Origin: an uncultured Exiguobacterium sp.
GTDB lineage: Bacteria > Bacillota > Bacilli > Exiguobacteriales > Exiguobacteriaceae
Direction of reading: 5' to 3'
Length of the DNA stretch: 64,000 nt
Assembly (NCBI GenBank): GCA_913775715.1
Contig: CAJYMC010000007.1
Location: 310,001-374,000, forward strand
Shown: in pieces, positions 1 to 64,000 of the stretch
Numbering within the stretch: position 1 is the first letter of the stretch
Layout: each line of letters opens with the position of its first letter
Notes under the pieces: model-generated
Told to the model about the DNA's origin: nothing
The model's input: the letters and a program-made list of their open reading frames with translations, nothing else
The model's database searches: none
Translations under genes and position numbers: made by a program

Positions 1-52
1 TTTTATTGATGTTTCGAAAATAACAGAAAATCTTTATAGGGGGTGCCATCTT

Positions 53-979
53 ATGGGCCGTTATTTAGCTCAACGCCTGGTTTACGGCGTATTGACGTTT
101 TTACTCATCGCTTCGTTCACTTTCTTCCTGATGGATCTGCTACCAGGTTCACCGTTCCAGAACCAGGAGAAACTTTCTCCTGAACAGTTGAATATCCTTC
201 GGGATAAGTACAATTTGAATGATCCACTACCACAACGCTACGCAGCGTACATGGTCAACTTATTCCAAGGAGACCTTGGTGTATCGTTCAAATATGACAG
301 CCGTCCAGTTACGGATTTAATTTCTGAACGAATTGGACCATCGGCTCAACTTGGAGTTCAAGCACTCGTACTTGGTGTACTTTTAGGTCTCGTACTTGGT
401 GTAGTTGCTGCACTTCGTCACAACACAGTTGTTGACTACGGAGCAATGTTCATCTCGGTTCTCGGGATTTCAGTACCATCCTTCGTATTCGCCTCACTCC
501 TTCAGTATTATGTTGGCGTGAAATGGGGCGCTTTGCCAGTAGCGTTCTGGGAAAGTCCGGCGCATACGATCCTACCAACGATTTCGTTGTCTCTTGGGGT
601 CACCGCCTCGATTGCCCGATTCGTAAGGACGGAAATGCTTGAGGTTACAGGTCAGGATTACGTCACGTTAGCTAAAGCAAAAGGCCTAGATGGTCAATCG
701 ATTACTTGGAAACACATGGTTCGGAATGCCTTGATTCCTGCTATTACGATTCTTGGACCTATGACTGCTGCATTGATCACAGGTACATTCGTTATTGAAA
801 AAATCTTTGCTGTACCGGGTCTTGGTGAGTTGTTCGTATCGTCAATCACACAGAATGACTATACAGTCATCATGGGTACGACGCTGTTCTTCTCGGCAAT
901 CTTCATTCTCATGATTTTAATCGTCGACTTGCTGTACGGTGTCGTTGATCCACGGATTCGTTTGGGGGGTAGTAAATAA
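53..979 (+). CDS. oppB: Oligopeptide ABC transporter permease OppB
   Basis: 308-residue inner-membrane permease of a peptide-import ABC transporter. It has an N-terminal membrane helix (about residues 8-30), a periplasm-side loop, five further hydrophobic segments, and the EAA loop (about 195-230, containing AKAKGLDG) that contacts the ATPase subunits. Length and topology match OppB/DppB/AppB. A GGGGG ribosome site precedes the ATG. It is first of four tightly packed genes: its stop overlaps the oppC start by one base. The binding protein gene (oppA) is not in the window and may lie upstream. Peptide rather than nickel or another substrate is inferred from the family and the operon partners. 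Confidence 0.92.
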   Translation: MGRYLAQRLVYGVLTFLLIASFTFFLMDLLPGSPFQNQEKLSPEQLNILRDKYNLNDPLPQRYAAYMVNLFQGDLGVSFKYDSRPVTDLISERIGPSAQLGVQALVLGVLLGLVLGVVAALRHNTVVDYGAMFISVLGISVPSFVFASLLQYYVGVKWGALPVAFWESPAHTILPTISLSLGVTASIARFVRTEMLEVTGQDYVTLAKAKGLDGQSITWKHMVRNALIPAITILGPMTAALITGTFVIEKIFAVPGLGELFVSSITQNDYTVIMGTTLFFSAIFILMILIVDLLYGVVDPRIRLGGSK

Positions 980-2010
980 TGGCTGAACAAAATTCAAATG
1001 CAAAAGCGGAACAGTTCGATTCATCGTTGTTTCAACAGGTTGAATTTAATGAACAGGCCGGTGAACGAATTGCCGGTAAAAGCTTAAACTTTTGGCAGGA
1101 TGCTTGGATGCGCTTGCGTAAGAACAAAGCAGCGATCATTTCTCTTGTCTTGATCATCGTGATTGCCATCATGTCAGTAGCGGGTCCTGCAATCTCTGGT
1201 AGAGATGCTTATACCCAAACTATCACGCAAGCTAAACTTCCACCAAAAGTGACAGGTTTAGAGTGGGCTGGATTTGATGGTATGGCGACGCTTGGTGAAA
1301 CACCAATCGATTTCTACAAGCAAAAACAAGTAAAAGAAAACTTCTGGTTTGGTACGGACCATCTTGGTCGTGATCTTTGGTCGCGTGTCTGGGAAGGAAC
1401 GAAAATTTCACTCTTCATCGGTTTGATGGCAGCGCTCATTGACGTTCTTGTCGGTGTCACATACGGTGGTATTTCTGCTTATTATGGTGGTCGTGTCGAT
1501 AACATCATGCAACGGATAGCGGAAATCCTGACAGGGGTACCGAACTTGATCTTGATCATTCTCTTCATCTTGATTCTTGAGCCAGGGATCACGACGATCA
1601 TCCTCGCGATGACAATCACTGGTTGGATTGGGATGAGCCGACTCGTTCGTGGTCAGATCCTGAAACTAAAGAACCAAGAGTTCGTTCTTGCAGCACGTAC
1701 ACTTGGTGCTTCTAGCGCACGTTTAGTCTTCAAACATTTGATTCCAAATACCTTGGGTACAATCATCATCTCGCTTATGTTTACGATTCCTGGGGCAATT
1801 TTCTTCGAAGCTTTCCTAAGCTTCATCGGTCTTGGGCTTGCACCACCGCAACCGTCGCTTGGTACATTGATCAATGAAGGGTACAAAGAACTTAAGACGT
1901 TTCCTTTCTTGCTCGTCGTTCCATCGACAGTGCTCGTACTCCTCATGATCAGCTTCAACATGTTGGCAGATGGATTACGTGATGCGTTCGATCCACGTCT
2001 ACGTCGCTAA
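979..2010 (+). CDS. oppC: Oligopeptide ABC transporter permease OppC
   Basis: 343-residue second permease of the peptide importer. A long cytoplasmic N-terminus (about 50 residues) leads into the first membrane segment (51-72). The conserved FGTDHLGRD motif is at about 124-132 and the EAA loop at about 231-260 (AARTLGASSARL). This N-terminal extension and the DxxGRD-type motif are typical of OppC/DppC. The start ATG shares a base with the oppB stop (TAATG), indicating translational coupling; oppD follows after 32 bases. It forms a heterodimeric channel with OppB. Confidence 0.92.
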   Translation: MAEQNSNAKAEQFDSSLFQQVEFNEQAGERIAGKSLNFWQDAWMRLRKNKAAIISLVLIIVIAIMSVAGPAISGRDAYTQTITQAKLPPKVTGLEWAGFDGMATLGETPIDFYKQKQVKENFWFGTDHLGRDLWSRVWEGTKISLFIGLMAALIDVLVGVTYGGISAYYGGRVDNIMQRIAEILTGVPNLILIILFILILEPGITTIILAMTITGWIGMSRLVRGQILKLKNQEFVLAARTLGASSARLVFKHLIPNTLGTIIISLMFTIPGAIFFEAFLSFIGLGLAPPQPSLGTLINEGYKELKTFPFLLVVPSTVLVLLMISFNMLADGLRDAFDPRLRR

Positions 2011-2042
2011 CAAAAATTAGATTAGAGAGGAGCTCATCCACA

Positions 2043-3116
2043 ATGGAAACAATCTTGTCAGTCCGCGACCTGAATGTCGCTTTCCATACGTACGCCGGGA
2101 CGGTTCAAGCCGTCCGCGGAGTATCGTTCGATTTAAAAAAAGGTGAAACACTCGCAATCGTTGGTGAGTCTGGTTCTGGTAAATCGGTTACTTCAAAAGC
2201 CATCATGCGTCTGATTCCAAACCCACCGGGTGAAATCACAAAAGGTGAGATCTTATTCGAAGGTCGCGACTTGGTTAAGCTTTCCGATAAAGAAATGCAA
2301 AAAGTACGCGGTCGTGATATCGCAATGATCTTCCAAGATCCAATGACATCACTTAACCCGACGATGACGATCTACAAACAGATTGCTGAAGGTTTAAAAC
2401 GTCACCAAGGATTGACAGGTGATGCAGCGAAAAAACGTACGCTTGAATTACTCACGCTTGTAGGGATTCCAAACCCAGAAGCACGTCTAAAACAATATCC
2501 ACACCAATTGTCTGGTGGGATGCGTCAACGAATCGTCATCGCGATCGCACTTGCTTGTAATCCGAAAGTATTGATTGCTGATGAACCGACGACAGCACTT
2601 GATGTTACGATTCAAGCGCAAATCCTTGAGTTGTTGAAAGATATTCAACAAAAAACGGGTACAGCGATCATCTTCATCACCCACGATTTAGGTGTCGTAG
2701 CGAATATGGCCGATCGTGTAGCGGTCATGTATGCTGGTAAATTAATTGAGAAGGGTACAGTCGATGAGATTTTCTATGAGCCACGTCATCCATACACTTG
2801 GGGACTTCTTGGTTCAATGCCACGTCCATCGGATGACCGTTCACAAGATCTACCGGCGATTCCAGGAACACCACCTAACTTACTTCATCCACCAGTCGGT
2901 GACGCGTTTGCGCCACGAAATAAATATGCTATGAAGATTGATTTTGAAAAAGAACCTCCTTTCTTCAAAATTACAGATACTCACGAAGCGGCGACATGGT
3001 TGCTCCACCCACAAGCACCGTATGTTGAGCCACCACTTGCAATTCGTGATCTGGCGTTGAAATACCGCCCAGATAGCGTATTCGCGAAATCGCTTCTGAA
3101 AGGCGGTCTGAAATAA
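2043..3116 (+). CDS. oppD: Oligopeptide ABC transporter ATP-binding protein OppD
   Basis: 357-residue ATPase subunit. Walker A GESGSGKS at 41-48, ABC signature LSGGM at 156-160 and Walker B VLIADEP at 176-182 are intact. The C-terminal peptide-transporter extension follows (HPYTWGLLGSMPR region and beyond). The cysteine cluster that binds Fe-S in many OppD/DppD proteins is replaced here by GDAFAPRNKYAMKID, a form I recall from Bacillus OppD. A GGAG site precedes the ATG. It pairs with OppF to energise OppBC; its stop overlaps the oppF start by one base. Confidence 0.93.
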   Translation: METILSVRDLNVAFHTYAGTVQAVRGVSFDLKKGETLAIVGESGSGKSVTSKAIMRLIPNPPGEITKGEILFEGRDLVKLSDKEMQKVRGRDIAMIFQDPMTSLNPTMTIYKQIAEGLKRHQGLTGDAAKKRTLELLTLVGIPNPEARLKQYPHQLSGGMRQRIVIAIALACNPKVLIADEPTTALDVTIQAQILELLKDIQQKTGTAIIFITHDLGVVANMADRVAVMYAGKLIEKGTVDEIFYEPRHPYTWGLLGSMPRPSDDRSQDLPAIPGTPPNLLHPPVGDAFAPRNKYAMKIDFEKEPPFFKITDTHEAATWLLHPQAPYVEPPLAIRDLALKYRPDSVFAKSLLKGGLK

Positions 3117-4069
3117 TGGAAAACCGTAATAAATTACTTGAAGTAAAAAACTTGAAGCAACACTTCAACATTGGACGCGGACGTGTCGTCAAAGCGGTTG
3201 ATGGATTGTCATTCGATATCTATGAAGGCGAAGTACTTGGTCTTGTAGGTGAATCGGGTTGCGGTAAATCAACAACTGGTCGCTCAATCATTGGATTGTA
3301 TGAGGCGACAGACGGCGAAGTCATGTTCAAAGGTGAAAACGTTCATGGTAAAAAGTCGCGTAAAGATAAACTAAAGTTCAACCGTGCGATGCAAATGATC
3401 TTCCAAGATCCATATGCGTCACTTAACCCACGGATGACAGTCGGTGATATCATTGCTGAAGGAATTGATATTCACGGTCTAGCGAAGTCGAAAGACGAGC
3501 GAAATAACCGTGTTTACGATTTACTCGAAACAGTTGGTTTGACGAAAGAACATGCGAGCCGTTACCCACACGAGTTCTCAGGTGGACAGCGTCAACGGAT
3601 TGGGATCGCGCGTGCACTTGCTGTAGAACCGGATTTCATCATCGCGGATGAGCCGATCTCGGCACTTGATGTATCGATCCAAGCGCAGGTCGTCAACTTA
3701 ATGAAAAAACTGCAACGTGATCGTAGCTTGACTTACTTGTTCATCGCCCACGATTTATCGATGGTAAAATACATCTCGGATCGTATCGGCGTCATGTACC
3801 AAGGTCACCTTGTTGAATTATGTAGTGCGGACCGTCTATATGAGAATCCGGTTCATGCTTATACGAAATCGCTCTTGTCTGCGATTCCTCTTCCGGATCC
3901 AGAGCACGAGCGGACGCGTAAGCGGATCGTATACGATCGTCCAACAAGTGGACCTGTTGGTAAATCAAATGAAGATTCAAGCATCCCACCACTTCGTGAA
4001 ATCGAACCAGGTCACTTTGTTTCGATGACGGATGCAGAACTTGAAGCTTATCAAGCACAACTCGTATAA
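3116..4069 (+). CDS. oppF: Oligopeptide ABC transporter ATP-binding protein OppF
   Basis: 317-residue second ATPase of the importer. Walker A GESGCGKS at 45-52, signature FSGGQ at 154-158 and Walker B DFIIADEP at 173-180 are all intact, followed by the C-terminal oligopeptide domain with the [16 protein letters not shown] motif. The ATG lies in the sequence TAATG at the end of oppD, so the two ATPases are probably translationally coupled. It is the last gene of the operon; a strong terminator follows ten bases after the stop. Confidence 0.93.
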
Positions 4070-4078
4070 TTATTTAAA

Positions 4079-4120
4079 AAAAGGCATTTCCACGTTGATC
4101 GTGGAAATGCCTTTTAATTT
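4079..4120. terminator. Bidirectional terminator between oppF and the HD-domain gene
   Basis: Perfect 16-bp stem (4079-4094 with 4100-4115) and a five-base loop, A-rich on one side and T-rich on the other. It serves the convergent oppF operon and the minus-strand gene whose stop codon lies in the stem. Confidence 0.9.
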
Positions 4121-4647
4121 TCTGATGCAATTCGTGGGAGATGAGCGAAGCGGTGAACGACAGAATCTATCGCATCAAGACGGCGCATTGCTTCTTCAAA
4201 ATCGATTTTTTCATAGTGATGTAGTCCGCCTGGTTGTTCTTCCAGCGTATCTGCGTCATGAACGAGTTGCTGAAGTGGTGTCCGATTGATTGCACCGGGT
4301 GGGAGATACGAATCTGTATGCAAGAGAACGGCAAGTGCGATTTCTTTAGCACGTGCGGGTTCTTCACCAAGGCGAATCAAAAGTTTATGAGCGCGTTCAG
4401 CTCCTTTAATGGCATGTATATCATTTTGGCGATAGAGATCATAGTTCCAAGTGCCATCGGTATACCATTCATAATGACCGATATCATGGAGGAGTGCGGC
4501 TTTCGTGGCAGTGTCAGCATCTAAGCCGCGTTTCGTAGCAAGCGTCAGAGCGCGTTCAGCTACTGAAATCGCGTGATTCAAGCCAGAACGGGATAAATAT
4601 TTTTGAGCGATCGGGTGATCGAGAATCGTGACTAGTGTTAATGACAT
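4114..4647 (-). CDS. HD-domain phosphohydrolase
   Basis: 177-residue HD-superfamily protein. Metal ligands are visible as H25 (NHAISVAERA) and the H54-D55 pair in ALLHDIGHYEW, with a later DADTLEE segment. Proteins of this group hydrolyse phosphate esters or nucleotides, but the substrate cannot be read from the sequence. The size fits the YedJ/YpgQ-like single-domain group rather than RelA/SpoT. It stands alone on the minus strand, convergent with the opp operon. The start ATG has an AAGGAG site just upstream. Confidence 0.8.
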   Translation of the reverse strand: MSLTLVTILDHPIAQKYLSRSGLNHAISVAERALTLATKRGLDADTATKAALLHDIGHYEWYTDGTWNYDLYRQNDIHAIKGAERAHKLLIRLGEEPARAKEIALAVLLHTDSYLPPGAINRTPLQQLVHDADTLEEQPGGLHHYEKIDFEEAMRRLDAIDSVVHRFAHLPRIASEN

Positions 4648-4870
4648 GAATGAAAAACTCCTTCCTGAGCGTTGATATTTCTATACACTCTACAGAAAAT
4701 TGAAAGAAATTGCAACTGTTTTTCATTACTCAATCGACAATCTCACATATTTAATTGCTTAAAGTAGGAATAGATTTTTGAGATACGTGGTATACTTACT
4801 AATGTAGAAGATGATTATTTTGCTTTCGTAGGTTGTTAGTTCTGTTTCGGGCCGATTGGGGTGTCGGAAT
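4648..4870. other. Intergenic region between HD gene and lysine-rich small ORF
   Basis: AT-rich divergent promoter region. A TATACT hexamer at 4791-4796 is a plausible -10 element for the plus-strand small ORF at 4871; no convincing -35 is seen. No other feature recognised. Confidence 0.35.
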
Positions 4871-5008
4871 ATGAAAGAACGTGACAAGAAGAAGAAGCTG
4901 AAGAAGCGCCTTTTGCGGGATATTTTAGAGAAAAAACTGAAAGAAATGAAACTTCCTAAAGCAAAAGAGACGATTTCTCAGCCATTTGATCACACGCCAG
5001 CTTGTTAA
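4871..5008 (+). CDS. Small lysine-rich basic protein, hypothetical
   Basis: 45-codon ORF beginning MKERDKKKKLKKRLLRD and ending HTPAC. The first 30 residues are almost entirely charged and predicted amphipathic-helical (LLRDILEKKLKEMKLPKAKE). Support for expression is a GGGGTG-like site upstream of the ATG and a very strong terminator whose 5' arm contains the stop codon. I do not recognise the family. It resembles the small basic proteins of Bacillales in composition only, and could instead be the coding potential of a short RNA. It lies just upstream of spx but has its own terminator. Confidence 0.45.
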   Translation: MKERDKKKKLKKRLLRDILEKKLKEMKLPKAKETISQPFDHTPAC

Positions 5009-5038
5009 AGCCACGTGGTGGCTTTAACAAGCTTTTTT
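4999..5038 (+). terminator. Intrinsic terminator overlapping the end of the small ORF
   Basis: 16-bp perfect stem (4999-5014 with 5018-5033), three-base loop, six Ts. The TAA stop of the upstream small ORF (5006-5008) is inside the 5' arm. Confidence 0.92.
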
Positions 5039-5180
5039 ACGAAAAGTTCTTTCATCTTTATAAAAAAGCTAGGTTTTCTGCTTTATTAGATGTAAACTGT
5101 CAAGTAATAGAACCATCATCAATAGCTGCGTATTCACATAGGTGTTGAATGATGTTAAATCAGGGGGAGGATGTTTTTCA

Positions 5181-5579
5181 ATGGTAACACTCTATACTTC
5201 ACCAAGTTGTACTTCTTGTCGGAAAGCACGCGCGTGGCTTGAAGAACATGAAATCCCGTTCGTAGAACGCAATATTTTTTCAGAACCGTTATCGCTCGAT
5301 GAAATCAAACAGATTCTTCGAATGACGGAAGATGGAACGGACGAGATTATCTCAACACGTTCAAAAGTCTTCTCGAAACTCGATGTTTCCGTTGAAAACT
5401 TATCGTTACAGCACCTATACGATTTAATTCAAGAATATCCTGGATTATTACGTCGTCCGATTTTGATTGACGAAAAACGTCTACAAGTTGGATACAATGA
5501 AGATGAAATCCGCCGATTCTTACCACGCAAGGTGCGTACGTTCCAACTTTTGGAAGCACAGCGTCTTGTAAACGAGTAA
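5181..5579 (+). CDS. spx: Global stress regulator Spx
   Basis: 132-residue ArsC-fold transcription factor that binds the RNA polymerase alpha C-terminal domain and redirects transcription under thiol stress. The redox switch CTSC (C10, C13) and the LLRRPI segment are intact, and near identity to Bacillus Spx is evident along the whole length (for example [10 protein letters not shown] and [15 protein letters not shown]). The ATG at 5181 is chosen because GGGGGAGG (5163-5170) sits ten bases upstream and Spx proteins start MVTLY; an in-frame extension to 5142 is not supported. Spx turnover requires ClpXP and YjbH, encoded 6.6 kb downstream. Confidence 0.97.
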
Positions 5580-5583
5580 TTTT

Positions 5584-5618
5584 AAAAAGCACGCTGCTTC
5601 GTGAGCAGTGTGCTTTTT
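5584..5618 (+). terminator. Terminator of spx
   Basis: Stem of about 14 bp formed by AAAAAGCACGCTGC and GCAGTGTGCTTTTT with one G-T pair, ending in a T run. Confidence 0.88.
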
Positions 5619-5750
5619 GTTACCGATAAAAAAGGTTAAAATAAAGATAACAAAGGAATAGAAATATATCCTTCGGATTCGAAAGTGTGAATCCAAGTCA
5701 TGTCCTCGTTCGTATTCTAGATAAGGAACGAGAAGAAAGGAGTGGACAGA

Positions 5751-6377
5751 TTGAAAATCGAACGCGTCAATGACAATACGGTCAAGTTCTTCATCACGTA
5801 CACCGACATCGAACGCCGTGGTTTTGCCCGAGATGAGATTTGGTATAATCGGGAACGGGGAGAACAGTTATTCTGGCAGATGATGGACGAAGCGAATGAA
5901 AAAGAGTCCATCTCCTTCGAAGGTCCACTATGGATACAAGTGCAAGCTTTTGAAAAAGGTCTTGAAGTCACTGTAACGATCGCGAAAAATGCAGTTGATG
6001 GCGAGCAAGTCGATGAAGACGAACTCGATTCACTTTTACGATCAGCGATGTCTGAGACAGAAGATAAAGATACAGAATTAAGCCAGGATGTCTTATTTGA
6101 AACCCATGATTTCGAGCATATCATTGCGCTTAGTCAATATGCGAATGCTCCTGTATTCGAAGAACTTGAAACAGCGCTTTACCAAAAAGACGGACTTTAT
6201 CTACTGCATGTTCATTTCGAAGATGATGTGAACGTAGAAACACAAGAGAACGTCATGAGTTTAATCGCGGAGTATCTCCACTTCAGTGAACAAACGATTC
6301 ATCCTGTCGCTGAATATGGAAAACAAATCATTGCTTCAGACGTCTTTGCCTTCATTCGGAAACACTTTCCGAACTAA
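5751..6377 (+). CDS. mecA: Adaptor protein MecA
   Basis: 208-residue adaptor that delivers ComK and other substrates to the ClpCP protease. The N-terminal substrate domain (KIERVNDNTVKFFITYTDIERRGF, EIWYNRER) and C-terminal ClpC-binding domain (about 120-205, ending IASDVFAFIRKHF) are both recognisable, joined by an acidic linker (about 85-105). The TTG at 5751 is preferred over the GTG at 5742, because AGGAG (5738-5742) lies eight bases before it and the product then starts like other MecA proteins. It sits beside spx and coiA, as in Bacillus and Staphylococcus. Confidence 0.94.
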   Translation: MKIERVNDNTVKFFITYTDIERRGFARDEIWYNRERGEQLFWQMMDEANEKESISFEGPLWIQVQAFEKGLEVTVTIAKNAVDGEQVDEDELDSLLRSAMSETEDKDTELSQDVLFETHDFEHIIALSQYANAPVFEELETALYQKDGLYLLHVHFEDDVNVETQENVMSLIAEYLHFSEQTIHPVAEYGKQIIASDVFAFIRKHFPN

Positions 6378-6396
6378 AGGAACCAAAAGTGCGAGT

Positions 6397-6430
6397 AAAA
6401 GGAGGATCACGAATCGTGATGCCTCCTTTT
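6397..6430. terminator. Bidirectional terminator between mecA and the SDR gene
   Basis: 15-bp stem with one bulged G (AAAAGGAGG-ATCACG / CGTGAT-GCCTCCTTTT), T-rich on both strands, between convergent genes. Confidence 0.88.
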
Positions 6431-6439
6431 GTTCGGATA

Positions 6440-7162
6440 TTAAGTGAGGGTATAACCACCATCTACGATGAGTGCTTGTCCGTTGATGTAACTCGCTTTA
6501 TTCGATAGCAGGAAACAAACGACCTCTGCGATTTCGGAAGGTTGTGCAGGTTCACCACGAAGGTGATGTTTCATTGCGAGATCAAATTTATCTTTCCCGC
6601 CATATAATGCGTGGCTCAGTGCTGTATCGACCGGTCCAGGACAAATGGCATTAAAACGATACTTGCCGTGGAAGCGGGCGGCGTATGTCTTTGTCAGTGT
6701 CAATAAAGCGCTCTTAGATGATGCATAGGGTAAGAGCATGGCGGGAAACTTGACGTGTCCGACGATGGCACTGTTGTTGACGATGGAGGCACCTTTTGAG
6801 AAACGTTTCGTCGCGAGCTGGATGATTCGTTCAGGAGCATGATAATTCACCTGGAACACTTCTTTTTGTTGATCGGAGACTCTCTCGGGTGCGACGGGTT
6901 TTCCGAAGGTTCCTGCATTATTAAAAATCCCGTCGATTTCTGGGAAATCTTCGAGTGTTTCTTCAAAGAACGCATCGATGGCAGAGGAATCAGTCAAGTC
7001 GACAGGGAAGAAATATAAACGTCCTTCTCCGTTAGACTCAAGAGAAGCCCCTTTTTCTTTATTACGACCAATCGCAAGGACGGTATGACCTTCTCGAATC
7101 AGCTGGAGGGCAGTTGCCTCCCCGATTCCACTTGTTGCACCCGTAATGATATACGTACCCAT
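6440..7162 (-). CDS. Short-chain dehydrogenase/reductase
   Basis: 240-residue NAD(P)-dependent oxidoreductase of the classical SDR family. Visible are the TGATSGIG cofactor motif (7-14), NNAG (81-84), catalytic S131, Y146 and K150 (YASSK), and a C-terminal NGQALIVDGGYTL segment. Substrate unknown; such enzymes reduce ketones or oxidise alcohols. It is a single gene, divergent from cls and convergent with mecA, and is not part of the conserved spx-yjb gene order, so it is probably a lineage-specific insertion. AAGGAAG precedes the ATG. Confidence 0.85.
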   Translation of the reverse strand: MGTYIITGATSGIGEATALQLIREGHTVLAIGRNKEKGASLESNGEGRLYFFPVDLTDSSAIDAFFEETLEDFPEIDGIFNNAGTFGKPVAPERVSDQQKEVFQVNYHAPERIIQLATKRFSKGASIVNNSAIVGHVKFPAMLLPYASSKSALLTLTKTYAARFHGKYRFNAICPGPVDTALSHALYGGKDKFDLAMKHHLRGEPAQPSEIAEVVCFLLSNKASYINGQALIVDGGYTLT

Positions 7163-7233
7163 TTAAACGCTTCCTTTCTGTCATAAGTTCTTTAACTACG
7201 ATTTGTACAACATACATAAAAGGAGGGGGATTC

Positions 7234-8745
7234 ATGCTACGACGTGTACAACTTCTCATGACCCTCATCTTGACCATCGGTTTAATCGCCTTTTTATCCT
7301 ACTACTGGAGTGTCTATATGGTAGGGTGGCTGTCAATCGTCATTATTTTGGTCGTCATGAGCGTGTTCGTCATCATTTTGCTTGAAAATCGCAATCCAGA
7401 ACGGACCCTTGTCTGGGCACTCGTCATGATGGCACTACCTGTCGTCGGCGTGTTCGTTTATTTTACATTCGGTCAGAACTACCGCCGGAAACGAATGTTT
7501 CGATTGAAAGCAATGCTGGATGAAGAGTCTTACATTAAATATCGTACCCAGTTTAAGACAGCGGTACACCAATCAGTGTTCCAAGAAGGACATTATGGTA
7601 AAGTTGTCACACTTATCGATTCGATCAGCCGACTTCCAATTTCGTATAATACACATACAAAGATTTTAACAAATGGTCAGGAGAAGTTTCCGATTCTTTT
7701 AGAAGAGATTCGTCAAGCGCAACATCATATCCATTTGGAATACTATATCGTACGTGATGACGAGCTCGCATTGCAGTTACAGGAAGTATTGATTGAAAAG
7801 GCTCAGCAAGGAATTGAAGTTCGATTTCTCTATGATGCCGTCGGGTGTTTTTCGACAGATAAGCACTATTTCAAGAAGATGCAGGCAGCGGGTGTGGAGG
7901 TTCGAGCATTCTTCCCCGTCGTATTACCGTTCATTTCGAGTAAGTCCAACTACCGGAATCATCGGAAGATCGTTGTCATCGATGGAACGGTTGCTTTTAC
8001 GGGTGGAATAAACATTGGAGACGAGTATGTCGGTCGTGACCAGCACTTTGGATTTTGGCGTGATACGCATCTTCTCGTACGAGGAGAGGCTGTTTCTGAA
8101 CTTCAACTGATTTTTCTCCAAGATTGGTACTACATGACAGGAGAACGACTGTTTACACCGTTTTATATGGAGCCACTGGAATATGTCGATGAAGCAACAG
8201 GTGGGGTTCAAATCATTGCAAGTGGACCTGATGAGCCGCATGAGGCAATGAAGTCACTTTACTTCGGACTCATCACGGAAGCACGTGAATCCGTCTACAT
8301 TGCTTCTCCATATTTAATACCGGATGAAGACCTGATGACGGCACTAAAGACAGCTGCTATGTCTGGAATTGATGTCCGGATACTTCTACCAAGCTTTCCG
8401 GATCATAAAATCGTGTTTTATGCGAGTCGCTCTTACTTTGATGATTTGCTCCAAGCTGGTGTGAAAATCTATGAGTATAACAAAGGATTCATGCATTCGA
8501 AAGTCATCGTCGTGGATGACGCCATCGCAACGATTGGAACAGCGAATATGGATTTACGGAGTTTTCATTTAAATTTCGAGGTGAATGCTTTTTTATACGG
8601 AACAAACTCTGTTCATCAATTAACACGTGATTTTTATGAGGATTTCAGCCATTCGACACAAGTTGATGCCGATTTGTTTCATCGTCGTCCATTGCGTCGT
8701 CGTTTAGTTGAATCGATTTCACGCTTATTCTCACCTTTACTCTAG
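7234..8745 (+). CDS. cls: Cardiolipin synthase
   Basis: 503-residue membrane-anchored phospholipase D-family enzyme that condenses two phosphatidylglycerols into cardiolipin. Two N-terminal membrane helices (about 5-25 and 28-50) plus a third hydrophobic segment (60-80) precede two catalytic HKD motifs: H243-K245-D250 (HRKIVVIDG) and H421-K423-D428 (HSKVIVVDD). Length is typical of bacterial Cls. AAAGGAGGGGG precedes the ATG. coiA follows after 12 bases, so the two may be cotranscribed. Confidence 0.94.
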   Translation: MLRRVQLLMTLILTIGLIAFLSYYWSVYMVGWLSIVIILVVMSVFVIILLENRNPERTLVWALVMMALPVVGVFVYFTFGQNYRRKRMFRLKAMLDEESYIKYRTQFKTAVHQSVFQEGHYGKVVTLIDSISRLPISYNTHTKILTNGQEKFPILLEEIRQAQHHIHLEYYIVRDDELALQLQEVLIEKAQQGIEVRFLYDAVGCFSTDKHYFKKMQAAGVEVRAFFPVVLPFISSKSNYRNHRKIVVIDGTVAFTGGINIGDEYVGRDQHFGFWRDTHLLVRGEAVSELQLIFLQDWYYMTGERLFTPFYMEPLEYVDEATGGVQIIASGPDEPHEAMKSLYFGLITEARESVYIASPYLIPDEDLMTALKTAAMSGIDVRILLPSFPDHKIVFYASRSYFDDLLQAGVKIYEYNKGFMHSKVIVVDDAIATIGTANMDLRSFHLNFEVNAFLYGTNSVHQLTRDFYEDFSHSTQVDADLFHRRPLRRRLVESISRLFSPLL

Positions 8746-8757
8746 CAAAAGGGGACG

Positions 8758-9716
8758 ATGCTGATGTTTGAAGCCATTGATGGGTCGGGGAAACGCATCC
8801 TAATTCATAGGTTTTCCATCCATACGTTGAAAACCATGTCCTTACGTTGTCCGTACTGCCTGAAGCCATTGCGCGTCAGGCAGGGACGACGACCACATTT
8901 TGCACATACTTCAGCTTGTTCAGGAGAAAGTAGCTTACATGTATCTTGGAAACGACGTATTGCAGATTCGTTGATGAATGCAGGCGTTCGCGTCGAGACT
9001 GAATGGACGATCGGACAGCGACGCTTCGACCTGTGGATCCCGGAAAAGGAAATCGGGATTGAAATTCAGCGTTCACCAATGTCGTCAGATGAATGGATCA
9101 GACGAGCAAGACTTGATGTAAGACATGGACAAACGGTACGATGGAGATTGGATTTCATTCATCCCATGGTGTCACGTTTCGTTTACAAGGATGGATGCGT
9201 CAAGCCTTCTTACAAAATGATTATTTGGACTTAATCGTCGACAATCAAATTCGACGGTTTCGACATCCGATTCCCTATACGAAACATTACATCTATTGTA
9301 CAGTTCACTCTCTCTCCTTATCCGACTTCCTTTCGACGGAACTTCCGTCATTTCCTCGGAAATTCTCAATGGCTCGCTGGCAAGGAATCGTCTTACGTTA
9401 TCGACAGCGTCCTTTCCATCCTTCTTTACCTCCACGAATGCTTAAACTTCCATTATATGAGGCAGGGTTTCATCTTCATAATCTACCGTCATCGGTTTTT
9501 CTTCCGATCAGCCACTTATTATCGTATCCCGTTCATCCTTTTGAGTTTCAAATCGCTGTCTTTTTACGGTTAAAAGGGGTCTATTCTTCTACTGCTTTAG
9601 AACAGACGGTCTGTCAATTGCTTTATCGATTAGATATTTCGTTTGAACGACCAATGATCGATTTGCTTATTACGGAATGGTTGGAGCGGATCGAGGACGC
9701 GAATCGGCTGTTCTAG
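8758..9716 (+). pseudogene. coiA: Competence protein CoiA, split by a frameshift
   Basis: CoiA is a DprA/RecA-associated nuclease-like factor of natural transformation. The first frame (8758-9234) carries the zinc-finger-like CPYC (31-34) and HFAH (47-50), then a PD-(D/E)XK core with D91 and E102-x-Q104 (IEIQRSP). The conserved continuation is found in the minus-one frame, where the FRLQGWMRQAF segment and about 170 further residues run to 9716. The shift lies within about 9142-9180; restoring one base (for example in the CCC at 9163-9165) would give one protein of about 320 residues, close to CoiA size. No canonical slippery heptamer is seen. A sequencing error or true inactivation cannot be distinguished here. 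Confidence 0.75.
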
Positions 9717-9780
9717 CAGGAGCACTTCGATTGTTTGTCGAAAAGAAAACAGGTATAACTGAATTAAAGGAGTGAGGTAA

Positions 9781-11583
9781 ATGGCAGAAGTACTAACACG
9801 TCAAGATGTTGATGTTACAGAAACTTGGAATCTAGAATCCATCTATGCAACGAACGAAGTGTGGGAAGAAGAATTCGAATCGGTGAAAGCGATGCTTCCA
9901 TTACTCGTCGAGTATAAAGGTCGTCTTGGACAGAGTGCGGAGACGCTTTATGAAGGGTTACAGTTGCGAGACGAAGTCTCAAGACGTCTTTATAAGCTCT
10001 ATACATACGCGCACATGCGTTACGACGAAAATACAGCGGATAGCTTCTATCAAGCCATGAACGACCGTGCTCGGACGCTTGCGTCGCAAATCGGAGCTAC
10101 ACTTGCATTCATGACACCAGAACTGTTAGCTGTACCGGAAGCAACGATTGAAACATACCTGAATGAGAATGCAGACCTTGGGATGTACCGTCATGCATTT
10201 GATGAATTGAATCAAGAACGCGAACACGTACTGACGGAAGCGGAAGAAGCAATTCTTGCGAAGGCAGGAGAAGTGCTCGGTCAATCCGGTACGACTTTCG
10301 GTATGCTGAATAATGCGGATTTGACATTCCCGAAAATTAAAGGGGAAGACGGTGAAGAGACAGAGTTGACACATGGTCGCTTCATTACATTCCTTGAGTC
10401 ATCTGACCGTTCCGTTCGAGAAGCCGCATTTAAAGCAATGTATGGAACGTATGCGAAATATACGAATACGCTCGCTTCGACGCTTGCTGGATCAGTTAAG
10501 AAGGACAACTTCTATGCGGATGTCCGTAAGTTCCCATCGGCACGCGCGGCAGCCTTACACGGTAATGCGATTCCTGAGTCCGTCTATGATGGATTAGTTG
10601 AAGCGGTGCACGAGCACTTACCACTGCTTCACCGCTACGTTGCCTTACGTAAACGTGTACTCGGTCTTGATGAATTACACGTATATGATATGTATACACC
10701 ACTCGTTTCTGAGGTCGAGATGAAGGTCTCTTACGAAGAAGCAAAACAATTGATGGTTGAAGGACTCGCGCCTCTTGGAGCAGAGTACAAGCACATTCTT
10801 GAAGAGGGATTGTCTGAACGTTGGGTCGATGTCCGGGAGACGCGCGGTAAACGTAGCGGGGCTTACTCTTCTGGTGCTTACGATACACAGCCGTTCATTT
10901 TGATGAACTGGCAAGATAACATCAACAACCTCTTTACACTCGCGCATGAATTCGGGCATTCCGTCCATAGTTATTACACGCGGAAATCTCAACCATATCC
11001 ATATGGCGATTATTCAATCTTCGTCGCTGAAGTCGCTTCAACGACAAATGAAGCGTTGTTAAACGACTATCTATTGAAGAAAGTGACGGATCGTAAAGAA
11101 AAACTTTATCTATTGAACAATCAACTTGAAACCTTCCGCGGTACATTGTTCCGACAAACGATGTTCGCTGAGTTCGAACATGCGATTCATGATGCGGCTC
11201 GTCTTGGACAATCGCTGACACCAGAATTCCTGACATCAACGTATTATGCTTTGAATCAAAAATACTTCGGAGAAGAGATTGTATTAGACGAAGAAATCGG
11301 TCTAGAATGGGCTCGGATTCCACATTTCTATTACAATTATTATGTCTATCAGTATGCGACAGGTATTTCTGCGGCCGCTGCCTTGACGGATCAGATTCTA
11401 GAAGAAGGAGAACCGGCTGTAGAGCGATACATCAACAATTTCTTAAAAGCGGGATCAAGTGATTATCCGATTGAAGTTTTAAAAGCTGCGGGTGTCGATA
11501 TGACAACGAAAGCACCAGTTGAAGCGGCACTGCGACAGTTTGAACGTGTCCTAGATGAATTCGAAGCTTTGTTAGCAGAGTGA
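9781..11583 (+). CDS. pepF: Oligoendopeptidase F
   Basis: 600-residue cytosolic M3B zinc peptidase that cleaves short peptides. The zinc motif HEFGH is at 389-393 with the third ligand in FVAEVAST (E417). The N-terminal helical domain and total length match PepF exactly. AAAGGAGTGAGG precedes the ATG. It follows coiA, as in Bacillus (yjbF-yjbG), and is plausibly the intracellular partner of the oligopeptide importer at the left end of the window. The RoxS-like RNA gene starts about 60 bases after its stop. Confidence 0.95.
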   Translation: MAEVLTRQDVDVTETWNLESIYATNEVWEEEFESVKAMLPLLVEYKGRLGQSAETLYEGLQLRDEVSRRLYKLYTYAHMRYDENTADSFYQAMNDRARTLASQIGATLAFMTPELLAVPEATIETYLNENADLGMYRHAFDELNQEREHVLTEAEEAILAKAGEVLGQSGTTFGMLNNADLTFPKIKGEDGEETELTHGRFITFLESSDRSVREAAFKAMYGTYAKYTNTLASTLAGSVKKDNFYADVRKFPSARAAALHGNAIPESVYDGLVEAVHEHLPLLHRYVALRKRVLGLDELHVYDMYTPLVSEVEMKVSYEEAKQLMVEGLAPLGAEYKHILEEGLSERWVDVRETRGKRSGAYSSGAYDTQPFILMNWQDNINNLFTLAHEFGHSVHSYYTRKSQPYPYGDYSIFVAEVASTTNEALLNDYLLKKVTDRKEKLYLLNNQLETFRGTLFRQTMFAEFEHAIHDAARLGQSLTPEFLTSTYYALNQKYFGEEIVLDEEIGLEWARIPHFYYNYYVYQYATGISAAAALTDQILEEGEPAVERYINNFLKAGSSDYPIEVLKAAGVDMTTKAPVEAALRQFERVLDEFEALLAE

Positions 11584-11610
11584 CATCTTTGTGACAAAGT
11601 GAACAAAGAG

Positions 11611-11639
11611 TGGAAAAGAGGAGAGACTCACGATATACT
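11611..11639 (+). promoter_or_regulatory. Candidate sigma-A promoter of the RoxS-like RNA
   Basis: TATACT (-10) at 11634-11639 with a weak -35 (TGGAAA, 11611-11616) at 17 bases. The predicted start, about 11646, falls inside a TGTGA-N6-TCACA palindrome. Confidence 0.5.
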
Positions 11640-11644
11640 TATAT

Positions 11645-11660
11645 TGTGAAGAGGGTCACA
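11645..11660. promoter_or_regulatory. Rex-like operator (TGTGA-N6-TCACA) at the small RNA start
   Basis: TGTGAAGAGGGTCACA, extended to TTGTGAA on the left, matches the core of the Rex consensus TTGTGAA-N4-TTCACAA and also the Crp/Fnr core. Its position over the predicted transcription start suits a repressor. Regulation of RoxS by Rex is, to my knowledge, established in Bacillus. Confidence 0.6.
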
Positions 11661-11740
11661 TTCCCCAATCGATTCTCTTTTTCCCCCATCCAATGGTCAA
11701 AAGAAAAAGCCTTCTCGTCATGGAGGGCTTTTTTCTTATT
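11646..11740 (+). ncRNA. roxS: RoxS/RsaE-like regulatory small RNA (candidate)
   Basis: Predicted RNA of about 90-95 nucleotides between pepF and yjbH, the same gap that holds RsaE in Staphylococcus and, as I recall, RoxS in Bacillus. Sequence support: a -10 element, a short 5' hairpin (GTGA/TCAC), two unpaired C-rich stretches (TTCCCC at 11661-11666 and TTCCCCC at 11681-11687) of the kind RsaE uses to pair with Shine-Dalgarno sequences, and a clear intrinsic terminator. In relatives this RNA represses translation of central-metabolism and respiration mRNAs. No coding potential is seen. The identity rests on position and C-rich motifs rather than on alignment. Confidence 0.65.
11705..11740 (+). 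terminator. Terminator of the RoxS-like RNA
   Basis: 11-bp stem (AAAAGCCTTCT at 11705-11715 with GGAGGGCTTTT at 11722-11732, G-T wobbles included), six-base loop, T-rich tail. Confidence 0.82.
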
Positions 11741-11754
11741 CTAAAATTAGATAC

Positions 11755-11790
11755 AAAAAAGGACAGTGAAGTGAACCTCACTGTCTTTTT
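11755..11790 (-). terminator. Terminator of yjbH
   Basis: Stem GACAGTGA/TCACTGTC flanked by A and T runs; on the minus strand it ends in TTTTTT directly after the yjbH stop. Confidence 0.82.
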
Positions 11791-11800
11791 CATCGTTTTA

Positions 11801-12592
11801 TCATGCATGTGCCGAATCTTTTAAATGACGCCATACTTTTCCATCACAGTATGATAGAGAAGCACATTTTTGTTGCAAGACGAGTTTTTTTAATTCGTGT
11901 TCAATCTGGGATTCAGGAGCGTCATAAATAAAGGCGATTTCAGCCGTAGTTGCTGTTTCATACCGTCTCAAGAATTGTTCAAGTGGTGGCTTTGGTTGTT
12001 TTTCAATCGTATGATCTAGCAATTCACTTAAGATCGAGACATAGACCAAATACTCATAAGGACCTTCTGCCTTAATGGCTTCCTCATCTCCGACGAAAGC
12101 GAGTGTCGGAAGAATTCGGACATCCCATTCTGTGACCAGTTCAGTCTCTTTCTCGAGCATTTGCTGAATCGTATCCGATGAGACATCACGATGGAATTCA
12201 TCTAAATCCAAACCATACTCTGTCAGTGCTTCTGCTAATCGCATCAATGATGGACGGCTGTAAGCACTCTCTCCTTCAACATTATGAAGCATTCGAAGGC
12301 GTCGCATGAATCGCATACCAAACGTTTTTCCTTGAAGTTCGATGGCTTTTAGGATGACAAGTGGTGACATGTCGCATGCTGAACGTGAAGGAGCGCATGG
12401 AATCGTGGCAATCGTCCGGAGACGAAAGAGATGACCATATTCTAGCTCTAATTTCTTGAGAACGGGTATCAACCGTAAACCATCCGTTTGTGTCACATCT
12501 AGAAAATGATAGATTTCCAGAGGTTTCGTCGGTTGTTGAATCGATGGTTCGTCCAATGAACAATAAGATCCGTTGCATTGTGCGTGTTCCAT
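11801..12592 (-). CDS. spxH: ClpXP adaptor YjbH (SpxH)
   Basis: 263-residue DsbA/thioredoxin-like adaptor that binds Spx and delivers it to ClpXP. Visible are the N-terminal His/Cys-rich segment (EHAQCNGSYCSL), the thioredoxin-like start (LEIYHFLDVTQTDG), the insert helical region, and a predicted C-terminal helical domain. The N-terminal cysteines fit the zinc-binding segment known in the family. It is transcribed opposite to spx and pepF. yjbK lies upstream on the same strand but is separated by a probable terminator. Confidence 0.88.
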   Translation of the reverse strand: MEHAQCNGSYCSLDEPSIQQPTKPLEIYHFLDVTQTDGLRLIPVLKKLELEYGHLFRLRTIATIPCAPSRSACDMSPLVILKAIELQGKTFGMRFMRRLRMLHNVEGESAYSRPSLMRLAEALTEYGLDLDEFHRDVSSDTIQQMLEKETELVTEWDVRILPTLAFVGDEEAIKAEGPYEYLVYVSILSELLDHTIEKQPKPPLEQFLRRYETATTAEIAFIYDAPESQIEHELKKLVLQQKCASLSYCDGKVWRHLKDSAHA

Positions 12593-12636
12593 CCGTTCAC
12601 CCCTTCCTGTTGTTATCGTTACCCTATTTTAGCAAC

Positions 12637-12665
12637 GAAAAAAAAGAAAGAGCAAAGGTTTTGCT
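12637..12665 (-). terminator. Probable terminator between yjbK and yjbH
   Basis: On the minus strand AGCAAA-ACC-TTTGCT is followed by a long T tract. The stem is only 6 bp, so termination may be partial. Confidence 0.5.
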
Positions 12666-12686
12666 TGTTCAGTCCTACACGAAAAT

Positions 12687-13268
12687 TCAAGTAAGCGCTT
12701 TACGTTCCATGAAACGGACGATTTTATTTTTTGTTTCGCGCTGTGGAATATCGTGTTCTGAAAGAAGTCGCTCGAAATCCTTTTGCCCTTGTTCGAAGTT
12801 GCTGACCTCAAATTCTAACTCGTAATCCGTATGTCCGAGATAGCGACTTTTATCAAGGACGAGCAACCCTTCCGGCAGCGTCGTCTCAATCCGTTCAGTC
12901 TCCAAACGTCCTAAATGCTCCAAAGAACCCTGTAAGTCAAAAGATGACAACTGTTGATTCATCTCATCGGAGTGAATCAGACCGTATTTAAATAAGTCCT
13001 CTGCTTCACTTGCGGATAACGTGACATGTGTTTCAAGTAATCCGTTTTCATGAGGTTGCTTTAATGTAAGGACGAGTCCTTGTTTTTTTTCACGAATCCG
13101 TAAGGCAGCACCTTTTTTTCGAAGTTCGAAATCCGGCGTATCAAAATAATCATTTGCTTGCCAAATGGGTTGTTTAGTTGACGCATAATGGGTAAATAAC
13201 GATAGATATTCTTGTTCAGACAATAAGTTCTTGAATTCGATTTCCAATTCTTGTCTAATCGGAATCAC
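12687..13268 (-). CDS. yjbK: CYTH-domain protein YjbK
   Basis: 193-residue CYTH (triphosphate tunnel metalloenzyme) family protein. The signature ELEIEFKN near the N-terminus, the basic strands ALRIREKKQGLVLTLKQP and the later acidic strand DYELEFEVSNF fit a beta-barrel that binds triphosphate substrates such as inorganic triphosphate; the physiological role is unknown. It sits beside the (p)ppGpp synthetase yjbM, as in Bacillus. The GTG at 13268 has its AAAGG site only one base away. An ATT at 13259 has better spacing and would give MRQELEIEF, so the true start is uncertain. Confidence 0.85.
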   Translation of the reverse strand: MIPIRQELEIEFKNLLSEQEYLSLFTHYASTKQPIWQANDYFDTPDFELRKKGAALRIREKKQGLVLTLKQPHENGLLETHVTLSASEAEDLFKYGLIHSDEMNQQLSSFDLQGSLEHLGRLETERIETTLPEGLLVLDKSRYLGHTDYELEFEVSNFEQGQKDFERLLSEHDIPQRETKNKIVRFMERKALT

Positions 13269-13364
13269 GCCTTTCTAGTTGAATGTCTGAAAATATGATA
13301 ACATGAATGAGGTAGGAACAGGCACTGAACCAATACTATTCGATTAAAAGTGGTGACAAATCAG

Positions 13365-14009
13365 ATGACAAAAGAAAATTGGGATTTATTTCTTGCACCG
13401 TATCAAATCGCGGTCGATGAGTTGAAAGTTAAGCTAAAAGCGATTCGTAAACAATTTCAGCAACGGGGAGAGCATTCACCGATTGAATTTGTCACAGGAC
13501 GGGTCAAACCTGTAAAAAGTATTCTTCAAAAAGCGGAACGAAAAGCCATTGCGCGTGAATCATTAGAACAAGATATGCAGGATATCGCCGGATTACGCAT
13601 CATGTGTCAATTCGTCGATGATATCATCCATGTCCTTGAGCTGTTGCGTTCGCGCGGTGATTTTAAAATCGTCGAGGAACGGAACTACATCACGCAAAAG
13701 AAGGATAGTGGTTATCGGTCGTATCACGTCATCATTGCCTATCCGGTACAAACGATCGAAGGTGAAGTCCCGACACTAGTCGAGATTCAAATTCGGACGC
13801 TCGCGATGAATTTTTGGGCGACGATCGAACACTCCTTGAATTACAAGTACCAAGGGAATATTCCGGAAGAGACGCGTGAGCGGTTAAGACGAGCGGCAGA
13901 AGCGGCATTTTTGCTTGATGCGGAGATGAGTCAATTGAAGGTAGAAATCCAAGACGCACAACTCGTCTTTCAACGCGACGCCAAGGCGTCTGAACGATTA
14001 AAAGAGTAG
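13365..14009 (+). CDS. yjbM: Small alarmone synthetase YjbM (RelQ/SAS1)
   Basis: 214-residue single-domain (p)ppGpp synthetase lacking hydrolase and TGS/ACT domains. The nucleotide-binding segment (FVTGRVKPVKSIL), the catalytic QDIAGLRIMCQFVDDI, and VEIQIRTLAMNFWATIEHSL are intact. RelQ enzymes form tetramers. The ATG at 13365 is chosen since GGTGA lies ten bases upstream and Bacillus YjbM starts at the corresponding residue; the in-frame GTGs at 13350 and 13353 are possible. It is followed ten bases later by nadK and then the pseudouridine synthase, a conserved trio. Confidence 0.93.
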   Translation: MTKENWDLFLAPYQIAVDELKVKLKAIRKQFQQRGEHSPIEFVTGRVKPVKSILQKAERKAIARESLEQDMQDIAGLRIMCQFVDDIIHVLELLRSRGDFKIVEERNYITQKKDSGYRSYHVIIAYPVQTIEGEVPTLVEIQIRTLAMNFWATIEHSLNYKYQGNIPEETRERLRRAAEAAFLLDAEMSQLKVEIQDAQLVFQRDAKASERLKE

Positions 14010-14019
14010 GGGGATGACC

Positions 14020-14823
14020 ATGCGTTTTGCAATCACGGCTCGTGATGATGAGCGTTCTCATGCGCTAAAACAACAACTCGAGCAGGCATTGACGGATCGG
14101 GGATGTGTCCTTGATGTCAGTCAACCGGAAATCGTCGTCTCAATCGGGGGAGACGGGACGATGTTACAAGCGTTCCATTCGTATCTCGATCAAGTAGAGA
14201 CGATTACCCTTGTTGGGATTCATACAGGGCACCTTGGTTTTTATGCGGATTGGCGTCCTGAAGAGATGAAAGAGTTGATTGATCATATCGCGAAGCAGGA
14301 TTTAGCGACGGTTGAATACCCGCTGCTTGAACTATCGATTGATTATGCGGATGGTTCGCACAATCAACTGCTCGCTTTAAACGAATGTACGATCAAAAGC
14401 TTTAATCAAACGCTCGTTTGCGATTTGTCGATTCGGGGCGACTATTTCGAGACATTCCGAGGTGACGGGCTGTGTGTATCGACACCGTCTGGTTCGACAG
14501 CGTACAATAAGGCGCTCGGTGGAGCAATCGTCCATCCGGCGCTCGAAGCGATTCAAATCACAGAGATGGCTTCGATCAATAATCGTGTTTACCGGACGAT
14601 CGGCTCACCGATGTTGTTACCGAAACATCACGATGTCGAAATCCGTCCCGTCAATCCGATTGATTTTCAGATGACCTATGATCACTATGCTTCGATTGTC
14701 CATCAAAATGTGACATCGATTCGGTGTCGGGTCTCGGATAAAAAAGTGAAATTTGCTCGTTTTCGTTCTTTCCCGTTCTGGCAACGGGTTCGGGAATCTT
14801 TCCTGGCAGACGAAAGACGTTAA
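14020..14823 (+). CDS. nadK: NAD kinase
   Basis: 267-residue enzyme phosphorylating NAD to NADP. The GGDGT motif is at 43-47, followed by ALNECTIKS, the glycine-rich STPSGSTAYNKALGG and the C-terminal FARFRSFPFW. Length matches Bacillus NadF (266). The ATG at 14020 is used because the GGGGG ribosome site lies directly in front of the alternative ATG at 14014, which would leave no spacing. It belongs to the yjbM-nadK-yjbO unit. Confidence 0.95.
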   Translation: MRFAITARDDERSHALKQQLEQALTDRGCVLDVSQPEIVVSIGGDGTMLQAFHSYLDQVETITLVGIHTGHLGFYADWRPEEMKELIDHIAKQDLATVEYPLLELSIDYADGSHNQLLALNECTIKSFNQTLVCDLSIRGDYFETFRGDGLCVSTPSGSTAYNKALGGAIVHPALEAIQITEMASINNRVYRTIGSPMLLPKHHDVEIRPVNPIDFQMTYDHYASIVHQNVTSIRCRVSDKKVKFARFRSFPFWQRVRESFLADERR

Positions 14824-14848
14824 TGTAGCACGTAAAGGAAATGGAAAC

Positions 14849-15733
14849 ATGAATGGATTTCAGATACAACAGACGGTTACTGACATCGAGGATGGCTGGC
14901 GCGTCAGTCATTTTTGTACAACACGCTTAGGTATCTCACGAAAAATGTTAGTATCGATCAAAAATCATGGAGATATCACGCGAAACGGTCAGCATGTCAA
15001 TGTCCATGATATTTTGTATGCGAACGATCATGTCCATGTATTCTTCCCGGAAGAGAAACCTGCGCCGGATATGATAGCGACTGAAGGGGAGCTCGATATC
15101 CTGTTTGAAGATGACTGGCTACTCGTCGTCAATAAACCACCCGGTATGGCATCAATCCCTTCACGATTGCATCCGGAACACTCCTTGTCGAATTATGTTC
15201 TTGGTTATTATCGAAAACAAAGCATTCCGTACGCGATTCATATCGTCAATCGACTCGATCGTGACACAAGTGGTCTCGTCGTATTCGCGAAACACGGCCT
15301 TGCTCATCACCGAATGAGTCTCATGCAACAATCAAACGAATTAGAACGGCACTATTTAGCCTATGCACCAGGACATGTACCGGTACAAACAATTGATCAG
15401 CCAATCGGTCAAACCGATCATTCCTTCATGGAACGAATGGTACGATCAGATGGGCAACGGGCCATTACACATATTTTGAATAGTCGTCTGGTTCAAGCCT
15501 TTGATCGAGAGTTTTCGGTGCTCGATATTCGGTTAGAGACAGGGCGGACACATCAAATTCGTGTCCATCTTGCCTTTTTAGGACATCCTTTGATTGGTGA
15601 TACGATGTATCAGGGGGAACCGTTACTACCGCGTCAGGCACTTCATAGCGCGTCAGCGACGTTCCTTCATCCTGCGACAGGAGAGCGGGTCCGATTTGAA
15701 GCACCGCTACCCGAGGATCTTCGATTGGAATAA
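14849..15733 (+). CDS. RluA-family pseudouridine synthase
   Basis: 294-residue RNA pseudouridine synthase, orthologous by position to Bacillus YjbO. It has a short N-terminal S4-like region (about 10-65), then the catalytic domain with RLDRDTSG at 135-142 (catalytic Asp137) and the conserved RTHQIRVHLAFLGHPLIGD. The target uridine (23S rRNA or tRNA) is not determined. The start is set by AAAGGAA at 14834-14840; a longer in-frame extension overlapping nadK lacks a ribosome site. It is the last gene of its unit. Confidence 0.9.
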   Translation: MNGFQIQQTVTDIEDGWRVSHFCTTRLGISRKMLVSIKNHGDITRNGQHVNVHDILYANDHVHVFFPEEKPAPDMIATEGELDILFEDDWLLVVNKPPGMASIPSRLHPEHSLSNYVLGYYRKQSIPYAIHIVNRLDRDTSGLVVFAKHGLAHHRMSLMQQSNELERHYLAYAPGHVPVQTIDQPIGQTDHSFMERMVRSDGQRAITHILNSRLVQAFDREFSVLDIRLETGRTHQIRVHLAFLGHPLIGDTMYQGEPLLPRQALHSASATFLHPATGERVRFEAPLPEDLRLE

Positions 15734-15740
15734 TGGATAT

Positions 15741-15781
15741 ACGATAAAAGGCAGTGGACTTAATCCACTGCCTTTTATCGT
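15741..15781. terminator. Bidirectional terminator between yjbO and rodA
   Basis: Perfect 18-bp stem (15741-15758 with 15764-15781), five-base loop, located between convergent genes. Confidence 0.9.
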
Positions 15782-15787
15782 ATGCGA

Positions 15788-16957
15788 TTAATCTTCATCA
15801 AACATGGAAATCCGTGATTGAGAAGCGATTGCCATGATTAATCCTAAACCGACGAGGTTTACGATCATCGTCGATCCACCATAACTGATGAATGGTAGAG
15901 GAAGACCTGTGATCGGTAAAACACCGATCGTCATCCCGATGTTTTGGAAGATTTGGAACGTGAACATCGCGACATATCCTGTCACGATATATGTACCAAA
16001 TGGATCCGCCGTCTCAAGAGCGATTTGAATCAAGCGGTAGACGAACAGGAATAAGACGATCAATACGATGGCAGCCCCAATGAAACCATAGTGTGAGGCG
16101 ATCGTCGTAAAGATGAAGTCCGTATGCAATTCCGGAACGAATACTTGCAGTTTCCCGTATCCAACACCAAACATTTGACCAGAACCTGTTGCATTGATTG
16201 CTTGGACGAGCTGATACGATAGGTCATCCGCATATTCAAAAGGTTGCAACCAAGCCATGATCCGGTTCATCGCGTGACCCGGGAAAAACGTTGCGAGTAA
16301 GTCGTTGTGGAAATAAAACAGGTAGAAGAAGATGATGACAGAACCTGCGAACAGTGCAAACATCGTCAAGAGCCATTTCCAGTTCAGTCCGGATAATAAC
16401 ATGGCACACGCAAGAATGACACACAAGATCAAACCGATTCCTAAATCGGGTTGGATGATGATGAGTCCAAGTGGTAAAGCTGTGACAACGACCATCTTGA
16501 TGAGTAATAAAAGATCGCGTTCATGCTGGACATACCTAGCGTTATGTTCTGAAATGACGGCAGCAAGAGAGACGATCAAGAAGAACTTCATGAACTCAGC
16601 CGGTTGAACGGTTCCGATGACAGGGAATTGATACCATCCGTACGCCCCTTTGATTTCGGTAACGATTGGAGTGTTCCGAAGAACAACAAGACCAATCAAT
16701 GATATGATACCTGCTCCATATAAATACCAGTGGAATCGCTTCAATTGTTCGTAATCAATAAAAATGACGACGGACAATGCCATGAAGCCGATAACATACC
16801 ATTGAACTTGTTTGGCAGAGAAGTTGATGGCACTGATGGCACCTTTAAGTGAAGGTTGAGCCGTATAGATGGCGATGACACTGATGACCATCAGACAGGC
16901 GAGTAAAAAAAGCAACGTATGGTCATAACGTTGTGTAAATGATTTGAATCGATTCAT
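15788..16957 (-). CDS. rodA: SEDS peptidoglycan glycosyltransferase, RodA type
   Basis: 389-residue polytopic membrane protein of the FtsW/RodA/SpoVE family with about ten hydrophobic segments. SEDS motifs seen are the PSLKGA-type start, GAYGWYQFPVIGTVQPAEFMKFF, QPDLGIGL, ELHTDFIFT and the end LPFISYGGSTMIVNLVGLGL. These proteins polymerise lipid II with a class B PBP partner. RodA (elongation) is favoured because a clear FtsW is encoded beside pycA at 55.8 kb. The ATG at 16957 (AGTAGGG five bases before) is preferred over the GTG at 16978. Confidence 0.86.
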   Translation of the reverse strand: MNRFKSFTQRYDHTLLFLLACLMVISVIAIYTAQPSLKGAISAINFSAKQVQWYVIGFMALSVVIFIDYEQLKRFHWYLYGAGIISLIGLVVLRNTPIVTEIKGAYGWYQFPVIGTVQPAEFMKFFLIVSLAAVISEHNARYVQHERDLLLLIKMVVVTALPLGLIIIQPDLGIGLILCVILACAMLLSGLNWKWLLTMFALFAGSVIIFFYLFYFHNDLLATFFPGHAMNRIMAWLQPFEYADDLSYQLVQAINATGSGQMFGVGYGKLQVFVPELHTDFIFTTIASHYGFIGAAIVLIVLFLFVYRLIQIALETADPFGTYIVTGYVAMFTFQIFQNIGMTIGVLPITGLPLPFISYGGSTMIVNLVGLGLIMAIASQSRISMFDED

Positions 16958-17066
16958 TTCATCCCTACTTTCTATCACTTTCTATATTACCGTAATTTAT
17001 CAAATCCGCAATATCAAGAGCGATGGTTGACAGAAGCGTTACGTTTTTGTAACCTGAAGATAGGTT

Positions 17067-17084
17067 TTATTACCAGGTACTAAT
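17067..17084. promoter_or_regulatory. FapR-type operator upstream of fabI
   Basis: TTATTACCAGGTACTAAT; its reverse complement closely matches the FapR consensus TTAGTACCTGRTACTAA. FapR represses fatty-acid genes, including fabI, and is released by malonyl-CoA. It lies 18 bases before the start codon. Confidence 0.75.
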
Positions 17085-17101
17085 TCAAGGGGGACTTTAT
17101 C

Positions 17102-17875
17102 ATGAATATTTATCCTTCACTCGAAGGCAAGACGTACGTCGTCATGGGTGTCATCAACCAACGTTCGATTGCATGGGGCATCGCACGTGCGCTCGACGCT
17201 GCTGGAGCAAGCCTCGCATTTACATATGTCGGGGAACGTTTTAAGGCACCGCTTGAAAAATTAGGACAGGAATTATCACGTCCGGCTTCTTATTATACGT
17301 GTGATGTCACAAGTGATGAAGAGATCGAACAGGTCTTCCAGACGATCCATGCGGATCACGGGAAGATTTCAGGAATCGCTCACTCGATCGCCTTCGCTGA
17401 CAAAGAAGCACTTCGTGGGGAGTTTTCTGGTGTGACACGTGAACAGTTCGCGCAAGCACTTGATATCTCTGCCTACAGTTTGACAGCGGTCGTCAAGGCG
17501 GCGAAAGACTTTTTCACAGAAGACGCATCCGTCATCACATTGACGTACCTTGGTGGTGAGAAGATGGTTCCGAACTATAACGTCATGGGTGTTGCGAAAG
17601 CAGCATTAGATGCAAGTGTTCGTTATCTCGCTGCTGAATATGGACAGCAAGGTGTTCGCGTCAATGCGATCTCAGCTGGTCCGATCCGGACGGTTTCAGC
17701 AAAAGGTGTTGGCGATTTCAACTCGATCCTCGATAGCATCGAAGAACGTGCGCCACTTCACCGTAACGTCACGACGGAACAAATCGGTCAAAGTGGATTG
17801 TTCTTACTTTCGCAAATGTCGAGTGGTGTGACAGGAGAAATCCTTCACGTCGATAGCGGATTCCACATTCTATAA
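17102..17875 (+). CDS. fabI: Enoyl-[acyl-carrier-protein] reductase FabI
   Basis: 257-residue NADH/NADPH-dependent reductase of the last step of fatty-acid elongation and the target of triclosan-type inhibitors. The divergent SDR cofactor motif GVINQRSIAWGIA (16-28) and the catalytic triad Y149, Y159 and K166 (Tyr-x6-Lys, YNVMGVAK) are characteristic of FabI. The C-terminal GEILHVDSGFHI is conserved. AAGGGGGAC precedes the ATG, and a FapR-type operator lies in the promoter region. Single-gene transcript with a terminator after the stop. Confidence 0.96.
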   Translation: MNIYPSLEGKTYVVMGVINQRSIAWGIARALDAAGASLAFTYVGERFKAPLEKLGQELSRPASYYTCDVTSDEEIEQVFQTIHADHGKISGIAHSIAFADKEALRGEFSGVTREQFAQALDISAYSLTAVVKAAKDFFTEDASVITLTYLGGEKMVPNYNVMGVAKAALDASVRYLAAEYGQQGVRVNAISAGPIRTVSAKGVGDFNSILDSIEERAPLHRNVTTEQIGQSGLFLLSQMSSGVTGEILHVDSGFHIL

Positions 17876-17890
17876 TAAATAGGTAATTCA

Positions 17891-17932
17891 CTAAGCCGGG
17901 CTTTCCTTAGGAGGAGAGCTTGGTTTTTTTTA
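17891..17932 (+). terminator. Terminator of fabI
   Basis: Imperfect stem (CTAAGC..CTTTCC paired with GGAGAG-CTTGG, four-base bulge) followed by eight Ts. Confidence 0.65.
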
Positions 17933-17989
17933 TGCTTAATCGGGGAACTGATAATTATAAGCATCGTTAGAATGAGTAGGGGAGAGGAA

Positions 17990-18217
17990 GTGCAAAGGAT
18001 GAATTCAATCGATTTTACGGTCGTACAATATGTGAATCGTCAAGTACGTGTCGACCCACAACTAAAGACTGAACCGGTCGCAAGGGTTCAACCGATACGC
18101 CCAGTCGACCCATATCGAGATTATGAAACGCAAGATTTTTTAGAGGAACAGGCGAATGCATATGGGGTATTGCCAGAACTAAAACTTCCCGGTCGAAGCT
18201 TCGACCGGGAAGTTTAA
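17990..18217 (+). CDS. Hypothetical 75-residue protein
   Basis: Small soluble ORF with a proline- and arginine-rich middle (VARVQPIRPVDPYRDYE). AGGGGAGAGG (17978-17987) supports the GTG at 17990; the ATG at 17999, giving MNSIDFTVV, is equally possible. I do not recognise the family. Its last 11 codons run through a perfect 34-bp palindrome that also acts as the terminator, ending LPGRSFDREV. This is odd and suggests either a lineage-specific small protein or a coincidental ORF over a short transcript. Confidence 0.4.
   Translation: MQRMNSIDFTVVQYVNRQVRVDPQLKTEPVARVQPIRPVDPYRDYETQDFLEEQANAYGVLPELKLPGRSFDREV
18182..18215. terminator. Perfect palindrome, bidirectional terminator
   Basis: 34-bp perfect palindrome (arms AAACTTCCCGGTCGAAG) between the convergent small ORF and yjcG. 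The tail is T-poor on the plus strand (TTTAATCATT). Confidence 0.75.
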
Positions 18218-18221
18218 TCAT

Positions 18222-18734
18222 TCATTGACCTGTAAAGCGGAACGTCTCGTAGACACTCCAAGCACCGTTCTCTAGTTCATACAGTAAAGCCATTTTCGTA
18301 ACATCTTCTTGGAAGCGGATATCTTCCATCTTGAGACGTTCTAATACATCGAACAGTTCGACATCCGACAGTTCTTGACCAATCGTGATATGTGGCAAGA
18401 AATCATATTTCGGCTTATGTTCGAGTGGTCCCGTATGCAAGGCACGATGTAATTGTTCTAACTCATCCGTCGGCATGACTTTAAGGAACAAGACGTTGTT
18501 TGTCGGATGGAACGAACGAGCTCCTTGGATGTGGAGATTGACCGGCTTCGTTTCAGACGCGATCCGATTCAACTCCGTCACGATGTGATCTAATTCTGTC
18601 TCATCGACTTCCATCCGCTCCCGTAGCGTGATGTGAGGTGTGATCAGTGCATACTTTGAGTCATATCTCTTTCGGTATGAATTTGCAAAATCTTGAACGC
18701 GTTTCGATGGAAACAATACAACCCCGATGTTCAT
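18222..18734 (-). CDS. yjcG: 2H phosphoesterase family protein YjcG
   Basis: 170-residue member of the 2'-5' RNA ligase/2H phosphoesterase fold. Two HxT motifs are present: TPHITLRE (H34, T36) and LPHITIGQ. The N-terminal MNIGVVLFPSKRVQDFANSYRKRYD is shared with Bacillus YjcG. Family members act on RNA ends or cyclic phosphodiesters, but the YjcG substrate is unknown. Single gene on the minus strand, divergent from the PgpA-family gene. Confidence 0.88.
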   Translation of the reverse strand: MNIGVVLFPSKRVQDFANSYRKRYDSKYALITPHITLRERMEVDETELDHIVTELNRIASETKPVNLHIQGARSFHPTNNVLFLKVMPTDELEQLHRALHTGPLEHKPKYDFLPHITIGQELSDVELFDVLERLKMEDIRFQEDVTKMALLYELENGAWSVYETFRFTGQ

Positions 18735-18879
18735 CGAAAATCCCCTACTTTCCCCTGAAATGATAACGCTTTACAAAATAATCATGACGGATTCTGGCGT
18801 CGATGTCAAAGAAGTTTGAGAGGAGCTTCAGAATCCGTGTATACTAATGAAGTACTTTGTTGGAGAGGTGGATACAGTC

Positions 18880-19422
18880 ATGAAGAAAACACATTCAAAA
18901 GAGGTCAAACAAGCAGCGATTGACAAGTTACATGAACGCGGGGTGACAATCCATGCGATTGCTGAAATCGTTTACCAAATGCAAGCACCTTACACGGTGG
19001 ATCTGACAGTAGAAACATGTGTCAGTTCGGTTGAACGAGTTTTGGAAAAGCGTGAATTACAACATGCGATCCTTGTCGGAGCAGAATTAGACATTCTTGC
19101 TGAAAAAGGATTATTATCTGAACCACTCTTGTCCATCATCCAAAGCGATGAAGGGTTATTTGGCGTAGACGAGACGATTGCGATTGGTGCCGTCAATACG
19201 TACGGATCCATCGCGGTTACGACGTTCGGATATTTGGATAAAGCGAAAATCGGGATCATCAAAGAACTCGATACGAAGCTTGGTGACGGAAAAGTCAATA
19301 CGTTCATGGACGATATCGTCGCAGCGATCGCGGCAAATGCATCCGGACGTTTGGCGCATCGTTTGCGGGATAAGGAAGATTATTCAGCAGAAGAATTAGA
19401 AGAACGTAAGGGGACATATTAA
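18880..19422 (+). CDS. Phosphatidylglycerophosphatase A family protein (YutG-like)
   Basis: 180-residue soluble protein of the PgpA family, similar to Bacillus YutG. The conserved VETCVSSVERVLEKRELQHAILVGAELD and GVDETIAIGAVNTYGSIAVTTFGYLDK regions, and GKVNTFMDDIVAAIAANASGRLAHRL at the end, mark the family. Whether it dephosphorylates phosphatidylglycerophosphate is not established for the soluble Gram-positive branch. The ATG at 18880 follows GGAGAGG by 12 bases. Its stop overlaps the PAP2 gene start (TAATG), so the two are probably coupled. Confidence 0.82.
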   Translation: MKKTHSKEVKQAAIDKLHERGVTIHAIAEIVYQMQAPYTVDLTVETCVSSVERVLEKRELQHAILVGAELDILAEKGLLSEPLLSIIQSDEGLFGVDETIAIGAVNTYGSIAVTTFGYLDKAKIGIIKELDTKLGDGKVNTFMDDIVAAIAANASGRLAHRLRDKEDYSAEELEERKGTY

Positions 19423-20042
19423 TGCGGGGTGCAAGAACGGCGTGGGTGGGTGCGTCCATCGCTGTCGTCTTGTTCGTGATCATCGCCGTCTCGATTCGTA
19501 TGACGGGCTACTTTTTATTTGATGCGCAATTATCGTCTTACATGTCTCGACATGTACCGGGGAACTATGTCTCTTGGTTTACTCAACTAGGCTCTGGTCC
19601 AGGAGCAATGACGATGACGGTGTTGCTCGGAGTAGTGAGTTATGTCTTGTGGCGAGATCGTATCGCAAGTATTTGGTATGTACTGATGGCGATTTCGGTA
19701 GGGGCGTTAAATCAAGTCGTCAAATTTGCCTTTGTGCGAGAACGCCCATCATTGAATGAGCTAGTGGGTGGCGTTGGCTATAGTTTCCCAAGTGGTCATT
19801 CCGCGATGGCGTTCGCTGTATATGCAGGATTTCTTGTCGTCGCTTTCCGTCATTTGAAAACGACTGGTAAAGTGATCGTATCGGTGTTGACGATTGGAAT
19901 GTTTCTCGCCATGGGTGCTTCTCGCATTATTTTGAACGTCCATTATTTCTCAGATGTCATCGGTGGTTATTGTTTTGCTGCGATTCTTTTATGTAGCTCC
20001 TATGCATTCATCGTCTCCCGTAGAAAAAAAGGAGTGACTTGA
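19422..20042 (+). CDS. PAP2-family phosphatase
   Basis: 206-residue membrane phosphatase with an N-terminal signal-like helix and about five membrane segments. All three PAP2 motifs are intact: KFAFVRERP, the PSGHS motif in FPSGHSAMAF, and SRIILNVHYFSDV. Such enzymes dephosphorylate undecaprenyl pyrophosphate, phosphatidic acid or phosphatidylglycerophosphate outside the membrane; the substrate here is unknown. It overlaps its upstream PgpA-family neighbour by one base and the downstream HAD-like gene by one base, suggesting a lipid-phosphate operon. Confidence 0.88.
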   Translation: MRGARTAWVGASIAVVLFVIIAVSIRMTGYFLFDAQLSSYMSRHVPGNYVSWFTQLGSGPGAMTMTVLLGVVSYVLWRDRIASIWYVLMAISVGALNQVVKFAFVRERPSLNELVGGVGYSFPSGHSAMAFAVYAGFLVVAFRHLKTTGKVIVSVLTIGMFLAMGASRIILNVHYFSDVIGGYCFAAILLCSSYAFIVSRRKKGVT

Positions 20043-20539
20043 TGTTACTATTAGATGTTGATCACAGTTTATTATTTGATGAAGAGACGATGCGCTCCAT
20101 CGACAAGCCGACGTTGCTTGTCGAACGAGTCGCCGGGCGACCTCGTTTCATGACGATGCGAGCTCATCTTAGATTGAAGCGGTTGGTATCGATCAATGGT
20201 GTCATTCCAGTGACGAAACGAACGATGGAAGAATATAAGCAATTGGAACTTTTCCAAATCGATGCACCACCTAAATGGGCGATCATTGCTGGTGGAGAGA
20301 CATTGCTGAAAGAAGGCAATGTGGATCGTCGATATGACAATTGGCTTCGTCAATTCAAGAAGGAAACCTCACTTGATTCTATCCTTGAGTATCTGATTGA
20401 GATGGAACAAGTGTCGTTTGACGTATATCCTTCCGAAACATTGTCGAATCAAATCGCACTACCACACGAACCGCTTCAACGTACGTCGGATGAAGCGATG
20501 TTACTAGAAGAATTATTTCGTAAATATGAAGTGAAATGA
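20042..20539 (+). CDS. HAD-like protein, short form
   Basis: 165-residue protein beginning MLLLDVDHSLLFDEE, which looks like HAD motif I (DxD), followed by INGVIPVTKRTMEEYKQLELF resembling motif II of sucrose-phosphatase/trehalose-phosphatase-type HADs, and KWAIIAGGETLL. The C-terminal motifs III/IV (GDGxxD) expected about 150 residues later are absent; the gene ends at a strong terminator. It may be a degenerate or minimal HAD or a non-catalytic protein. The ATG overlaps the PAP2 stop by one base, so it is the third gene of the phosphatase unit. Confidence 0.6.
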   Translation: MLLLDVDHSLLFDEETMRSIDKPTLLVERVAGRPRFMTMRAHLRLKRLVSINGVIPVTKRTMEEYKQLELFQIDAPPKWAIIAGGETLLKEGNVDRRYDNWLRQFKKETSLDSILEYLIEMEQVSFDVYPSETLSNQIALPHEPLQRTSDEAMLLEELFRKYEVK

Positions 20540-20575
20540 AAAACCGGACAGTCTTTTTAAGACCGTCCGGTTTTT
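20539..20575. terminator. Bidirectional terminator between HAD-like gene and degV
   Basis: Stem of about 13 bp (AAAAACCGGAC..GTC with GAC..GTCCGGTTTTT), A/T runs on both sides, between convergent units. Confidence 0.88.
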
Positions 20576-20594
20576 CATTGTTTTGCGTAAGGCA

Positions 20595-21470
20595 TCAAGT
20601 TGTAGGTAGAGAAATGTCATCGAACCAATACACGCCGACCGTCTCAGCACCAGCATGTGCCAAGATGGAAGGACCGAATTGAGTGATTCGAACATTGATT
20701 TCAGGATGTTCCGTTATAATCAAACGTTTTAATTCTTCAGCGGCCGTATGAGCGAGCGTATGACCGATATAAAGTGTTCGATCGTAGACTCCTTGTGCCG
20801 TCACTTTAGAAGTGATCTCGGTCACCATTTCCTTGAATGCTTTTTTGATTGAGCGGACCTTCTTGAAAGGAACAAGCCGTCCTTCTTCATCAAATTGAGC
20901 AATTGGCTTGATGTTGAGCATATTCGCTAACAAAAATTGACTTCCAGATACACGACCACTACGTCGCATCGTCTCCATATTTCCAATAATCAGATAAAAA
21001 TGTGATTTGTGTTTAAACGTTTCAAGCGTCGACATGACTTCTTTTGGACTTTTACCAGCAGATGCTAGTTGTTGTGCGATCCGGACAAGTTCTTGTTGAT
21101 TGGCAGCACCCGTGTATGAGTCAATCGCATACAGCGGAAAACCGACAGCCTCAGCCGCAGCGACCGAACTGGAGTAGGTGCCGCTTAAGCCACTTGTAAT
21201 GTGGATCGCATATCCGTAATCGTAACCGTCTTCAAGTAACTGTTCATATAAAGTCACGAAATCACCAAATGACGGTTGAGAAGTCGTAGGTGAAGTTTTC
21301 GAATCGTCCTGCATTTTTTGGTTCAATTGTTCAATCGAGATATCGACATACTCCCGGTAAGACTCTCCGTTTAAGATGAGTAATGTCGGTATCACATGGA
21401 CTCCGATTTTTTCAGCCTCTCCTGGCTCAAAAAAAGCCATGCTGTCGGTAATCCAAGCAATCTTATCCAT
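20595..21470 (-). CDS. DegV family fatty-acid-binding protein
   Basis: 291-residue DegV-fold protein. DegV proteins bind a fatty acid and, as FakB, present it to the kinase FakA; which role applies here is unknown. Family features: IAWITDSMAFF at the start, TSPTTSQPSFGDF, the HITSGLSGTYSSSVAAAE motif and the C-terminal IGHTLAHTAAEELK. The ATG at 21470 is preceded by GGAGG at ten bases, excluding a longer in-frame form. It lies 65 bases after brnQ on the same strand and may be read from the brnQ promoter. Confidence 0.87.
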   Translation of the reverse strand: MDKIAWITDSMAFFEPGEAEKIGVHVIPTLLILNGESYREYVDISIEQLNQKMQDDSKTSPTTSQPSFGDFVTLYEQLLEDGYDYGYAIHITSGLSGTYSSSVAAAEAVGFPLYAIDSYTGAANQQELVRIAQQLASAGKSPKEVMSTLETFKHKSHFYLIIGNMETMRRSGRVSGSQFLLANMLNIKPIAQFDEEGRLVPFKKVRSIKKAFKEMVTEITSKVTAQGVYDRTLYIGHTLAHTAAEELKRLIITEHPEINVRITQFGPSILAHAGAETVGVYWFDDISLPTT

Positions 21471-21535
21471 GTATATGACGCCTCCATTAATATAACCATT
21501 TTGTTCATCATACCATAGCGATGAAAGCGGAATCA

Positions 21536-22861
21536 CTAGCTAGCGCGTTTTTGTGTGATAGAAGCACTGGAAACGTGTCCAAACCATGAACTGATTCCAA
21601 AGGCGATGAGTGTCGGAAATAACCATTCTAAGCTTTGGTCCACTAAAGGGAGCGATTGATAGAACGTTTTAAGATTTCCCGGGAAAAGAGAGAGTTGATT
21701 CAACGCACTACAAAGTGAGAAGAAAATTGTTACTCCGAGTGTTAATTGATAGACGACCGACTTACGACGGAACAGATGACGCATGAATGTCAATGCAATC
21801 AAAACGATGACGATTGGATAAAGGAACATTAATACAGGGACAGCGATGGATAACAATGTCTGCAATCCGACGATGGATACTGTAAGACCAAGAGCAGTCG
21901 TGAAGGTGCTTGCCGTTTTTAATGAGATACGTGTGGAAAGAGTCATCATATATTCTGCAAATGCGGTGACGAGACCAACTGATGTCGTCAAACATGCAAG
22001 CAGGATCGCAAGACCGAGCACAGCTAAACCGATTGAGCCGAATGCCGTATTTGCATAATGTTGAAGTAGTGTTGGACCATCGACTTTTCCGATGGCGGCA
22101 AATGTATTACGTCCGATCATTCCGAGTCCGACATAGACGAGCGTCAAAGCAGTGGCAGCGATGATTCCGGCACGAGTGACGACTTTAAACTGGGCTGTTC
22201 GTTCATGAACGCCTCGGCTTTTTAATGTATGCAGTACGACGACACCAAATACTAAGGCGCCGAGTGCATCAAGCGTTAAGTATCCTTGAAGGAATCCTTG
22301 AATGAATGCCTGTCCAGTCGTCTCATATGCTTCGTTTGGTGAAGCGACGCTCGAGAGTGGCGAAATGATGCTACTGATGCTTAATGCAGCAAGAGCCATC
22401 AATAATAATGGTGTGATGAAACGCCCGATGATCTCAAGTAACTTTCCTGGTCGTAGTACAAGATAAAGTGTGGCAAGGAAAAAGAGACTCGATGAGATGA
22501 TCAACGACATTTGTGAGGGAGCACCAAGAAACGGGACGACTCCGAGCTCATACGTGACAACCGATGTGCGCGGAATCCCGAAGAAGGGACCAATCGCAAC
22601 ATAGAGTGCAAACGTCAAGGCAGCACCTACGAAACGAGGGAGTGGTGCAGCAAGTGTTTTGATGCCACCTCCGATAGAGGCAACTGCAAGTAAGCCGAGC
22701 AATGGAAGTCCAACACCCGTCACGATAAAGCCGAGAATGGCTGGGAGGAATTGTTTACCTGCGAGGGCACCGAGTTCTGGTGGGAAGATCAAGTTACCCG
22801 CACCGAAAAATAATGCAAAAATCATAAATCCTAAAGCGAATGTATCTTTTGTCTTAAACAT
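21536..22861 (-). CDS. brnQ: Branched-chain amino acid carrier BrnQ
   Basis: 441-residue Na+-coupled branched-chain amino acid importer (LIVCS family) with about 12 membrane segments. The N-terminal FALGFMIFALFFGAGNLIFPPELG is the family signature. The ATG at 22861 is placed by GGAGG (on the minus strand) seven bases upstream. Upstream on the minus strand are, in order, a CodY-type box, a promoter, an 18-codon leader peptide rich in Leu/Ile/Val and an intrinsic terminator ending about 30 bases before the start: a classical attenuation layout matched to the transported amino acids. degV follows. Confidence 0.93.
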   Translation of the reverse strand: MFKTKDTFALGFMIFALFFGAGNLIFPPELGALAGKQFLPAILGFIVTGVGLPLLGLLAVASIGGGIKTLAAPLPRFVGAALTFALYVAIGPFFGIPRTSVVTYELGVVPFLGAPSQMSLIISSSLFFLATLYLVLRPGKLLEIIGRFITPLLLMALAALSISSIISPLSSVASPNEAYETTGQAFIQGFLQGYLTLDALGALVFGVVVLHTLKSRGVHERTAQFKVVTRAGIIAATALTLVYVGLGMIGRNTFAAIGKVDGPTLLQHYANTAFGSIGLAVLGLAILLACLTTSVGLVTAFAEYMMTLSTRISLKTASTFTTALGLTVSIVGLQTLLSIAVPVLMFLYPIVIVLIALTFMRHLFRRKSVVYQLTLGVTIFFSLCSALNQLSLFPGNLKTFYQSLPLVDQSLEWLFPTLIAFGISSWFGHVSSASITQKRAS

Positions 22862-22891
22862 GTGTTGTCCTCCATTCATCTTAATTTCAAT

Positions 22892-22925
22892 AAAAAAAGC
22901 CTCATCCACGATGTGCGTGGATAGG
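22892..22925 (-). terminator. Attenuator terminator in the brnQ leader
   Basis: On the minus strand CCTATCCACG and CGTGGATGAGG form a 10-bp stem with one bulge, followed by seven Ts, 30 bases before brnQ. A preceding hairpin (AGGCGTC/GACGCCT, 22923-22945) overlaps it by three bases, giving alternative pairing. Confidence 0.85.
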
Positions 22926-23000
22926 CGTCATGTGATCAGACGCCTTGTCGAAATGACGAAAAGGGCCTGGTCTTCATCTTCTCAATCGAGAAATGAATCT

Positions 23001-23057
23001 TCAGTCCCTGGTCCTAATCACAATCAGTCGTACTTGGATGAGCGTTGCGTACGTCAT
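23001..23057 (-). CDS. BrnQ leader peptide
   Basis: 18-codon ORF MTYATLIQVRLIVIRTRD, preceded on the minus strand by GGAGG at eight bases. Seven of 18 residues are Leu, Ile or Val, including the run LIVI. It lies within the predicted brnQ leader RNA, and its stop is directly followed by a long imperfect hairpin and then the terminator. Low charged tRNA would stall the ribosome at the LIVI codons and favour antitermination. No T-box sequence is present. The call is from sequence only, with no expression data. Confidence 0.75.
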   Translation of the reverse strand: MTYATLIQVRLIVIRTRD

Positions 23058-23086
23058 GTTTGAAACCTCCTGTTTGAATTTTTCTA

Positions 23087-23115
23087 AGGATAACATGAAG
23101 AATTTAATAAAACAA
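23087..23115 (-). promoter_or_regulatory. Candidate brnQ promoter
   Basis: On the minus strand TTGTTT (-35, 23110-23115) and TATCCT (-10, 23087-23092) are separated by 17 bases, giving a start near 23080 and a leader of about 220 nucleotides. Confidence 0.55.
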
Positions 23116-23130
23116 TATTTTCTGAAAATT
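23116..23130. promoter_or_regulatory. CodY-type box upstream of brnQ
   Basis: TATTTTCTGAAAATT matches the CodY consensus AATTTTCWGAAAATT at 14 of 15 positions and abuts the -35 element. CodY represses amino-acid uptake genes when GTP and branched-chain amino acids are plentiful. Confidence 0.75.
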
Positions 23131-23156
23131 CATCACCGAATTTTTGAAAACAAATA

Positions 23157-23194
23157 ACGCCTTGAGTAGAGATGAGAGTCTTTACTCAAGGCGT
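23157..23194 (-). terminator. Terminator of the 97-residue gene
   Basis: 12-bp perfect stem (ACGCCTTGAGTA with TACTCAAGGCGT), 14-base loop, moderately T-rich tail on the minus strand. Confidence 0.6.
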
Positions 23195-23207
23195 ATCACG
23201 GTACATA

Positions 23208-23501
23208 TCAGCTCGTTGCAATCGAGCGTGTTTTTTTATGACGTTTCAATTTATGGAGGAGCCAAGCGTGAACGACCTCACAGGATTGACGTGGTAACGT
23301 CAGCTCAACAAGCGATTCCTGCTGTTGCCCTTTGATGATGAAAAGTCCATTTTCTTCATCGACAGGGGCGATGGTCATTGAACTCGCTTCATTCAGCGAC
23401 AGTTTTACTTCACCGAGTGTCGCATCCTTTAATTTAAGGATGTTCCCATTCGTCGCAAATTTCGTGAATGAGCCAATTCCGTTCACTTTTAACTGATCCA
23501 T
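23208..23501 (-). CDS. Hypothetical 97-residue protein
   Basis: Small soluble protein of alternating short beta-like segments (VNGIGSFTKFATNGNILKLKDATLGEVKLSL) and a basic C-terminus (LLHKLKRHKKTRSIATS). No signal peptide or membrane segment. A GGAGG ribosome site precedes the ATG on the minus strand, and a hairpin terminator follows. I do not recognise the family. It is divided from brnQ by its own terminator. Confidence 0.65.
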   Translation of the reverse strand: MDQLKVNGIGSFTKFATNGNILKLKDATLGEVKLSLNEASSMTIAPVDEENGLFIIKGQQQESLVELTLPRQSCEVVHAWLLHKLKRHKKTRSIATS

Positions 23502-23714
23502 ATTGAATTCCTCCTTCTGCTGATTCCAGTACTATCCCTACAAAAAAACGGGTCTAACTTCTATCTTGAAAAGGTTATCCTCATTATAGCGAAGTCCTCA
23601 CAAGATGCTAGTCTTATTTTGTGTGAAAATTCGAAAAATTTTTTAACGATATTGTCATATTGTCTTGAATAACCGTAAAGAAGGAGTCATCCTTTGAAAT
23701 TTTAATAGAACAAA

Positions 23715-23743
23715 AGCATCCTTTTCTAAAAGAAAAAGATGCT
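23715..23743 (-). terminator. Terminator of the 250-residue gene
   Basis: 13-bp stem with one mismatch (AGCATCcTTTTCT with AGAAAAaGATGCT), tail TTTTGTT on the minus strand. Confidence 0.75.
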
Positions 23744-23748
23744 AAAGG

Positions 23749-24501
23749 TCAATCTAACTCAAAACTCCATTTCTTTTTTCGACATACAAGCGTTCCACGC
23801 CGAAGAATCGATTCTTTCTCTGCTTCAAAATCTTCATGTAAGACGCTCATGTCTTCATAACGACCAGCGACGTAGACGGGAATCGTAATATTTCTTGAAA
23901 AAACAGATCGTTTTGCGCTTTCGAAATCAATCAATACCCCTTCCCCAAGAAGATGACGGATGTGAATCATGATTTCGGCTGTTAAAGCAATCGAGGCAAC
24001 GGATCGTGCGTGTTGTCGGAATTTTCGTTGCACAAGGTCAGCGATCAATTGTTCGACGCGTGCCCAGTCTTTTAAGTAAACGGAAGCATGAAGTCCGTCA
24101 TGCTCGCTAAAATAGACCAATTCATTCTCGATCGAATCAAGGAAGGGAAGTGGTGTTCCGCGTTTCATATGCATTAAAAATAACAATTCTGCGATTTCGA
24201 CATCCGTTAATACGTCGAGTGAATGGGAGGAACGAATATCGATAGCGATTAATGGATGACGCTGGATATCTGTGGATTGTGAAAACTGTTCGATTTCATG
24301 TGCTTCGATATAATGTAGCATCGTCCGAAACGATTGTTTCGTCTGTTTGAAATCACTTCCTGAAATGAGCAAAGGACGCTTCAAATCGACGGCTGCGGTG
24401 AAATCAGAGAAATGCACACCTGACATCGTCAATCGTTGATTTTCCTCGTCCTCATATAAGTAAAGTAACGCACTTGACATACCACTTCGCTTCCTTTCCA
24501 T
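23749..24501 (-). CDS. Conserved-looking hypothetical protein, 250 residues
   Basis: Cytosolic protein without signal peptide or membrane segments. Features: SALLYLYEDEENQRLTMSGVHFSDF near the N-terminus, a helical middle (VLTDVEIAELLFLMHMKRG), and VYFSEHDGLHASVYLKDWARVEQLIADLVQRKF. I cannot assign a family or function. The ATG at 24501 has AAGGAG six bases upstream; ATGs at 24516 and 24480 are alternatives. It is divergent from the acetyltransferase gene and has its own terminator. Confidence 0.65.
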   Translation of the reverse strand: MERKRSGMSSALLYLYEDEENQRLTMSGVHFSDFTAAVDLKRPLLISGSDFKQTKQSFRTMLHYIEAHEIEQFSQSTDIQRHPLIAIDIRSSHSLDVLTDVEIAELLFLMHMKRGTPLPFLDSIENELVYFSEHDGLHASVYLKDWARVEQLIADLVQRKFRQHARSVASIALTAEIMIHIRHLLGEGVLIDFESAKRSVFSRNITIPVYVAGRYEDMSVLHEDFEAEKESILRRGTLVCRKKKWSFELD

Positions 24502-24612
24502 GACTAACTCCTTCATAATTCAATAGTAGCAAAACTTTGAATTGCCTGAAAGGATATTTACTCCTGAAAACGGGCATACTACATAGAGAAGCATAAAGAG
24601 GGGTGATGGAGC

Positions 24613-25170
24613 ATGTGGGGCTTGCGAAAGCCATTCCCGGAATTGCGGACCGAGCGCTTCATATTACGTGAGCTCGAAAACCGTGACGCACGTGAATTGT
24701 TTAAAATCCTATCAGATGATGAAGTCATGTACTATTACGGATCGGATCCGCTTGTGACAGTCTATGAAGCTAAAAACGTTATCAGTTACTTTAAGGAACA
24801 GTTCACACAAGGTAAAGCGATTCGCTGGGCAATTGCTGATGCGGAAACGAATCAATTGATCGGTACGATTGGTTTTCATAACTGGCTCTCTCAATATCAT
24901 CGAGCTGAAATTGGTTTTGAGGTCAGTCAAGAGTATTGGCAACGCGGGGTGGCTTCAGAGGCAGCTCGAGCTGTTCTGACATACGGATTTGAGGAATTCG
25001 CTCTCCATCGCATCAGTGCTCTCGTCGCACCTGAGAATCTTGCTTCCAATGCATTGGTGCAAAAATTAGGATTTCAAGCAGAAGGACTATTAGAAGATTA
25101 TGCATACAGTCACGGTCGTTTCATGAACTTGACGATGTACCGTATGCTTGCATCTGAGTGGAAGGGATGA
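24613..25170 (+). CDS. GNAT acetyltransferase, RimJ/RimL type
   Basis: 185-residue N-acetyltransferase. The start (LRTERFILRELENRDARELFKILSDDEVMYYYG) and the acetyl-CoA region (EIGFEVSQEYWQRGVASEAARAVLTYGFEEF, VAPENLASNALVQKLGFQAEG) are typical of the RimJ/RimL group that acetylates protein N-termini or small amines. Substrate unknown. A GGGGTGATGG site precedes the ATG. An alpha/beta hydrolase gene follows eight bases after the stop, so the two form an operon. Confidence 0.88.
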   Translation: MWGLRKPFPELRTERFILRELENRDARELFKILSDDEVMYYYGSDPLVTVYEAKNVISYFKEQFTQGKAIRWAIADAETNQLIGTIGFHNWLSQYHRAEIGFEVSQEYWQRGVASEAARAVLTYGFEEFALHRISALVAPENLASNALVQKLGFQAEGLLEDYAYSHGRFMNLTMYRMLASEWKG

Positions 25171-25178
25171 GGTAGTCA

Positions 25179-25892
25179 ATGGAAAAACAAACACTTGTAC
25201 TCCTGCATGGATTTACAGGAGGGACAGATTATTTTAATCGGGTAGAGGCGAATTTACGACATTCTTTTGAAGTTTTACCGTTAAGTTTACCAGGACATGA
25301 AGGACTCGATGTCGGACCGGATACGATTGAAGGGTTCGCAGAATGGGTCATGGATGATCTAGAGCGACGCGGCGTTGAAAAGCCAATCATCGTTGGTCAT
25401 TCCTTTGGCGGATACATCACGGCTGCAATCGTGGAAAGATATGCCGACAAAATCAGTGGGTACGGTCTCGTTTACTCAACGGCGAAGGCAGATGATGAAC
25501 AAGCGAAACAAAAACGAAATCAAAACATCACGCGTGTAGAAGAAGTGGGCGTGAGGGAATTCGTCAATGGTCTTGTTCCGTCCTTATTCGCGGAAGGAGC
25601 CGATGAATTCGCGGTTGCTGAAGCACTTGAAATCGGATATATGATGACCGTCGAGGGAGCCATCCGTGCGCTTTCTGCGATGCGAGATCGTCGAGACATG
25701 ACGAAAGCTTTGTCGGAAGCAAACGTAAAAGGTGTCATCATTCATGGTACGAAGGATTCATTGATCTCAAAGGAAAGTGCGTTTGCACCAACAAATGAGC
25801 ATCTCTTACATCGATCGACAGACAGTGGGCACATGGGGATGTTTGAGACACCGGATGCCTTCGTCGAGATCATAGAGGAAGCGTTCGCATGA
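25179..25892 (+). CDS. Alpha/beta hydrolase (MenH-like)
   Basis: 237-residue alpha/beta-fold hydrolase. Oxyanion motif HGFTGG (10-15), nucleophile elbow GHSFGG with S75, an Asp in GTKDSLI and a His in DSGHMGMFE form the expected triad. Size and sequence style resemble MenH/YtxM-like esterases, but no menaquinone genes are nearby, so the substrate is open. It is the second gene after the GNAT gene and is followed by a clear terminator. Confidence 0.85.
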   Translation: MEKQTLVLLHGFTGGTDYFNRVEANLRHSFEVLPLSLPGHEGLDVGPDTIEGFAEWVMDDLERRGVEKPIIVGHSFGGYITAAIVERYADKISGYGLVYSTAKADDEQAKQKRNQNITRVEEVGVREFVNGLVPSLFAEGADEFAVAEALEIGYMMTVEGAIRALSAMRDRRDMTKALSEANVKGVIIHGTKDSLISKESAFAPTNEHLLHRSTDSGHMGMFETPDAFVEIIEEAFA

Positions 25893-25898
25893 TGATTT

Positions 25899-25932
25899 TG
25901 CCCTACAGTCATTTCTGTAGGGCATTTGCTTT
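25899..25932 (+). terminator. Terminator of the GNAT-hydrolase unit
   Basis: Perfect 10-bp stem TGCCCTACAG/CTGTAGGGCA, six-base loop, tail TTTGCTTTGC. Confidence 0.8.
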
Positions 25933-25979
25933 GCATTTCAGATTAGATATCTGAAATGATAGAACTGGAGGGGATACAC

Positions 25980-27071
25980 ATGAAAATCGTAGCGATTGAA
26001 CCAACACCAAGTCCGAATAACATGAAAGTCATTGTTGATGAGGTCTTTTCAGAGAAAGGACAGACATTCGAGCACGCGTTTGGTGCGCCGGAACATATTC
26101 AGAGACTTCTTGAAATTCCGGGTGTTAAGTTTGTCTATCAAGTCAGTGATTTTTTGTCTGTTGAGCGTTATCCGAAGTATGATTGGCGTTCACTTGTCAT
26201 CGACATACGCCGCGCGTTCGGTGAAACGTTAAACGATGTCGAACAGCATGAGACGGATGCAGAATATGAACCCGTCCATCTGTTCGTTCAGTTCATCCTA
26301 GGCGTACCGATGCAAATCAAAGGTGTGAAAGGATTAGAGGAAAAACGCGAAGGGCTGTCGGAACGTTTCCGCGAAGCTGCATTGTTCGTCCAGCCATTCG
26401 TTCAGAATGTCATTAGCGATCGGCGCTGGGTAGAACAAGCACCTCGATACGGTGATCTTGACGAGAGTCTACGCGAAGTAGCAAATGAAATTGAAATCGC
26501 GTATCCGATCGAACGTCTCGAACGTCTGAAGTCACTCGCAGCAGGAGAAGACATTACTTTTAGTGGTCAAGCCATTCGCTCGTCTGATTGGAAGGAGCGA
26601 TTCGCAGCGCTCGATGAATTACCTGTTGAAATGGAATGGGTTCCAGCGTATGCACGATTGTTACAGGACGAAAAAATGCAAATTCGTCGTCAAGCAATCG
26701 TAAAGCTCGGGATGTTTGAAGAGCACCGGGAAGAATTATTGGAATATTTGACAAGTGCACTCCATGATCCGTCAGGTATCGTACGACGAACAGCGGGCGA
26801 TACGATTTCGGATTGGGCGATGCCAGAGGCTGAACCGATGATGATGGAGGCTTTAACTGATAAAAATAAATTAGTACGTTGGCGGGCTGCTCGATTCCTG
26901 TTTGATGTTGGAACAGAACAGTCAATTTCAAGACTGCGTGAAGCGAGCCGAGACCGAGAATATGAAGTCGCGCTACAGGCGGAACTCGCCTTGACTCGAA
27001 TCGAAAGTGGGGAAGAAGCACTAGGAACAGTTTGGCAACAAATGAACCGAATGATAGATGAAAGTTCATGA
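25980..27071 (+). CDS. HEAT-repeat protein of the CvfC/YpgR family
   Basis: 363-residue cytosolic protein. Residues 1-85 form an Nfu/NifU N-terminal-like domain (MKIVAIEPTPSPNNMKVIVDE...). The second half contains HEAT-like helical repeats (PAYARLLQDEKMQIRRQAIVKLGMF and following). This matches 'conserved virulence factor C' of Staphylococcus and YpgR of Bacillus. The biochemical role is unknown; the Nfu-like domain hints at Fe-S or redox chemistry. The ATG at 25980 has GGAGGGG upstream, excluding the longer in-frame start. Confidence 0.85.
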   Translation: MKIVAIEPTPSPNNMKVIVDEVFSEKGQTFEHAFGAPEHIQRLLEIPGVKFVYQVSDFLSVERYPKYDWRSLVIDIRRAFGETLNDVEQHETDAEYEPVHLFVQFILGVPMQIKGVKGLEEKREGLSERFREAALFVQPFVQNVISDRRWVEQAPRYGDLDESLREVANEIEIAYPIERLERLKSLAAGEDITFSGQAIRSSDWKERFAALDELPVEMEWVPAYARLLQDEKMQIRRQAIVKLGMFEEHREELLEYLTSALHDPSGIVRRTAGDTISDWAMPEAEPMMMEALTDKNKLVRWRAARFLFDVGTEQSISRLREASRDREYEVALQAELALTRIESGEEALGTVWQQMNRMIDESS

Positions 27072-27429
27072 GAACTTCAAAAACATATTTACGCAAGAAT
27101 CATTCGACAAAAGAAGTCACCGTTTTTCTAGGTATATTTTACCTGTCTACCGAAAAAATGTGGTAAAATAATCAATATTTCATTGTTACCTTTTTGAAAT
27201 CGAAATGAAATGTGTTGAAAACGCTTATAAAAAAGCTTGCATCTAACAATTAATTTTATAATTCCAATAATTACCTATAAAGTTTGAAATATTGTTTTGA
27301 AAAGAAATGTCGAATGACAATTTTCTTCTCTTTTCTACTCTTTGATACAGTAAACCTACAATAACGAATTCGGAACATGTAGGTCATCTTTTGGCTGATC
27401 ATATGAACGAAAAAGGGGAGAATCGTAAT
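27072..27429. other. 358-bp AT-rich intergenic region
   Basis: Markedly more AT-rich than its neighbours. No ORF above 30 codons with a ribosome site and no strong hairpin were found. It holds a cre-like site (27216-27229). Confidence 0.4.
27216..27229. promoter_or_regulatory. cre-like (CcpA) site
   Basis: TGAAAACGCTTATA matches TGWAANCGNTNWCA with one mismatch. It is about 200 bases before the nearest start codon, so the function is uncertain. Confidence 0.4.
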
Positions 27430-27642
27430 ATGCTACTTTTTGCTGAAACAGATTTAGCTGTGGGATATAAAGAACGGACAAAAACTGGAGTGTATGTCAC
27501 GATTGAAACGATCGACAGTCGTACGATTACATTAGTCGCACCAGCAAACGCGGCAGAAGATATTTGTGACGAACTGTTCGCAACAGGATTAGAACAATTG
27601 TTTTCATTCAAGATGAATCCATCGACTTTACCTGTGGCATAA
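27430..27642 (+). CDS. Hypothetical 70-residue protein
   Basis: Small soluble protein (MLLFAETDLAVGYKERTKTGVYVTIETIDSRT...) predicted to be mainly beta strand, ending FKMNPSTLPVA. GGGGAG 12 bases upstream supports the ATG at 27430; an in-frame extension to 27391 has no ribosome site. A very strong terminator follows directly. Family not recognised. The long AT-rich upstream region suggests the gene is regulated. Confidence 0.6.
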   Translation: MLLFAETDLAVGYKERTKTGVYVTIETIDSRTITLVAPANAAEDICDELFATGLEQLFSFKMNPSTLPVA

Positions 27643-27653
27643 GAGATGAAACG

Positions 27654-27689
27654 CACGAGAGAGGAGAATCCTCTCTCGCTTTTTTTTTG
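27654..27689 (+). terminator. Terminator of the 70-residue gene
   Basis: Perfect 10-bp stem CGAGAGAGGA/TCCTCTCTCG, three-base loop, nine Ts. Confidence 0.92.
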
Positions 27690-27723
27690 TGATAAAATTG
27701 ATTTAGGTAAAAGGAGGGATGAA

Positions 27724-28170
27724 ATGAAACGTCTCGTTTTCATTCTGTTGCTGCTTACTGTTTGTTTAGCAGGTTGCCAGGAAAAGAAACAACAGGCAAC
27801 AAAAACGATGAACAAACCGATTCAGATCGCAGTCAAAACGACAAAGCAGGACGACATGATGCAATTAGACATTTCTTTAACGAATCCAAATGATCACAGT
27901 GTAAATGTGACGTATCCTTCCTCACAACGTTTTCAGGCTCAATTGATTGATGCGAAACAACACGTCACGTATGATTTTGAGAAAGAGCAAGTTTTCACGC
28001 AAGCGATTGAAAAGGATACGTTCACGAAACGCGAAACAAAACAGTACACGGTTGAATTACCGATCTCCTCTTTAGGTGATAGCACGGAAGTTCGCGTATC
28101 GACAATCCGTCAGTTCAAGGGAGCAAGTGCGAAACAAACGATGGATCAGCAAACGATTGATTCAAAATGA
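27724..28170 (+). CDS. BsuPI-domain lipoprotein
   Basis: 148-residue predicted lipoprotein. The signal peptide MKRLVFILLLLTVCLAGC has a LAGC lipobox (lipidated C18). The mature part contains a BsuPI-like beta-sandwich (LDISLTNPNDHSVNVTYPSSQRFQAQLID), the domain first described in the Bacillus intracellular proteinase inhibitor. The function of extracellular BsuPI lipoproteins is unknown. AAAGGAGGG precedes the ATG at 27724. nadE follows 33 bases after the stop. Confidence 0.8.
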   Translation: MKRLVFILLLLTVCLAGCQEKKQQATKTMNKPIQIAVKTTKQDDMMQLDISLTNPNDHSVNVTYPSSQRFQAQLIDAKQHVTYDFEKEQVFTQAIEKDTFTKRETKQYTVELPISSLGDSTEVRVSTIRQFKGASAKQTMDQQTIDSK

Positions 28171-28203
28171 CGATCAACACGATGTGAAGGAGTGAAGCGA
28201 TTC

Positions 28204-29022
28204 ATGCAACAAGAAATCATCCGGGTCACAGGCGTAAAACCTGTCATTGACCCAGCACAAGAAGTAAAAGAGCGGGTAGCCTTCTTGAAGGCATATCTCA
28301 AGCAAACAGGGGCAAAAGGGTTCGTATTAGGTATCTCCGGTGGACAAGATTCTTCGCTCGCAGGTCGCCTGTGCCAACTGGCAGTTGAAGAGTTGCGAAA
28401 AGAAGAGGGGGAAGATGTCGCATTTTATGCGGTTCGCTTGCCTTACGGTGAACAACAAGATGAAGCAGATGCGCAAACAGCTTTGACATTCATTCAACCG
28501 GATCATTCGCTTCGGGTGAACATCAAACCAGCGGTCGAAGCATCAATGCGGGCATTCGAAGAAGCTACCGGTGCAGAACTTTCGGACTTTAGTAAAGGAA
28601 ACACGAAAGCACGCGAACGAATGAAAAGTCAATATGATTTAGCTGCTCATTATGGCTGCTTAGTCGTTGGAACGGATCATGCAGCTGAATTCGTGACAGG
28701 GTTCTATACGAAACATGGTGATGGTGCATGTGATTTGACGCCACTGACGGGACTGAATAAACGGCAAGGGAAACAACTGTTACGTTACTTGAACGCACCA
28801 GAAGTCTTAATTGAAAAAGTTCCGACAGCAGACCTTGAAGAAAACCGTCCAGCGTTACCGGACGAAGTCGCACTCGGTATGACATATGAAGAAATCGATG
28901 ACTATTTGGAGGGCAAAACGATTTCAGAAGCAAGTCAAGAAAAGTTAGAGACGCAGTATAAACGTGTTGGACACAAGCATCATATGCCTGTCTCGCCACT
29001 CGATGAATGGTGGAAAGCATAA
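28204..29022 (+). CDS. nadE: NH3-dependent NAD+ synthetase
   Basis: 272-residue enzyme that amidates deamido-NAD with ammonia, the last step of NAD synthesis. The PP-loop SGGQDS is at 45-50, and [32 protein letters not shown] and [11 protein letters not shown] are family motifs. Length equals that of Bacillus NadE. The ATG at 28204 fits the usual N-terminus ([13 protein letters not shown]); AAGGAG is at 11 bases. The GTG at 28192 is less likely. It is followed by a strong terminator. Confidence 0.95.
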
Positions 29023-29030
29023 TCCACTGC

Positions 29031-29069
29031 AAAAGCCGTGATTTCATGATTGAAATCATGGCTTTTTTT
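29031..29069 (+). terminator. Terminator of nadE
   Basis: 16-bp stem with one G-T pair (AAAAGCCGTGATTTCA/TGAAATCATGGCTTTT), T run. Confidence 0.9.
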
Positions 29070-29136
29070 ATGTTCTTCGATTCTTCTTCAGCCGTAATGG
29101 GAAAAGAAGAGAAACGACGGTTGAGGAGGCGGGAGT

Positions 29137-30408
29137 ATGACGATTGGAATCATAGGTGGGGGATTGTCCGGATTGACGGTAGCGGCATTATTCGCAAAAC
29201 AAGGAAAACCGGTCACGCTTTGGGATGCTGGGTTACTCGGAGGACGTGCTACCTCTCAAACTGTGAAGGGGTTTACGTTTAATTACGGTGCCCATGCGAT
29301 TTATGGACGTGATCAATCGATTCTTCGCAAACTAACAAAACAACTCGGTATCGAAGTGACGTGGCTCGATTTTTCAGCGAGTCGTGCGAAATATGAGTTT
29401 TCAGGACATTTGACAGCAGTGCCTGCGAATGCGTGGGGATTACTGAAAACCGAAGTCATCGAAGGAACGAACAAAGTTCGTTTTACATGGGAGATCATTA
29501 AGACGATTTTACGAGTTGAACGAGGAAATCCGCAACAGTCGATCGGACAATGGTTAAAAACAGAACGAGTCGATGAACAAGTGGCGCAGTTGATGCTTGA
29601 TTTGGCCTCGACGAATTTTTTTACGGCGGAGCCGGAAAAAATTCCGTCAGACGTCTATTTCGAGTATTATCAAAAGCTTTTTCGGACGCGAAAGCCCGTC
29701 TCGTACATCGAAGGAGGATGGCAAGGATTAGTACAAGAATTAGAACGGATCATCTTAGAGAACCGTGGAGAAATCTTGAAAAAAACAAAGATAACAGCAG
29801 TCGAAGCGACTACAACAGGATTCTTGGTGCGCGATCGGAAAAAACAAGAATGGAACGTCGAACGAATCATTTTTGCCATACCACCGCGTGAAATCTTGAA
29901 AATGGCGACGCCGTCGACGATTCAGCAGTTTGTGACACCGTACGCTAGTCATGAACAGGTAGAAGTATTCGTTTACGATCTCGGCATTCAGCCATACATC
30001 CAAACACCTTATTCATATATCTATGACCGATCGCATCGGGCATTCATCACGGATTTATCGCATTACGATGCAAGTCTTGCTCCGAAGGATGGTCAAGTGC
30101 TTCAAGCAATCGCCTATCTCGAACACGATCGACTTGAGGATCCTGAGTATATCGAACATGTTCGAACGGGAATCGAACAAATGCTTGATCTTCATTTTGC
30201 GGACTGGCGACAACGGGTCGTCGCAGAACGAACGATTAAACGAGCAGTCGTACAAGAAATCAAGTGGAGAATGGGACAAAAACCTCTTGCGACACAACTT
30301 CCAAATCATTCAGATGTCGCCTTCGTCGGGGACTGGTGTGAAGGGAAAGGGCAACTCTCAGAGCTAGCGTTCTCAAGTGCCGTAAGTGTCTTCAATCAAT
30401 GGAAGTAA
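29137..30408 (+). CDS. FAD-dependent amine-oxidase/phytoene-desaturase-like protein
   Basis: 423-residue flavoprotein. It opens with the dinucleotide-binding motif IGIIGGGLSGLTVAALFAKQG (about 3-23) and has the second FAD motif near the C-terminus (VAFVGDWCEGKGQLSELAFSSA). The middle domain is that of the FAD-dependent NAD(P)-binding amine oxidoreductase group, which includes carotenoid desaturases. No carotenoid, haem or quinone genes adjoin it, so the substrate is unknown. Single gene, terminator shared with convergent bdbC. Confidence 0.78.
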   Translation: MTIGIIGGGLSGLTVAALFAKQGKPVTLWDAGLLGGRATSQTVKGFTFNYGAHAIYGRDQSILRKLTKQLGIEVTWLDFSASRAKYEFSGHLTAVPANAWGLLKTEVIEGTNKVRFTWEIIKTILRVERGNPQQSIGQWLKTERVDEQVAQLMLDLASTNFFTAEPEKIPSDVYFEYYQKLFRTRKPVSYIEGGWQGLVQELERIILENRGEILKKTKITAVEATTTGFLVRDRKKQEWNVERIIFAIPPREILKMATPSTIQQFVTPYASHEQVEVFVYDLGIQPYIQTPYSYIYDRSHRAFITDLSHYDASLAPKDGQVLQAIAYLEHDRLEDPEYIEHVRTGIEQMLDLHFADWRQRVVAERTIKRAVVQEIKWRMGQKPLATQLPNHSDVAFVGDWCEGKGQLSELAFSSAVSVFNQWK

Positions 30409-30419
30409 TGTCAAACGAC

Positions 30420-30452
30420 AAAAAAGAGAAGTCGAATCGACTTCTCTTTTTT
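30420..30452. terminator. Bidirectional terminator between the flavoprotein gene and bdbC
   Basis: Near-perfect palindrome AAAAAGAGAAGTC-GAATC-GACTTCTCTTTTT. Confidence 0.9.
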
Positions 30453-30457
30453 GTATC

Positions 30458-30853
30458 TTACGCTTCATTGTTCGAACGTGCTGGATAGAACGCTAGAATC
30501 AAGAGTAATGTAAAGGCAATGAGACTCATCATCGGAATCGTCAAGAAACCAAAATAGTTGACCCACTTGACGAGACAGCCGCTTGTACATAACGCTTCGC
30601 CATCGGGTAAGCGCTCAAGGATGACGTGGTATAAGGCGACACCAAATCCGGCAAGCACATAAAGACGGACAAAGAGAGGATCGATCGTTTTCGACCGGAA
30701 TAGCGAGATGAGTAAATAAAAGGCAGTCGTATACATGAATATCCGTTGCCACCAACAGAGAGGGCATGGGATGAATCCACGAATTTCACTGAAATAGAGA
30801 CTGCCAAGCGTTGCAATCGTTGAGATGATAAACATAAAATGATAGCGTGTCAT
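30458..30853 (-). CDS. bdbC: Disulfide bond formation protein BdbC (DsbB-like)
   Basis: 131-residue membrane quinone:thiol oxidoreductase with four membrane helices. The active-site CPLC (C30, C33) follows the first helix and a second cysteine pair (C89, C93) lies in the outer loop, as in DsbB/BdbC. It reoxidises an extracellular thiol oxidase (BdbD) with electrons passed to quinone. The BdbD partner is not adjacent. In Bacillus, BdbC/BdbD are needed for competence pilin folding, an interesting link to the damaged coiA. Confidence 0.9.
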   Translation of the reverse strand: MTRYHFMFIISTIATLGSLYFSEIRGFIPCPLCWWQRIFMYTTAFYLLISLFRSKTIDPLFVRLYVLAGFGVALYHVILERLPDGEALCTSGCLVKWVNYFGFLTIPMMSLIAFTLLLILAFYPARSNNEA

Positions 30854-30918
30854 ATGTATCGTCCTTTCTAACGTGTTAAACTAATGCCATCTTATATCAT
30901 GAGGAGTCGAATCTCACA

Positions 30919-31809
30919 TTGCAAGTGTCGGAAATGGAAATGTTGATCACTTTATCGGAAGAATTGAATATGAGACGAGCCGCCGAACGATTATTCGTTT
31001 CACAACCTGCGCTTAGTCAACGTCTCGTTGCGATTGAGAGGCGCTGGGGAACAAAACTATTCATTCGTTCATCGCGTGGCTTAAGCATCACACCGCAAGG
31101 AGAAAAAGTGATTGGTCTCGCAAAAGAGATGAATCGTAAGGAACTGGAACTAAAAAGTGAATTGACAGCAGAAGAGGGAGCCGTGTATGGAACACTTCGA
31201 ATTGCCGTCGCTTCCATCATGGGGCAATACTGGCTCCCCCGTGTCTTAAAACGATTCGTCGAGCGTTATCCACATGTGCGCGTCCAGTTGGTCACCGGAT
31301 GGTCAAGTGAGATGATGCGTCATATGCTAGAAGAGCACTTTCATATTGGCATCATTCGCGGAAACCCGGATTGGAAAGGTGTCAAAGAACGTCTTTTCTC
31401 AGATCCGCTCTATCTTGTCGACAGTGAGCTGACGTCGATTGAACAATTGCGCGTGACGGATCGACCGTTCATCCAGTTCAAGAGTGATTCGACATACTAC
31501 CAAGAAATTTTAGAGTGGTGGCAAGATCGGTTTGCAAGCCCACCCTCTCGGACACTGGTCGTCGATCAAATTGAGACGTGCAAACAGATGGCTCTACATG
31601 GCATCGGTTTTGCGATCTTGCCTGAGTCGACGATTCAGCAATCGAATGAAGTCATGCAGCTTCCACTAAAGACATCATCGGGAAAGATATTAAAGCGAGA
31701 TACATGGATCTTGTCCACGGAATCGATGCTCGAACTAAAACAAGTCCAAGCATTTTGGGACATCGTAAAAGAAGAAGGAGGAAGTCAGTCAGATGGAATA
31801 CGCCATTGA
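30919..31809 (+). CDS. LysR-family transcriptional regulator
   Basis: 296-residue regulator with an N-terminal winged helix-turn-helix (about 2-60, RRAAERLFVSQPALSQRLVAIERRWG) and a substrate-binding effector domain (about 88-290, beginning YGTLRIAVASIMGQYWLPRVL). The TTG at 30919 (GAGGAG 12 bases before) is used; no better start is visible. The gene overlaps the following dapL-type gene by 17 bases in another frame, implying cotranscription and perhaps coupling. Effector and targets unknown. Confidence 0.82.
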   Translation: MQVSEMEMLITLSEELNMRRAAERLFVSQPALSQRLVAIERRWGTKLFIRSSRGLSITPQGEKVIGLAKEMNRKELELKSELTAEEGAVYGTLRIAVASIMGQYWLPRVLKRFVERYPHVRVQLVTGWSSEMMRHMLEEHFHIGIIRGNPDWKGVKERLFSDPLYLVDSELTSIEQLRVTDRPFIQFKSDSTYYQEILEWWQDRFASPPSRTLVVDQIETCKQMALHGIGFAILPESTIQQSNEVMQLPLKTSSGKILKRDTWILSTESMLELKQVQAFWDIVKEEGGSQSDGIRH

Positions 31810-32905
31810 AATGCGGCGCGCGCTTCATAAAATACCAGAACCCGGGTTCAAGGAATTTAAGACGCAAGCTTTTATATTGGAACAAATTCGTGCTTATCCA
31901 CCAGATCGTGTCACGTATGACACGTTCGAAACGGGTGTTTTTGTTCGAGTTAAAGGATTGACTGGAAATCGGACGATCGGGTACCGAGCAGATATTGATG
32001 GATTACCGATTGAAGAAGCAACTGGACTTCCGTTTTGCTCGGAACATCCAGGGTTCATGCATGCTTGTGGACACGATATGCATGCGTCGATTGCGTTAGG
32101 GTTGATGAAACGCATCGTTGAACTACCTGTCATGGATGATGTCGTCTTTTTATTCCAACCGGCAGAAGAAGGACCGGGTGGGGCGGAACCGATGATTAAA
32201 AGTCCGTTGTTTGAAAAATATCGTCCGAGTGAGATGTATGGTCTTCACGTCGCGCCGGAATATCCAGTCGGGACGATTGCCAGTCGTCCAGGTGTTCTGT
32301 TCGCAAGTGCTCGGGAAGTCCATATCACAATCTATGGTCAAAGTGGTCACGCGGCATTCCCTCATTTGACGATTGATACAGTCGTTGCGCAAGCAGCCTT
32401 GATCATGCAATTGCAAACAATCGTCAGTCGCTCCATCAATCCTATGAACTGTAGCGTCATCACGATTGGAAAGGTCGATGCCGGGATTCGAGAAAACGTC
32501 ATTGCTGGAAGAGCAGTCCTTGACGGAACGATGCGTGCGTTAAACGGTGAAGACATGGAAAAACTGGAACGTCGTGTCCGTGATATCATTCGAGGAATCG
32601 AAGCTTCGTTTGGTGTTAAAATCGATCTACAATTCGGTAATCGCTATTACGAGGTCGTCAATGATCGACAAATCGTTGATAAATTTTCATCATTCGTCAA
32701 GATGAATGCGAATTACATTGAATGCGATGCAGCGATGACGGGTGAAGATTTTGGTTTCATGCTGAAAGAAATCCCAGGGATGATGTTCTGGCTCGGTGTC
32801 GATAATCCGACATCTGGTTTGCATCAACCCACATTAAATCCAGATGAATCAGCCATTCCTTTTGTCATCGATTTACTCGACCATTATTTCCGGGAGTATG
32901 TTTAA
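31793..32905 (+). CDS. dapL: N-acetyldiaminopimelate deacetylase
   Basis: 370-residue M20-family amidohydrolase closely resembling Bacillus YkuR/DapL, which releases acetate from N-acetyl-LL-diaminopimelate in lysine and peptidoglycan-precursor synthesis. Metal-binding and catalytic motifs are present: HACGHDMH, FQPAEEGPGGAEPM, GLHVAPEYPVG, and MTGEDFGFMLKEIPGMMFWLG near the C-terminus. AAGGAGGAAG precedes the ATG. In Bacillus, dapL follows the acetyltransferase gene dapH (ykuQ); here dapH is absent from the neighbourhood and a LysR regulator takes its place. Confidence 0.88.
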   Translation: MEYAIEMRRALHKIPEPGFKEFKTQAFILEQIRAYPPDRVTYDTFETGVFVRVKGLTGNRTIGYRADIDGLPIEEATGLPFCSEHPGFMHACGHDMHASIALGLMKRIVELPVMDDVVFLFQPAEEGPGGAEPMIKSPLFEKYRPSEMYGLHVAPEYPVGTIASRPGVLFASAREVHITIYGQSGHAAFPHLTIDTVVAQAALIMQLQTIVSRSINPMNCSVITIGKVDAGIRENVIAGRAVLDGTMRALNGEDMEKLERRVRDIIRGIEASFGVKIDLQFGNRYYEVVNDRQIVDKFSSFVKMNANYIECDAAMTGEDFGFMLKEIPGMMFWLGVDNPTSGLHQPTLNPDESAIPFVIDLLDHYFREYV

Positions 32906-32932
32906 AAAGTTTTATGGAATAATAAAGGATAT

Positions 32933-32974
32933 AAAGCTTTCCCTTTCGAATTCAAGAATGGGAAAGCTTTTAAT
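32933..32974 (+). terminator. Terminator of the LysR-dapL unit
   Basis: Perfect 11-bp stem AAAGCTTTCCC/GGGAAAGCTTT, 16-base loop, TTTTAATAT tail. Confidence 0.75.
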
Positions 32975-33003
32975 ATATGTAGGAATAAGAGTTTTCGAAC
33001 ATT

Positions 33004-33021
33004 TTGTGAAGAAAATCACGT
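33004..33021. promoter_or_regulatory. Rex-like operator upstream of cydA
   Basis: TTGTGAAGAAAATCACGT: left half TTGTGAA is a perfect Rex half-site and the core is TGTGA-N6-TCACG. It is about 120 bases before cydA. A CAGACA/TATGAT promoter candidate lies between (33059-33087). Confidence 0.6.
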
Positions 33022-33139
33022 GCATATGTGAACAATTTGTTACATCAAACATTATAAACAGACACAAATGATTATGTTCTCTATGATACGGTTATAGACC
33101 ATATAGAGAAGTATGTTTTAGGAAGAGGGGGCTATATAC

Positions 33140-34537
33140 ATGTTCAATGATCCCGTAGTGCTCAGTCGATTGTTGACAGGGCTCACACTAGCGTTTCATA
33201 TTATTTTCGCGACGATTGGTGTCGGTGTACCACTCATGGTACTGGCAGCTGAATTCATCGGTCTGAAACGCAAAGATCCAGATTATATCTTATTAGCCAG
33301 ACGGTGGACGCGTGGATACGTCGTTACCGTGGCAGTCGGTGTCGTAACAGGGACGGCAATCGGCTTGCAACTATCGTTACTTTGGCCGTCACTCATGCAA
33401 GTGGCAGGTCAAACAATTGCCCTGCCATTGTTCATGGAAACGTTCGCGTTCTTCTTTGAAGCGATTTTCCTTGGTATTTATTTGTATACGTGGGACCGTT
33501 TCAAAAATCCATGGTTGCACTGGTTGATTGGGATTCCAGTCGTCATTGGTGCGACAGCATCAGCGTTCTTCATTACGACAGTCAACTCCTTCATGAACTC
33601 ACCCGAAGGATTTAAGATCGTCAATGGTACGTTGACACAAATCGAACCATTGAAAGCAATGTTCAATACAGCGACACCGACGAAGGCGACACACGTCATC
33701 GTCTCAGCTTACTTGACTGTTGCCTTCATCTTGGCAGCGATCGCGGCGTTCCATTTGCTTCGCAAAAAGACACTCTCAGCAGCAGAGACGGCTTATCATA
33801 AGAAAGCTCTTCGTCTCACTGTCATGGCTGGTCTGATTTTCGCGTTCTCGACAGCACTTGTCGGTGACTTCTCAGGGAAATATTTAGCGAAATACCAGCC
33901 TGAAAAACTAGCAGCTGCGGAATGGCATTTTGATACGACAAGTGAAGCAGAATTAATTTTTGGTGGGATACTTGATCAGCAAGAAGACGGCAGTTATGAA
34001 ATCAAGGGAGCCGTCAAAATCCCATATGCGCTCTCGATTCTTGCAGGCGGGGCTCCGAATACGGAAGTCATCGGTCTAAACGAATTCGCAAAAGAAGATC
34101 AAGCACCTCTGATCGTTCACTATTTCTTTGATATCATGGTATCGATTGGAATGTACTTGACTGCTATCTCTGCCTTATTTATCTTGGCGTTCCGTTTGAA
34201 AAAATTGAATCCATATAATAAGTGGATTTTACGAGGTGTGTTTATCGGTGGTCCGCTAGCGATGATTTCAATCGAAGCGGGATGGATGTACGCTGAGATT
34301 GGTCGTCAACCTTGGACGCTCTACGGTATCATGCGGACAGCGGATGCAGCGACGACTTCAACAGCAGTTGGTCCAATGCTCATCTTATTCAGTGCGTTGT
34401 ACTTGTTGCTCGGTACGATTTGTACAGTCGTCTTATTACGGATGTTCAAGAAAAACACGGTTGGAAAAGAACTTCAAGAACTTGCTGAAAATCACCATGC
34501 ACGCGGTGAAGCAATGTTCGTGGATGATAACAAGTAA
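33140..34537 (+). CDS. cydA: Cytochrome bd-type quinol oxidase subunit I
   Basis: 465-residue haem-bearing subunit of a cytochrome bd-family quinol oxidase. Predicted axial haem ligand H20 in LAFHIIFATIGVG and the quinol-site motif WMYAEIGRQPWTLYGIM are present; about nine membrane segments. The N-terminus (FNDPVVLSRLLTGLTLAFHIIFATIGVG) resembles the YthA (bb'-type, cyanide-insensitive) branch of Bacillus more than CydA proper. AGGAAGAGGGGG precedes the ATG. cydB follows after 12 bases. A Rex/Fnr-type operator lies upstream. Confidence 0.92.
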   Translation: MFNDPVVLSRLLTGLTLAFHIIFATIGVGVPLMVLAAEFIGLKRKDPDYILLARRWTRGYVVTVAVGVVTGTAIGLQLSLLWPSLMQVAGQTIALPLFMETFAFFFEAIFLGIYLYTWDRFKNPWLHWLIGIPVVIGATASAFFITTVNSFMNSPEGFKIVNGTLTQIEPLKAMFNTATPTKATHVIVSAYLTVAFILAAIAAFHLLRKKTLSAAETAYHKKALRLTVMAGLIFAFSTALVGDFSGKYLAKYQPEKLAAAEWHFDTTSEAELIFGGILDQQEDGSYEIKGAVKIPYALSILAGGAPNTEVIGLNEFAKEDQAPLIVHYFFDIMVSIGMYLTAISALFILAFRLKKLNPYNKWILRGVFIGGPLAMISIEAGWMYAEIGRQPWTLYGIMRTADAATTSTAVGPMLILFSALYLLLGTICTVVLLRMFKKNTVGKELQELAENHHARGEAMFVDDNK

Positions 34538-34549
34538 GGAGGGAACGAT

Positions 34550-35572
34550 TTGGACGTTCAAACACTAGGGATCACGGTCCTTTGGACTTTCCTGTACGGA
34601 TATCTCATCGTTGCCTCAATTGACTTCGGTGCTGGATTTTACGCATTTTATTCAAAATATACGAAGCGGGATCATTTGACGAATCGATTGATTCTTCGTT
34701 ACCTCTCTCCTGTTTGGGAGGTAACGAATGTCTTTTTCGTATTCTTCTTCGTAGGACTCGTCGGGTTCTTCCCAGACTCTGCTTATTACTTCGGTACGGC
34801 ACTACTTGTACCAGCGTCAATCGTCCTCGTTTTGATTGCGATTCGTGGTAGTTTTTATGCATTCGCCAATTATGGATCAAATGACAGCATGTTCTACACA
34901 TTTTTATATGGAGCAACAGGATTACTCATTCCTGCTGCAATGTCGACAACGTTGACAATCAGTCAAGGTGGTTTCATCCGTAAAACGAATGATACTGTCG
35001 AGTTTTTAGGAACGAAGTTATTTTCGAACTTTTACTCGTGGACGGTCGTAGCGCTCGCTATCGTATCTGTCTTATACATTAGCGCGATGTTCCTCTTATT
35101 CTACGCGGATAAAGCAAAAGATGAGGGAGCTACGCCACTTATTCGGAAATGGGCACTCTTCTGGAGTGGACCAACGATTCTTGTCTGTGCGCTTGTCTTC
35201 TTCGGACTGAAGAACCAAGCGGCATGGCATTATGAGAATATCCTAAACGGCAACTGGTGGTGGTTCGCTGCTAGCTTCCTATTCTTCCTCATTGCTGTGA
35301 CACTCGTCTATATGAAGAAGAACTACGGTATCGCGTTCGTCGCGGTCATGCTACAATATGCGGTCGCCTGGTTCGGTTACGGATATACACACTTACCGTA
35401 TATCTTGTATCCATATATCGATATCAACAAAGCAGTCGTAAACGAAACGATGGCTTCTGCACTCGTCGTCGTCTTCATCTTCGGACTTTTACTCTTGATT
35501 CCGGCGTTGTATTTGATTTTACGACTCTTCTTATTCGATAACGATTATGTACGTGGAAAATCATCAAAATAA
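34550..35572 (+). CDS. cydB: Cytochrome bd-type quinol oxidase subunit II
   Basis: 340-residue partner subunit with about eight membrane segments. The N-terminal segment LGITVLWTFLYGYLIVASIDFGAGFYAFY is typical of CydB/YthB. The TTG start at 34550 is directly supported by AAGGAGGG 9-16 bases upstream. With CydA it reduces oxygen using quinol at high oxygen affinity. No cydCD assembly genes follow, as in the ythAB type. The operon ends in a strong terminator. Confidence 0.9.
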   Translation: MDVQTLGITVLWTFLYGYLIVASIDFGAGFYAFYSKYTKRDHLTNRLILRYLSPVWEVTNVFFVFFFVGLVGFFPDSAYYFGTALLVPASIVLVLIAIRGSFYAFANYGSNDSMFYTFLYGATGLLIPAAMSTTLTISQGGFIRKTNDTVEFLGTKLFSNFYSWTVVALAIVSVLYISAMFLLFYADKAKDEGATPLIRKWALFWSGPTILVCALVFFGLKNQAAWHYENILNGNWWWFAASFLFFLIAVTLVYMKKNYGIAFVAVMLQYAVAWFGYGYTHLPYILYPYIDINKAVVNETMASALVVVFIFGLLLLIPALYLILRLFLFDNDYVRGKSSK

Positions 35573-35581
35573 TGGATGAAT

Positions 35582-35612
35582 AAACGCCTCTGCGATTCGC
35601 AGAGGCGTTTAT
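35582..35612 (+). terminator. Terminator of cydAB
   Basis: Perfect 13-bp stem AAACGCCTCTGCG/CGCAGAGGCGTTT, three-base loop; T-poor tail (ATAGTATTTTT). Confidence 0.8.
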
Positions 35613-35676
35613 AGTATTTTTAAATTGAATCAGGTACACTACTAAGGAAGAGCGATTGTGAAGGAGAGTTGTGAAA

Positions 35677-36345
35677 ATGAATGGAGAGTTTGCAGTAATC
35701 GGACTAGGGCGTTTTGGTGGCTCAATTGTTCGAGAATTATCGAAAAACGGCTATGATGTTTTGGCAATTGATTCCGATGAGGAACGTGTCAATGAATTTA
35801 TGGGAATCGCGACACATTCTGTCATTGCTGATACGACCGATGAGAATGTTTTAAAAAGCTTAGGAATCCGGAACTTTGATCATGTCATCGTCGCCATCGG
35901 AGAGAATATTCAAGCCTCTATCTTGACGACATTGATCTTAAAAGAGCTCGGTGTGCAATCGATCACCGTCAAAGCGACGAATGATTACCACGAAAAAGTA
36001 TTGCGGAAAATCGGTGCGGATTTCATTGTTCACCCTGAGCGGGATATGGGTGTGCGGATCGCGAACGGATTGATGAGCTCGAATATCCTTGATTACTTAG
36101 ATTTATCGCAAGAATTTTCAATCGTTGAGATTAAAGTCAGTGATCGGATGGCAAAACAAACCTTGATTGACCTCGATTTACGAAGCAAGTATGGAGCAAA
36201 CGTCGTCGCCATCAAACGGGGTGAGAACGTCATGATCTCCTTACAAGCAGATGAAGTCATCGAAAAAGGGGACTACCTCGTCGTCATCGGTGAGAATGAA
36301 GATCTTGATCGGCTAGAGCGCGCGATTCATAAAGTGAAGAACTAA
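35677..36345 (+). CDS. ktrC: Potassium uptake regulatory subunit KtrC
   Basis: 222-residue cytosolic gating ring subunit of a Ktr potassium channel. RCK N domain with the nucleotide motif GLGRFGGS (9-16), then the RCK C domain (about 135-222) that in Bacillus binds cyclic di-AMP. Near identity with KtrC segments such as NFDHVIVAIGENIQASILTTLILKELG is evident. The ATG at 35677 (AAGGAGAG eight bases before) is preferred over the GTG at 35671. The membrane partner KtrD is not in the window. Confidence 0.92.
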   Translation: MNGEFAVIGLGRFGGSIVRELSKNGYDVLAIDSDEERVNEFMGIATHSVIADTTDENVLKSLGIRNFDHVIVAIGENIQASILTTLILKELGVQSITVKATNDYHEKVLRKIGADFIVHPERDMGVRIANGLMSSNILDYLDLSQEFSIVEIKVSDRMAKQTLIDLDLRSKYGANVVAIKRGENVMISLQADEVIEKGDYLVVIGENEDLDRLERAIHKVKN

Positions 36346-36346
36346 A

Positions 36347-36370
36347 AAAGCTGAGGCATGCCTCAGCTTT
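36347..36370. terminator. Bidirectional terminator between ktrC and ykrA
   Basis: Perfect 24-bp palindrome AAAGCTGAGGCA/TGCCTCAGCTTT between convergent genes. Confidence 0.82.
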
Positions 36371-36381
36371 ACATTTAACTA

Positions 36382-37158
36382 TTAAATGAGTTGGAATTCT
36401 TTGAGTCCGTGTGCGATACCATCTTCAAGAATCGGTTTCGTGACATAGTCGGCAGCGGCTTTTGTTTCTGGAAGTCCGTTGCCCATTGCAATACCGGTTC
36501 CGACATAGCGTAGCATCTCAAGGTCATTGAGGGCATCTCCAAAAGCAAAGGTATCCTCGCGCCGAATATTGGTCAGTTTCAAGAACTGTTTGATACCTTC
36601 TGCTTTCGAGGATCCGACATTAATGACATCCATCGCATGGGGATGCCAGCGAATGAAGTCAAATGCGTCGTACCGTTTGATATAATCCGCTTCTTCTTCT
36701 GCTGTGCAGTAGACAAGCGTTTGGAACACGTCGTGAGATAAGAAAGCTTTTTCATCGTGAATCGGTAGCGGCATATCGAGATCGCCGAGCGAATCAACGA
36801 CATGAAAATCATTTGATTTCGTCGTGAAGCCTTTTGTTTCACCAAGATAGACAAGCGTATGTCCGTTTTCTTTTGCTTGTTGCGTCAGGTGTGTCAAATC
36901 GGCTTTAGGTTGCGGACGTTTGTATATGATCTCATTTTGATGAACAACGATTTGCCCATTGTAACCGATGATTGTATCGATGTTAAGCAATTCACGAATT
37001 CCAGATAACATCGCAGGTCCGCGTCCGGTCGCAAGCGCTACATAGACACCGTTTTCTTGAAGTTTACGAATTGCCTGTTTTGTTGATTCCGGAACGAAAT
37101 GACCATCATGCAATAAGGTTCCGTCGATATCGAAAAAGACGACTTTCTGATTTGCCAT
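36382..37158 (-). CDS. ykrA: Cof-type HAD phosphatase YkrA
   Basis: 258-residue HAD superfamily (class IIB, Cof) phosphatase. Motif I FFDIDGTLL, motif II VALATGRGPAML, and the C-terminal FGDALNDLEMLRYVGTGIAMGNG (motif IV) are intact, with a cap domain between. Members dephosphorylate sugar phosphates or flavin precursors; the specific substrate is unknown. Position next to rpoY-rnjA matches Bacillus ykrA. AGAAGGTG precedes the ATG. Confidence 0.88.
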   Translation of the reverse strand: MANQKVVFFDIDGTLLHDGHFVPESTKQAIRKLQENGVYVALATGRGPAMLSGIRELLNIDTIIGYNGQIVVHQNEIIYKRPQPKADLTHLTQQAKENGHTLVYLGETKGFTTKSNDFHVVDSLGDLDMPLPIHDEKAFLSHDVFQTLVYCTAEEEADYIKRYDAFDFIRWHPHAMDVINVGSSKAEGIKQFLKLTNIRREDTFAFGDALNDLEMLRYVGTGIAMGNGLPETKAAADYVTKPILEDGIAHGLKEFQLI

Positions 37159-37331
37159 GGTTTCACCTTCTCTTTTTAATTGGTCGAAATGACCTGTTCA
37201 TGTGAAAGTATAGCATAACCAAAAGCGTGTTGCCGGAAGGGAACATGCCGAATAAGGATGAAAAATAGTCCATGTATCGTGTATACTGTACTAAGGACAA
37301 AAAACAATGTACTGATAAGGAGTTGCTAGGC

Positions 37332-37547
37332 ATGATTTTTAAAGTATTTTACCAACCGCTTCGTTCGGAAGCACCTGTTCGTGAACGGACAGAAACAATG
37401 TATGTAGAAGGGGAAAGCATTCGTGACGTGCGATCAACGATTGACCACCTCAAAGATATTAACATCGAGTTCATCCGCGAAGTCAGTGGAGAATTTTTGA
37501 CATACGAACAACAACATCCTGACTTCAAGGTTGCGACGTTCGAATGA
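37332..37547 (+). CDS. rpoY: RNA polymerase epsilon subunit RpoY
   Basis: 71-residue Firmicutes-specific small RNA polymerase subunit (YkzG, formerly DUF1447). The sequence [30 protein letters not shown]... and its place immediately before rnjA identify it. AAGGAG nine bases upstream sets the ATG at 37332; an in-frame extension to 37272 is not supported. The stop overlaps the rnjA start (ATGA), so translation is probably coupled. Confidence 0.94.
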
Positions 37548-39211
37548 AGTTCGTCAAAAACCATCAAGCCGCCGTCTTCGCACTCGGTGGACTCGGGGAA
37601 ATCGGAAAGAACACGTACGTTGTTCAATTCCAAGATGAGATCATCGTCATCGACGCGGGTGTCATGTTTCCAGAGGATGAATTACTTGGAATCGACTATG
37701 TCATTCCAGATTACACTTATTTGATCAAGAACAAAGATAAGGTCAAAGGGGTCTTCATCACGCATGGTCACGAAGACCATATTGGCGGTCTTCCTTTCTT
37801 GCTTAAACAAGTAAACTTACCGATTTACGCAGGAAAGATTGCGATGGGTCTCATCAAGGTGAAATTAGAAGAGCACGGTTTACTTCGCAACGCAGAACTG
37901 CATGAAATCGATGAGGATTCGATCATCAAGTTCCGGAAGACGAGCATCTCTTTCTTCCGCACGACACACTCGATTCCGAACTCGTTCGGCGTCGTCGTCA
38001 AGACACCACAAGGAAACATCGTGCATACAGGGGACTTCAAGTTCGATTTCACACCGGTGGGAGAACCTGCTGATTTAGCGAAAATGGCTGAACTTGGTAA
38101 GGAAGGTGTCTTGTGCCTCTTATCGGATTCTACGAACGCTGAAGTGGAAGGGTTTACGATGAGTGAACGTGTCGTTGGGGAAACGATTTCAGACATATTC
38201 CGTAAAGCGGAAGGTCGGATCATCTTTGCGACATTCGCGTCGAACATCTATCGTCTGCAACAAGTCGTCAATGCTTCTGTTGAAGCAGGGCGGAAAATCG
38301 TCGTCTTCGGACGTAGCATGGACAAGGTCATGATGATTGGTCAAGAACTTGATTTCATCAAAGCGCCGAAGGGTACGATCATCGAGCCGAACGAGATGAA
38401 ACGTTATAAATCAAATGAGTTGACGATCCTTTGTACCGGTTCACAAGGAGAACCGATGGCTGCACTTAGCCGTATCGCAAACGGAACACATCGTCAAATC
38501 TCAATTATTCCGGATGATCTCGTCATCTTCTCATCGTCACCAATCCCAGGAAACGTCGTTTCTGTCGGAAAGACGATCAATCAGCTATATAAAGCTGGCG
38601 CAGATGTCATGTACGGTAAACTGAATGATATCCATACATCAGGTCATGGTAGTCAACAAGAGCAACTGCTCATGTTACGTCTATTGAATCCGAAATACTT
38701 CATGCCGATTCACGGTGAATACCGGATGCTGAAGAAACATATGTCGCTTGCGATGGATGCTGGTGTACCGGAAGAGAACTGTTTCGTCATGGATAACGGT
38801 GAAGTACTGGCGCTAGACGCGAATGCAGCCGCTATCACTGGTAAGATTCAAGCGAATGCCGTATACGTCGATGGAAAAGGAATCGGAGATATCGGCAACA
38901 TCGTCTTACGTGATCGTCGTATTCTCTCTGAAGAAGGGCTCGTCGTCGTCGTTGTGACGCTAGACTCGAAGACGAATCGTCTCGTGTCTGGACCGGACAT
39001 CATCTCACGTGGTTTCGTCTATATGCGTGAATCAGGTAATCTGATCAAAGATGCTGAACGTCTTCTGAAGCGTTCGCTTGATCAATCGCTTGCGAACCGT
39101 AATACGAAATGGACGGACATTAAACAAGTCATCAATGATACGCTCACACCGTATTTAACAGAAAAAACACAACGTCATCCGATGGTCATGCCGATCATCA
39201 TGGAAGTCTGA
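37544..39211 (+). CDS. rnjA: Ribonuclease J1
   Basis: 555-residue metallo-beta-lactamase/beta-CASP nuclease with 5' exonuclease and endonuclease activity, central to mRNA decay and rRNA maturation. Zinc motif HGHEDH at 74-79, [10 protein letters not shown] and the beta-CASP motif region ([14 protein letters not shown]), plus [32 protein letters not shown] are intact, followed by the C-terminal domain. It overlaps rpoY by four bases. Full length for the family. Confidence 0.96.
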
Positions 39212-39214
39212 TTC

Positions 39215-39253
39215 AAAAAATCCTCGTCTCCGAAAATGGAAACGAGGATTTTT
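39215..39253. terminator. Bidirectional terminator between rnjA and def
   Basis: Stem AAAAAATCCTCGT/ACGAGGATTTTT with an extended TCC/GGA pairing, between convergent genes. Confidence 0.87.
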
Positions 39254-39256
39254 GTA

Positions 39257-39796
39257 TTACGTGGCAGGGCCGTATTCCTTGAACGGTTCTTTTTTATCAA
39301 TCCGATCATAGAACATGACGCCATCTAGATGGTCATATTCATGCTGGCAGACGATTGCTTTCATCCCTTTTAAACGTAATTTTACAGGATTTCCGTTATG
39401 ATCGATGCCAGTTAGGGTAATACGCATATAGCGCGGTACATGTCCTTCGACTTCACGGTCGACGGACAGACATCCTTCGCCGCCCGTTAAATACGTCTGC
39501 TCGACGGAATGACTGATGATTTTTGGATTATAGATACCGAATTCCAATAAATCATCACCATCCGGTAAGCGGATCGCGAACATGCGCTTGTTGACACCGA
39601 TTTGTGGTGCTGCAAGTCCAATGCCGCTTCGTAAATCGTATTTCTTCGCAATTTCATCATCTTGACTGTTGGCGAGGAACTCGCGCATGAGTCGCATCGT
39701 TTCCTTATCCTCATCGCTGAGAGGGAAGGTTACTTCTACTGACCGTTCGTGAAGAGCAGGAACGTCTTCGCGTACGATTTCATTCATGGTGATCAT
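39257..39796 (-). CDS. def: Peptide deformylase
   Basis: 179-residue metalloenzyme removing N-formyl from nascent proteins. All three motifs are present: GIGLAAPQ (58-65), EGCLS (107-111) and QHEYDH (151-156) with metal ligands C109, H152 and H156. Size and the insert before motif 1 fit the type 2 (Gram-positive) enzyme, like Bacillus DefB. AAAGGAG eight bases upstream supports the ATG at 39796. Confidence 0.95.
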
Positions 39797-41256
<1,460 letters not shown>

Positions 41257-41259
41257 CCC

Positions 41260-42237
41260 ATGGCACAAATGACGATGATCCAAGCGATCACTGACGCAAT
41301 GCGCGTCGAGATGAAACGCGACGAACAAGTTCTCTTGTTCGGTGAAGACGTCGGTAAAAACGGTGGGGTATTCCGTGCGACAGAAGGTCTTCAAGATGAG
41401 CTCGGCGAAGACCGCGTCTTCGATACACCACTTGCAGAATCAGGTATTGGTGGTCTTGCTGTCGGATTCAGTCTGACAGGATTCCGTCCAATCATGGAAA
41501 TCCAATTCTTCGGATTCGTATTCGAAGTATTCGATTCAGTCGCAGCACAACTTTCGCGTCTCCGTTACCGTTCAGGTGGCACATACAATGCACCTGTTAC
41601 AATCCGTTCACCATTCGGTGGCGGTGTTAAAACACCGGAACTTCACGCAGATAACCTCGAAGGACTCATGGCTCAGTCACCAGGACTTAAAGTTGTCATT
41701 CCTTCAACACCTTACGATGCAAAAGGTCTTTTGATCGCGTCAATCCGCGACAACGACCCAGTCGTATTCCTCGAGCACATGAAACTCTACCGTTCATTCC
41801 GCGGTGAAGTGCCAGAGGGCGATTACACGATCGAACTCGGAAAAGCTGATGTTAAACGTGAAGGTACAGACGTAACAATCGTCACTTACGGTGCGATGGT
41901 ACACGCTTCACTTAAAGCAGCTGAAGAGCTCGAAAAAGAAAACATCAGCGTCGAAATCATCGACTTGATGACAATCAGCCCAATCGACATCGATACGATT
42001 CTTGCTTCTGTCAAGAAAACAAACCGTGTCGTCGTCGTTCAAGAAGCACAAAAACAAGCGGGTATCGCTGCAATGGTTGCAACTGAAATCCAAGAACGTG
42101 CAATCCTTGACCTCGAAGCGCCAATTCTTCGTGTTGCTGCTCCAGATACAATCTTCCCATTCGCACAAGGTGAAGACGTCTGGATCCCAGATCACAAAGA
42201 TATCGTTGAGAAAGTCAAAACTGTCTACAATTTCTAA
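41260..42237 (+). CDS. pdhB: Pyruvate dehydrogenase E1 component, beta subunit
   Basis: 325-residue E1 beta subunit. Characteristic segments include [49 protein letters not shown] and the C-terminal transketolase domain ([16 protein letters not shown]). It forms the alpha2beta2 E1 tetramer with PdhA that decarboxylates pyruvate. About 100 bases containing a hairpin separate it from pdhC. Confidence 0.96.
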
Positions 42238-42252
42238 GAGCATTTCGGAAAA

Positions 42253-42279
42253 TAAGGAGAGGGGTTCATTCTCTCCTTG
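42253..42279 (+). other. Intercistronic hairpin between pdhB and pdhC
   Basis: AAGGAGAG and CTCTCCTT form an 8-bp stem around a loop of about nine bases, followed by a C- and T-rich stretch. It is a possible partial terminator or RNA-processing/stability element separating E1 from E2/E3 expression. Confidence 0.5.
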
Positions 42280-42338
42280 CTTCCGTTTTTACAGATAACA
42301 ATCGACTAGAAGAGTGAACTAAAAGGAGGCATATTCAA

Positions 42339-43628
42339 ATGGGTTTATTTGAATTCAAATTGCCGGATATCGGTGAGGGTATTCATGAAGGTGAAATCGT
42401 AAAGTGGTTCGTAAAAGCGGGCGACACTGTCAAGGAAGACGACGTTCTTCTTGAAGTACAAAACGATAAAGCAGTCGTTGAAATCCCATCACCAGTTGAT
42501 GGTACTGTTAAAGAAGTAAAAGTTGACGAAGGTGTCGTAGCTGTCGTTGGCGACGTCCTCATCACTTTCGAAGTCGAAGGCGAAGGTTCTGCTCCTTCTG
42601 AAGAAGCAGAGCAACCAAAAGCTGAAGACAACGCGAAAGACGTTCAAAATACGGATCAAAAAGTGGAAGACAAACCAAACGAGGTTCAAATCCATAAATC
42701 AGAACGCGTCATCGCGATGCCATCTGTCCGTAAATATGCACGTGAAAAAGGTGTCGACATCCGTGAAGTCCAAGGTTCTGGAGATAACGGTCGTGTCGTC
42801 AAAGAAGACATCGATGCATTCGCAAACGGTGGTCAAACTTCTGAAGCACCAGCAACAGAAGAAAAAGCACCAGCTGCAGCTTCTGCACCAAAAACAGAAG
42901 TTAAGCCATATGTTGCTGCTCAACCTGAACTCGAAACACGCGAGAAAATCAAAGGAATCCGTAAAGCGATTTCGAAAGCAATGGTTAACTCGAAACATAC
43001 TGCTCCACACGTAACGCTCATGGACGAAGTTGATGTTACGAACCTCGTAGCACTCCGTAAAAACTTCAAAGAAGTTGCGGCTGCTCAAGGTACGAAATTG
43101 ACTTACCTTCCGTTCGTCGTAAAAGCATTGACTGCTGCTGCTAAGAAATACCCAGCAATCAACGCATCAATCGACGATGTAAACGAAGAAATCGTCTACA
43201 AAAACTACTTCAACATCGGTATCGCTGCAGATACAGACAACGGTCTTGTCGTACCAGTCGTTAAAGATGCTGATCGTAAATCGATCTTCTCACTCGCTGA
43301 CGACATCAACGACCTTGCTGGTAAAGCACGCGAAGGTAAACTTTCTGGCGACGAGATGAAAGGTGGATCAATCACGATCACTAACATCGGTTCTGCTGGC
43401 GGTCAGTGGTTCACACCAGTCATCAACCACCCAGAAGTTGCCATCCTCGGTATCGGCCGTATCGCTGAAAAAGCAGTCGTTAAAAACGGCGAAATCGTTG
43501 CTGCACCAGTTCTTGCACTTTCATTCAGCTTCGACCACCGTCTCATCGATGGTGCAACTGCACAAAACGCGCTTAACTTAGTTAAACGCCTATTGAACGA
43601 CCCACAACTTCTCATCATGGAGGGATAA
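42339..43628 (+). CDS. pdhC: Pyruvate dehydrogenase E2 (dihydrolipoamide acetyltransferase)
   Basis: 429-residue core enzyme. It has one N-terminal lipoyl domain with lipoylated K44 ([10 protein letters not shown]), an Ala/Glu/Lys-rich linker, the peripheral-subunit-binding domain (about 125-160, [15 protein letters not shown]), a second Ala/Pro linker and the catalytic domain ending with [21 protein letters not shown] precedes the ATG. pdhD follows three bases after the stop. Confidence 0.96.
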
Positions 43629-43631
43629 GCA

Positions 43632-45044
43632 ATGGTAGTAGGTGAATTCGCACAAGAAACAGATTTACTCGTAATCGGGGCTGGCCCTGGTGGTTACGTT
43701 GCTGCAATCCGCGGCGCGCAACTCGGTATGAAAGTAACAATCGTTGAACGTGAAAACGTCGGCGGTGTCTGCTTAAACGTAGGATGTATCCCATCGAAAG
43801 CCTTGATCACTGCAGGACATAACTTCCAGCACGCTAAAGGTTCAAGCGATATGGGGATCACTTCTGAGAATGCAACTGTCGATTTCTCGAAAGTTCAAAC
43901 TTGGAAACAATCTGTCGTCAACAAATTGACTGGCGGCGTTAGTGGTCTTCTTAAAGGGAACAAAGTCGAGACTGTCGTTGGGGAAGCTTACTTCCAATCA
44001 GAAGATACAGTTCGTATCATCAACGAAGATTCTTCGACTCCTTACAAATTCAAGAAATGTATCATCGCGACAGGTTCGACTCCAATCGAACTTCCAGCTT
44101 TCAAATGGTCAAAACGCGTTCTTTCTTCAACAGGCGCATTGAACCTTCCTGAAATCCCGAAAAAACTCATCGTCATCGGTGGCGGATACATCGGGATGGA
44201 GCTTGGTACAGCGTATGCAAACTTCGACACAGAAGTTGTCATTCTTGAAGGAACAAAAGACATTCTTTCTGGTTTCGAGCCTGCTATGACGCAAGTCGTT
44301 AAGAAAAAGCTCAAACAAAAAGGTAACATCACAATCCACAACGAAGCACTTGCACAAAGTGTGGAAGAGTCGGAAGATGGCGTAAAAGTAACGTTCGAAG
44401 TCAACGGTGAAGCACAAACAGTTGAAGCGGACTACGTCCTCGTTACTGTTGGTCGTCGTCCGAACACAAGTGATCTTGGTCTTGAAATGGCAGAAGTCAA
44501 AGTTAGCGATCGTGGTCTTGTTGAAATCGACGATCAGTGCCGTACTTCAAACGAAAACATCTACGCAATCGGTGATATCGTTCCAGGACCACCACTTGCA
44601 CACAAAGCGTCATTCGAAGCTAAAATCGCTGCTGAAGCAGCTGCAGGACACCCTGCATACCTCGACTACAGCGCGATTCCAGCGGTCGTCTTCACAGATC
44701 CAGAACTCGCTACAGTCGGTTACACGGAAGCACAAGCGAAAGAAGAAGGACTCGACTATGTCGCGTCTAAATTCCCTTACGCTGCGAATGGTCGTGCACT
44801 TGCACTCAACGAGCCAGACGGCTTCTTGAAAATGATCACTCGTAAATCAGATGGTCTCTTGATCGGCGCGCAAATCGCTGGTACAGGCGCTTCTGATATG
44901 ATTGCTGAAATGGGACTCGCAATCGAGTCTGGTATGACAGCTGAAGATATCGCACTCACAATCCACGCGCACCCATCACTCGGTGAAATCGCGATGGAAA
45001 CTGCTGAAGTTGCAATCGGTAGCCCGATCCACATCATTAAATAA
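43632..45044 (+). CDS. pdhD: Dihydrolipoamide dehydrogenase (E3)
   Basis: 470-residue flavoprotein that reoxidises lipoamide and makes NADH. FAD motif [10 protein letters not shown] (16-25), redox disulfide GGVCLNVGC (C47, C52), NAD motif [10 protein letters not shown] and the C-terminal His-Glu pair (HAHPSLGE) are intact. The GGAGG site lies at the end of pdhC. It closes the pdhABCD operon and is followed by a strong terminator. Confidence 0.96.
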
Positions 45045-45050
45045 TTTCGA

Positions 45051-45096
45051 AACACCTCATACACGGGGAGCCGACTGTGTATGAGGTGTTTTTTTG
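45051..45096 (+). terminator. Terminator of pdhABCD
   Basis: Perfect 14-bp stem AACACCTCATACAC/GTGTATGAGGTGTT, 12-base loop, seven Ts. Confidence 0.92.
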
Positions 45097-45153
45097 TTTG
45101 GTATTAACTCAAAAAAGGAAAAGAAAAAGTAAAATCGGAGAGGGTGGACGCAC

Positions 45154-45459
45154 ATGGAATCCGTGACTGCCTTAGAGGAGTTGTATTACGTATCAGAGAT
45201 GGATAAAGTTCGTTTTGTCGGCTGGACGACTGCACTCGCCCGTTATGATTTTGCTGTCGTCTGTACGGGACAATTCTTCGGGAAAGTACTCGTCGTCAGT
45301 TTAACCGGTGGTCAGTCAGCGTTACTCGATCAACAGGATGTGTTGAATGAAGAAGTCTTAGTTCGTACATTTGCGATTGAACGAGAGGATGTCGAAGTGA
45401 TTGGTGAAGCACTCGCAGCATTCATTCCTTGTTCACCAAACGATGAGTACGCAGAATGA
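45154..45459 (+). CDS. DUF3055-like small protein
   Basis: 101-residue cytosolic protein (LYYVSEMDKVRFVGWTTALARYDFAVVCTGQFFGKVLVVSLTGGQSALLDQQDVLN). The RYDF..V.T.QFFGKV and QSALL patterns resemble the DUF3055 family of Bacillales, which I recall only in outline; function unknown. GGAGAGGGTGG precedes the ATG. It lies between pdhD and speA and shares its terminator with speA. Confidence 0.65.
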   Translation: MESVTALEELYYVSEMDKVRFVGWTTALARYDFAVVCTGQFFGKVLVVSLTGGQSALLDQQDVLNEEVLVRTFAIEREDVEVIGEALAAFIPCSPNDEYAE

Positions 45460-45467
45460 AGTGACTA

Positions 45468-45508
45468 AAAAAAGCAGTAATCCTCAATGCATAAGGATTA
45501 CTGCTTTG
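45468..45508. terminator. Bidirectional terminator between DUF3055 gene and speA
   Basis: Perfect 14-bp stem AAAGCAGTAATCCT/AGGATTACTGCTTT flanked by A and T runs. Confidence 0.9.
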
Positions 45509-45516
45509 TCTTGTCT

Positions 45517-47004
45517 TCATCGAATCGCATTCGATTGTTGAATGACTTTGATCGTCTCGAGCGAATGATCCTCAAGACCTTGAACCGGAAGACCGGCTTC
45601 GATGTTTTCTTTAATATAGGCAAGATTGTCTGTCGTGATCATCTCACCTGGGATGAAAATGGGAATACCAGGCGGGTACACCATCATGAATTCAGCTGAA
45701 ATCCGTCCGACCGCATCGACCAACGGAATCGTCTCGGTCTCTTCATAGAACGCATCACGAGGGCTGAGAGCGAGTGCTGGAATATCTGGAAGAACGATTG
45801 AGTGATCAGTCGTCTCAGCACCATTATTCTGATAACGTGCAACGAGTAATGACATCGCATGTAGGAACGCATCAATCGTCTCTTCCGAATCACCAGACGT
45901 GATGATGACGAGGATGTTGTTCAAATCAGAGAGTTCGACTTCGATACGGTGCTCATCACGTAAGAACTCTTCGACGAGGTGACCAGAAATGCCAAGTCCT
46001 TTGACGGAAACGAGGACTTTCGTTGGATCAAAGGCGAACGTCGCACTTGAGTGAAGATCGGATTCGCCGAAAACGGCGAGATAAGGAAGCTTCGCTAATC
46101 CGAAACGCATCCGTGTCGCAAGCTCGAGTGCCCGACGATTCATCGCTTCACCATTGATCGCAAGATGACGTCGTGCACAGTCAAGAGATGCAAGCAGTAG
46201 ATAGGATGTCGAAGTCGTCGTCAACATCGAGAGCACTGCTTGAACCTTATCCGGAGAGACAAGTCCGCGACGAACGTTCAGGACAGAGCTTCCTGTAAGT
46301 GATCCACCGAGTTTATGAACGCTCGTTGCGGCAAGATCAGCTCCTGCTTGCATCGCTGACAACGGCATATCTTCGTGGAAGGCGATATGGACGCCGTGTG
46401 CTTCGTCGACGAGTACCGGAATACCTTTACTATGGGAAAGCTTGACGATGCTCTCCAAGTCACCAGCAACGCCGAAATAGGTCGGATTGATGACGAGTAC
46501 TGCTTTTGTATCAGGATGAAGTGCAAGAGCACGTTCTACCGCGCTTGGTGTGATACCGTGCGCGATTCCGAATGTCTCATCGAATTCAGGGTGAATGAAA
46601 ATCGGATGCGCACCAGAAAGCACGATAGCTGACATCACCGATTTATGCACGTTCCGAGGAACGAGAATTTTATCATCAGGTCCGACGACACTCATGATCA
46701 TCGCCATGATGGCCGTTGACGTTCCTTGTACGGAAAAGAACGTTTCGTCGGCGTGGAAGGCTTGAGCTGCCAATTGATGAGCTTCCTTAATGATTGCCTT
46801 TGGATGATGGAGATCATCAAGAGGAGCGATATTGATTAAATCGATATCGAGCGCATTCTGACCGATGAACGATCGAAAGGCTGGGTCCATTCCTTGACCA
46901 TTTTTATGACCGGGAATATGAAATTGAATTGGTTGACGTTTCGCATGCGCAAGTAGCGCATCGAATAAAGGTGTATCGAGCTGTGTTAAGCTTTTTGTTT
47001 GCAC
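45517..47004 (-). CDS. speA: Arginine decarboxylase-type Orn/Lys/Arg decarboxylase SpeA
   Basis: 495-residue PLP-dependent decarboxylase of fold type I, like Bacillus SpeA (biosynthetic arginine decarboxylase feeding polyamine synthesis). PLP lysine in SVHKLGGSLTGSS; substrate-domain start QFHIPGHKNGQGMDPAFR and VLVDEAHGVHIAFHEDMP are family features. A GTG start at 47004 with AAGGGGGG upstream is preferred over a longer in-frame form. Lysine or ornithine as substrate cannot be excluded. Position after pdhABCD matches Bacillus. Confidence 0.87.
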   Translation of the reverse strand: MQTKSLTQLDTPLFDALLAHAKRQPIQFHIPGHKNGQGMDPAFRSFIGQNALDIDLINIAPLDDLHHPKAIIKEAHQLAAQAFHADETFFSVQGTSTAIMAMIMSVVGPDDKILVPRNVHKSVMSAIVLSGAHPIFIHPEFDETFGIAHGITPSAVERALALHPDTKAVLVINPTYFGVAGDLESIVKLSHSKGIPVLVDEAHGVHIAFHEDMPLSAMQAGADLAATSVHKLGGSLTGSSVLNVRRGLVSPDKVQAVLSMLTTTSTSYLLLASLDCARRHLAINGEAMNRRALELATRMRFGLAKLPYLAVFGESDLHSSATFAFDPTKVLVSVKGLGISGHLVEEFLRDEHRIEVELSDLNNILVIITSGDSEETIDAFLHAMSLLVARYQNNGAETTDHSIVLPDIPALALSPRDAFYEETETIPLVDAVGRISAEFMMVYPPGIPIFIPGEMITTDNLAYIKENIEAGLPVQGLEDHSLETIKVIQQSNAIR

Positions 47005-47133
47005 CAGATTTCCCCCCTTAAAACCGAATAAAAATACAATCAAACAAGCTAACTATAACAAGTTTTCAGGCGGTTGCAACTGTTTTATGCTTCTTTTCCG
47101 TGTAAAATAGAAAAGTACAGAAAGGATGTGGGA

Positions 47134-47409
47134 ATGATGGCATTGAATTATCCGCTCAATTCCGATTGGTCGACTGAAGAAATCGTGAAAGTCATTGATT
47201 TCTTTAATTTAGTCGAACAAGCGTATGAATCAGGCGTTGAACGACAGCGTTTGCTCGAAGCATATCGTGAATTCAAACAAATCGTCACCTCGAAATCTGA
47301 GGAGAAGCAATGGGATCAGTTTTATATGGAAGAGACCGGTTGCTCGAGTTATCGGACGATGCAACAGGCGAAACGTCAAGAAGAGCCAATCGTTCGCATG
47401 AAAAAATAA
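47134..47409 (+). CDS. yktA: UPF0223 family protein (YktA-like)
   Basis: 91-residue helical protein (ALNYPLNSDWSTEEIVKVIDFFNLVEQAYESGVERQRLLEAYREFKQIVTSKSEEKQ). The YPLxxxWSTEE start and the VxSKSEEKQ motif identify UPF0223; function unknown. AAAGGATGTGGG precedes ATGATG; the first ATG (47134) is taken. The position next to speA and before suhB matches Bacillus yktA. Confidence 0.86.
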   Translation: MMALNYPLNSDWSTEEIVKVIDFFNLVEQAYESGVERQRLLEAYREFKQIVTSKSEEKQWDQFYMEETGCSSYRTMQQAKRQEEPIVRMKK

Positions 47410-47426
47410 TGTGCTCATTAAGTTAG

Positions 47427-47452
47427 GACTCCTATGTGATCATGTAGGAGTC
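47427..47452 (+). terminator. Weak terminator after yktA
   Basis: 8-bp stem GACTCCTA/TAGGAGTC, ten-base loop, only modest T content after it. Confidence 0.45.
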
Positions 47453-47691
47453 TTATCTCTTAAGCGAGTTGGAAATGTGCGGGAAATGATCAGCATTTGT
47501 TTAAAGTGGAAAGGAAGCGGCTATATATTACATACAAGACGTTATCCTTATAAATATGTGAAACTGTATTTTTTAAAATTAGATGCTTTACATCTAAGTT
47601 GAATCGTACTATTATAGATTCAATCCACTGATAAGTCGCAATTGTCTGACAAATTAAACTTTTGTTTATCCCGCGAAGGAGTGTGGTTACT

Positions 47692-47880
47692 GTGAAACAA
47701 GTGATAGAAGCATACAAGAGAAAAGATGCAGAAAAACGCATTCCTGTATTGCGTCTCGAAATCGACTATGAGCTTGCTACATTACATGATGCAATGGTGG
47801 CAAGTGACGCAGAAGCTGTTGGTGCGAGCAAAGAGCGCCTCGAAAAATATCGCCAAGAGATGGTACGTCTTGAAGCTTGA
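47692..47880 (+). CDS. Small coiled-coil-like protein, hypothetical
   Basis: 62-residue charged protein (VKQVIEAYKRKDAEKRIPVLRLEIDYELATLHDAMVASDAEAVGASKERLEKYRQEMVRLEA), predicted to be almost fully helical. GAAGGAG ten bases upstream supports the GTG at 47692. It sits where Bacillus has the small gene ykzI near suhB, but I cannot confirm homology. A strong terminator follows. Confidence 0.6.
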   Translation: MKQVIEAYKRKDAEKRIPVLRLEIDYELATLHDAMVASDAEAVGASKERLEKYRQEMVRLEA

Positions 47881-47925
47881 TTTCAACGTCCTTTTCTCTA
47901 CCTTATAATAAAATATCACCACTTC

Positions 47926-47958
47926 AACCAGCGAATCGTTCGCTGGTTTTCTTTTTTT
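47926..47958 (+). terminator. Terminator of the 62-residue gene
   Basis: Perfect 10-bp stem AACCAGCGAA/TTCGCTGGTT, three-base loop, T-rich tail. Confidence 0.9.
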
Positions 47959-48004
47959 GTTACTATAGAAGAAGCTGGAAACAACGATGAAGGAGTGAAC
48001 TCAA

Positions 48005-48790
48005 ATGCAGATTGAGTTGGATGCGATAGATTTAATCAAACGAGCGGGAAAGTATATTCGCGAAAAAATTGATGTGTCGTATCACATCGAACAGAAAACC
48101 GGTAAAAGTGATTTAGTGACGGAAATTGATGAAGCTGTCGAGGATTTATTGATTAGAGGTATCCTAGATCGCTATCCGGATCATCATATTTATGGTGAAG
48201 AGGGGCGAATCGCTCGACCTGACACACTTGAAGGAACGATTTGGTTCGTTGATCCGATTGACGGGACGATGAACTTCATCCGTCAAAAGCGAATGTTCGC
48301 CATCTCGATCGCAATCATGATGGAGGGGGAATTACGGTACGGATTCGTTTATGATGTCATGGCTGACGAGCTGTTTCACGTCATCAAAGGACAAGGTGCT
48401 TATCAAAACGGTATTCGGTTACCTCAGCTAACAGAACGAAGCGTTAAGGAAGCGATCATTTGTATGAACGCTACTTGGGTGACGCCGAACCGTCGGATTA
48501 ACACAGATCGTCTTGCTCCACTCGTGCGACACGCAGTAGGTGTACGCGCGATCGGTGCAGCTTCTCTTGAACTCGCATGGACGGCTGCTGGTAGAGTCGA
48601 TGGATATATCACGATGCGTAACATGCCTTGGGATTATGCTGCCGGTCAGTTATTGATCGAAGAGCTTGGAGGTCGTGTCGGGACGATTACAGGAGAACCG
48701 ATGTCTTTCCTAGAACAAACGAGTGTGCTAGCAGGAAGCCAAACGTTCGTTGAAGATGTATTGAAGTTCGTACAAACACAAGAGGATTGA
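48005..48790 (+). CDS. suhB: Inositol monophosphatase family protein (YktC/SuhB)
   Basis: 261-residue lithium-sensitive phosphatase family member. Metal-binding motifs: EEG in GEEGRIA, DPIDGTMNF and the C-terminal PWDYAAGQLL. Substrates in the family include myo-inositol-1-phosphate, NADP or sugar bisphosphates; Bacillus YktC is an inositol-1-phosphatase. AAGGAGTG precedes the ATG. Confidence 0.88.
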   Translation: MQIELDAIDLIKRAGKYIREKIDVSYHIEQKTGKSDLVTEIDEAVEDLLIRGILDRYPDHHIYGEEGRIARPDTLEGTIWFVDPIDGTMNFIRQKRMFAISIAIMMEGELRYGFVYDVMADELFHVIKGQGAYQNGIRLPQLTERSVKEAIICMNATWVTPNRRINTDRLAPLVRHAVGVRAIGAASLELAWTAAGRVDGYITMRNMPWDYAAGQLLIEELGGRVGTITGEPMSFLEQTSVLAGSQTFVEDVLKFVQTQED

Positions 48791-48792
48791 AA

Positions 48793-48825
48793 AAGGTTCC
48801 TTTCGTTCAAAACGAAAGGAACCTT
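48793..48825. terminator. Bidirectional terminator between suhB and ylaF
   Basis: Perfect 15-bp stem AAGGTTCCTTTCGTT/AACGAAAGGAACCTT, three-base loop; short T tail. Confidence 0.82.
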
Positions 48826-48830
48826 CTTGG

Positions 48831-49001
48831 TCATGCTTGTTTTCGTAAACGTGCCTTTAAAACGAACCCGGCACCCATAGCAACAATCATCAAGATGACA
48901 GAGGCGATCGTCATCGGGACGTTTTGTTCTGCGATGAAGATGCCGATGGCTGCCATGGATCCTACGGCAAGCATGGCGAGTAATAAAAATAGCAGACGCA
49001 T
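48831..49001 (-). CDS. ylaF: Small membrane protein YlaF
   Basis: 56-residue membrane protein with two hydrophobic segments (about 3-24 and 29-48) and a basic C-terminus (LKARLRKQA). GIFIAEQN..MTIASVILMIVAMGAGFVLK follows the Bacillus YlaF pattern, and the gene adjoins typA as in Bacillus, although here on the opposite strand. AGAGGGGG precedes the ATG on the minus strand. Function unknown. Confidence 0.75.
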   Translation of the reverse strand: MRLLFLLLAMLAVGSMAAIGIFIAEQNVPMTIASVILMIVAMGAGFVLKARLRKQA

Positions 49002-49186
49002 GTTCTTTTCCCCCTCTACCCGTGAGTACGTTAACAGTGTAGCGTGAATGAAGGATAATGAAAAGGCTTTCGGACTGATGTCGAATCTTAGTCATTGCCA
49101 ATTAGGACTCTACCTGTGCTATACTCTTAAAGTTGACCGAAAGTATGATAAGATTTATTTAAATGAATAGAAAGAGGTACACACCT

Positions 49187-51034
49187 ATGACAACATTAGT
49201 ACGAAATGATTTACGCAACGTTGCGATCATCGCCCACGTTGACCATGGTAAAACAACATTAGTCGATGAGCTTTTAAAACAGTCTGGTACGTTCCGTACG
49301 AACGAACAAGTCGAAGAACGCGCAATGGACTCAAACGACATCGAGCGGGAACGTGGAATCACGATTCTTGCGAAAAACACTGCAATTGACTACAAGAACA
49401 CACGCATCAACATCGTTGATACGCCAGGACACGCCGATTTCGGTGGAGAAGTTGAGCGGATCATGCGTATGGTTGATGGCGTTATCCTCGTCGTCGATGC
49501 ACGTGAAGGCTGTATGCCACAAACACGTTTCGTTTTGAAAAAAGCACTTGAGCAAGGACTCCAACCAATTGTCGTCGTCAACAAAATCGACAAACCGATG
49601 GTCCGTCCTCTTGAAGTCGTCGACGAAGTCGTTGATCTCTTGATCGACCTCGGAGCTGACGAAGATCAACTCGAATTCCCAGTCGTTTATGCATCGGCAG
49701 TCAACGGCTCAAGTTCATTCGAACCTGAATTAGAGAAACAAGAAGATACAATCACGAACGTTCTTGATTTAATTCTTGAGCACACACCAGCACCTGTCGA
49801 TAACACTATGGAGCCGCTTCAGTTCCAAGTGACGATGCTTGACTATGATAACTACCTCGGACGTATCGGTGTCGGTCGCGTCTTCCGTGGCGAAATCAAA
49901 GTTGGCGATAGCGTTTCGCTTTCGAAACTTGACGGTTCAACGAAGAACTTCCGTGTCACGAAATTGTTCGGCTACTTCGGTCTAAAACGTGTCGAAATTG
50001 AAACTGCAAAAGCAGGAGATTTGATTGCAATCGCTGGTATGGAAGACATTAACGTCGGTGAGACGGTTTGCCCGACTTCACACGTTGATCCACTCCCATT
50101 ATTACGTATCGATGAGCCAACGCTTCAAATGACATTCATCGTCAACAACTCGCCATTCGCTGGTCGTGAAGGGGATCTTGTTACTTCACGTAAAATCGAA
50201 GAGCGTCTTGAAAAAGAACTTGAGACGGACGTTTCACTCCGTATCGAAAACACGGATTCACCGGACCGCTGGATCGTTTCTGGTCGTGGGGAACTTCACC
50301 TCGGGATCTTGATCGAAAACATGCGCCGTGAAGGATACGAAATTCAAGTATCAAAACCGCAAGTTATCATCAAAGAAGAAGAAGGCGTCAAAGTCGAGCC
50401 ATTCGAACGCGTCGTCATCGACACACCGGAAGAGTACACAGGTTCTGTCATGGAATCGATCGGTCTCCGTAAAGGTGAATTGACGAACATGCAAACAATG
50501 GACAACGGTCAAACAAAAATGGAATTCATCGTTCCTTCACGCGGTTTGATCGGTTACCGTAACGAATTCCTTTCTGCTACACGCGGATACGGAATCATGA
50601 ACCACACATTCGAAGAATACCGTCCGTTCATTCAAGCGGATATCGGTGGTCGTCGCAGTGGAGTTATGGTCTCAATCGAAACAGGTAAAGCAACTGCTTA
50701 CGCGATCTCAGCTCTTGAAGACCGCGGAACGATCTTCATCGAGCCGGGTATCGAAGTATACGAAGGTATGATCATCGGCGAATGTAACCGTGATGTCGAT
50801 CTCGCTGTCAACGTCGTTAAAGCAAAACAATTAACGAACATGCGTGCATCTGCAAAAGATTCAACGAACGTTCTTAAACGTCCACGTGTCTTCTCACTTG
50901 AAGAGTCGTTGACATTCTTGAACGAAGATGAGTACTGTGAAATCACACCACAATCAGTTCGTCTCCGTAAACAAGTCTTGAACAAGAACGAACGTGAAAA
51001 GCAAGAAAAACGTCGTCGTCTAGGTAAAGATTAA
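49187..51034 (+). CDS. typA: GTP-binding protein TypA/BipA
   Basis: 615-residue ribosome-associated translational GTPase. G1 AHVDHGKT (16-23), [21 protein letters not shown] (G3) and NKID (G4) are present, followed by EF-G-like domains ([20 protein letters not shown]) and the TypA-specific C-terminal domain. It supports 50S assembly and growth at low temperature. AAAGAGG nine bases before ATG 49187 excludes the longer in-frame start. Codon use is strongly biased, like pdh. Confidence 0.95.
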
Positions 51035-51060
51035 GTCTTGAACGAATAGGGGGACTGGCA

Positions 51061-51414
51061 ATGAATGCACAAGCTGCCGTTGCTTCTGATTTTCCGAAAT
51101 ACGATATTCCGTTCATTGCGAAGCTTCTCGGTGTCGGAAGTGATCCGAATAACATCGAAACGGGATTTTATGCCTTAATGATCACTGTGGTCATTTTGAC
51201 ACTTGTCGTCTTTAAGTTAGGATTTGCTAAGGAACTGGCATGGTGGAAATCACTGATCGTCTATCTCTTGCTCGCCGTGTTCTCGGCCGCATTGACGCTT
51301 GTCTTCTGGACATGGCCGATTCCTGAAGTACTCCTTGCAATGGTCTTCGTACTTGGTATTTATCGCTTCCGAATGTGGATGGTCAAGCGTGAACGTGAAC
51401 GGACAGCTTCTTGA
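51061..51414 (+). CDS. ylaH: YlaH-like membrane protein
   Basis: 117-residue protein with a soluble N-terminus (about 35 residues) and three hydrophobic segments (about 38-55, 65-84 and 88-104), then a basic tail (KRERERTAS). Matches YlaH of Bacillus by position directly after typA and by topology; function unknown. AGGGGGACTGGC precedes the ATG. Confidence 0.82.
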   Translation: MNAQAAVASDFPKYDIPFIAKLLGVGSDPNNIETGFYALMITVVILTLVVFKLGFAKELAWWKSLIVYLLLAVFSAALTLVFWTWPIPEVLLAMVFVLGIYRFRMWMVKRERERTAS

Positions 51415-51434
51415 CGGAAGCGTGTCATGAATCA

Positions 51435-51471
51435 AAAGAACGAATCTCTTCGGAGGTTCGTTCTTTTTTTT
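51435..51471 (+). terminator. Terminator of typA-ylaH
   Basis: Stem AAAGAACGAAtCTC/GAGgTTCGTTCTTT with one mismatch, TTCG loop, eight Ts. Confidence 0.9.
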
Positions 51472-51536
51472 GAGCCAATTCAGATGCATGATTTAAAGCG
51501 TAGCGGGAACTAGAATACTAAAAGGGGGAGAAAACA

Positions 51537-52634
51537 TTGAAGATCAAGTATGTCATATCACCCCTCCTGTTAGCGGGTGTTCTGATGGGCTGTACACAAA
51601 CATCAGAAGAATCGTCAACAGAGGAAACGAATCAGACGACACAAGAAAACAACCAACAGGATTCAAGTGATCAAGAAGCGACGCAATCATCGCAAGCGCA
51701 AGAAGGCGTCGTATTTAAAGAGCTAAATGCTCCGTGGAATATCGCTCGCGAAGGAGAGGTATTTTACATCACGGAACGAGAAGGAACGATTGTCAAAGGA
51801 GAACAAGGTGACTATGAACGGATGCGCCTTCAGCTGAACGAGGATGTCCTCGCTGAAGGAGAAGGTGGATTGCTTGGAATGGTACTTGATCCTGATTTTA
51901 AGACCAATAAGACAGCATACGTCTACCATACGTACGCCAAACAAGGACAAGCGACGAATCGTGTCATTGCGATAAAAGAAGAAGGTGACCAGTGGACGGA
52001 AGAACGTGTCTTACTCGACAATATTCCCGGAGCAACAATTCACAATGGCGGACGGCTAGAGTGGGGACCTGAAGGGGCGCTCTATGTCACAGCAGGAGAC
52101 GCAGCGAATCCTGAACTGGCGCAAGACATTGATTCATTGGCAGGAAAGATTTTACGCATCACATCTGAAGGGGAACCGTTCGAGGGGAATCAAAAAGGAT
52201 ATGTCTACAGTCTCGGTCACCGAAATCCACAAGGACTCGTTTTCGTCGATGATCAACTGTATGCAAGCGAGCATGGACAAAGCGGACACGATGAAATCAA
52301 CCAAATCGAACAAAAGAATTATGGATGGCCGACGATTGAAGGGAAAGAACGAGCAGAAGGACTGGTGACGCCGTGGTATGAAGTAGGAGAGCAATCTGTT
52401 GCGCCGAGTGGGATTGCGGTGGCAGAGGATACACTTTATTTTGCAACACTTGTCGGACAACGATTACGAACGATCGATCTAGAGACGAAGCAGGTCAAGA
52501 CGGTCGTCGAAAACCAAGGTCGGATTCGAGATGTCTGGATTGACGGTACATCGATTTACTATATTACAAATAATACCGACGGAAGAGGGAATCCATCGGC
52601 AGAGGATGACCGTTTGATTCGAATCAAGCGTTGA
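51537..52634 (+). CDS. PQQ-dependent sugar dehydrogenase-like lipoprotein
   Basis: 365-residue secreted lipoprotein. Signal peptide with lipobox LMGC (C19), then a Ser/Thr/Gln/Glu-rich linker (about 20-55) and a six-bladed beta-propeller of the glucose/sorbosone dehydrogenase family (GEGGLLGMVLDPDF, THNGGRLEWGPEGALYVTAGD-like region, YSLGHRNPQGL). Soluble aldose dehydrogenases of this fold use PQQ, but no PQQ genes are in the window. A TTG start with AAAGGGGGAG upstream. It interrupts the conserved ylaH-ylaI order, so it is probably lineage-specific. Confidence 0.85.
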   Translation: MKIKYVISPLLLAGVLMGCTQTSEESSTEETNQTTQENNQQDSSDQEATQSSQAQEGVVFKELNAPWNIAREGEVFYITEREGTIVKGEQGDYERMRLQLNEDVLAEGEGGLLGMVLDPDFKTNKTAYVYHTYAKQGQATNRVIAIKEEGDQWTEERVLLDNIPGATIHNGGRLEWGPEGALYVTAGDAANPELAQDIDSLAGKILRITSEGEPFEGNQKGYVYSLGHRNPQGLVFVDDQLYASEHGQSGHDEINQIEQKNYGWPTIEGKERAEGLVTPWYEVGEQSVAPSGIAVAEDTLYFATLVGQRLRTIDLETKQVKTVVENQGRIRDVWIDGTSIYYITNNTDGRGNPSAEDDRLIRIKR

Positions 52635-52637
52635 ATA

Positions 52638-52677
52638 ACAAAAGGTCTGTCAGGGAAGTTCCCCGCAGACCTTTTGT
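52638..52677. terminator. Bidirectional terminator between the lipoprotein gene and ylaI
   Basis: 12-bp stem ACAAAAGGTCTG/CAGACCTTTTGT plus an inner GGGAA/TTCCC pairing. Confidence 0.88.
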
Positions 52678-52881
52678 TTACCAGTGTTTCCGTTTCGTTT
52701 CCCAAGTCGGATAAAGATGAAATTGTCCAGAGGCATGGCGTTCAAGTGTCCGTTCTTCTACACGTGACCGACACTCATCACAGATATGGACACGGACTGG
52801 TTTATTGCGTAATCGCTTCGCGGTGAAGGACCAATCATCAATCGTTTCACGCTTATCGCAAATCGTACATTTCACTCGCAT
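52678..52881 (-). CDS. ylaI: Zinc-ribbon-like protein YlaI
   Basis: 67-residue protein with two CxxC pairs (CTICDKRE near the N-terminus and CDECRSRV about 30 residues later), likely binding one zinc, as in YlaI of Bacillus. AGGGAGGACCTG precedes the ATG on the minus strand. Function unknown. It lies in the conserved yla cluster but convergent with the inserted lipoprotein gene. Confidence 0.85.
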   Translation of the reverse strand: MRVKCTICDKRETIDDWSFTAKRLRNKPVRVHICDECRSRVEERTLERHASGQFHLYPTWETKRKHW

Positions 52882-52998
52882 GTCAGGTCCTCCCTTTTTT
52901 TCTTAGTATATCATATTAGAAGATTATTCAGATGTAAAAAAGGGAAACGAGAAGTATATCTCGAAATATCATCACTAAGTCATAGAGGGGGTGATGTC

Positions 52999-53451
52999 AT
53001 GGCAAATAAAGTAGAGCAACAACTCAGCTCAAATCAACTAGATGCATTATCACAATTACCACTCGTTTTTTTGATCACGCACGACCAATCCAAACATTGG
53101 CCGATCACACATGCAATCAGTTGGGTACATGCGCTGGATTCGCAAACGGTTCGTTTTGCGATTGAAGCCGATTCTCATCTCGTCAAAACGTTACAAGAAC
53201 ATCCGGTTTTCACCTTGATCTTCTTTGCAGAGCAGTCGACGTACAGCTTAACGTGTACGGACGTCAAAGCGTTTACGCCGAAAGAACCACTTCCACTTCC
53301 GCTCTCTTTTTATGAGGGACGCGTCGAAGAGGTACGTGACATCTTATTTTACGGAGCAGCTGTCACGCAACGACCAACCATTGGAAAAACATACGATGAA
53401 CAGGCAGCCGAACGGTTGGATCAACACGTTCATCGCATCCTAAAAGCGTAA
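52999..53451 (+). CDS. ylaL: YlaL-like pyridoxamine-phosphate-oxidase-fold protein
   Basis: 150-residue cytosolic protein. The pattern (LPLVFLITHDQSKHWPITHAISWVHALDSQTVRFAIEADSHLVKTLQEHPVFTLIFF) resembles FMN-binding split-barrel proteins and YlaL of Bacillus, which is also next to ylaK. Ligand and role unknown. A GGGGGTGATG site precedes the ATG. ylaK follows 40 bases later. Confidence 0.75.
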   Translation: MANKVEQQLSSNQLDALSQLPLVFLITHDQSKHWPITHAISWVHALDSQTVRFAIEADSHLVKTLQEHPVFTLIFFAEQSTYSLTCTDVKAFTPKEPLPLPLSFYEGRVEEVRDILFYGAAVTQRPTIGKTYDEQAAERLDQHVHRILKA

Positions 53452-53491
53452 CATTCATCACAAACTCGACTCTAAAGGGGCGAACGATGGA

Positions 53492-54808
53492 ATGAAAAAA
53501 ATATACGTACTTGATACCAATGTCATGCTTCACGATCCACTTTCTCTTTTTCAGTTTCAAGAGCATGATGTCGTCATACCAGCGATCGTACTAGAAGAAC
53601 TGGATGGAAAAAAACGCAACATGGATGAAGTTGGACGCAATGCACGAGAAACAGCTCGTATTTTAGACCAATTGCGAGAAACCGGTCAGCTTCATGCGGG
53701 AGTTCCGCTTGGAAACGGTGGTATTCTTCGCGTCGATATTGGGGACTCCATTCATGAGGGTTCGCCGTTTACGCATGAATCAAATGATAACAAGATTATC
53801 GAGCTCGCATGGTCGATTCATCAGGAACAACAAGCTGAAGCGACTCCACGAGATGTCATTCTCGTCTCAAAAGATATCTTAGTCCGTGTTAAAGCGGATG
53901 CGTATGGATTAGTCGCTGAAGATTACATGACGGATCATATCGCTGATTTGACTGGTCTCTATACAGGATTCATCGAAGTGACCGTCGATCAGGAATATAT
54001 CGATGCTTTCTATCAAGATAAACGACTTTCGGTTGATGTCTTGCCTGAAAAAGTACAGCCGAATGAATTTGTCATTCTAAAAAGTAACATGTCAAAAGCT
54101 TCTGCCATTGCTGTCGTTGATCAGAATTTGCCGATCATCCGGGCACTTTCGATCGATGTCGATCAAGTCTGGGGTGTCATTCCTCGAAATGTGCAACAAC
54201 GAATGGCATTTGAGTTATTATTACGTGACGATGTACCACTTGTGACACTTGTTGGTAAGGCAGGTACCGGAAAAACGTTACTTGCACTCGCTGCGGGTCT
54301 TCTGCAAGTGGAAGATGAGCATAAATATAAAAAACTGGTCGTTGCTCGTCCGGTCGTACCTATGGGAAATGATATCGGTTACTTGCCGGGTGAAATGGAA
54401 GAAAAACTTCGTCCTTGGATGCAACCGATCTACGACAACCTCGAACACCTCTTTAATACAGGATCGGGAGACGAACTTGGTAACATTCTTGCTGGAATGA
54501 AAACGATTCAACTGGAAGCCTTGACGTATATTCGAGGTCGGAGCATGCCGGGACAATTCATCATCATCGATGAAGCGCAGAATTTGACGAAACATGAAGT
54601 CAAGACGATTTTGACACGTGTCGGTGAAAACTCGAAAATCGTGTTAGTCGGGGATCCACAGCAGATTGACCATCCGTATTTAGATGAGTATTCCAACGGT
54701 TTATCCTACGCTGTAGAACGACTCAAAAATGAGAAGATGACGGGGCATGTCAAACTCGTCAAAGGGGAGCGCTCGAACTTGGCGCGTCTCGCAGCCGATT
54801 TACTATGA
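53492..54808 (+). CDS. ylaK: PIN-PhoH ATPase (YlaK, PhoH2 type)
   Basis: 438-residue fusion of an N-terminal PIN ribonuclease-like domain (KKIYVLDTNVMLHDP with D8; acidic EELDG and later SKD residues) and a C-terminal PhoH NTPase domain (Walker A GKAGTGKT 255-262, Walker B IIDEAQN). PhoH2 proteins of this layout couple RNA helicase and RNase activity. AAGGGGCGAACG precedes the ATG, and the gene ends at a strong terminator. Confidence 0.9.
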   Translation: MKKIYVLDTNVMLHDPLSLFQFQEHDVVIPAIVLEELDGKKRNMDEVGRNARETARILDQLRETGQLHAGVPLGNGGILRVDIGDSIHEGSPFTHESNDNKIIELAWSIHQEQQAEATPRDVILVSKDILVRVKADAYGLVAEDYMTDHIADLTGLYTGFIEVTVDQEYIDAFYQDKRLSVDVLPEKVQPNEFVILKSNMSKASAIAVVDQNLPIIRALSIDVDQVWGVIPRNVQQRMAFELLLRDDVPLVTLVGKAGTGKTLLALAAGLLQVEDEHKYKKLVVARPVVPMGNDIGYLPGEMEEKLRPWMQPIYDNLEHLFNTGSGDELGNILAGMKTIQLEALTYIRGRSMPGQFIIIDEAQNLTKHEVKTILTRVGENSKIVLVGDPQQIDHPYLDEYSNGLSYAVERLKNEKMTGHVKLVKGERSNLARLAADLL

Positions 54809-54845
54809 AAAAACGTGGTGCGTCTAATCAGGCGCACCACGTTTT
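54809..54845. terminator. Bidirectional terminator after ylaK
   Basis: 13-bp stem AAAACGTGGTGCG/CGCACCACGTTTT between convergent genes. Confidence 0.9.
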
Positions 54846-54847
54846 CC

Positions 54848-55309
54848 TTATATGACAGTGACCGTATGAACGGATTTGACGACTCGCTGTCCGTGCAACA
54901 GGTGGACGGGTCCATCTGCCAATACTTTGCCGTCTTGTGAGAACTGTAGGTACACTTCATCGAGTTGCTCAAGTGGAAGTTCGACCGTCTCTTCACCTTC
55001 GAAACGAATAGCGATCGCATCCGGTAAGAGTTCAGCATTCCGGATGAACGGTGCGAGTGCCATGGCGAATGACCCTTGAAGCGCGGCCTCTTTTTCAGCG
55101 CGTGTCATCGGACGATTGTGATCCGTACGACTGCCTTCCATAATGCCTTTATCCCACGCTGCCCCCATTTTCGCGTAGTAAGCTTCTTGTTCGCTCGTAT
55201 CTGCTGGTTGTCCAATCTTCTCGATCGCGACCTTTCGTTCGTCAAAGATCCAAACTGTCGGATCAATCGTTAACTGATGTCGTACTTTACCGTTAATCGG
55301 AAAAATCAT
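54848..55309 (-). CDS. Conserved-looking hypothetical protein, 153 residues
   Basis: Soluble protein with an N-terminal beta-like part (MIFPINGKVRHQLTIDPTVWIFDERKVAIEKIG), a helical acidic middle (SEQEAYYAKMGAAWDKGIMEG) and a C-terminal part ending HLLHGQRVVKSVHTVTVI. I believe similar proteins occur in other Bacillales but cannot name a family or function. AGGGGGTAG precedes the ATG. It is divergent from ylaN. Confidence 0.65.
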   Translation of the reverse strand: MIFPINGKVRHQLTIDPTVWIFDERKVAIEKIGQPADTSEQEAYYAKMGAAWDKGIMEGSRTDHNRPMTRAEKEAALQGSFAMALAPFIRNAELLPDAIAIRFEGEETVELPLEQLDEVYLQFSQDGKVLADGPVHLLHGQRVVKSVHTVTVI

Positions 55310-55432
55310 TTGTTCTACCCCCTAAATGTGTAAGTCCAACAAATCCATTATACCGAAACGTTGAATTGTTGGCGAAAGTAAGGTAAAGTTTAGCTATAAC
55401 AGGAACGCGTCATTTGATGAGGAGGGATTGGA

Positions 55433-55711
55433 TTGTCAACTGAAATCGAGACAGTTCATCGCCAGCGCGCTCTTGAGCTACTAGAAGCGGATGCACAAAA
55501 AATCCGCCGGTTGATCGAGGTCCAGCTTGCGAATTTAACGATGCCACAATGTCCTCTTTACGAGGAAGTATTGGATACACAAATGTTCGGATTGTCCCGT
55601 CAGATTGATTTTGCGGTACGTCTTGAACTGATTGATGCGGGTGAAGGGAAACAGTTGCTCGAATCACTTGAACAGCAATTATCTGATTTACATGATGCGG
55701 AGACGTGCTGA
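55433..55711 (+). CDS. ylaN: YlaN (UPF0358)
   Basis: 92-residue helical protein nearly identical in its core to Bacillus YlaN ([36 protein letters not shown]). Essential or near-essential in some relatives; recent work links it to iron homeostasis through Fur. The TTG at 55433 is preceded by GGAGGG. It ends at a terminator before ftsW. Confidence 0.92.
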
Positions 55712-55717
55712 TTTTCT

Positions 55718-55756
55718 ACTCAAACGTGAAATGCGGCGTTTGGGTATTTTTTTTTA
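55718..55756 (+). terminator. Terminator between ylaN and ftsW
   Basis: 9-bp stem ACTCAAACG/CGTTTGGGT (one G-T pair), ten-base loop, nine Ts. Readthrough may still reach ftsW, which starts 27 bases later. Confidence 0.85.
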
Positions 55757-55782
55757 GAAAACGAAAAAAAGGACGTGTACAT

Positions 55783-57054
55783 ATGTTAGCGAAGTTTAAA
55801 GAAAAACGAGCATTTTTTGACTACGGTCTCTTCTTTACGATGCTCATCCTCATGGCAATCAGTACAGTCATGGTCTACAGTGCCAGCGTGTGGAACGGTG
55901 GCGATTATGCGAATACGTCCTTCTTTGAGAAGCAGTTGATGTTCGATGCGATGGCCATCGTGCTGTTCCTTTTCGTTTCGCAAGTGAATCATGAAGTGTT
56001 CCGTGGACCAGTCATTCGTTTATTTCTATATGCGGGTACGTGGTTTATGTTAATGGCGACATTGCTCTTTGAACCACTAAACGGTGCCCGTGCATGGTTA
56101 AACTTCGGTATCTTCTTGATTCAACCGATTGAACTTTGTAAATTCGTCCTTGTTGTCGGACTTGCTAGTTATTTTGATCAAAAACACAAAGGGAAAATGG
56201 ATGGCGTGATTGGAATCGTCCATCATTTTATCCATCGTCAAATTCCAGCGACGTCCTCAGGAAAACGGATTTTACTTAGTTTCTCGGACTGGATTTTGAT
56301 TCCGATGGTTGTATTATTAGCTCCGTATGCAATCATCATCCGTTTGCAACCGGATGATGGAGGACTGTTCATTCTGTTACTCATCACGGCGATGATTTTA
56401 TTTGCTGTTGGATTACCGAGCGGATATATTGCGCTCTGTGCCGTGAGTGTTCCACTCATTTTTTTATATGCTTGGAATAATTTTTCAGATAATCAAATGC
56501 AGCGGATCCATGCTAGCTTAAATCCATTTCTTGATGCAGAGGGTAAGGGGTATCAGCTCATCAACTCTGTCATATCGATTGCCCATGGAGGATTATTCGG
56601 AGTCGGTCTCGGGAATAGTTTCCAAAAGTATGGCTATCTACCAGAGCCTGAAACCGACTACATCATGTCAATCATCTCAGAAGAACTCGGCTTCATCGGG
56701 GTCCTTGTCGTACTCGGTTTGTTGTTCTACCTGATGATTCAAGGGGCGATCATCGCCAACAGGTGTGTATCTCTCTATTCGAGCATGCTTGCGCTCGGTA
56801 TTTCCGGTATCATCTTCATTCAGACATGTATCAATATCGCGGCGATGTCTGGTCTCTTTCCAGGAACCGGCGTCACCTTGCCATTCATCAGTTACGGTGG
56901 ATCATCGTTACTCGTCATGAGCACGATGCTTGGTGTGATGGCAAACATCTCTATGCAAAATAAATACCGGATGGCATATCAGAAAGAAGTGCGGTCTGCA
57001 CGTTCGATGAGTGCCACAAGCTCATTAACTAAAGGGGGAGCATCAGTTGACTAA
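55783..57054 (+). CDS. ftsW: Cell-division SEDS glycosyltransferase FtsW
   Basis: 423-residue polytopic membrane protein polymerising septal peptidoglycan with a class B PBP. The SEDS motifs include NGARAWLNFGIFLIQPIELCKF, RLQPDDGGLF, PEPETDYIMSIISEELGFIG and LPFISYGGSSLLVMSTMLGVM. Its position directly before pycA is the Bacillus ftsW locus. AAAAAGGACG sets the ATG at 55783; an in-frame extension to 55705 would run through the upstream terminator. The pycA start overlaps its last codons. Confidence 0.92.
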   Translation: MLAKFKEKRAFFDYGLFFTMLILMAISTVMVYSASVWNGGDYANTSFFEKQLMFDAMAIVLFLFVSQVNHEVFRGPVIRLFLYAGTWFMLMATLLFEPLNGARAWLNFGIFLIQPIELCKFVLVVGLASYFDQKHKGKMDGVIGIVHHFIHRQIPATSSGKRILLSFSDWILIPMVVLLAPYAIIIRLQPDDGGLFILLLITAMILFAVGLPSGYIALCAVSVPLIFLYAWNNFSDNQMQRIHASLNPFLDAEGKGYQLINSVISIAHGGLFGVGLGNSFQKYGYLPEPETDYIMSIISEELGFIGVLVVLGLLFYLMIQGAIIANRCVSLYSSMLALGISGIIFIQTCINIAAMSGLFPGTGVTLPFISYGGSSLLVMSTMLGVMANISMQNKYRMAYQKEVRSARSMSATSSLTKGGASVD

Positions 57055-60000
57055 AATCCAAAAGATTCTCGTAGCAAACCGCGGGGAAATCGCGATTCGC
57101 GTTTTCCGCGCAGCGACAGAACTCGGTATTCGTACCGTTGCCATTTATTCACGAGAGGATATGGGTTCTCTTCATCGTTATAAAGCCGATGAAGCGTATC
57201 GGATCGGGGAAGGGAAAAAACCGATTGAAGCCTATCTCGACATTGAAGACATCATCGCAACCGCAAAAAAAGCCGAGTGTGATGCAATCCATCCTGGGTA
57301 TGGATTCCTCTCTGAGAATATCGAGCTTGCCAAACGTTGCCGTGAGGAAGGAATTATCTTCATCGGGCCGCAAGAAGAGCACTTGTATAAGTTCGGGGAT
57401 AAGGTACGGGCACGAACGACTGCGATTGAAGCTGGTCTTCCCGTCATTCCAGGAACAGATGGTCCGATCTCATCCATTGATGAAGCGTATGCGTTCGCAA
57501 AAGAAGCAGGCTATCCACTCATGGTCAAAGCATCACTTGGCGGTGGTGGACGCGGTATGCGTGTCGTTCGTACAGAAGAAGAGCTTCCAGACATGATCGA
57601 ACGGGCGAAGTCTGAAGCCTTGAAAGCGTTCGGTTCGGATGAGATTTACGTCGAAAAATTAATCGAACGACCAAAACATATTGAAGTTCAAATCATCGGG
57701 GACGCTCATGGGAATATCATTCATTTGTTTGAACGTGATTGTTCCGTACAGCGTCGTCATCAAAAAGTCGTCGAAGTGGCACCGTGTGTCACGCTATCAG
57801 ACGAGGGGCGTAAAAAGATTTGTGACGCAGCCGTTACATTGATGAAACATGTCGGATACGAAAATGCGGGTACGGTAGAGTTTCTTGTGACACAAGATGA
57901 ATCGTTCTATTTCATCGAAGTCAACCCACGTGTCCAAGTCGAGCACACAATTACGGAGATGATTACAGGCGTTGACATCGTCCAGACGCAAATTCGTGTT
58001 GCTGAAGGCGAATCGTTACATAGCGACCTCGTCGGCATTCCACAACAAGAAGACATTAAGATGCTTGGTTTTGCGATTCAAAGCCGGATCACGTCAGAAG
58101 ACCCAGAGAACGGCTTCTTGCCGGATACAGGAAAGATTAAAGCCTATCGTTCACCAGGCGGTTTTGGTGTACGCCTCGATGGTGGGAATGCCTACGTTGG
58201 AGCAGAAATTTCACCGTATTATGATTCGTTGCTCGTTAAAATCTCGACGCATGGTTTGACGTATGATCAAGCGGTCGCGAAGATGCGTCGGAACTTGAGT
58301 GAATTCCGAATCCGCGGGATCAAGACGAATATCCCATTCCTGAGCAACGTCTTGAAGCATCATGCGTTCGTCAGCGGGGATTACAACACATCGTTCATTG
58401 ATGATACACAAGAATTATTCATCTTCCCGAAACGTCAAGACCGGGGAACGAAGCTTTTGACGTACATCGGAGAGGTTTCCGTCAATGGGTTCCCGGGAAT
58501 CGGAAAATTGGACAAGCCGCTTGCGCGTGACGTCCGGATTCCAAAAAATCTACCGACAGACTATACACCAGGAGCGAAAGCAATCCTCGATGCAGAAGGT
58601 CCGGAAGCCGTCGCGAAATGGTTGAAAGATCAGGAAAACGTTCTGTTGACAGATACGACATTCCGTGACGCTCATCAGTCACTCCTTGCTACAAGAATGC
58701 GGACGAAGGACCTCGTCGCAATCGCAGAAGCGGAAGCGAAGCTGCTACCTGAACTGTTCTCTGTTGAGGCATGGGGAGGCGCGACGTTTGATGTCGCCTA
58801 CCGATTCTTGTCGGAGGACCCATGGGTTCGTTTGATGAAATTGCGGGAAAAGATGCCGAACGTCCTGATTCAGATGTTACTCCGCGGTGCGAACGGCGTC
58901 GGTTACAAAAACTATCCGGACAACGTCATTCACACGTTCGTCAAGGAAGCGGCGCAAGCAGGAGTCGATGTCTTTCGGATCTTCGATAGCTTGAACAACC
59001 CGGAGTCAATCCAACTTGCGATCGATGCGGTCTTGCCGACAGGTAAAATCGCGGAAGCAGCTGTCTGTTATACGGGGGATCTGTTCGATGCGAATCGTCC
59101 GAAATATCATCTGCCATATTACGTCAACTTGGCGAAACAATTGGAAGAGAGCGGTGCTCATATCATCGCCATCAAGGATATGGCGGGTCTCTTGAAACCG
59201 GAAGCGGCGTATGCGCTCGTATCGGCACTCAAAGATGCGGTATCATTACCAATCCATCTCCACACACACGATGCGAGTGGGAACGGGATTTATACGTATG
59301 CGCGTGCGATTGATGCCGGGGTCGACGTTGTTGATGTCGCAGCATCGAGTATGTCAGGACTGACGAGTCAGCCAGCGGGTGGGAGCTTGATTCATGCGTT
59401 AAGTGGTCATCCACGTCAACCACTCGTTTCAGCACAAAAATTCGAACAGATTTCAGATTATTGGCAGGACGTGCGTCACCTATATCAAGCATTCGAACTC
59501 GATATGATTGCACCGAACCCAACGGTCTACGACCACGAGATGCCGGGTGGTCAATATTCGAACTTACAGCAACAAGCAAAAGCGGTCGGGCTTGCAGATC
59601 GTTGGTCTGAAGTCAAAGAGATGTATGCGCGCGTCAACATGTTGTTTGGTGATATTGTCAAAGTCACGCCGTCATCAAAAGTCGTCGGAGATATGGCACT
59701 CTTCATGGTTCAACATCATCTGACGGAAGAAGATGTCTTGCACCGCGCAAGTGGACTTGATTTCCCGGACTCAGTCGTTGAACTGATGAAGGGCGAACTT
59801 GGAACTCCACCGGACGGTTTCCCGAAAGATGTTCAACAGGCTATTCTCAAAGGAGCTGCTCCGCTGACAGAACGCCCAGGTAAGATGATGGAACCACTCA
59901 ATTTTGATGCGATCAAACATGAGTTGTTCGAAAAACTTGAACGTCCAGTTACAGAATTTGATGCTCTCGCTTACGCGCTCTATCCAAAAGTCTTCATGGA

Positions 60001-60481
60001 TTACAGTTCGTACGTCGCACGATATGGTGACATCTCGGTTCTTGATACCAATACGTTCTTCCATGGAATGCGTCTAGGTGAGACGATCGAGGTTGAAATC
60101 GAACGAGGCAAGACACTTTACCTCAAGTTGATTCAAATCGGTCAGCCAGATGATCATGGTATGCGGACGATCTATTACGAGATGAACGGCGTGCCTCGTG
60201 AAGTCGAAGTCAAAGACATCAGTATCAAGGAAAGTTCATCAAGTCGTCCAAAAGCAGATCGAAGTAACGCGAAACAAATTGGTGCGTCGATGCCAGGTAG
60301 CGTATTGAAGGTACTCGTCGAGACAGGCACGCGTGTCCGTAAAGGAGAGCAACTCCTTGTCACGGAAGCGATGAAGATGGAAACGACGATCCAAGCGCCG
60401 GAAGACGGTGAAATCAAAGCAGTCCACGTCAAGGAAGGCGAAGCTATCGCAAGTCAAGACTTACTGATTGAATTCGTATAA
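57047..60481 (+). CDS. pycA: Pyruvate carboxylase
   Basis: 1144-residue biotin enzyme converting pyruvate to oxaloacetate. Biotin carboxylase domain (1-450, with GGGGRGMRVV and EVNPRVQVEHTITE), carboxyltransferase domain (about 530-830, LLTDTTFRDAHQSLLATRMR and GLTSQPAGGSL), and C-terminal biotinyl domain with biotinylated K1110 (EAMKMETT). Complete for the single-chain form. The TTG at 57047 overlaps ftsW by eight bases with AAGGGGGAG upstream. It supplies the TCA cycle at the same branch point as pdhABCD. Confidence 0.96.
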   Translation: MTKIQKILVANRGEIAIRVFRAATELGIRTVAIYSREDMGSLHRYKADEAYRIGEGKKPIEAYLDIEDIIATAKKAECDAIHPGYGFLSENIELAKRCREEGIIFIGPQEEHLYKFGDKVRARTTAIEAGLPVIPGTDGPISSIDEAYAFAKEAGYPLMVKASLGGGGRGMRVVRTEEELPDMIERAKSEALKAFGSDEIYVEKLIERPKHIEVQIIGDAHGNIIHLFERDCSVQRRHQKVVEVAPCVTLSDEGRKKICDAAVTLMKHVGYENAGTVEFLVTQDESFYFIEVNPRVQVEHTITEMITGVDIVQTQIRVAEGESLHSDLVGIPQQEDIKMLGFAIQSRITSEDPENGFLPDTGKIKAYRSPGGFGVRLDGGNAYVGAEISPYYDSLLVKISTHGLTYDQAVAKMRRNLSEFRIRGIKTNIPFLSNVLKHHAFVSGDYNTSFIDDTQELFIFPKRQDRGTKLLTYIGEVSVNGFPGIGKLDKPLARDVRIPKNLPTDYTPGAKAILDAEGPEAVAKWLKDQENVLLTDTTFRDAHQSLLATRMRTKDLVAIAEAEAKLLPELFSVEAWGGATFDVAYRFLSEDPWVRLMKLREKMPNVLIQMLLRGANGVGYKNYPDNVIHTFVKEAAQAGVDVFRIFDSLNNPESIQLAIDAVLPTGKIAEAAVCYTGDLFDANRPKYHLPYYVNLAKQLEESGAHIIAIKDMAGLLKPEAAYALVSALKDAVSLPIHLHTHDASGNGIYTYARAIDAGVDVVDVAASSMSGLTSQPAGGSLIHALSGHPRQPLVSAQKFEQISDYWQDVRHLYQAFELDMIAPNPTVYDHEMPGGQYSNLQQQAKAVGLADRWSEVKEMYARVNMLFGDIVKVTPSSKVVGDMALFMVQHHLTEEDVLHRASGLDFPDSVVELMKGELGTPPDGFPKDVQQAILKGAAPLTERPGKMMEPLNFDAIKHELFEKLERPVTEFDALAYALYPKVFMDYSSYVARYGDISVLDTNTFFHGMRLGETIEVEIERGKTLYLKLIQIGQPDDHGMRTIYYEMNGVPREVEVKDISIKESSSSRPKADRSNAKQIGASMPGSVLKVLVETGTRVRKGEQLLVTEAMKMETTIQAPEDGEIKAVHVKEGEAIASQDLLIEFV

Positions 60482-60488
60482 GGTCACA

Positions 60489-60530
60489 ATGAAAAACAGG
60501 CGCACGCTCGGCGGGCTGCCTGTTTTTCAT
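60489..60530 (+). terminator. Terminator of pycA
   Basis: 13-bp stem ATGAAAAACAGGC/GCCTGTTTTTCAT with a 16-base loop. Confidence 0.85.
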
Positions 60531-60556
60531 TCAATATATAGTGGGAGAGGATACGA

Positions 60557-61912
60557 TTGAACATTATCTGTTGGGTTCGAAGTGATTTTCGATTACAAGA
60601 CAACCACATGTTGGCACGTGCCATTGAATTATTAAAGGAAAATCCGAAAGCGACAGTTGAGTTCGTCTTTTGGCTCAATCCGGATTACATTGGAGAATAT
60701 GAAGCACGGCAACAATATTTCTTCCAAGCGCTTGAAATGTTTTCGAATGCCTGTAAAGAGAAAGAGATGCCAATCCGTTTCATCGAAGGGGATGAACAGG
60801 CTTTCTTAGACGCAACTGATGATGCAGACTTTTTGTTATTTAATGCGGAATATGTCGAACCATTTAAGACACGAGATGAAAAAATCATTAAAAAGCGTAA
60901 GGATCGTCAGACGGAGCGACTACTAGACCGGCATCTTCTTCACCCGCATGATATTAAGAAGCAAGATGGAAAGTTCTACAAAGTATTCACACCATATAAG
61001 AATGCATTCATGAAAAAAGACATTCCTGCACCATATAAGGTTAAGTGGCAAGCGCTACGGGATCATTATCAAAAGCGTCAGCACGATAATAGTTTTATCA
61101 ATGTTTACTTTAAAAAGGCACAGTCTGAGGCGGCATTTCATCCAGGTGAGGAGCAAGCGAAACAACGCTTGAAGAAATTCATCGAACAATCGCTTGAAAA
61201 TTATGAAGAGAACCGTGATCTTCCTGCTGTCGACGGTACGAGTTTACTCTCTCGTTATTTACGGACCGGTGAGATTGGGATTCGAACCGTCTATGCAGCT
61301 GTTCAAGAGGCGAAAGAGTCAAAAGGGAAGCAGACATTCATCACGGAACTTATCTGGCGTGAATTCTATTATATGATTTTAATGCACTTCCCTGAATCAA
61401 AACGACAAGCGGTCAACACACAATATCGAGAAGTCAAATGGGAAGAAGATGAGGATGGATTCAAGGCATGGTGTGAAGGGAAGACAGGCTATCCGATCGT
61501 CGACGCTGCGATGCGTCAATTGAACCAGACGGGTTGGATGCACAATCGTCTGCGGATGATCGTCGCTTCGTTCCTGACAAAGGATCTATTAATTGATTGG
61601 CAAAAAGGAGAACGTTATTTCCAACAGAAACTCGTCGATTACGAAGCGGCTTCGAACATCGGTGGATGGCAATGGGCAGCATCGGTCGGAACGGATGCCG
61701 TACCGTACTTCCGTGTCTTCAATCCGACGACACAATCGAAGAAGTTCGATAAGGACGGAGACTTCATTCGGCAGTATGTCACGGAAATCAAGGATCTGTC
61801 AAAGCAATATATTCATGAACCGACGAAGCAACAACGAGAAGATTATGGATATCCAGAGCCAATCGTCGCTCACGATGAAGCGCGAAAGCGCGCAATTGCT
61901 CGATTCAAATGA
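60557..61912 (+). CDS. phrB: DNA photolyase
   Basis: 451-residue cryptochrome/photolyase family enzyme that repairs UV dimers using FAD and an antenna cofactor. The N-terminal Rossmann part starts IICWVRSDFRLQDNHML. The FAD-binding helical domain has TSLLSRYLRTGEIGIRT, ITELIWREFYYMI, GYPIVDAAMRQLNQTGWMHNRLRMIVASFLTKDL and GGWQWAASVGTDA-like segments, typical of CPD photolyases. A TTG start with GGGAGAGG upstream. It separates pycA from ctaA, which are adjacent in Bacillus. Confidence 0.93.
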   Translation: MNIICWVRSDFRLQDNHMLARAIELLKENPKATVEFVFWLNPDYIGEYEARQQYFFQALEMFSNACKEKEMPIRFIEGDEQAFLDATDDADFLLFNAEYVEPFKTRDEKIIKKRKDRQTERLLDRHLLHPHDIKKQDGKFYKVFTPYKNAFMKKDIPAPYKVKWQALRDHYQKRQHDNSFINVYFKKAQSEAAFHPGEEQAKQRLKKFIEQSLENYEENRDLPAVDGTSLLSRYLRTGEIGIRTVYAAVQEAKESKGKQTFITELIWREFYYMILMHFPESKRQAVNTQYREVKWEEDEDGFKAWCEGKTGYPIVDAAMRQLNQTGWMHNRLRMIVASFLTKDLLIDWQKGERYFQQKLVDYEAASNIGGWQWAASVGTDAVPYFRVFNPTTQSKKFDKDGDFIRQYVTEIKDLSKQYIHEPTKQQREDYGYPEPIVAHDEARKRAIARFK

Positions 61913-61948
61913 AAAAAGGATGTTCCTCGCGTGAGGGACATCCTTTTT
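61912..61948. terminator. Bidirectional terminator between phrB and ctaA
   Basis: 15-bp stem with opposed mismatches (AAAAAGGATGTtCCTC/GAGGgACATCCTTTTT), GCGT loop. Confidence 0.9.
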
Positions 61949-61954
61949 ACTATT

Positions 61955-62848
61955 TTACTGGAGACGACTGTTTGCTTTACGTGTTCGGAATGCGTGGTAC
62001 GTCAAGTAAGATAAGACCCCGAAATAACATGTGATTAAGAACGCGTGTAATAACGGTACATACGTCGCATGTCCACCAAGAACGATCCAAGCCCCCGTAG
62101 CAACTTGGCACGTGATGAAGAACGTCGCGAATGCCATGCCGATTTTCGTCGTCCGGTGTTTTAAGCGAATGGCTGTGATATGAACGAACAATGTGAACAG
62201 GAACAATAGTCCAGCCATAATCCGGTGAATCATTTGGACCCAGGCTTCGAACGTCATCGTCGGTTGCGAACAAACGGGCCAACCCACACACGCATATGTA
62301 GCGCCAACATGGCGAACGTAAGCACCAGTATAGACGACGATCAGCGTGTAGACGAGCAGGCCGTACAAGAGCTTCCGCAAGAATGCTGGGACGGATTCCC
62401 TGAATTCCTGACCGGGACGCTCCATGATCAATATCGTTAAAATCAATAGGGCAGCAAAGGAAATCAAGGAGATACCGAAATGTAACGCCATGACGAGGTC
62501 CGATTGTTGCCAAACGACAGCTCCGGCTCCGACGATGGATTGAATCAACATGAAGATGAAGGCAAGAAATGCAAAGATCTTCGTATCTAATCGATCCTTA
62601 AAGGCAACGAGCGTCCAGAGACATAAGGCGATGATTAAGAGTCCGACGACTCCGGTCACAGCGCGGTGACTATATTCAATCATCGTTTCAACACTTGGGT
62701 TCGTCGGGATGAGTTCCCCATGACAGAGTGGCCAATCTGTTCCGCAGCCGTCTCCCGAGTCCGTTTTTGTGACTGTCCCACCCATCAGTAAGACGATCAT
62801 CATCGTAAACGTGACGAAGGCTGAAAACATCGAAAGCTTTCGATTCAA
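61955..62848 (-). CDS. ctaA: Haem A synthase CtaA
   Basis: 297-residue membrane enzyme oxidising haem O to haem A for aa3-type cytochrome oxidase. Eight hydrophobic segments. The N-terminal loop cysteine pair (GDGCGTDWPLCHG) with EYSHR after it, and the second ATYACVGWPVC pair, are as in Bacillus CtaA; histidines for the haem sites are in EYSHRAVTG and MIHRIMAG. Divergent from ctaB, with a Rex-like palindrome between them. Confidence 0.94.
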   Translation of the reverse strand: MNRKLSMFSAFVTFTMMIVLLMGGTVTKTDSGDGCGTDWPLCHGELIPTNPSVETMIEYSHRAVTGVVGLLIIALCLWTLVAFKDRLDTKIFAFLAFIFMLIQSIVGAGAVVWQQSDLVMALHFGISLISFAALLILTILIMERPGQEFRESVPAFLRKLLYGLLVYTLIVVYTGAYVRHVGATYACVGWPVCSQPTMTFEAWVQMIHRIMAGLLFLFTLFVHITAIRLKHRTTKIGMAFATFFITCQVATGAWIVLGGHATYVPLLHAFLITCYFGVLSYLTYHAFRTRKANSRLQ

Positions 62849-63172
62849 GATTTGGACACCACCTTTCTAAAAAATACGAAATACATGGATTTCCATAGGA
62901 CTAGTATCGCATAAAAAGTCCCGAAACGCTTGCAATCTTTTAGAACAACGCTATTCTAGTATTAGGTAAATATGGTGAACTGTGATGAAAATCACATAGA
63001 TTTCACATTTTGTTCATTATGTCGAAAGTATTTTCATACGTCACGGTCCTCAATATGTGGTATCTTTTATAGAGAAAAGGACGTTTCGTGGCATGTCTGT
63101 GTTATTTCTGTGAAGAAATTACGTGAAGCCTAGGTGCTAAACGGAAGCAGATGGTGAAAAGGAGGGAACAGC
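62849..63172. promoter_or_regulatory. Divergent ctaA-ctaB control region
   Basis: 324 bp between the haem A and haem O synthase genes. It holds the TGTGA-N6-TCACA palindrome (62981-62996) followed by a nearby TTCACA repeat (63001-63006). No ORF with a ribosome site other than ctaB is seen. Confidence 0.5.
62981..62996. promoter_or_regulatory. Rex/Fnr-like operator between ctaA and ctaB
   Basis: TGTGATGAAAATCACA, an exact TGTGA-N6-TCACA, about 133 bases before ctaA and 177 before ctaB. Confidence 0.6.
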
Positions 63173-64000
63173 ATGGCGAAAGTTACTGGAGAGGCACTGG
63201 ATATGGCGATCGAGCAGTCGGATCAACCCACATTCAAGGACTATATCACCCTAGCAAAAATGGGTATCGTCCGTGCCAATCTGATTACGGTCTTCGCAGG
63301 GTATGTCGTAGCGGCATCGTACATAACGGATGATGTCCTGTTGTATCTGTGGCAAACCAAGTGGATGTTATTGTGGACGCTTCTCGGGAGTGGATTGGTC
63401 ATTGCCGGAAGTTGCTACCTCAATAACTACATTGACCGGGACATCGATTACAAGATGGAACGGACGATGGGAAGACCAAGCGTTACTGGGAAGATGGATG
63501 GACAACGGATACTCGCACTTGGACTCGGGATTCTTGCGACCGGTACGGTATTGTTGTTGATCGTCAACCATGTGGCGGCAGTGTTCGGATTGATCGGATC
63601 ATTCGTTTACGTCGTCATTTATACGATGTGGTTAAAGCGGACGCATACGATCAATACAGTCGTAGGTGGTATATCAGGAGCGGTGCCACCAATCATTGGA
63701 TTTGCGGCAGTCACTCCGACGCTTCACATTGATGCATGGATTTTATTCCTCATCATGTTCGTGTGGCAACCACCACATTTCCTTGCACTCGCGATGCGAC
63801 GGACAGAGGAGTATCGGGCAGCAGGTATCCCGATGTTACCTGTCGTAAACGGATTCGCGATCACGAAACGACAAATTGTATGGTGGATTGCAGTACTCAT
63901 TCCATCATCACTCCTCTTAGCACACTATGGCATCATCTACATGATCGTCATGGCATTGCTCGGTGGATATTGGCTCTATATGGGACTGAAAGGTCTGAAG
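63173..64000 (+). CDS. ctaB: Protohaem IX farnesyltransferase CtaB (partial)
   Basis: Haem O synthase, cut by the window end after 276 codons; about 30 more are expected. A UbiA-fold polytopic prenyltransferase: the first Asp-rich motif NNYIDRDIDYKMERTMGRP, SGAVPPIIGFAAVT and the second motif WQPPHFLALAMRRTEEYRAAGIPMLPV are present. AAAGGAGGG 12 bases upstream sets the ATG at 63173. It provides haem O to CtaA and starts the cta operon. Confidence 0.94.
   Translation, partial: MAKVTGEALDMAIEQSDQPTFKDYITLAKMGIVRANLITVFAGYVVAASYITDDVLLYLWQTKWMLLWTLLGSGLVIAGSCYLNNYIDRDIDYKMERTMGRPSVTGKMDGQRILALGLGILATGTVLLLIVNHVAAVFGLIGSFVYVVIYTMWLKRTHTINTVVGGISGAVPPIIGFAAVTPTLHIDAWILFLIMFVWQPPHFLALAMRRTEEYRAAGIPMLPVVNGFAITKRQIVWWIAVLIPSSLLLAHYGIIYMIVMALLGGYWLYMGLKGLK

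Follow-up and report, generated by a model that had tools for sequence, protein, structure and literature searches.

The ilv and leu leaders of Escherichia coli follow a three-way scheme of alternative pairings (1:2, 2:3 and 3:4) and belong to biosynthetic operons. Their leader peptides resemble the element reported here in that a terminator is governed by ribosomes that stall at branched-chain codons (PMC6123439, in excerpt). In Listeria monocytogenes, the leader Rli60 of the ilv-leu operon is divided into segments 1 to 4, of which 2:3 form the antiterminator and 3:4 the terminator, and lost leader translation lowers ilvD transcription (PMC5864092, in excerpt). The same excerpt describes a CodY-controlled leader with a short ORF rich in branched-chain codons and alternative terminator and antiterminator structures downstream, all features with a seen or predicted counterpart at the locus studied here. 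The Leu-rich attenuator of Staphylococcus aureus ilvD is alike in its genus-conserved Ile and Leu codons, its downstream terminator and the additional action of CodY, but it differs in gene, peptide and antiterminator, the last of which is described as pairing with the poly-U tail (PMC5794164, in excerpt). Transporters of the LIVCS (BrnQ) type are under T-box control in Firmicutes; this too is amino-acid-responsive antitermination, but the tRNA is sensed directly and without a leader ORF, as far as the excerpted source goes (PMC2494555), and the DNA analysed here holds no T-box. Taken over the excerpts available, which include a structured-RNA discovery study (PMC8632094) and a survey of S. 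aureus uORFs (PMC13009471), the literature assigns branched-chain attenuators to biosynthesis operons and T-box control to LIVCS transporters (PMC5864092, PMC5794164, PMC6123439, PMC2494555, PMC8632094, PMC13009471). In the open-licence literature on brnQ leader attenuators, leader peptides of the genus and PF13303/PTS_EIIC_2, seen mostly as titles and the starts of abstracts and with subscription journals mostly outside it, no report was recognised as describing the present element.

The locus lies upstream of brnQ in a window of 64 kb, the whole stretch of DNA that was analysed. Unlike Rli60, whose clients are biosynthesis genes, the element serves a transporter gene and a gene for a protein of Pfam family PF13303 (Rli60 as excerpted in PMC5864092). 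It further differs from Rli60, as described there, by an extra anti-antiterminator helix in a chain of the form A-B-C-T and by the predicted read-through of the untranslated window copy. A sequence-only reading of the window had proposed a leader-peptide attenuator for brnQ and noted that a ribosome-dependent leader is known for the Listeria ilv operon. Sequence inspection recovered on the minus strand every element that this reading had listed, each in its place. In transcript order, the features are as follows.

23116..23130, minus strand: CodY-like box AATTTTCAGAAAATA, directly 5' of the -35 hexamer, one mismatch to AATTTTCWGAAAATT
23087..23115, minus strand: probable promoter, with -35 TTGTTT at 23115-23110, 17 nt, and an extended -10 TG-T-TATCCT (TATCCT at 23092-23087), from sequence inspection
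23066..23070, minus strand: Shine-Dalgarno sequence GGAGG of the leader ORF, from the sequence
23001..23057, minus strand: leader ORF MTYATLIQVRLIVIRTRD*, 18 codons, from sequence and comparison
23016..23027, minus strand: control codons CTG ATT GTG ATT, codons -9 to -6 counted with the stop as -1, each specifying Leu, Ile or Val in 37/37 distinct copies
22962..23009, minus strand: helix A, across the stop codon, AGGG.CTG with CAG.CCCT and an inner hairpin, seven outer pairs pairable in 37/37 distinct copies
22937..22969, minus strand: helix B, anti-antiterminator, CAGGCCCTT with AAGG.GTCTG, with compensatory changes
22923..22945, minus strand: helix C, antiterminator, AGGCGTC with GACGCCT, variable pair kept in 36/37
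22892..22926, minus strand: intrinsic terminator T, GCCTATCCACG-CACAT-CGTGGATGAGGC, stem 22926-22899 and U7 at 22898-22892, from scan and alignment
21536..22861, minus strand: brnQ, branched-chain amino acid carrier, ATG at 22861, matching TIGR00796 and PF05525

The GGAGG and the 18-codon ORF with seven Leu/Ile/Val were thus correctly read, the long imperfect hairpin is helix A, and the hairpin said to overlap the terminator is helix C, whose 3' end has GCC(T) in common with the terminator stem. The terminator with its seven Ts is likewise present, and the gene that follows was confirmed as brnQ by profile searches (TIGR00796, E 3.9e-120, above cut-off; PF05525, E 5e-131). Neighbouring helices overlap, A and B at 22969-22962, B and C within 22945-22939, and C and T at 22926-22923, giving a chain of four mutually exclusive hairpins in which B excludes both A and C. 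A scan of 22500-23500 on both strands returned three terminator-like sites, with 0.9 in shuffles; one of them is 22923-22903 followed by T7. The pattern of terminator stem and T-run matches all 46 aligned copies of the element. An Rfam scan of the 64-kb window found no T-box (RF00230) or other family at gathering score, which bears out the absence of a T-box that had been claimed.

The promoter is less certain. The hexamers TTGTTT and TATCCT are plausible by eye and similar promoter-like sequences occur across the aligned brnQ leaders, but a strict consensus scan of 22500-23500 found no promoter (1.5 in shuffles). The box at 23130-23116 was labelled with the help of AATTTTCWGAAAATT, which we take to be the CodY box consensus; it is the single match with at most two mismatches in the 64-kb window, where 0.53 would be expected by chance for this consensus. 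All 11 brnQ leaders carry the sequence TCAGAAAATATTG, part of which had served as the anchor there, and so do the 30 PF13303-type leaders inspected for it. From its sequence, the promoter of the brnQ leader is probably under CodY control. A second brnQ paralogue (~40% identity, L025 upstream region) has a CodY-like AATTTTCAGAATATTC upstream and no such leader by eye.

The distribution of the element was followed in 19 genomes of the genus, among them the 3.06-Mb genome of the window, and in 19 of a sister genus, 38 for the family. Orthologues of brnQ occur in 18 of the 19 genus genomes (58-100% identity), the nineteenth having a 40% paralogue only. In 11 of the 19 genomes the element lies before brnQ, and 7 of the 18 orthologues lack it; it stands directly 5' of the gene in 9 of the 11 and about 160 nt upstream in the other 2 (G008, G016). 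In these two genomes a second promoter-like site, TATAGT, adjoins brnQ (L014:1340-1500 and L017:1337-1500), and their brnQ may have one attenuated and one unattenuated promoter.

A covariance model built from the 11 brnQ leaders (R1) finds a copy before a PF13303 gene in 19/19 genus genomes, none of these PF13303 copies having been used in building it, and in the sister genus it finds the element before the same gene in 16/19 genomes at E ≤ 0.1. Besides its PF13303 copy, G004 shows a weaker extra match (G004:C3:1758755-1758860; 28 bits, E 0.004). Close PF13303 orthologues (76-100% identity) exist in 35 of the 38 family genomes, exactly the 35 with the element there, while the remaining 3 hold distant PF13303 paralogues only; close orthologue and element are absent together. 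On this comparison, the main client of the element is the PF13303 gene, and brnQ is a minority client. The leader proposed for brnQ is there, but as an attenuator "for brnQ" the description is too narrow, and an attenuator peculiar to brnQ was ruled out by the wider client. The 46 copies (11 brnQ, 35 PF13303) reduce to 37 distinct cores (9 and 28). In a tree of these 37 elements, two distant brnQ copies fall among the PF13303 copies and the other brnQ copies form a long branch; the tree needs 2 client changes, a number to be read with a long-branch warning, and one or two relocations to brnQ both fit. The copy at brnQ, a lineage-specific placement, is most readily understood as a module that has relocated.

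Taken by itself, the composition of the leader ORF is unremarkable, as 7 Leu/Ile/Val in 17 residues has a binomial P of 0.11 at an assumed background of 25%. It is conservation across genomes, and not Leu/Ile/Val content alone, that raises the ORF above chance in this comparison. Conservation of these codons had been named beforehand as the test of the proposal, and they are kept in all 37 distinct leaders while codons -5 and -4 drift, with 5 and 7 different residues, respectively. Codon -9 is Leu and codon -8 is Ile in 37/37; codon -7 is Ile in 30 and Val in 7 (GTG/ATT); codon -6 is Ile in 22 and Leu in 15 (ATT/CTA/CTG). All four therefore specify Leu, Ile or Val in every distinct copy, at a fixed distance from the stop and despite codon changes. 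The stretch from codon -10, where the core starts, to the end of the stop codon measures 30 nt in 37/37, and a start codon with an SD-like sequence is found in as many. The peptide C-terminus (R/L/Q)LI(I/V)(I/L)xxRD* is conserved, whereas the N-terminus is variable and the ORF ranges from 17 to 21 aa. The final AGG GAC TGA, invariant in the distinct copies except for one TAA, forms the 5' arm of helix A.

The hairpins are conserved as alternatives. Covariation was counted in an alignment of 11 rows, 9 of them distinct, which are few and related, so that the shuffle controls given here are not probabilities. Helix B has double changes at 3 of its 9 pairs against a shuffled mean of 0.9 (10/500 shuffles as high), and 100% of its cells are paired, compared with 31-56% when the partner is slid. 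Helices A and C and the T core together have double changes at 6 pairs, where shuffling gives 2.0 on average (1/500 shuffles as high), 5 of these pairs in the inner hairpin of A and 1 in C; 3 further pairs of that inner hairpin depart by unpaired cells only. The outer pairs of A show one-sided changes and no double change in the 11 rows, and all seven are pairable in 37/37 distinct copies. Among the 37, four variable pairs of B (CG/TA/TG, AT/GC/GT, GC/GT and GC/GT) are kept in 37/37 each and a fifth (TA/CG/TG) in 33/37, with 4 misses; helix C keeps its variable pair in 36/37. The two most variable bases of B also pair with the U and G (or A) of the stop codon within A, in 37/37, and A and B are thus constrained together. 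Mutually exclusive helices backed by covariation, by which leader-peptide attenuators are recognised as a class, are therefore present. The sequence-only reading has neither helix B nor the CodY-like box, and it does not mention that a further and commoner copy of the element precedes a different gene. Its attenuator reading is supported by codons, covariation and folding, but the simple pair of terminator and antiterminator has to give way to four exclusive helices.

Folding was computed with the edge of the ribosome at +13, counted from the codon in the A site. For the full-length window RNA, the probability of the terminator, P(T), starts low, at 0.10 for codon -9 and 0.22 for codon -8, reaches 0.58 for codon -7 and stands at 0.98, 1.00 and 0.99 for codons -6, -5 and -3; a ribosome at the stop codon gives 0.55, which is not decisive. 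When the RNA between stop and terminator was shuffled, a change as large as that from -8 to -3 was reached in 3/1000. For a stalled as against a passing ribosome, the full window RNA thus gives a clear predicted direction of switching; at the stop the direction is less clear.

In RNAs ending before the 3' arm of T, helix C is favoured at codons -9 to -7 in every one of the 37 distinct copies; B is favoured in 32, 35 and 33 of 37 at codons -5, -4 and -3 and in 21/37 at the stop. The window copy cut at the same point gives P(C) of 0.95, 0.80, 0.50, 0.75, 0.99 and 1.00 at codons -6 to -1; with C favoured or level at all passing positions, B does not win here ahead of T, and the choice of T depends on its 3' arm being present. 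In full-length folds with the ribosome at -9 or -8, P(T) averages 0.66-0.68 across the 37 distinct copies, many PF13303 copies favouring T. On these folds, the PF13303 copies that favour T at equilibrium would need C to have formed first, during transcription. Untranslated full transcripts fold with C in 8/37, all of them brnQ copies and the window's included, and with T in 29/37. For the untranslated window copy P(C) is 1.00, which amounts to predicted read-through, and on these models the default without translation probably differs between clients.

The following mechanism is proposed. When Leu-, Ile- or Val-tRNAs run short, the ribosome would stall at leader codons -9 to -7 and leave hairpin A free to form over the stop codon. 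Helix A would block B, permitting C to form and to occupy the base of the terminator stem, so that transcription would continue into brnQ. A ribosome that has moved past the control codons would instead cover the 5' arm of A, upon which B may form and capture the 5' arm of C. With B in place, T could form and transcription would end near 22892. The brnQ region is accordingly read, with a probability of roughly 0.87, as a ribosome-mediated transcription attenuator that senses the supply of Leu, Ile and Val behind a probably CodY-controlled promoter. The codons, their spacing and the compensatory pairing come from comparison of genomes and the predicted switch entirely from computed folding; ribosome stalling, termination in vivo and CodY binding are steps that we infer.

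The more widespread client encodes, in the genome of the window, a PTS_EIIC_2 (PF13303) membrane protein (E 3.4e-88) from a monocistronic-looking gene (L051:447-1466; G000:C8:84872-85888, minus strand). This protein matches no other Pfam domain and no NCBIfam family, and a search of solved structures gave no relevant structure, only two weak diguanylate cyclase hits. A second covariance model, R2, was run over 398 genomes of the class. It finds the element in 35 genomes of the window's family and in a single genome outside it, G158 (E 5.6e-4), in which an orthologous PF13303 gene lies downstream. In the family of G158, here the second family, a diverged element occurs in 18/26 genomes at E ≤ 0.1. 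The PF13303 orthologue follows on the same strand in 18/18, with 64-100% identity to the G158 protein by tblastn, and a Leu/Ile/Val-rich leader ORF, for example MAQVVNSIRVKGLIRIILRLRT or MNLIQIIEVNLLGIINDLSII, is found in 17/18; none was found at L117. A search for the CodY motif gave no match in the 18 loci of this family.

A third family has the PF13303 gene in 8 of 80 genomes. There, G494 encodes the leader MRVREQSSIIIIINLLC* (Ile5-Leu2) and the same helix chain before the gene, G374 and G434 have ambiguous leaders, and in G178, G474, G495 and G473 no leader was seen before it. In G460, a T-box lies upstream of the PF13303 orthologue (L169:1074-1330; 61 bits, below the gathering score of 93, E 5e-11). 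For folding, 16 of 19 RNAs were used (15 of the 18 from the second family, and G494), the 3 without a terminator-pattern match being left out. With the arm of A free, helix A appears in 15/16 by eye, and the minimum-energy fold contains C in 6/16 and T in the remaining 10. A ribosome placed at the stop gives B in 15/16 by eye and T in 15/16. According to these folds, read-through in the second family and G494 would depend on C folding ahead of T while the RNA is still being transcribed. Of 14 further regions upstream of PF13303 genes, one matched R2, and weakly (15 bits, E 0.17), and in families f4, f34 and f51 of the class sample no such element was seen before the PF13303 gene.

In family f10, the PF13303 gene lies within about 100 nt after an ilvE-like gene in 5/5 genomes with a match, and all three upstream genes tested pass the ilvE_II cut-off; at least one other genome of the family (G046) has no PF13303 match. 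The five loci are L156, L157, L158, L159 and L160, and a short ORF stands between the two genes in L157, L159 and L160. In two further genomes (L161, L162), a PF13303 protein of 44% identity is encoded after an L-lactate dehydrogenase-like gene (1/1 tested).

Other explanations of the conserved leader may be weighed against these data. A riboswitch or T-box-like element, in which a metabolite or tRNA selects among the hairpins and the ORF is incidental, would agree with the conservation of alternative helices and with the T-box before the PF13303 gene of G460. It sits poorly with the start codon, SD sequence and in-frame Leu/Ile/Val run found at a fixed distance in 37/37 distinct copies; by eye, moreover, no conserved unpaired pocket exists outside ORF and stems, and the window has no Rfam match, by which a T-box or other known riboswitch was ruled out there. 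Such an element is very improbable, and slightly more so is an antibiotic-sensing leader of the macrolide type, in which R-x-R before the stop codon arrests drug-bound ribosomes and so induces a downstream transporter. The end of the window peptide, I-R-T-R-D, and R-L-R in many peptides of the sister genus and the second family would suit this explanation, and an RLR motif in the hflX uORF of Bacillales is discussed as antibiotic-sensing in the accessible part of the structured-RNA discovery study (PMC8632094). However, the first basic residue is not conserved, with C, Y or F at codon -5 in 14/37 distinct copies, and Arg -3 and Asp -2 are encoded within helix A, which can explain their conservation. 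A ribosome arrested by a macrolide would have codon -3 in its A site, a placement for which the full window RNA gives T at 0.99, and hence repression. The clients, brnQ and the PF13303 gene, also speak against a drug-induced leader, which was rejected on its wrong stall position and the unconserved basic residue.

The least probable of these explanations, at only a few chances in a hundred, is that the ORF encodes a functional small protein and that the terminator merely provides a constant partial read-through. The conserved C-terminal residues would favour a protein, but they consist of an exchangeable Leu/Ile/Val set and of codons lying within helix A, the N-termini differ widely at lengths of 17-21 aa, and helices B and C covary. 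A small protein was ruled out by this codon pattern and by the variable N-termini and lengths. The attenuator sensing Leu, Ile and Val supply, set out above, accounts for the locus with the higher probability given there.

As for the element at large, its clients suggest, from sequence, that the PF13303 protein is a candidate transporter related to branched-chain amino acids. A broader proposal, to which we give slightly less than even odds, is that a hitherto undescribed leader-peptide attenuator with four hairpins is mobile, has long regulated one PF13303 PTS_EIIC_2 subfamily in three or more families of Bacilli, and was copied before brnQ in part of the genus. The subfamily would then transport branched-chain amino acids or their 2-oxo/2-hydroxy acids, not sugars, and the brnQ copy would be on by default if untranslated, the reverse of super-attenuation, because its helix chain has one more helix than the classical scheme. 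On the attenuator reading itself, ribosome-mediated branched-chain attenuation in Gram-positives would reach beyond biosynthesis operons and take in transport genes, in genomes that are also rich in T-boxes, and the element is a module common to two unrelated genes of transporter type. The uncharacterised PF13303 family would gain a testable function on agreeing lines, the Leu/Ile-rich leaders in three families and the upstream ilvE in a fourth, and the four-helix chain would predict an unusual default of the brnQ copy without translation.

T-box matches number 18-22 per genome in the 19 genus genomes, with 22 in the genome of the window, outside the window itself. Several of the T-boxes in the genus form tandem pairs about 50 nt apart, for example G008:C1:2597546-2597780 and 2597833-2598079.
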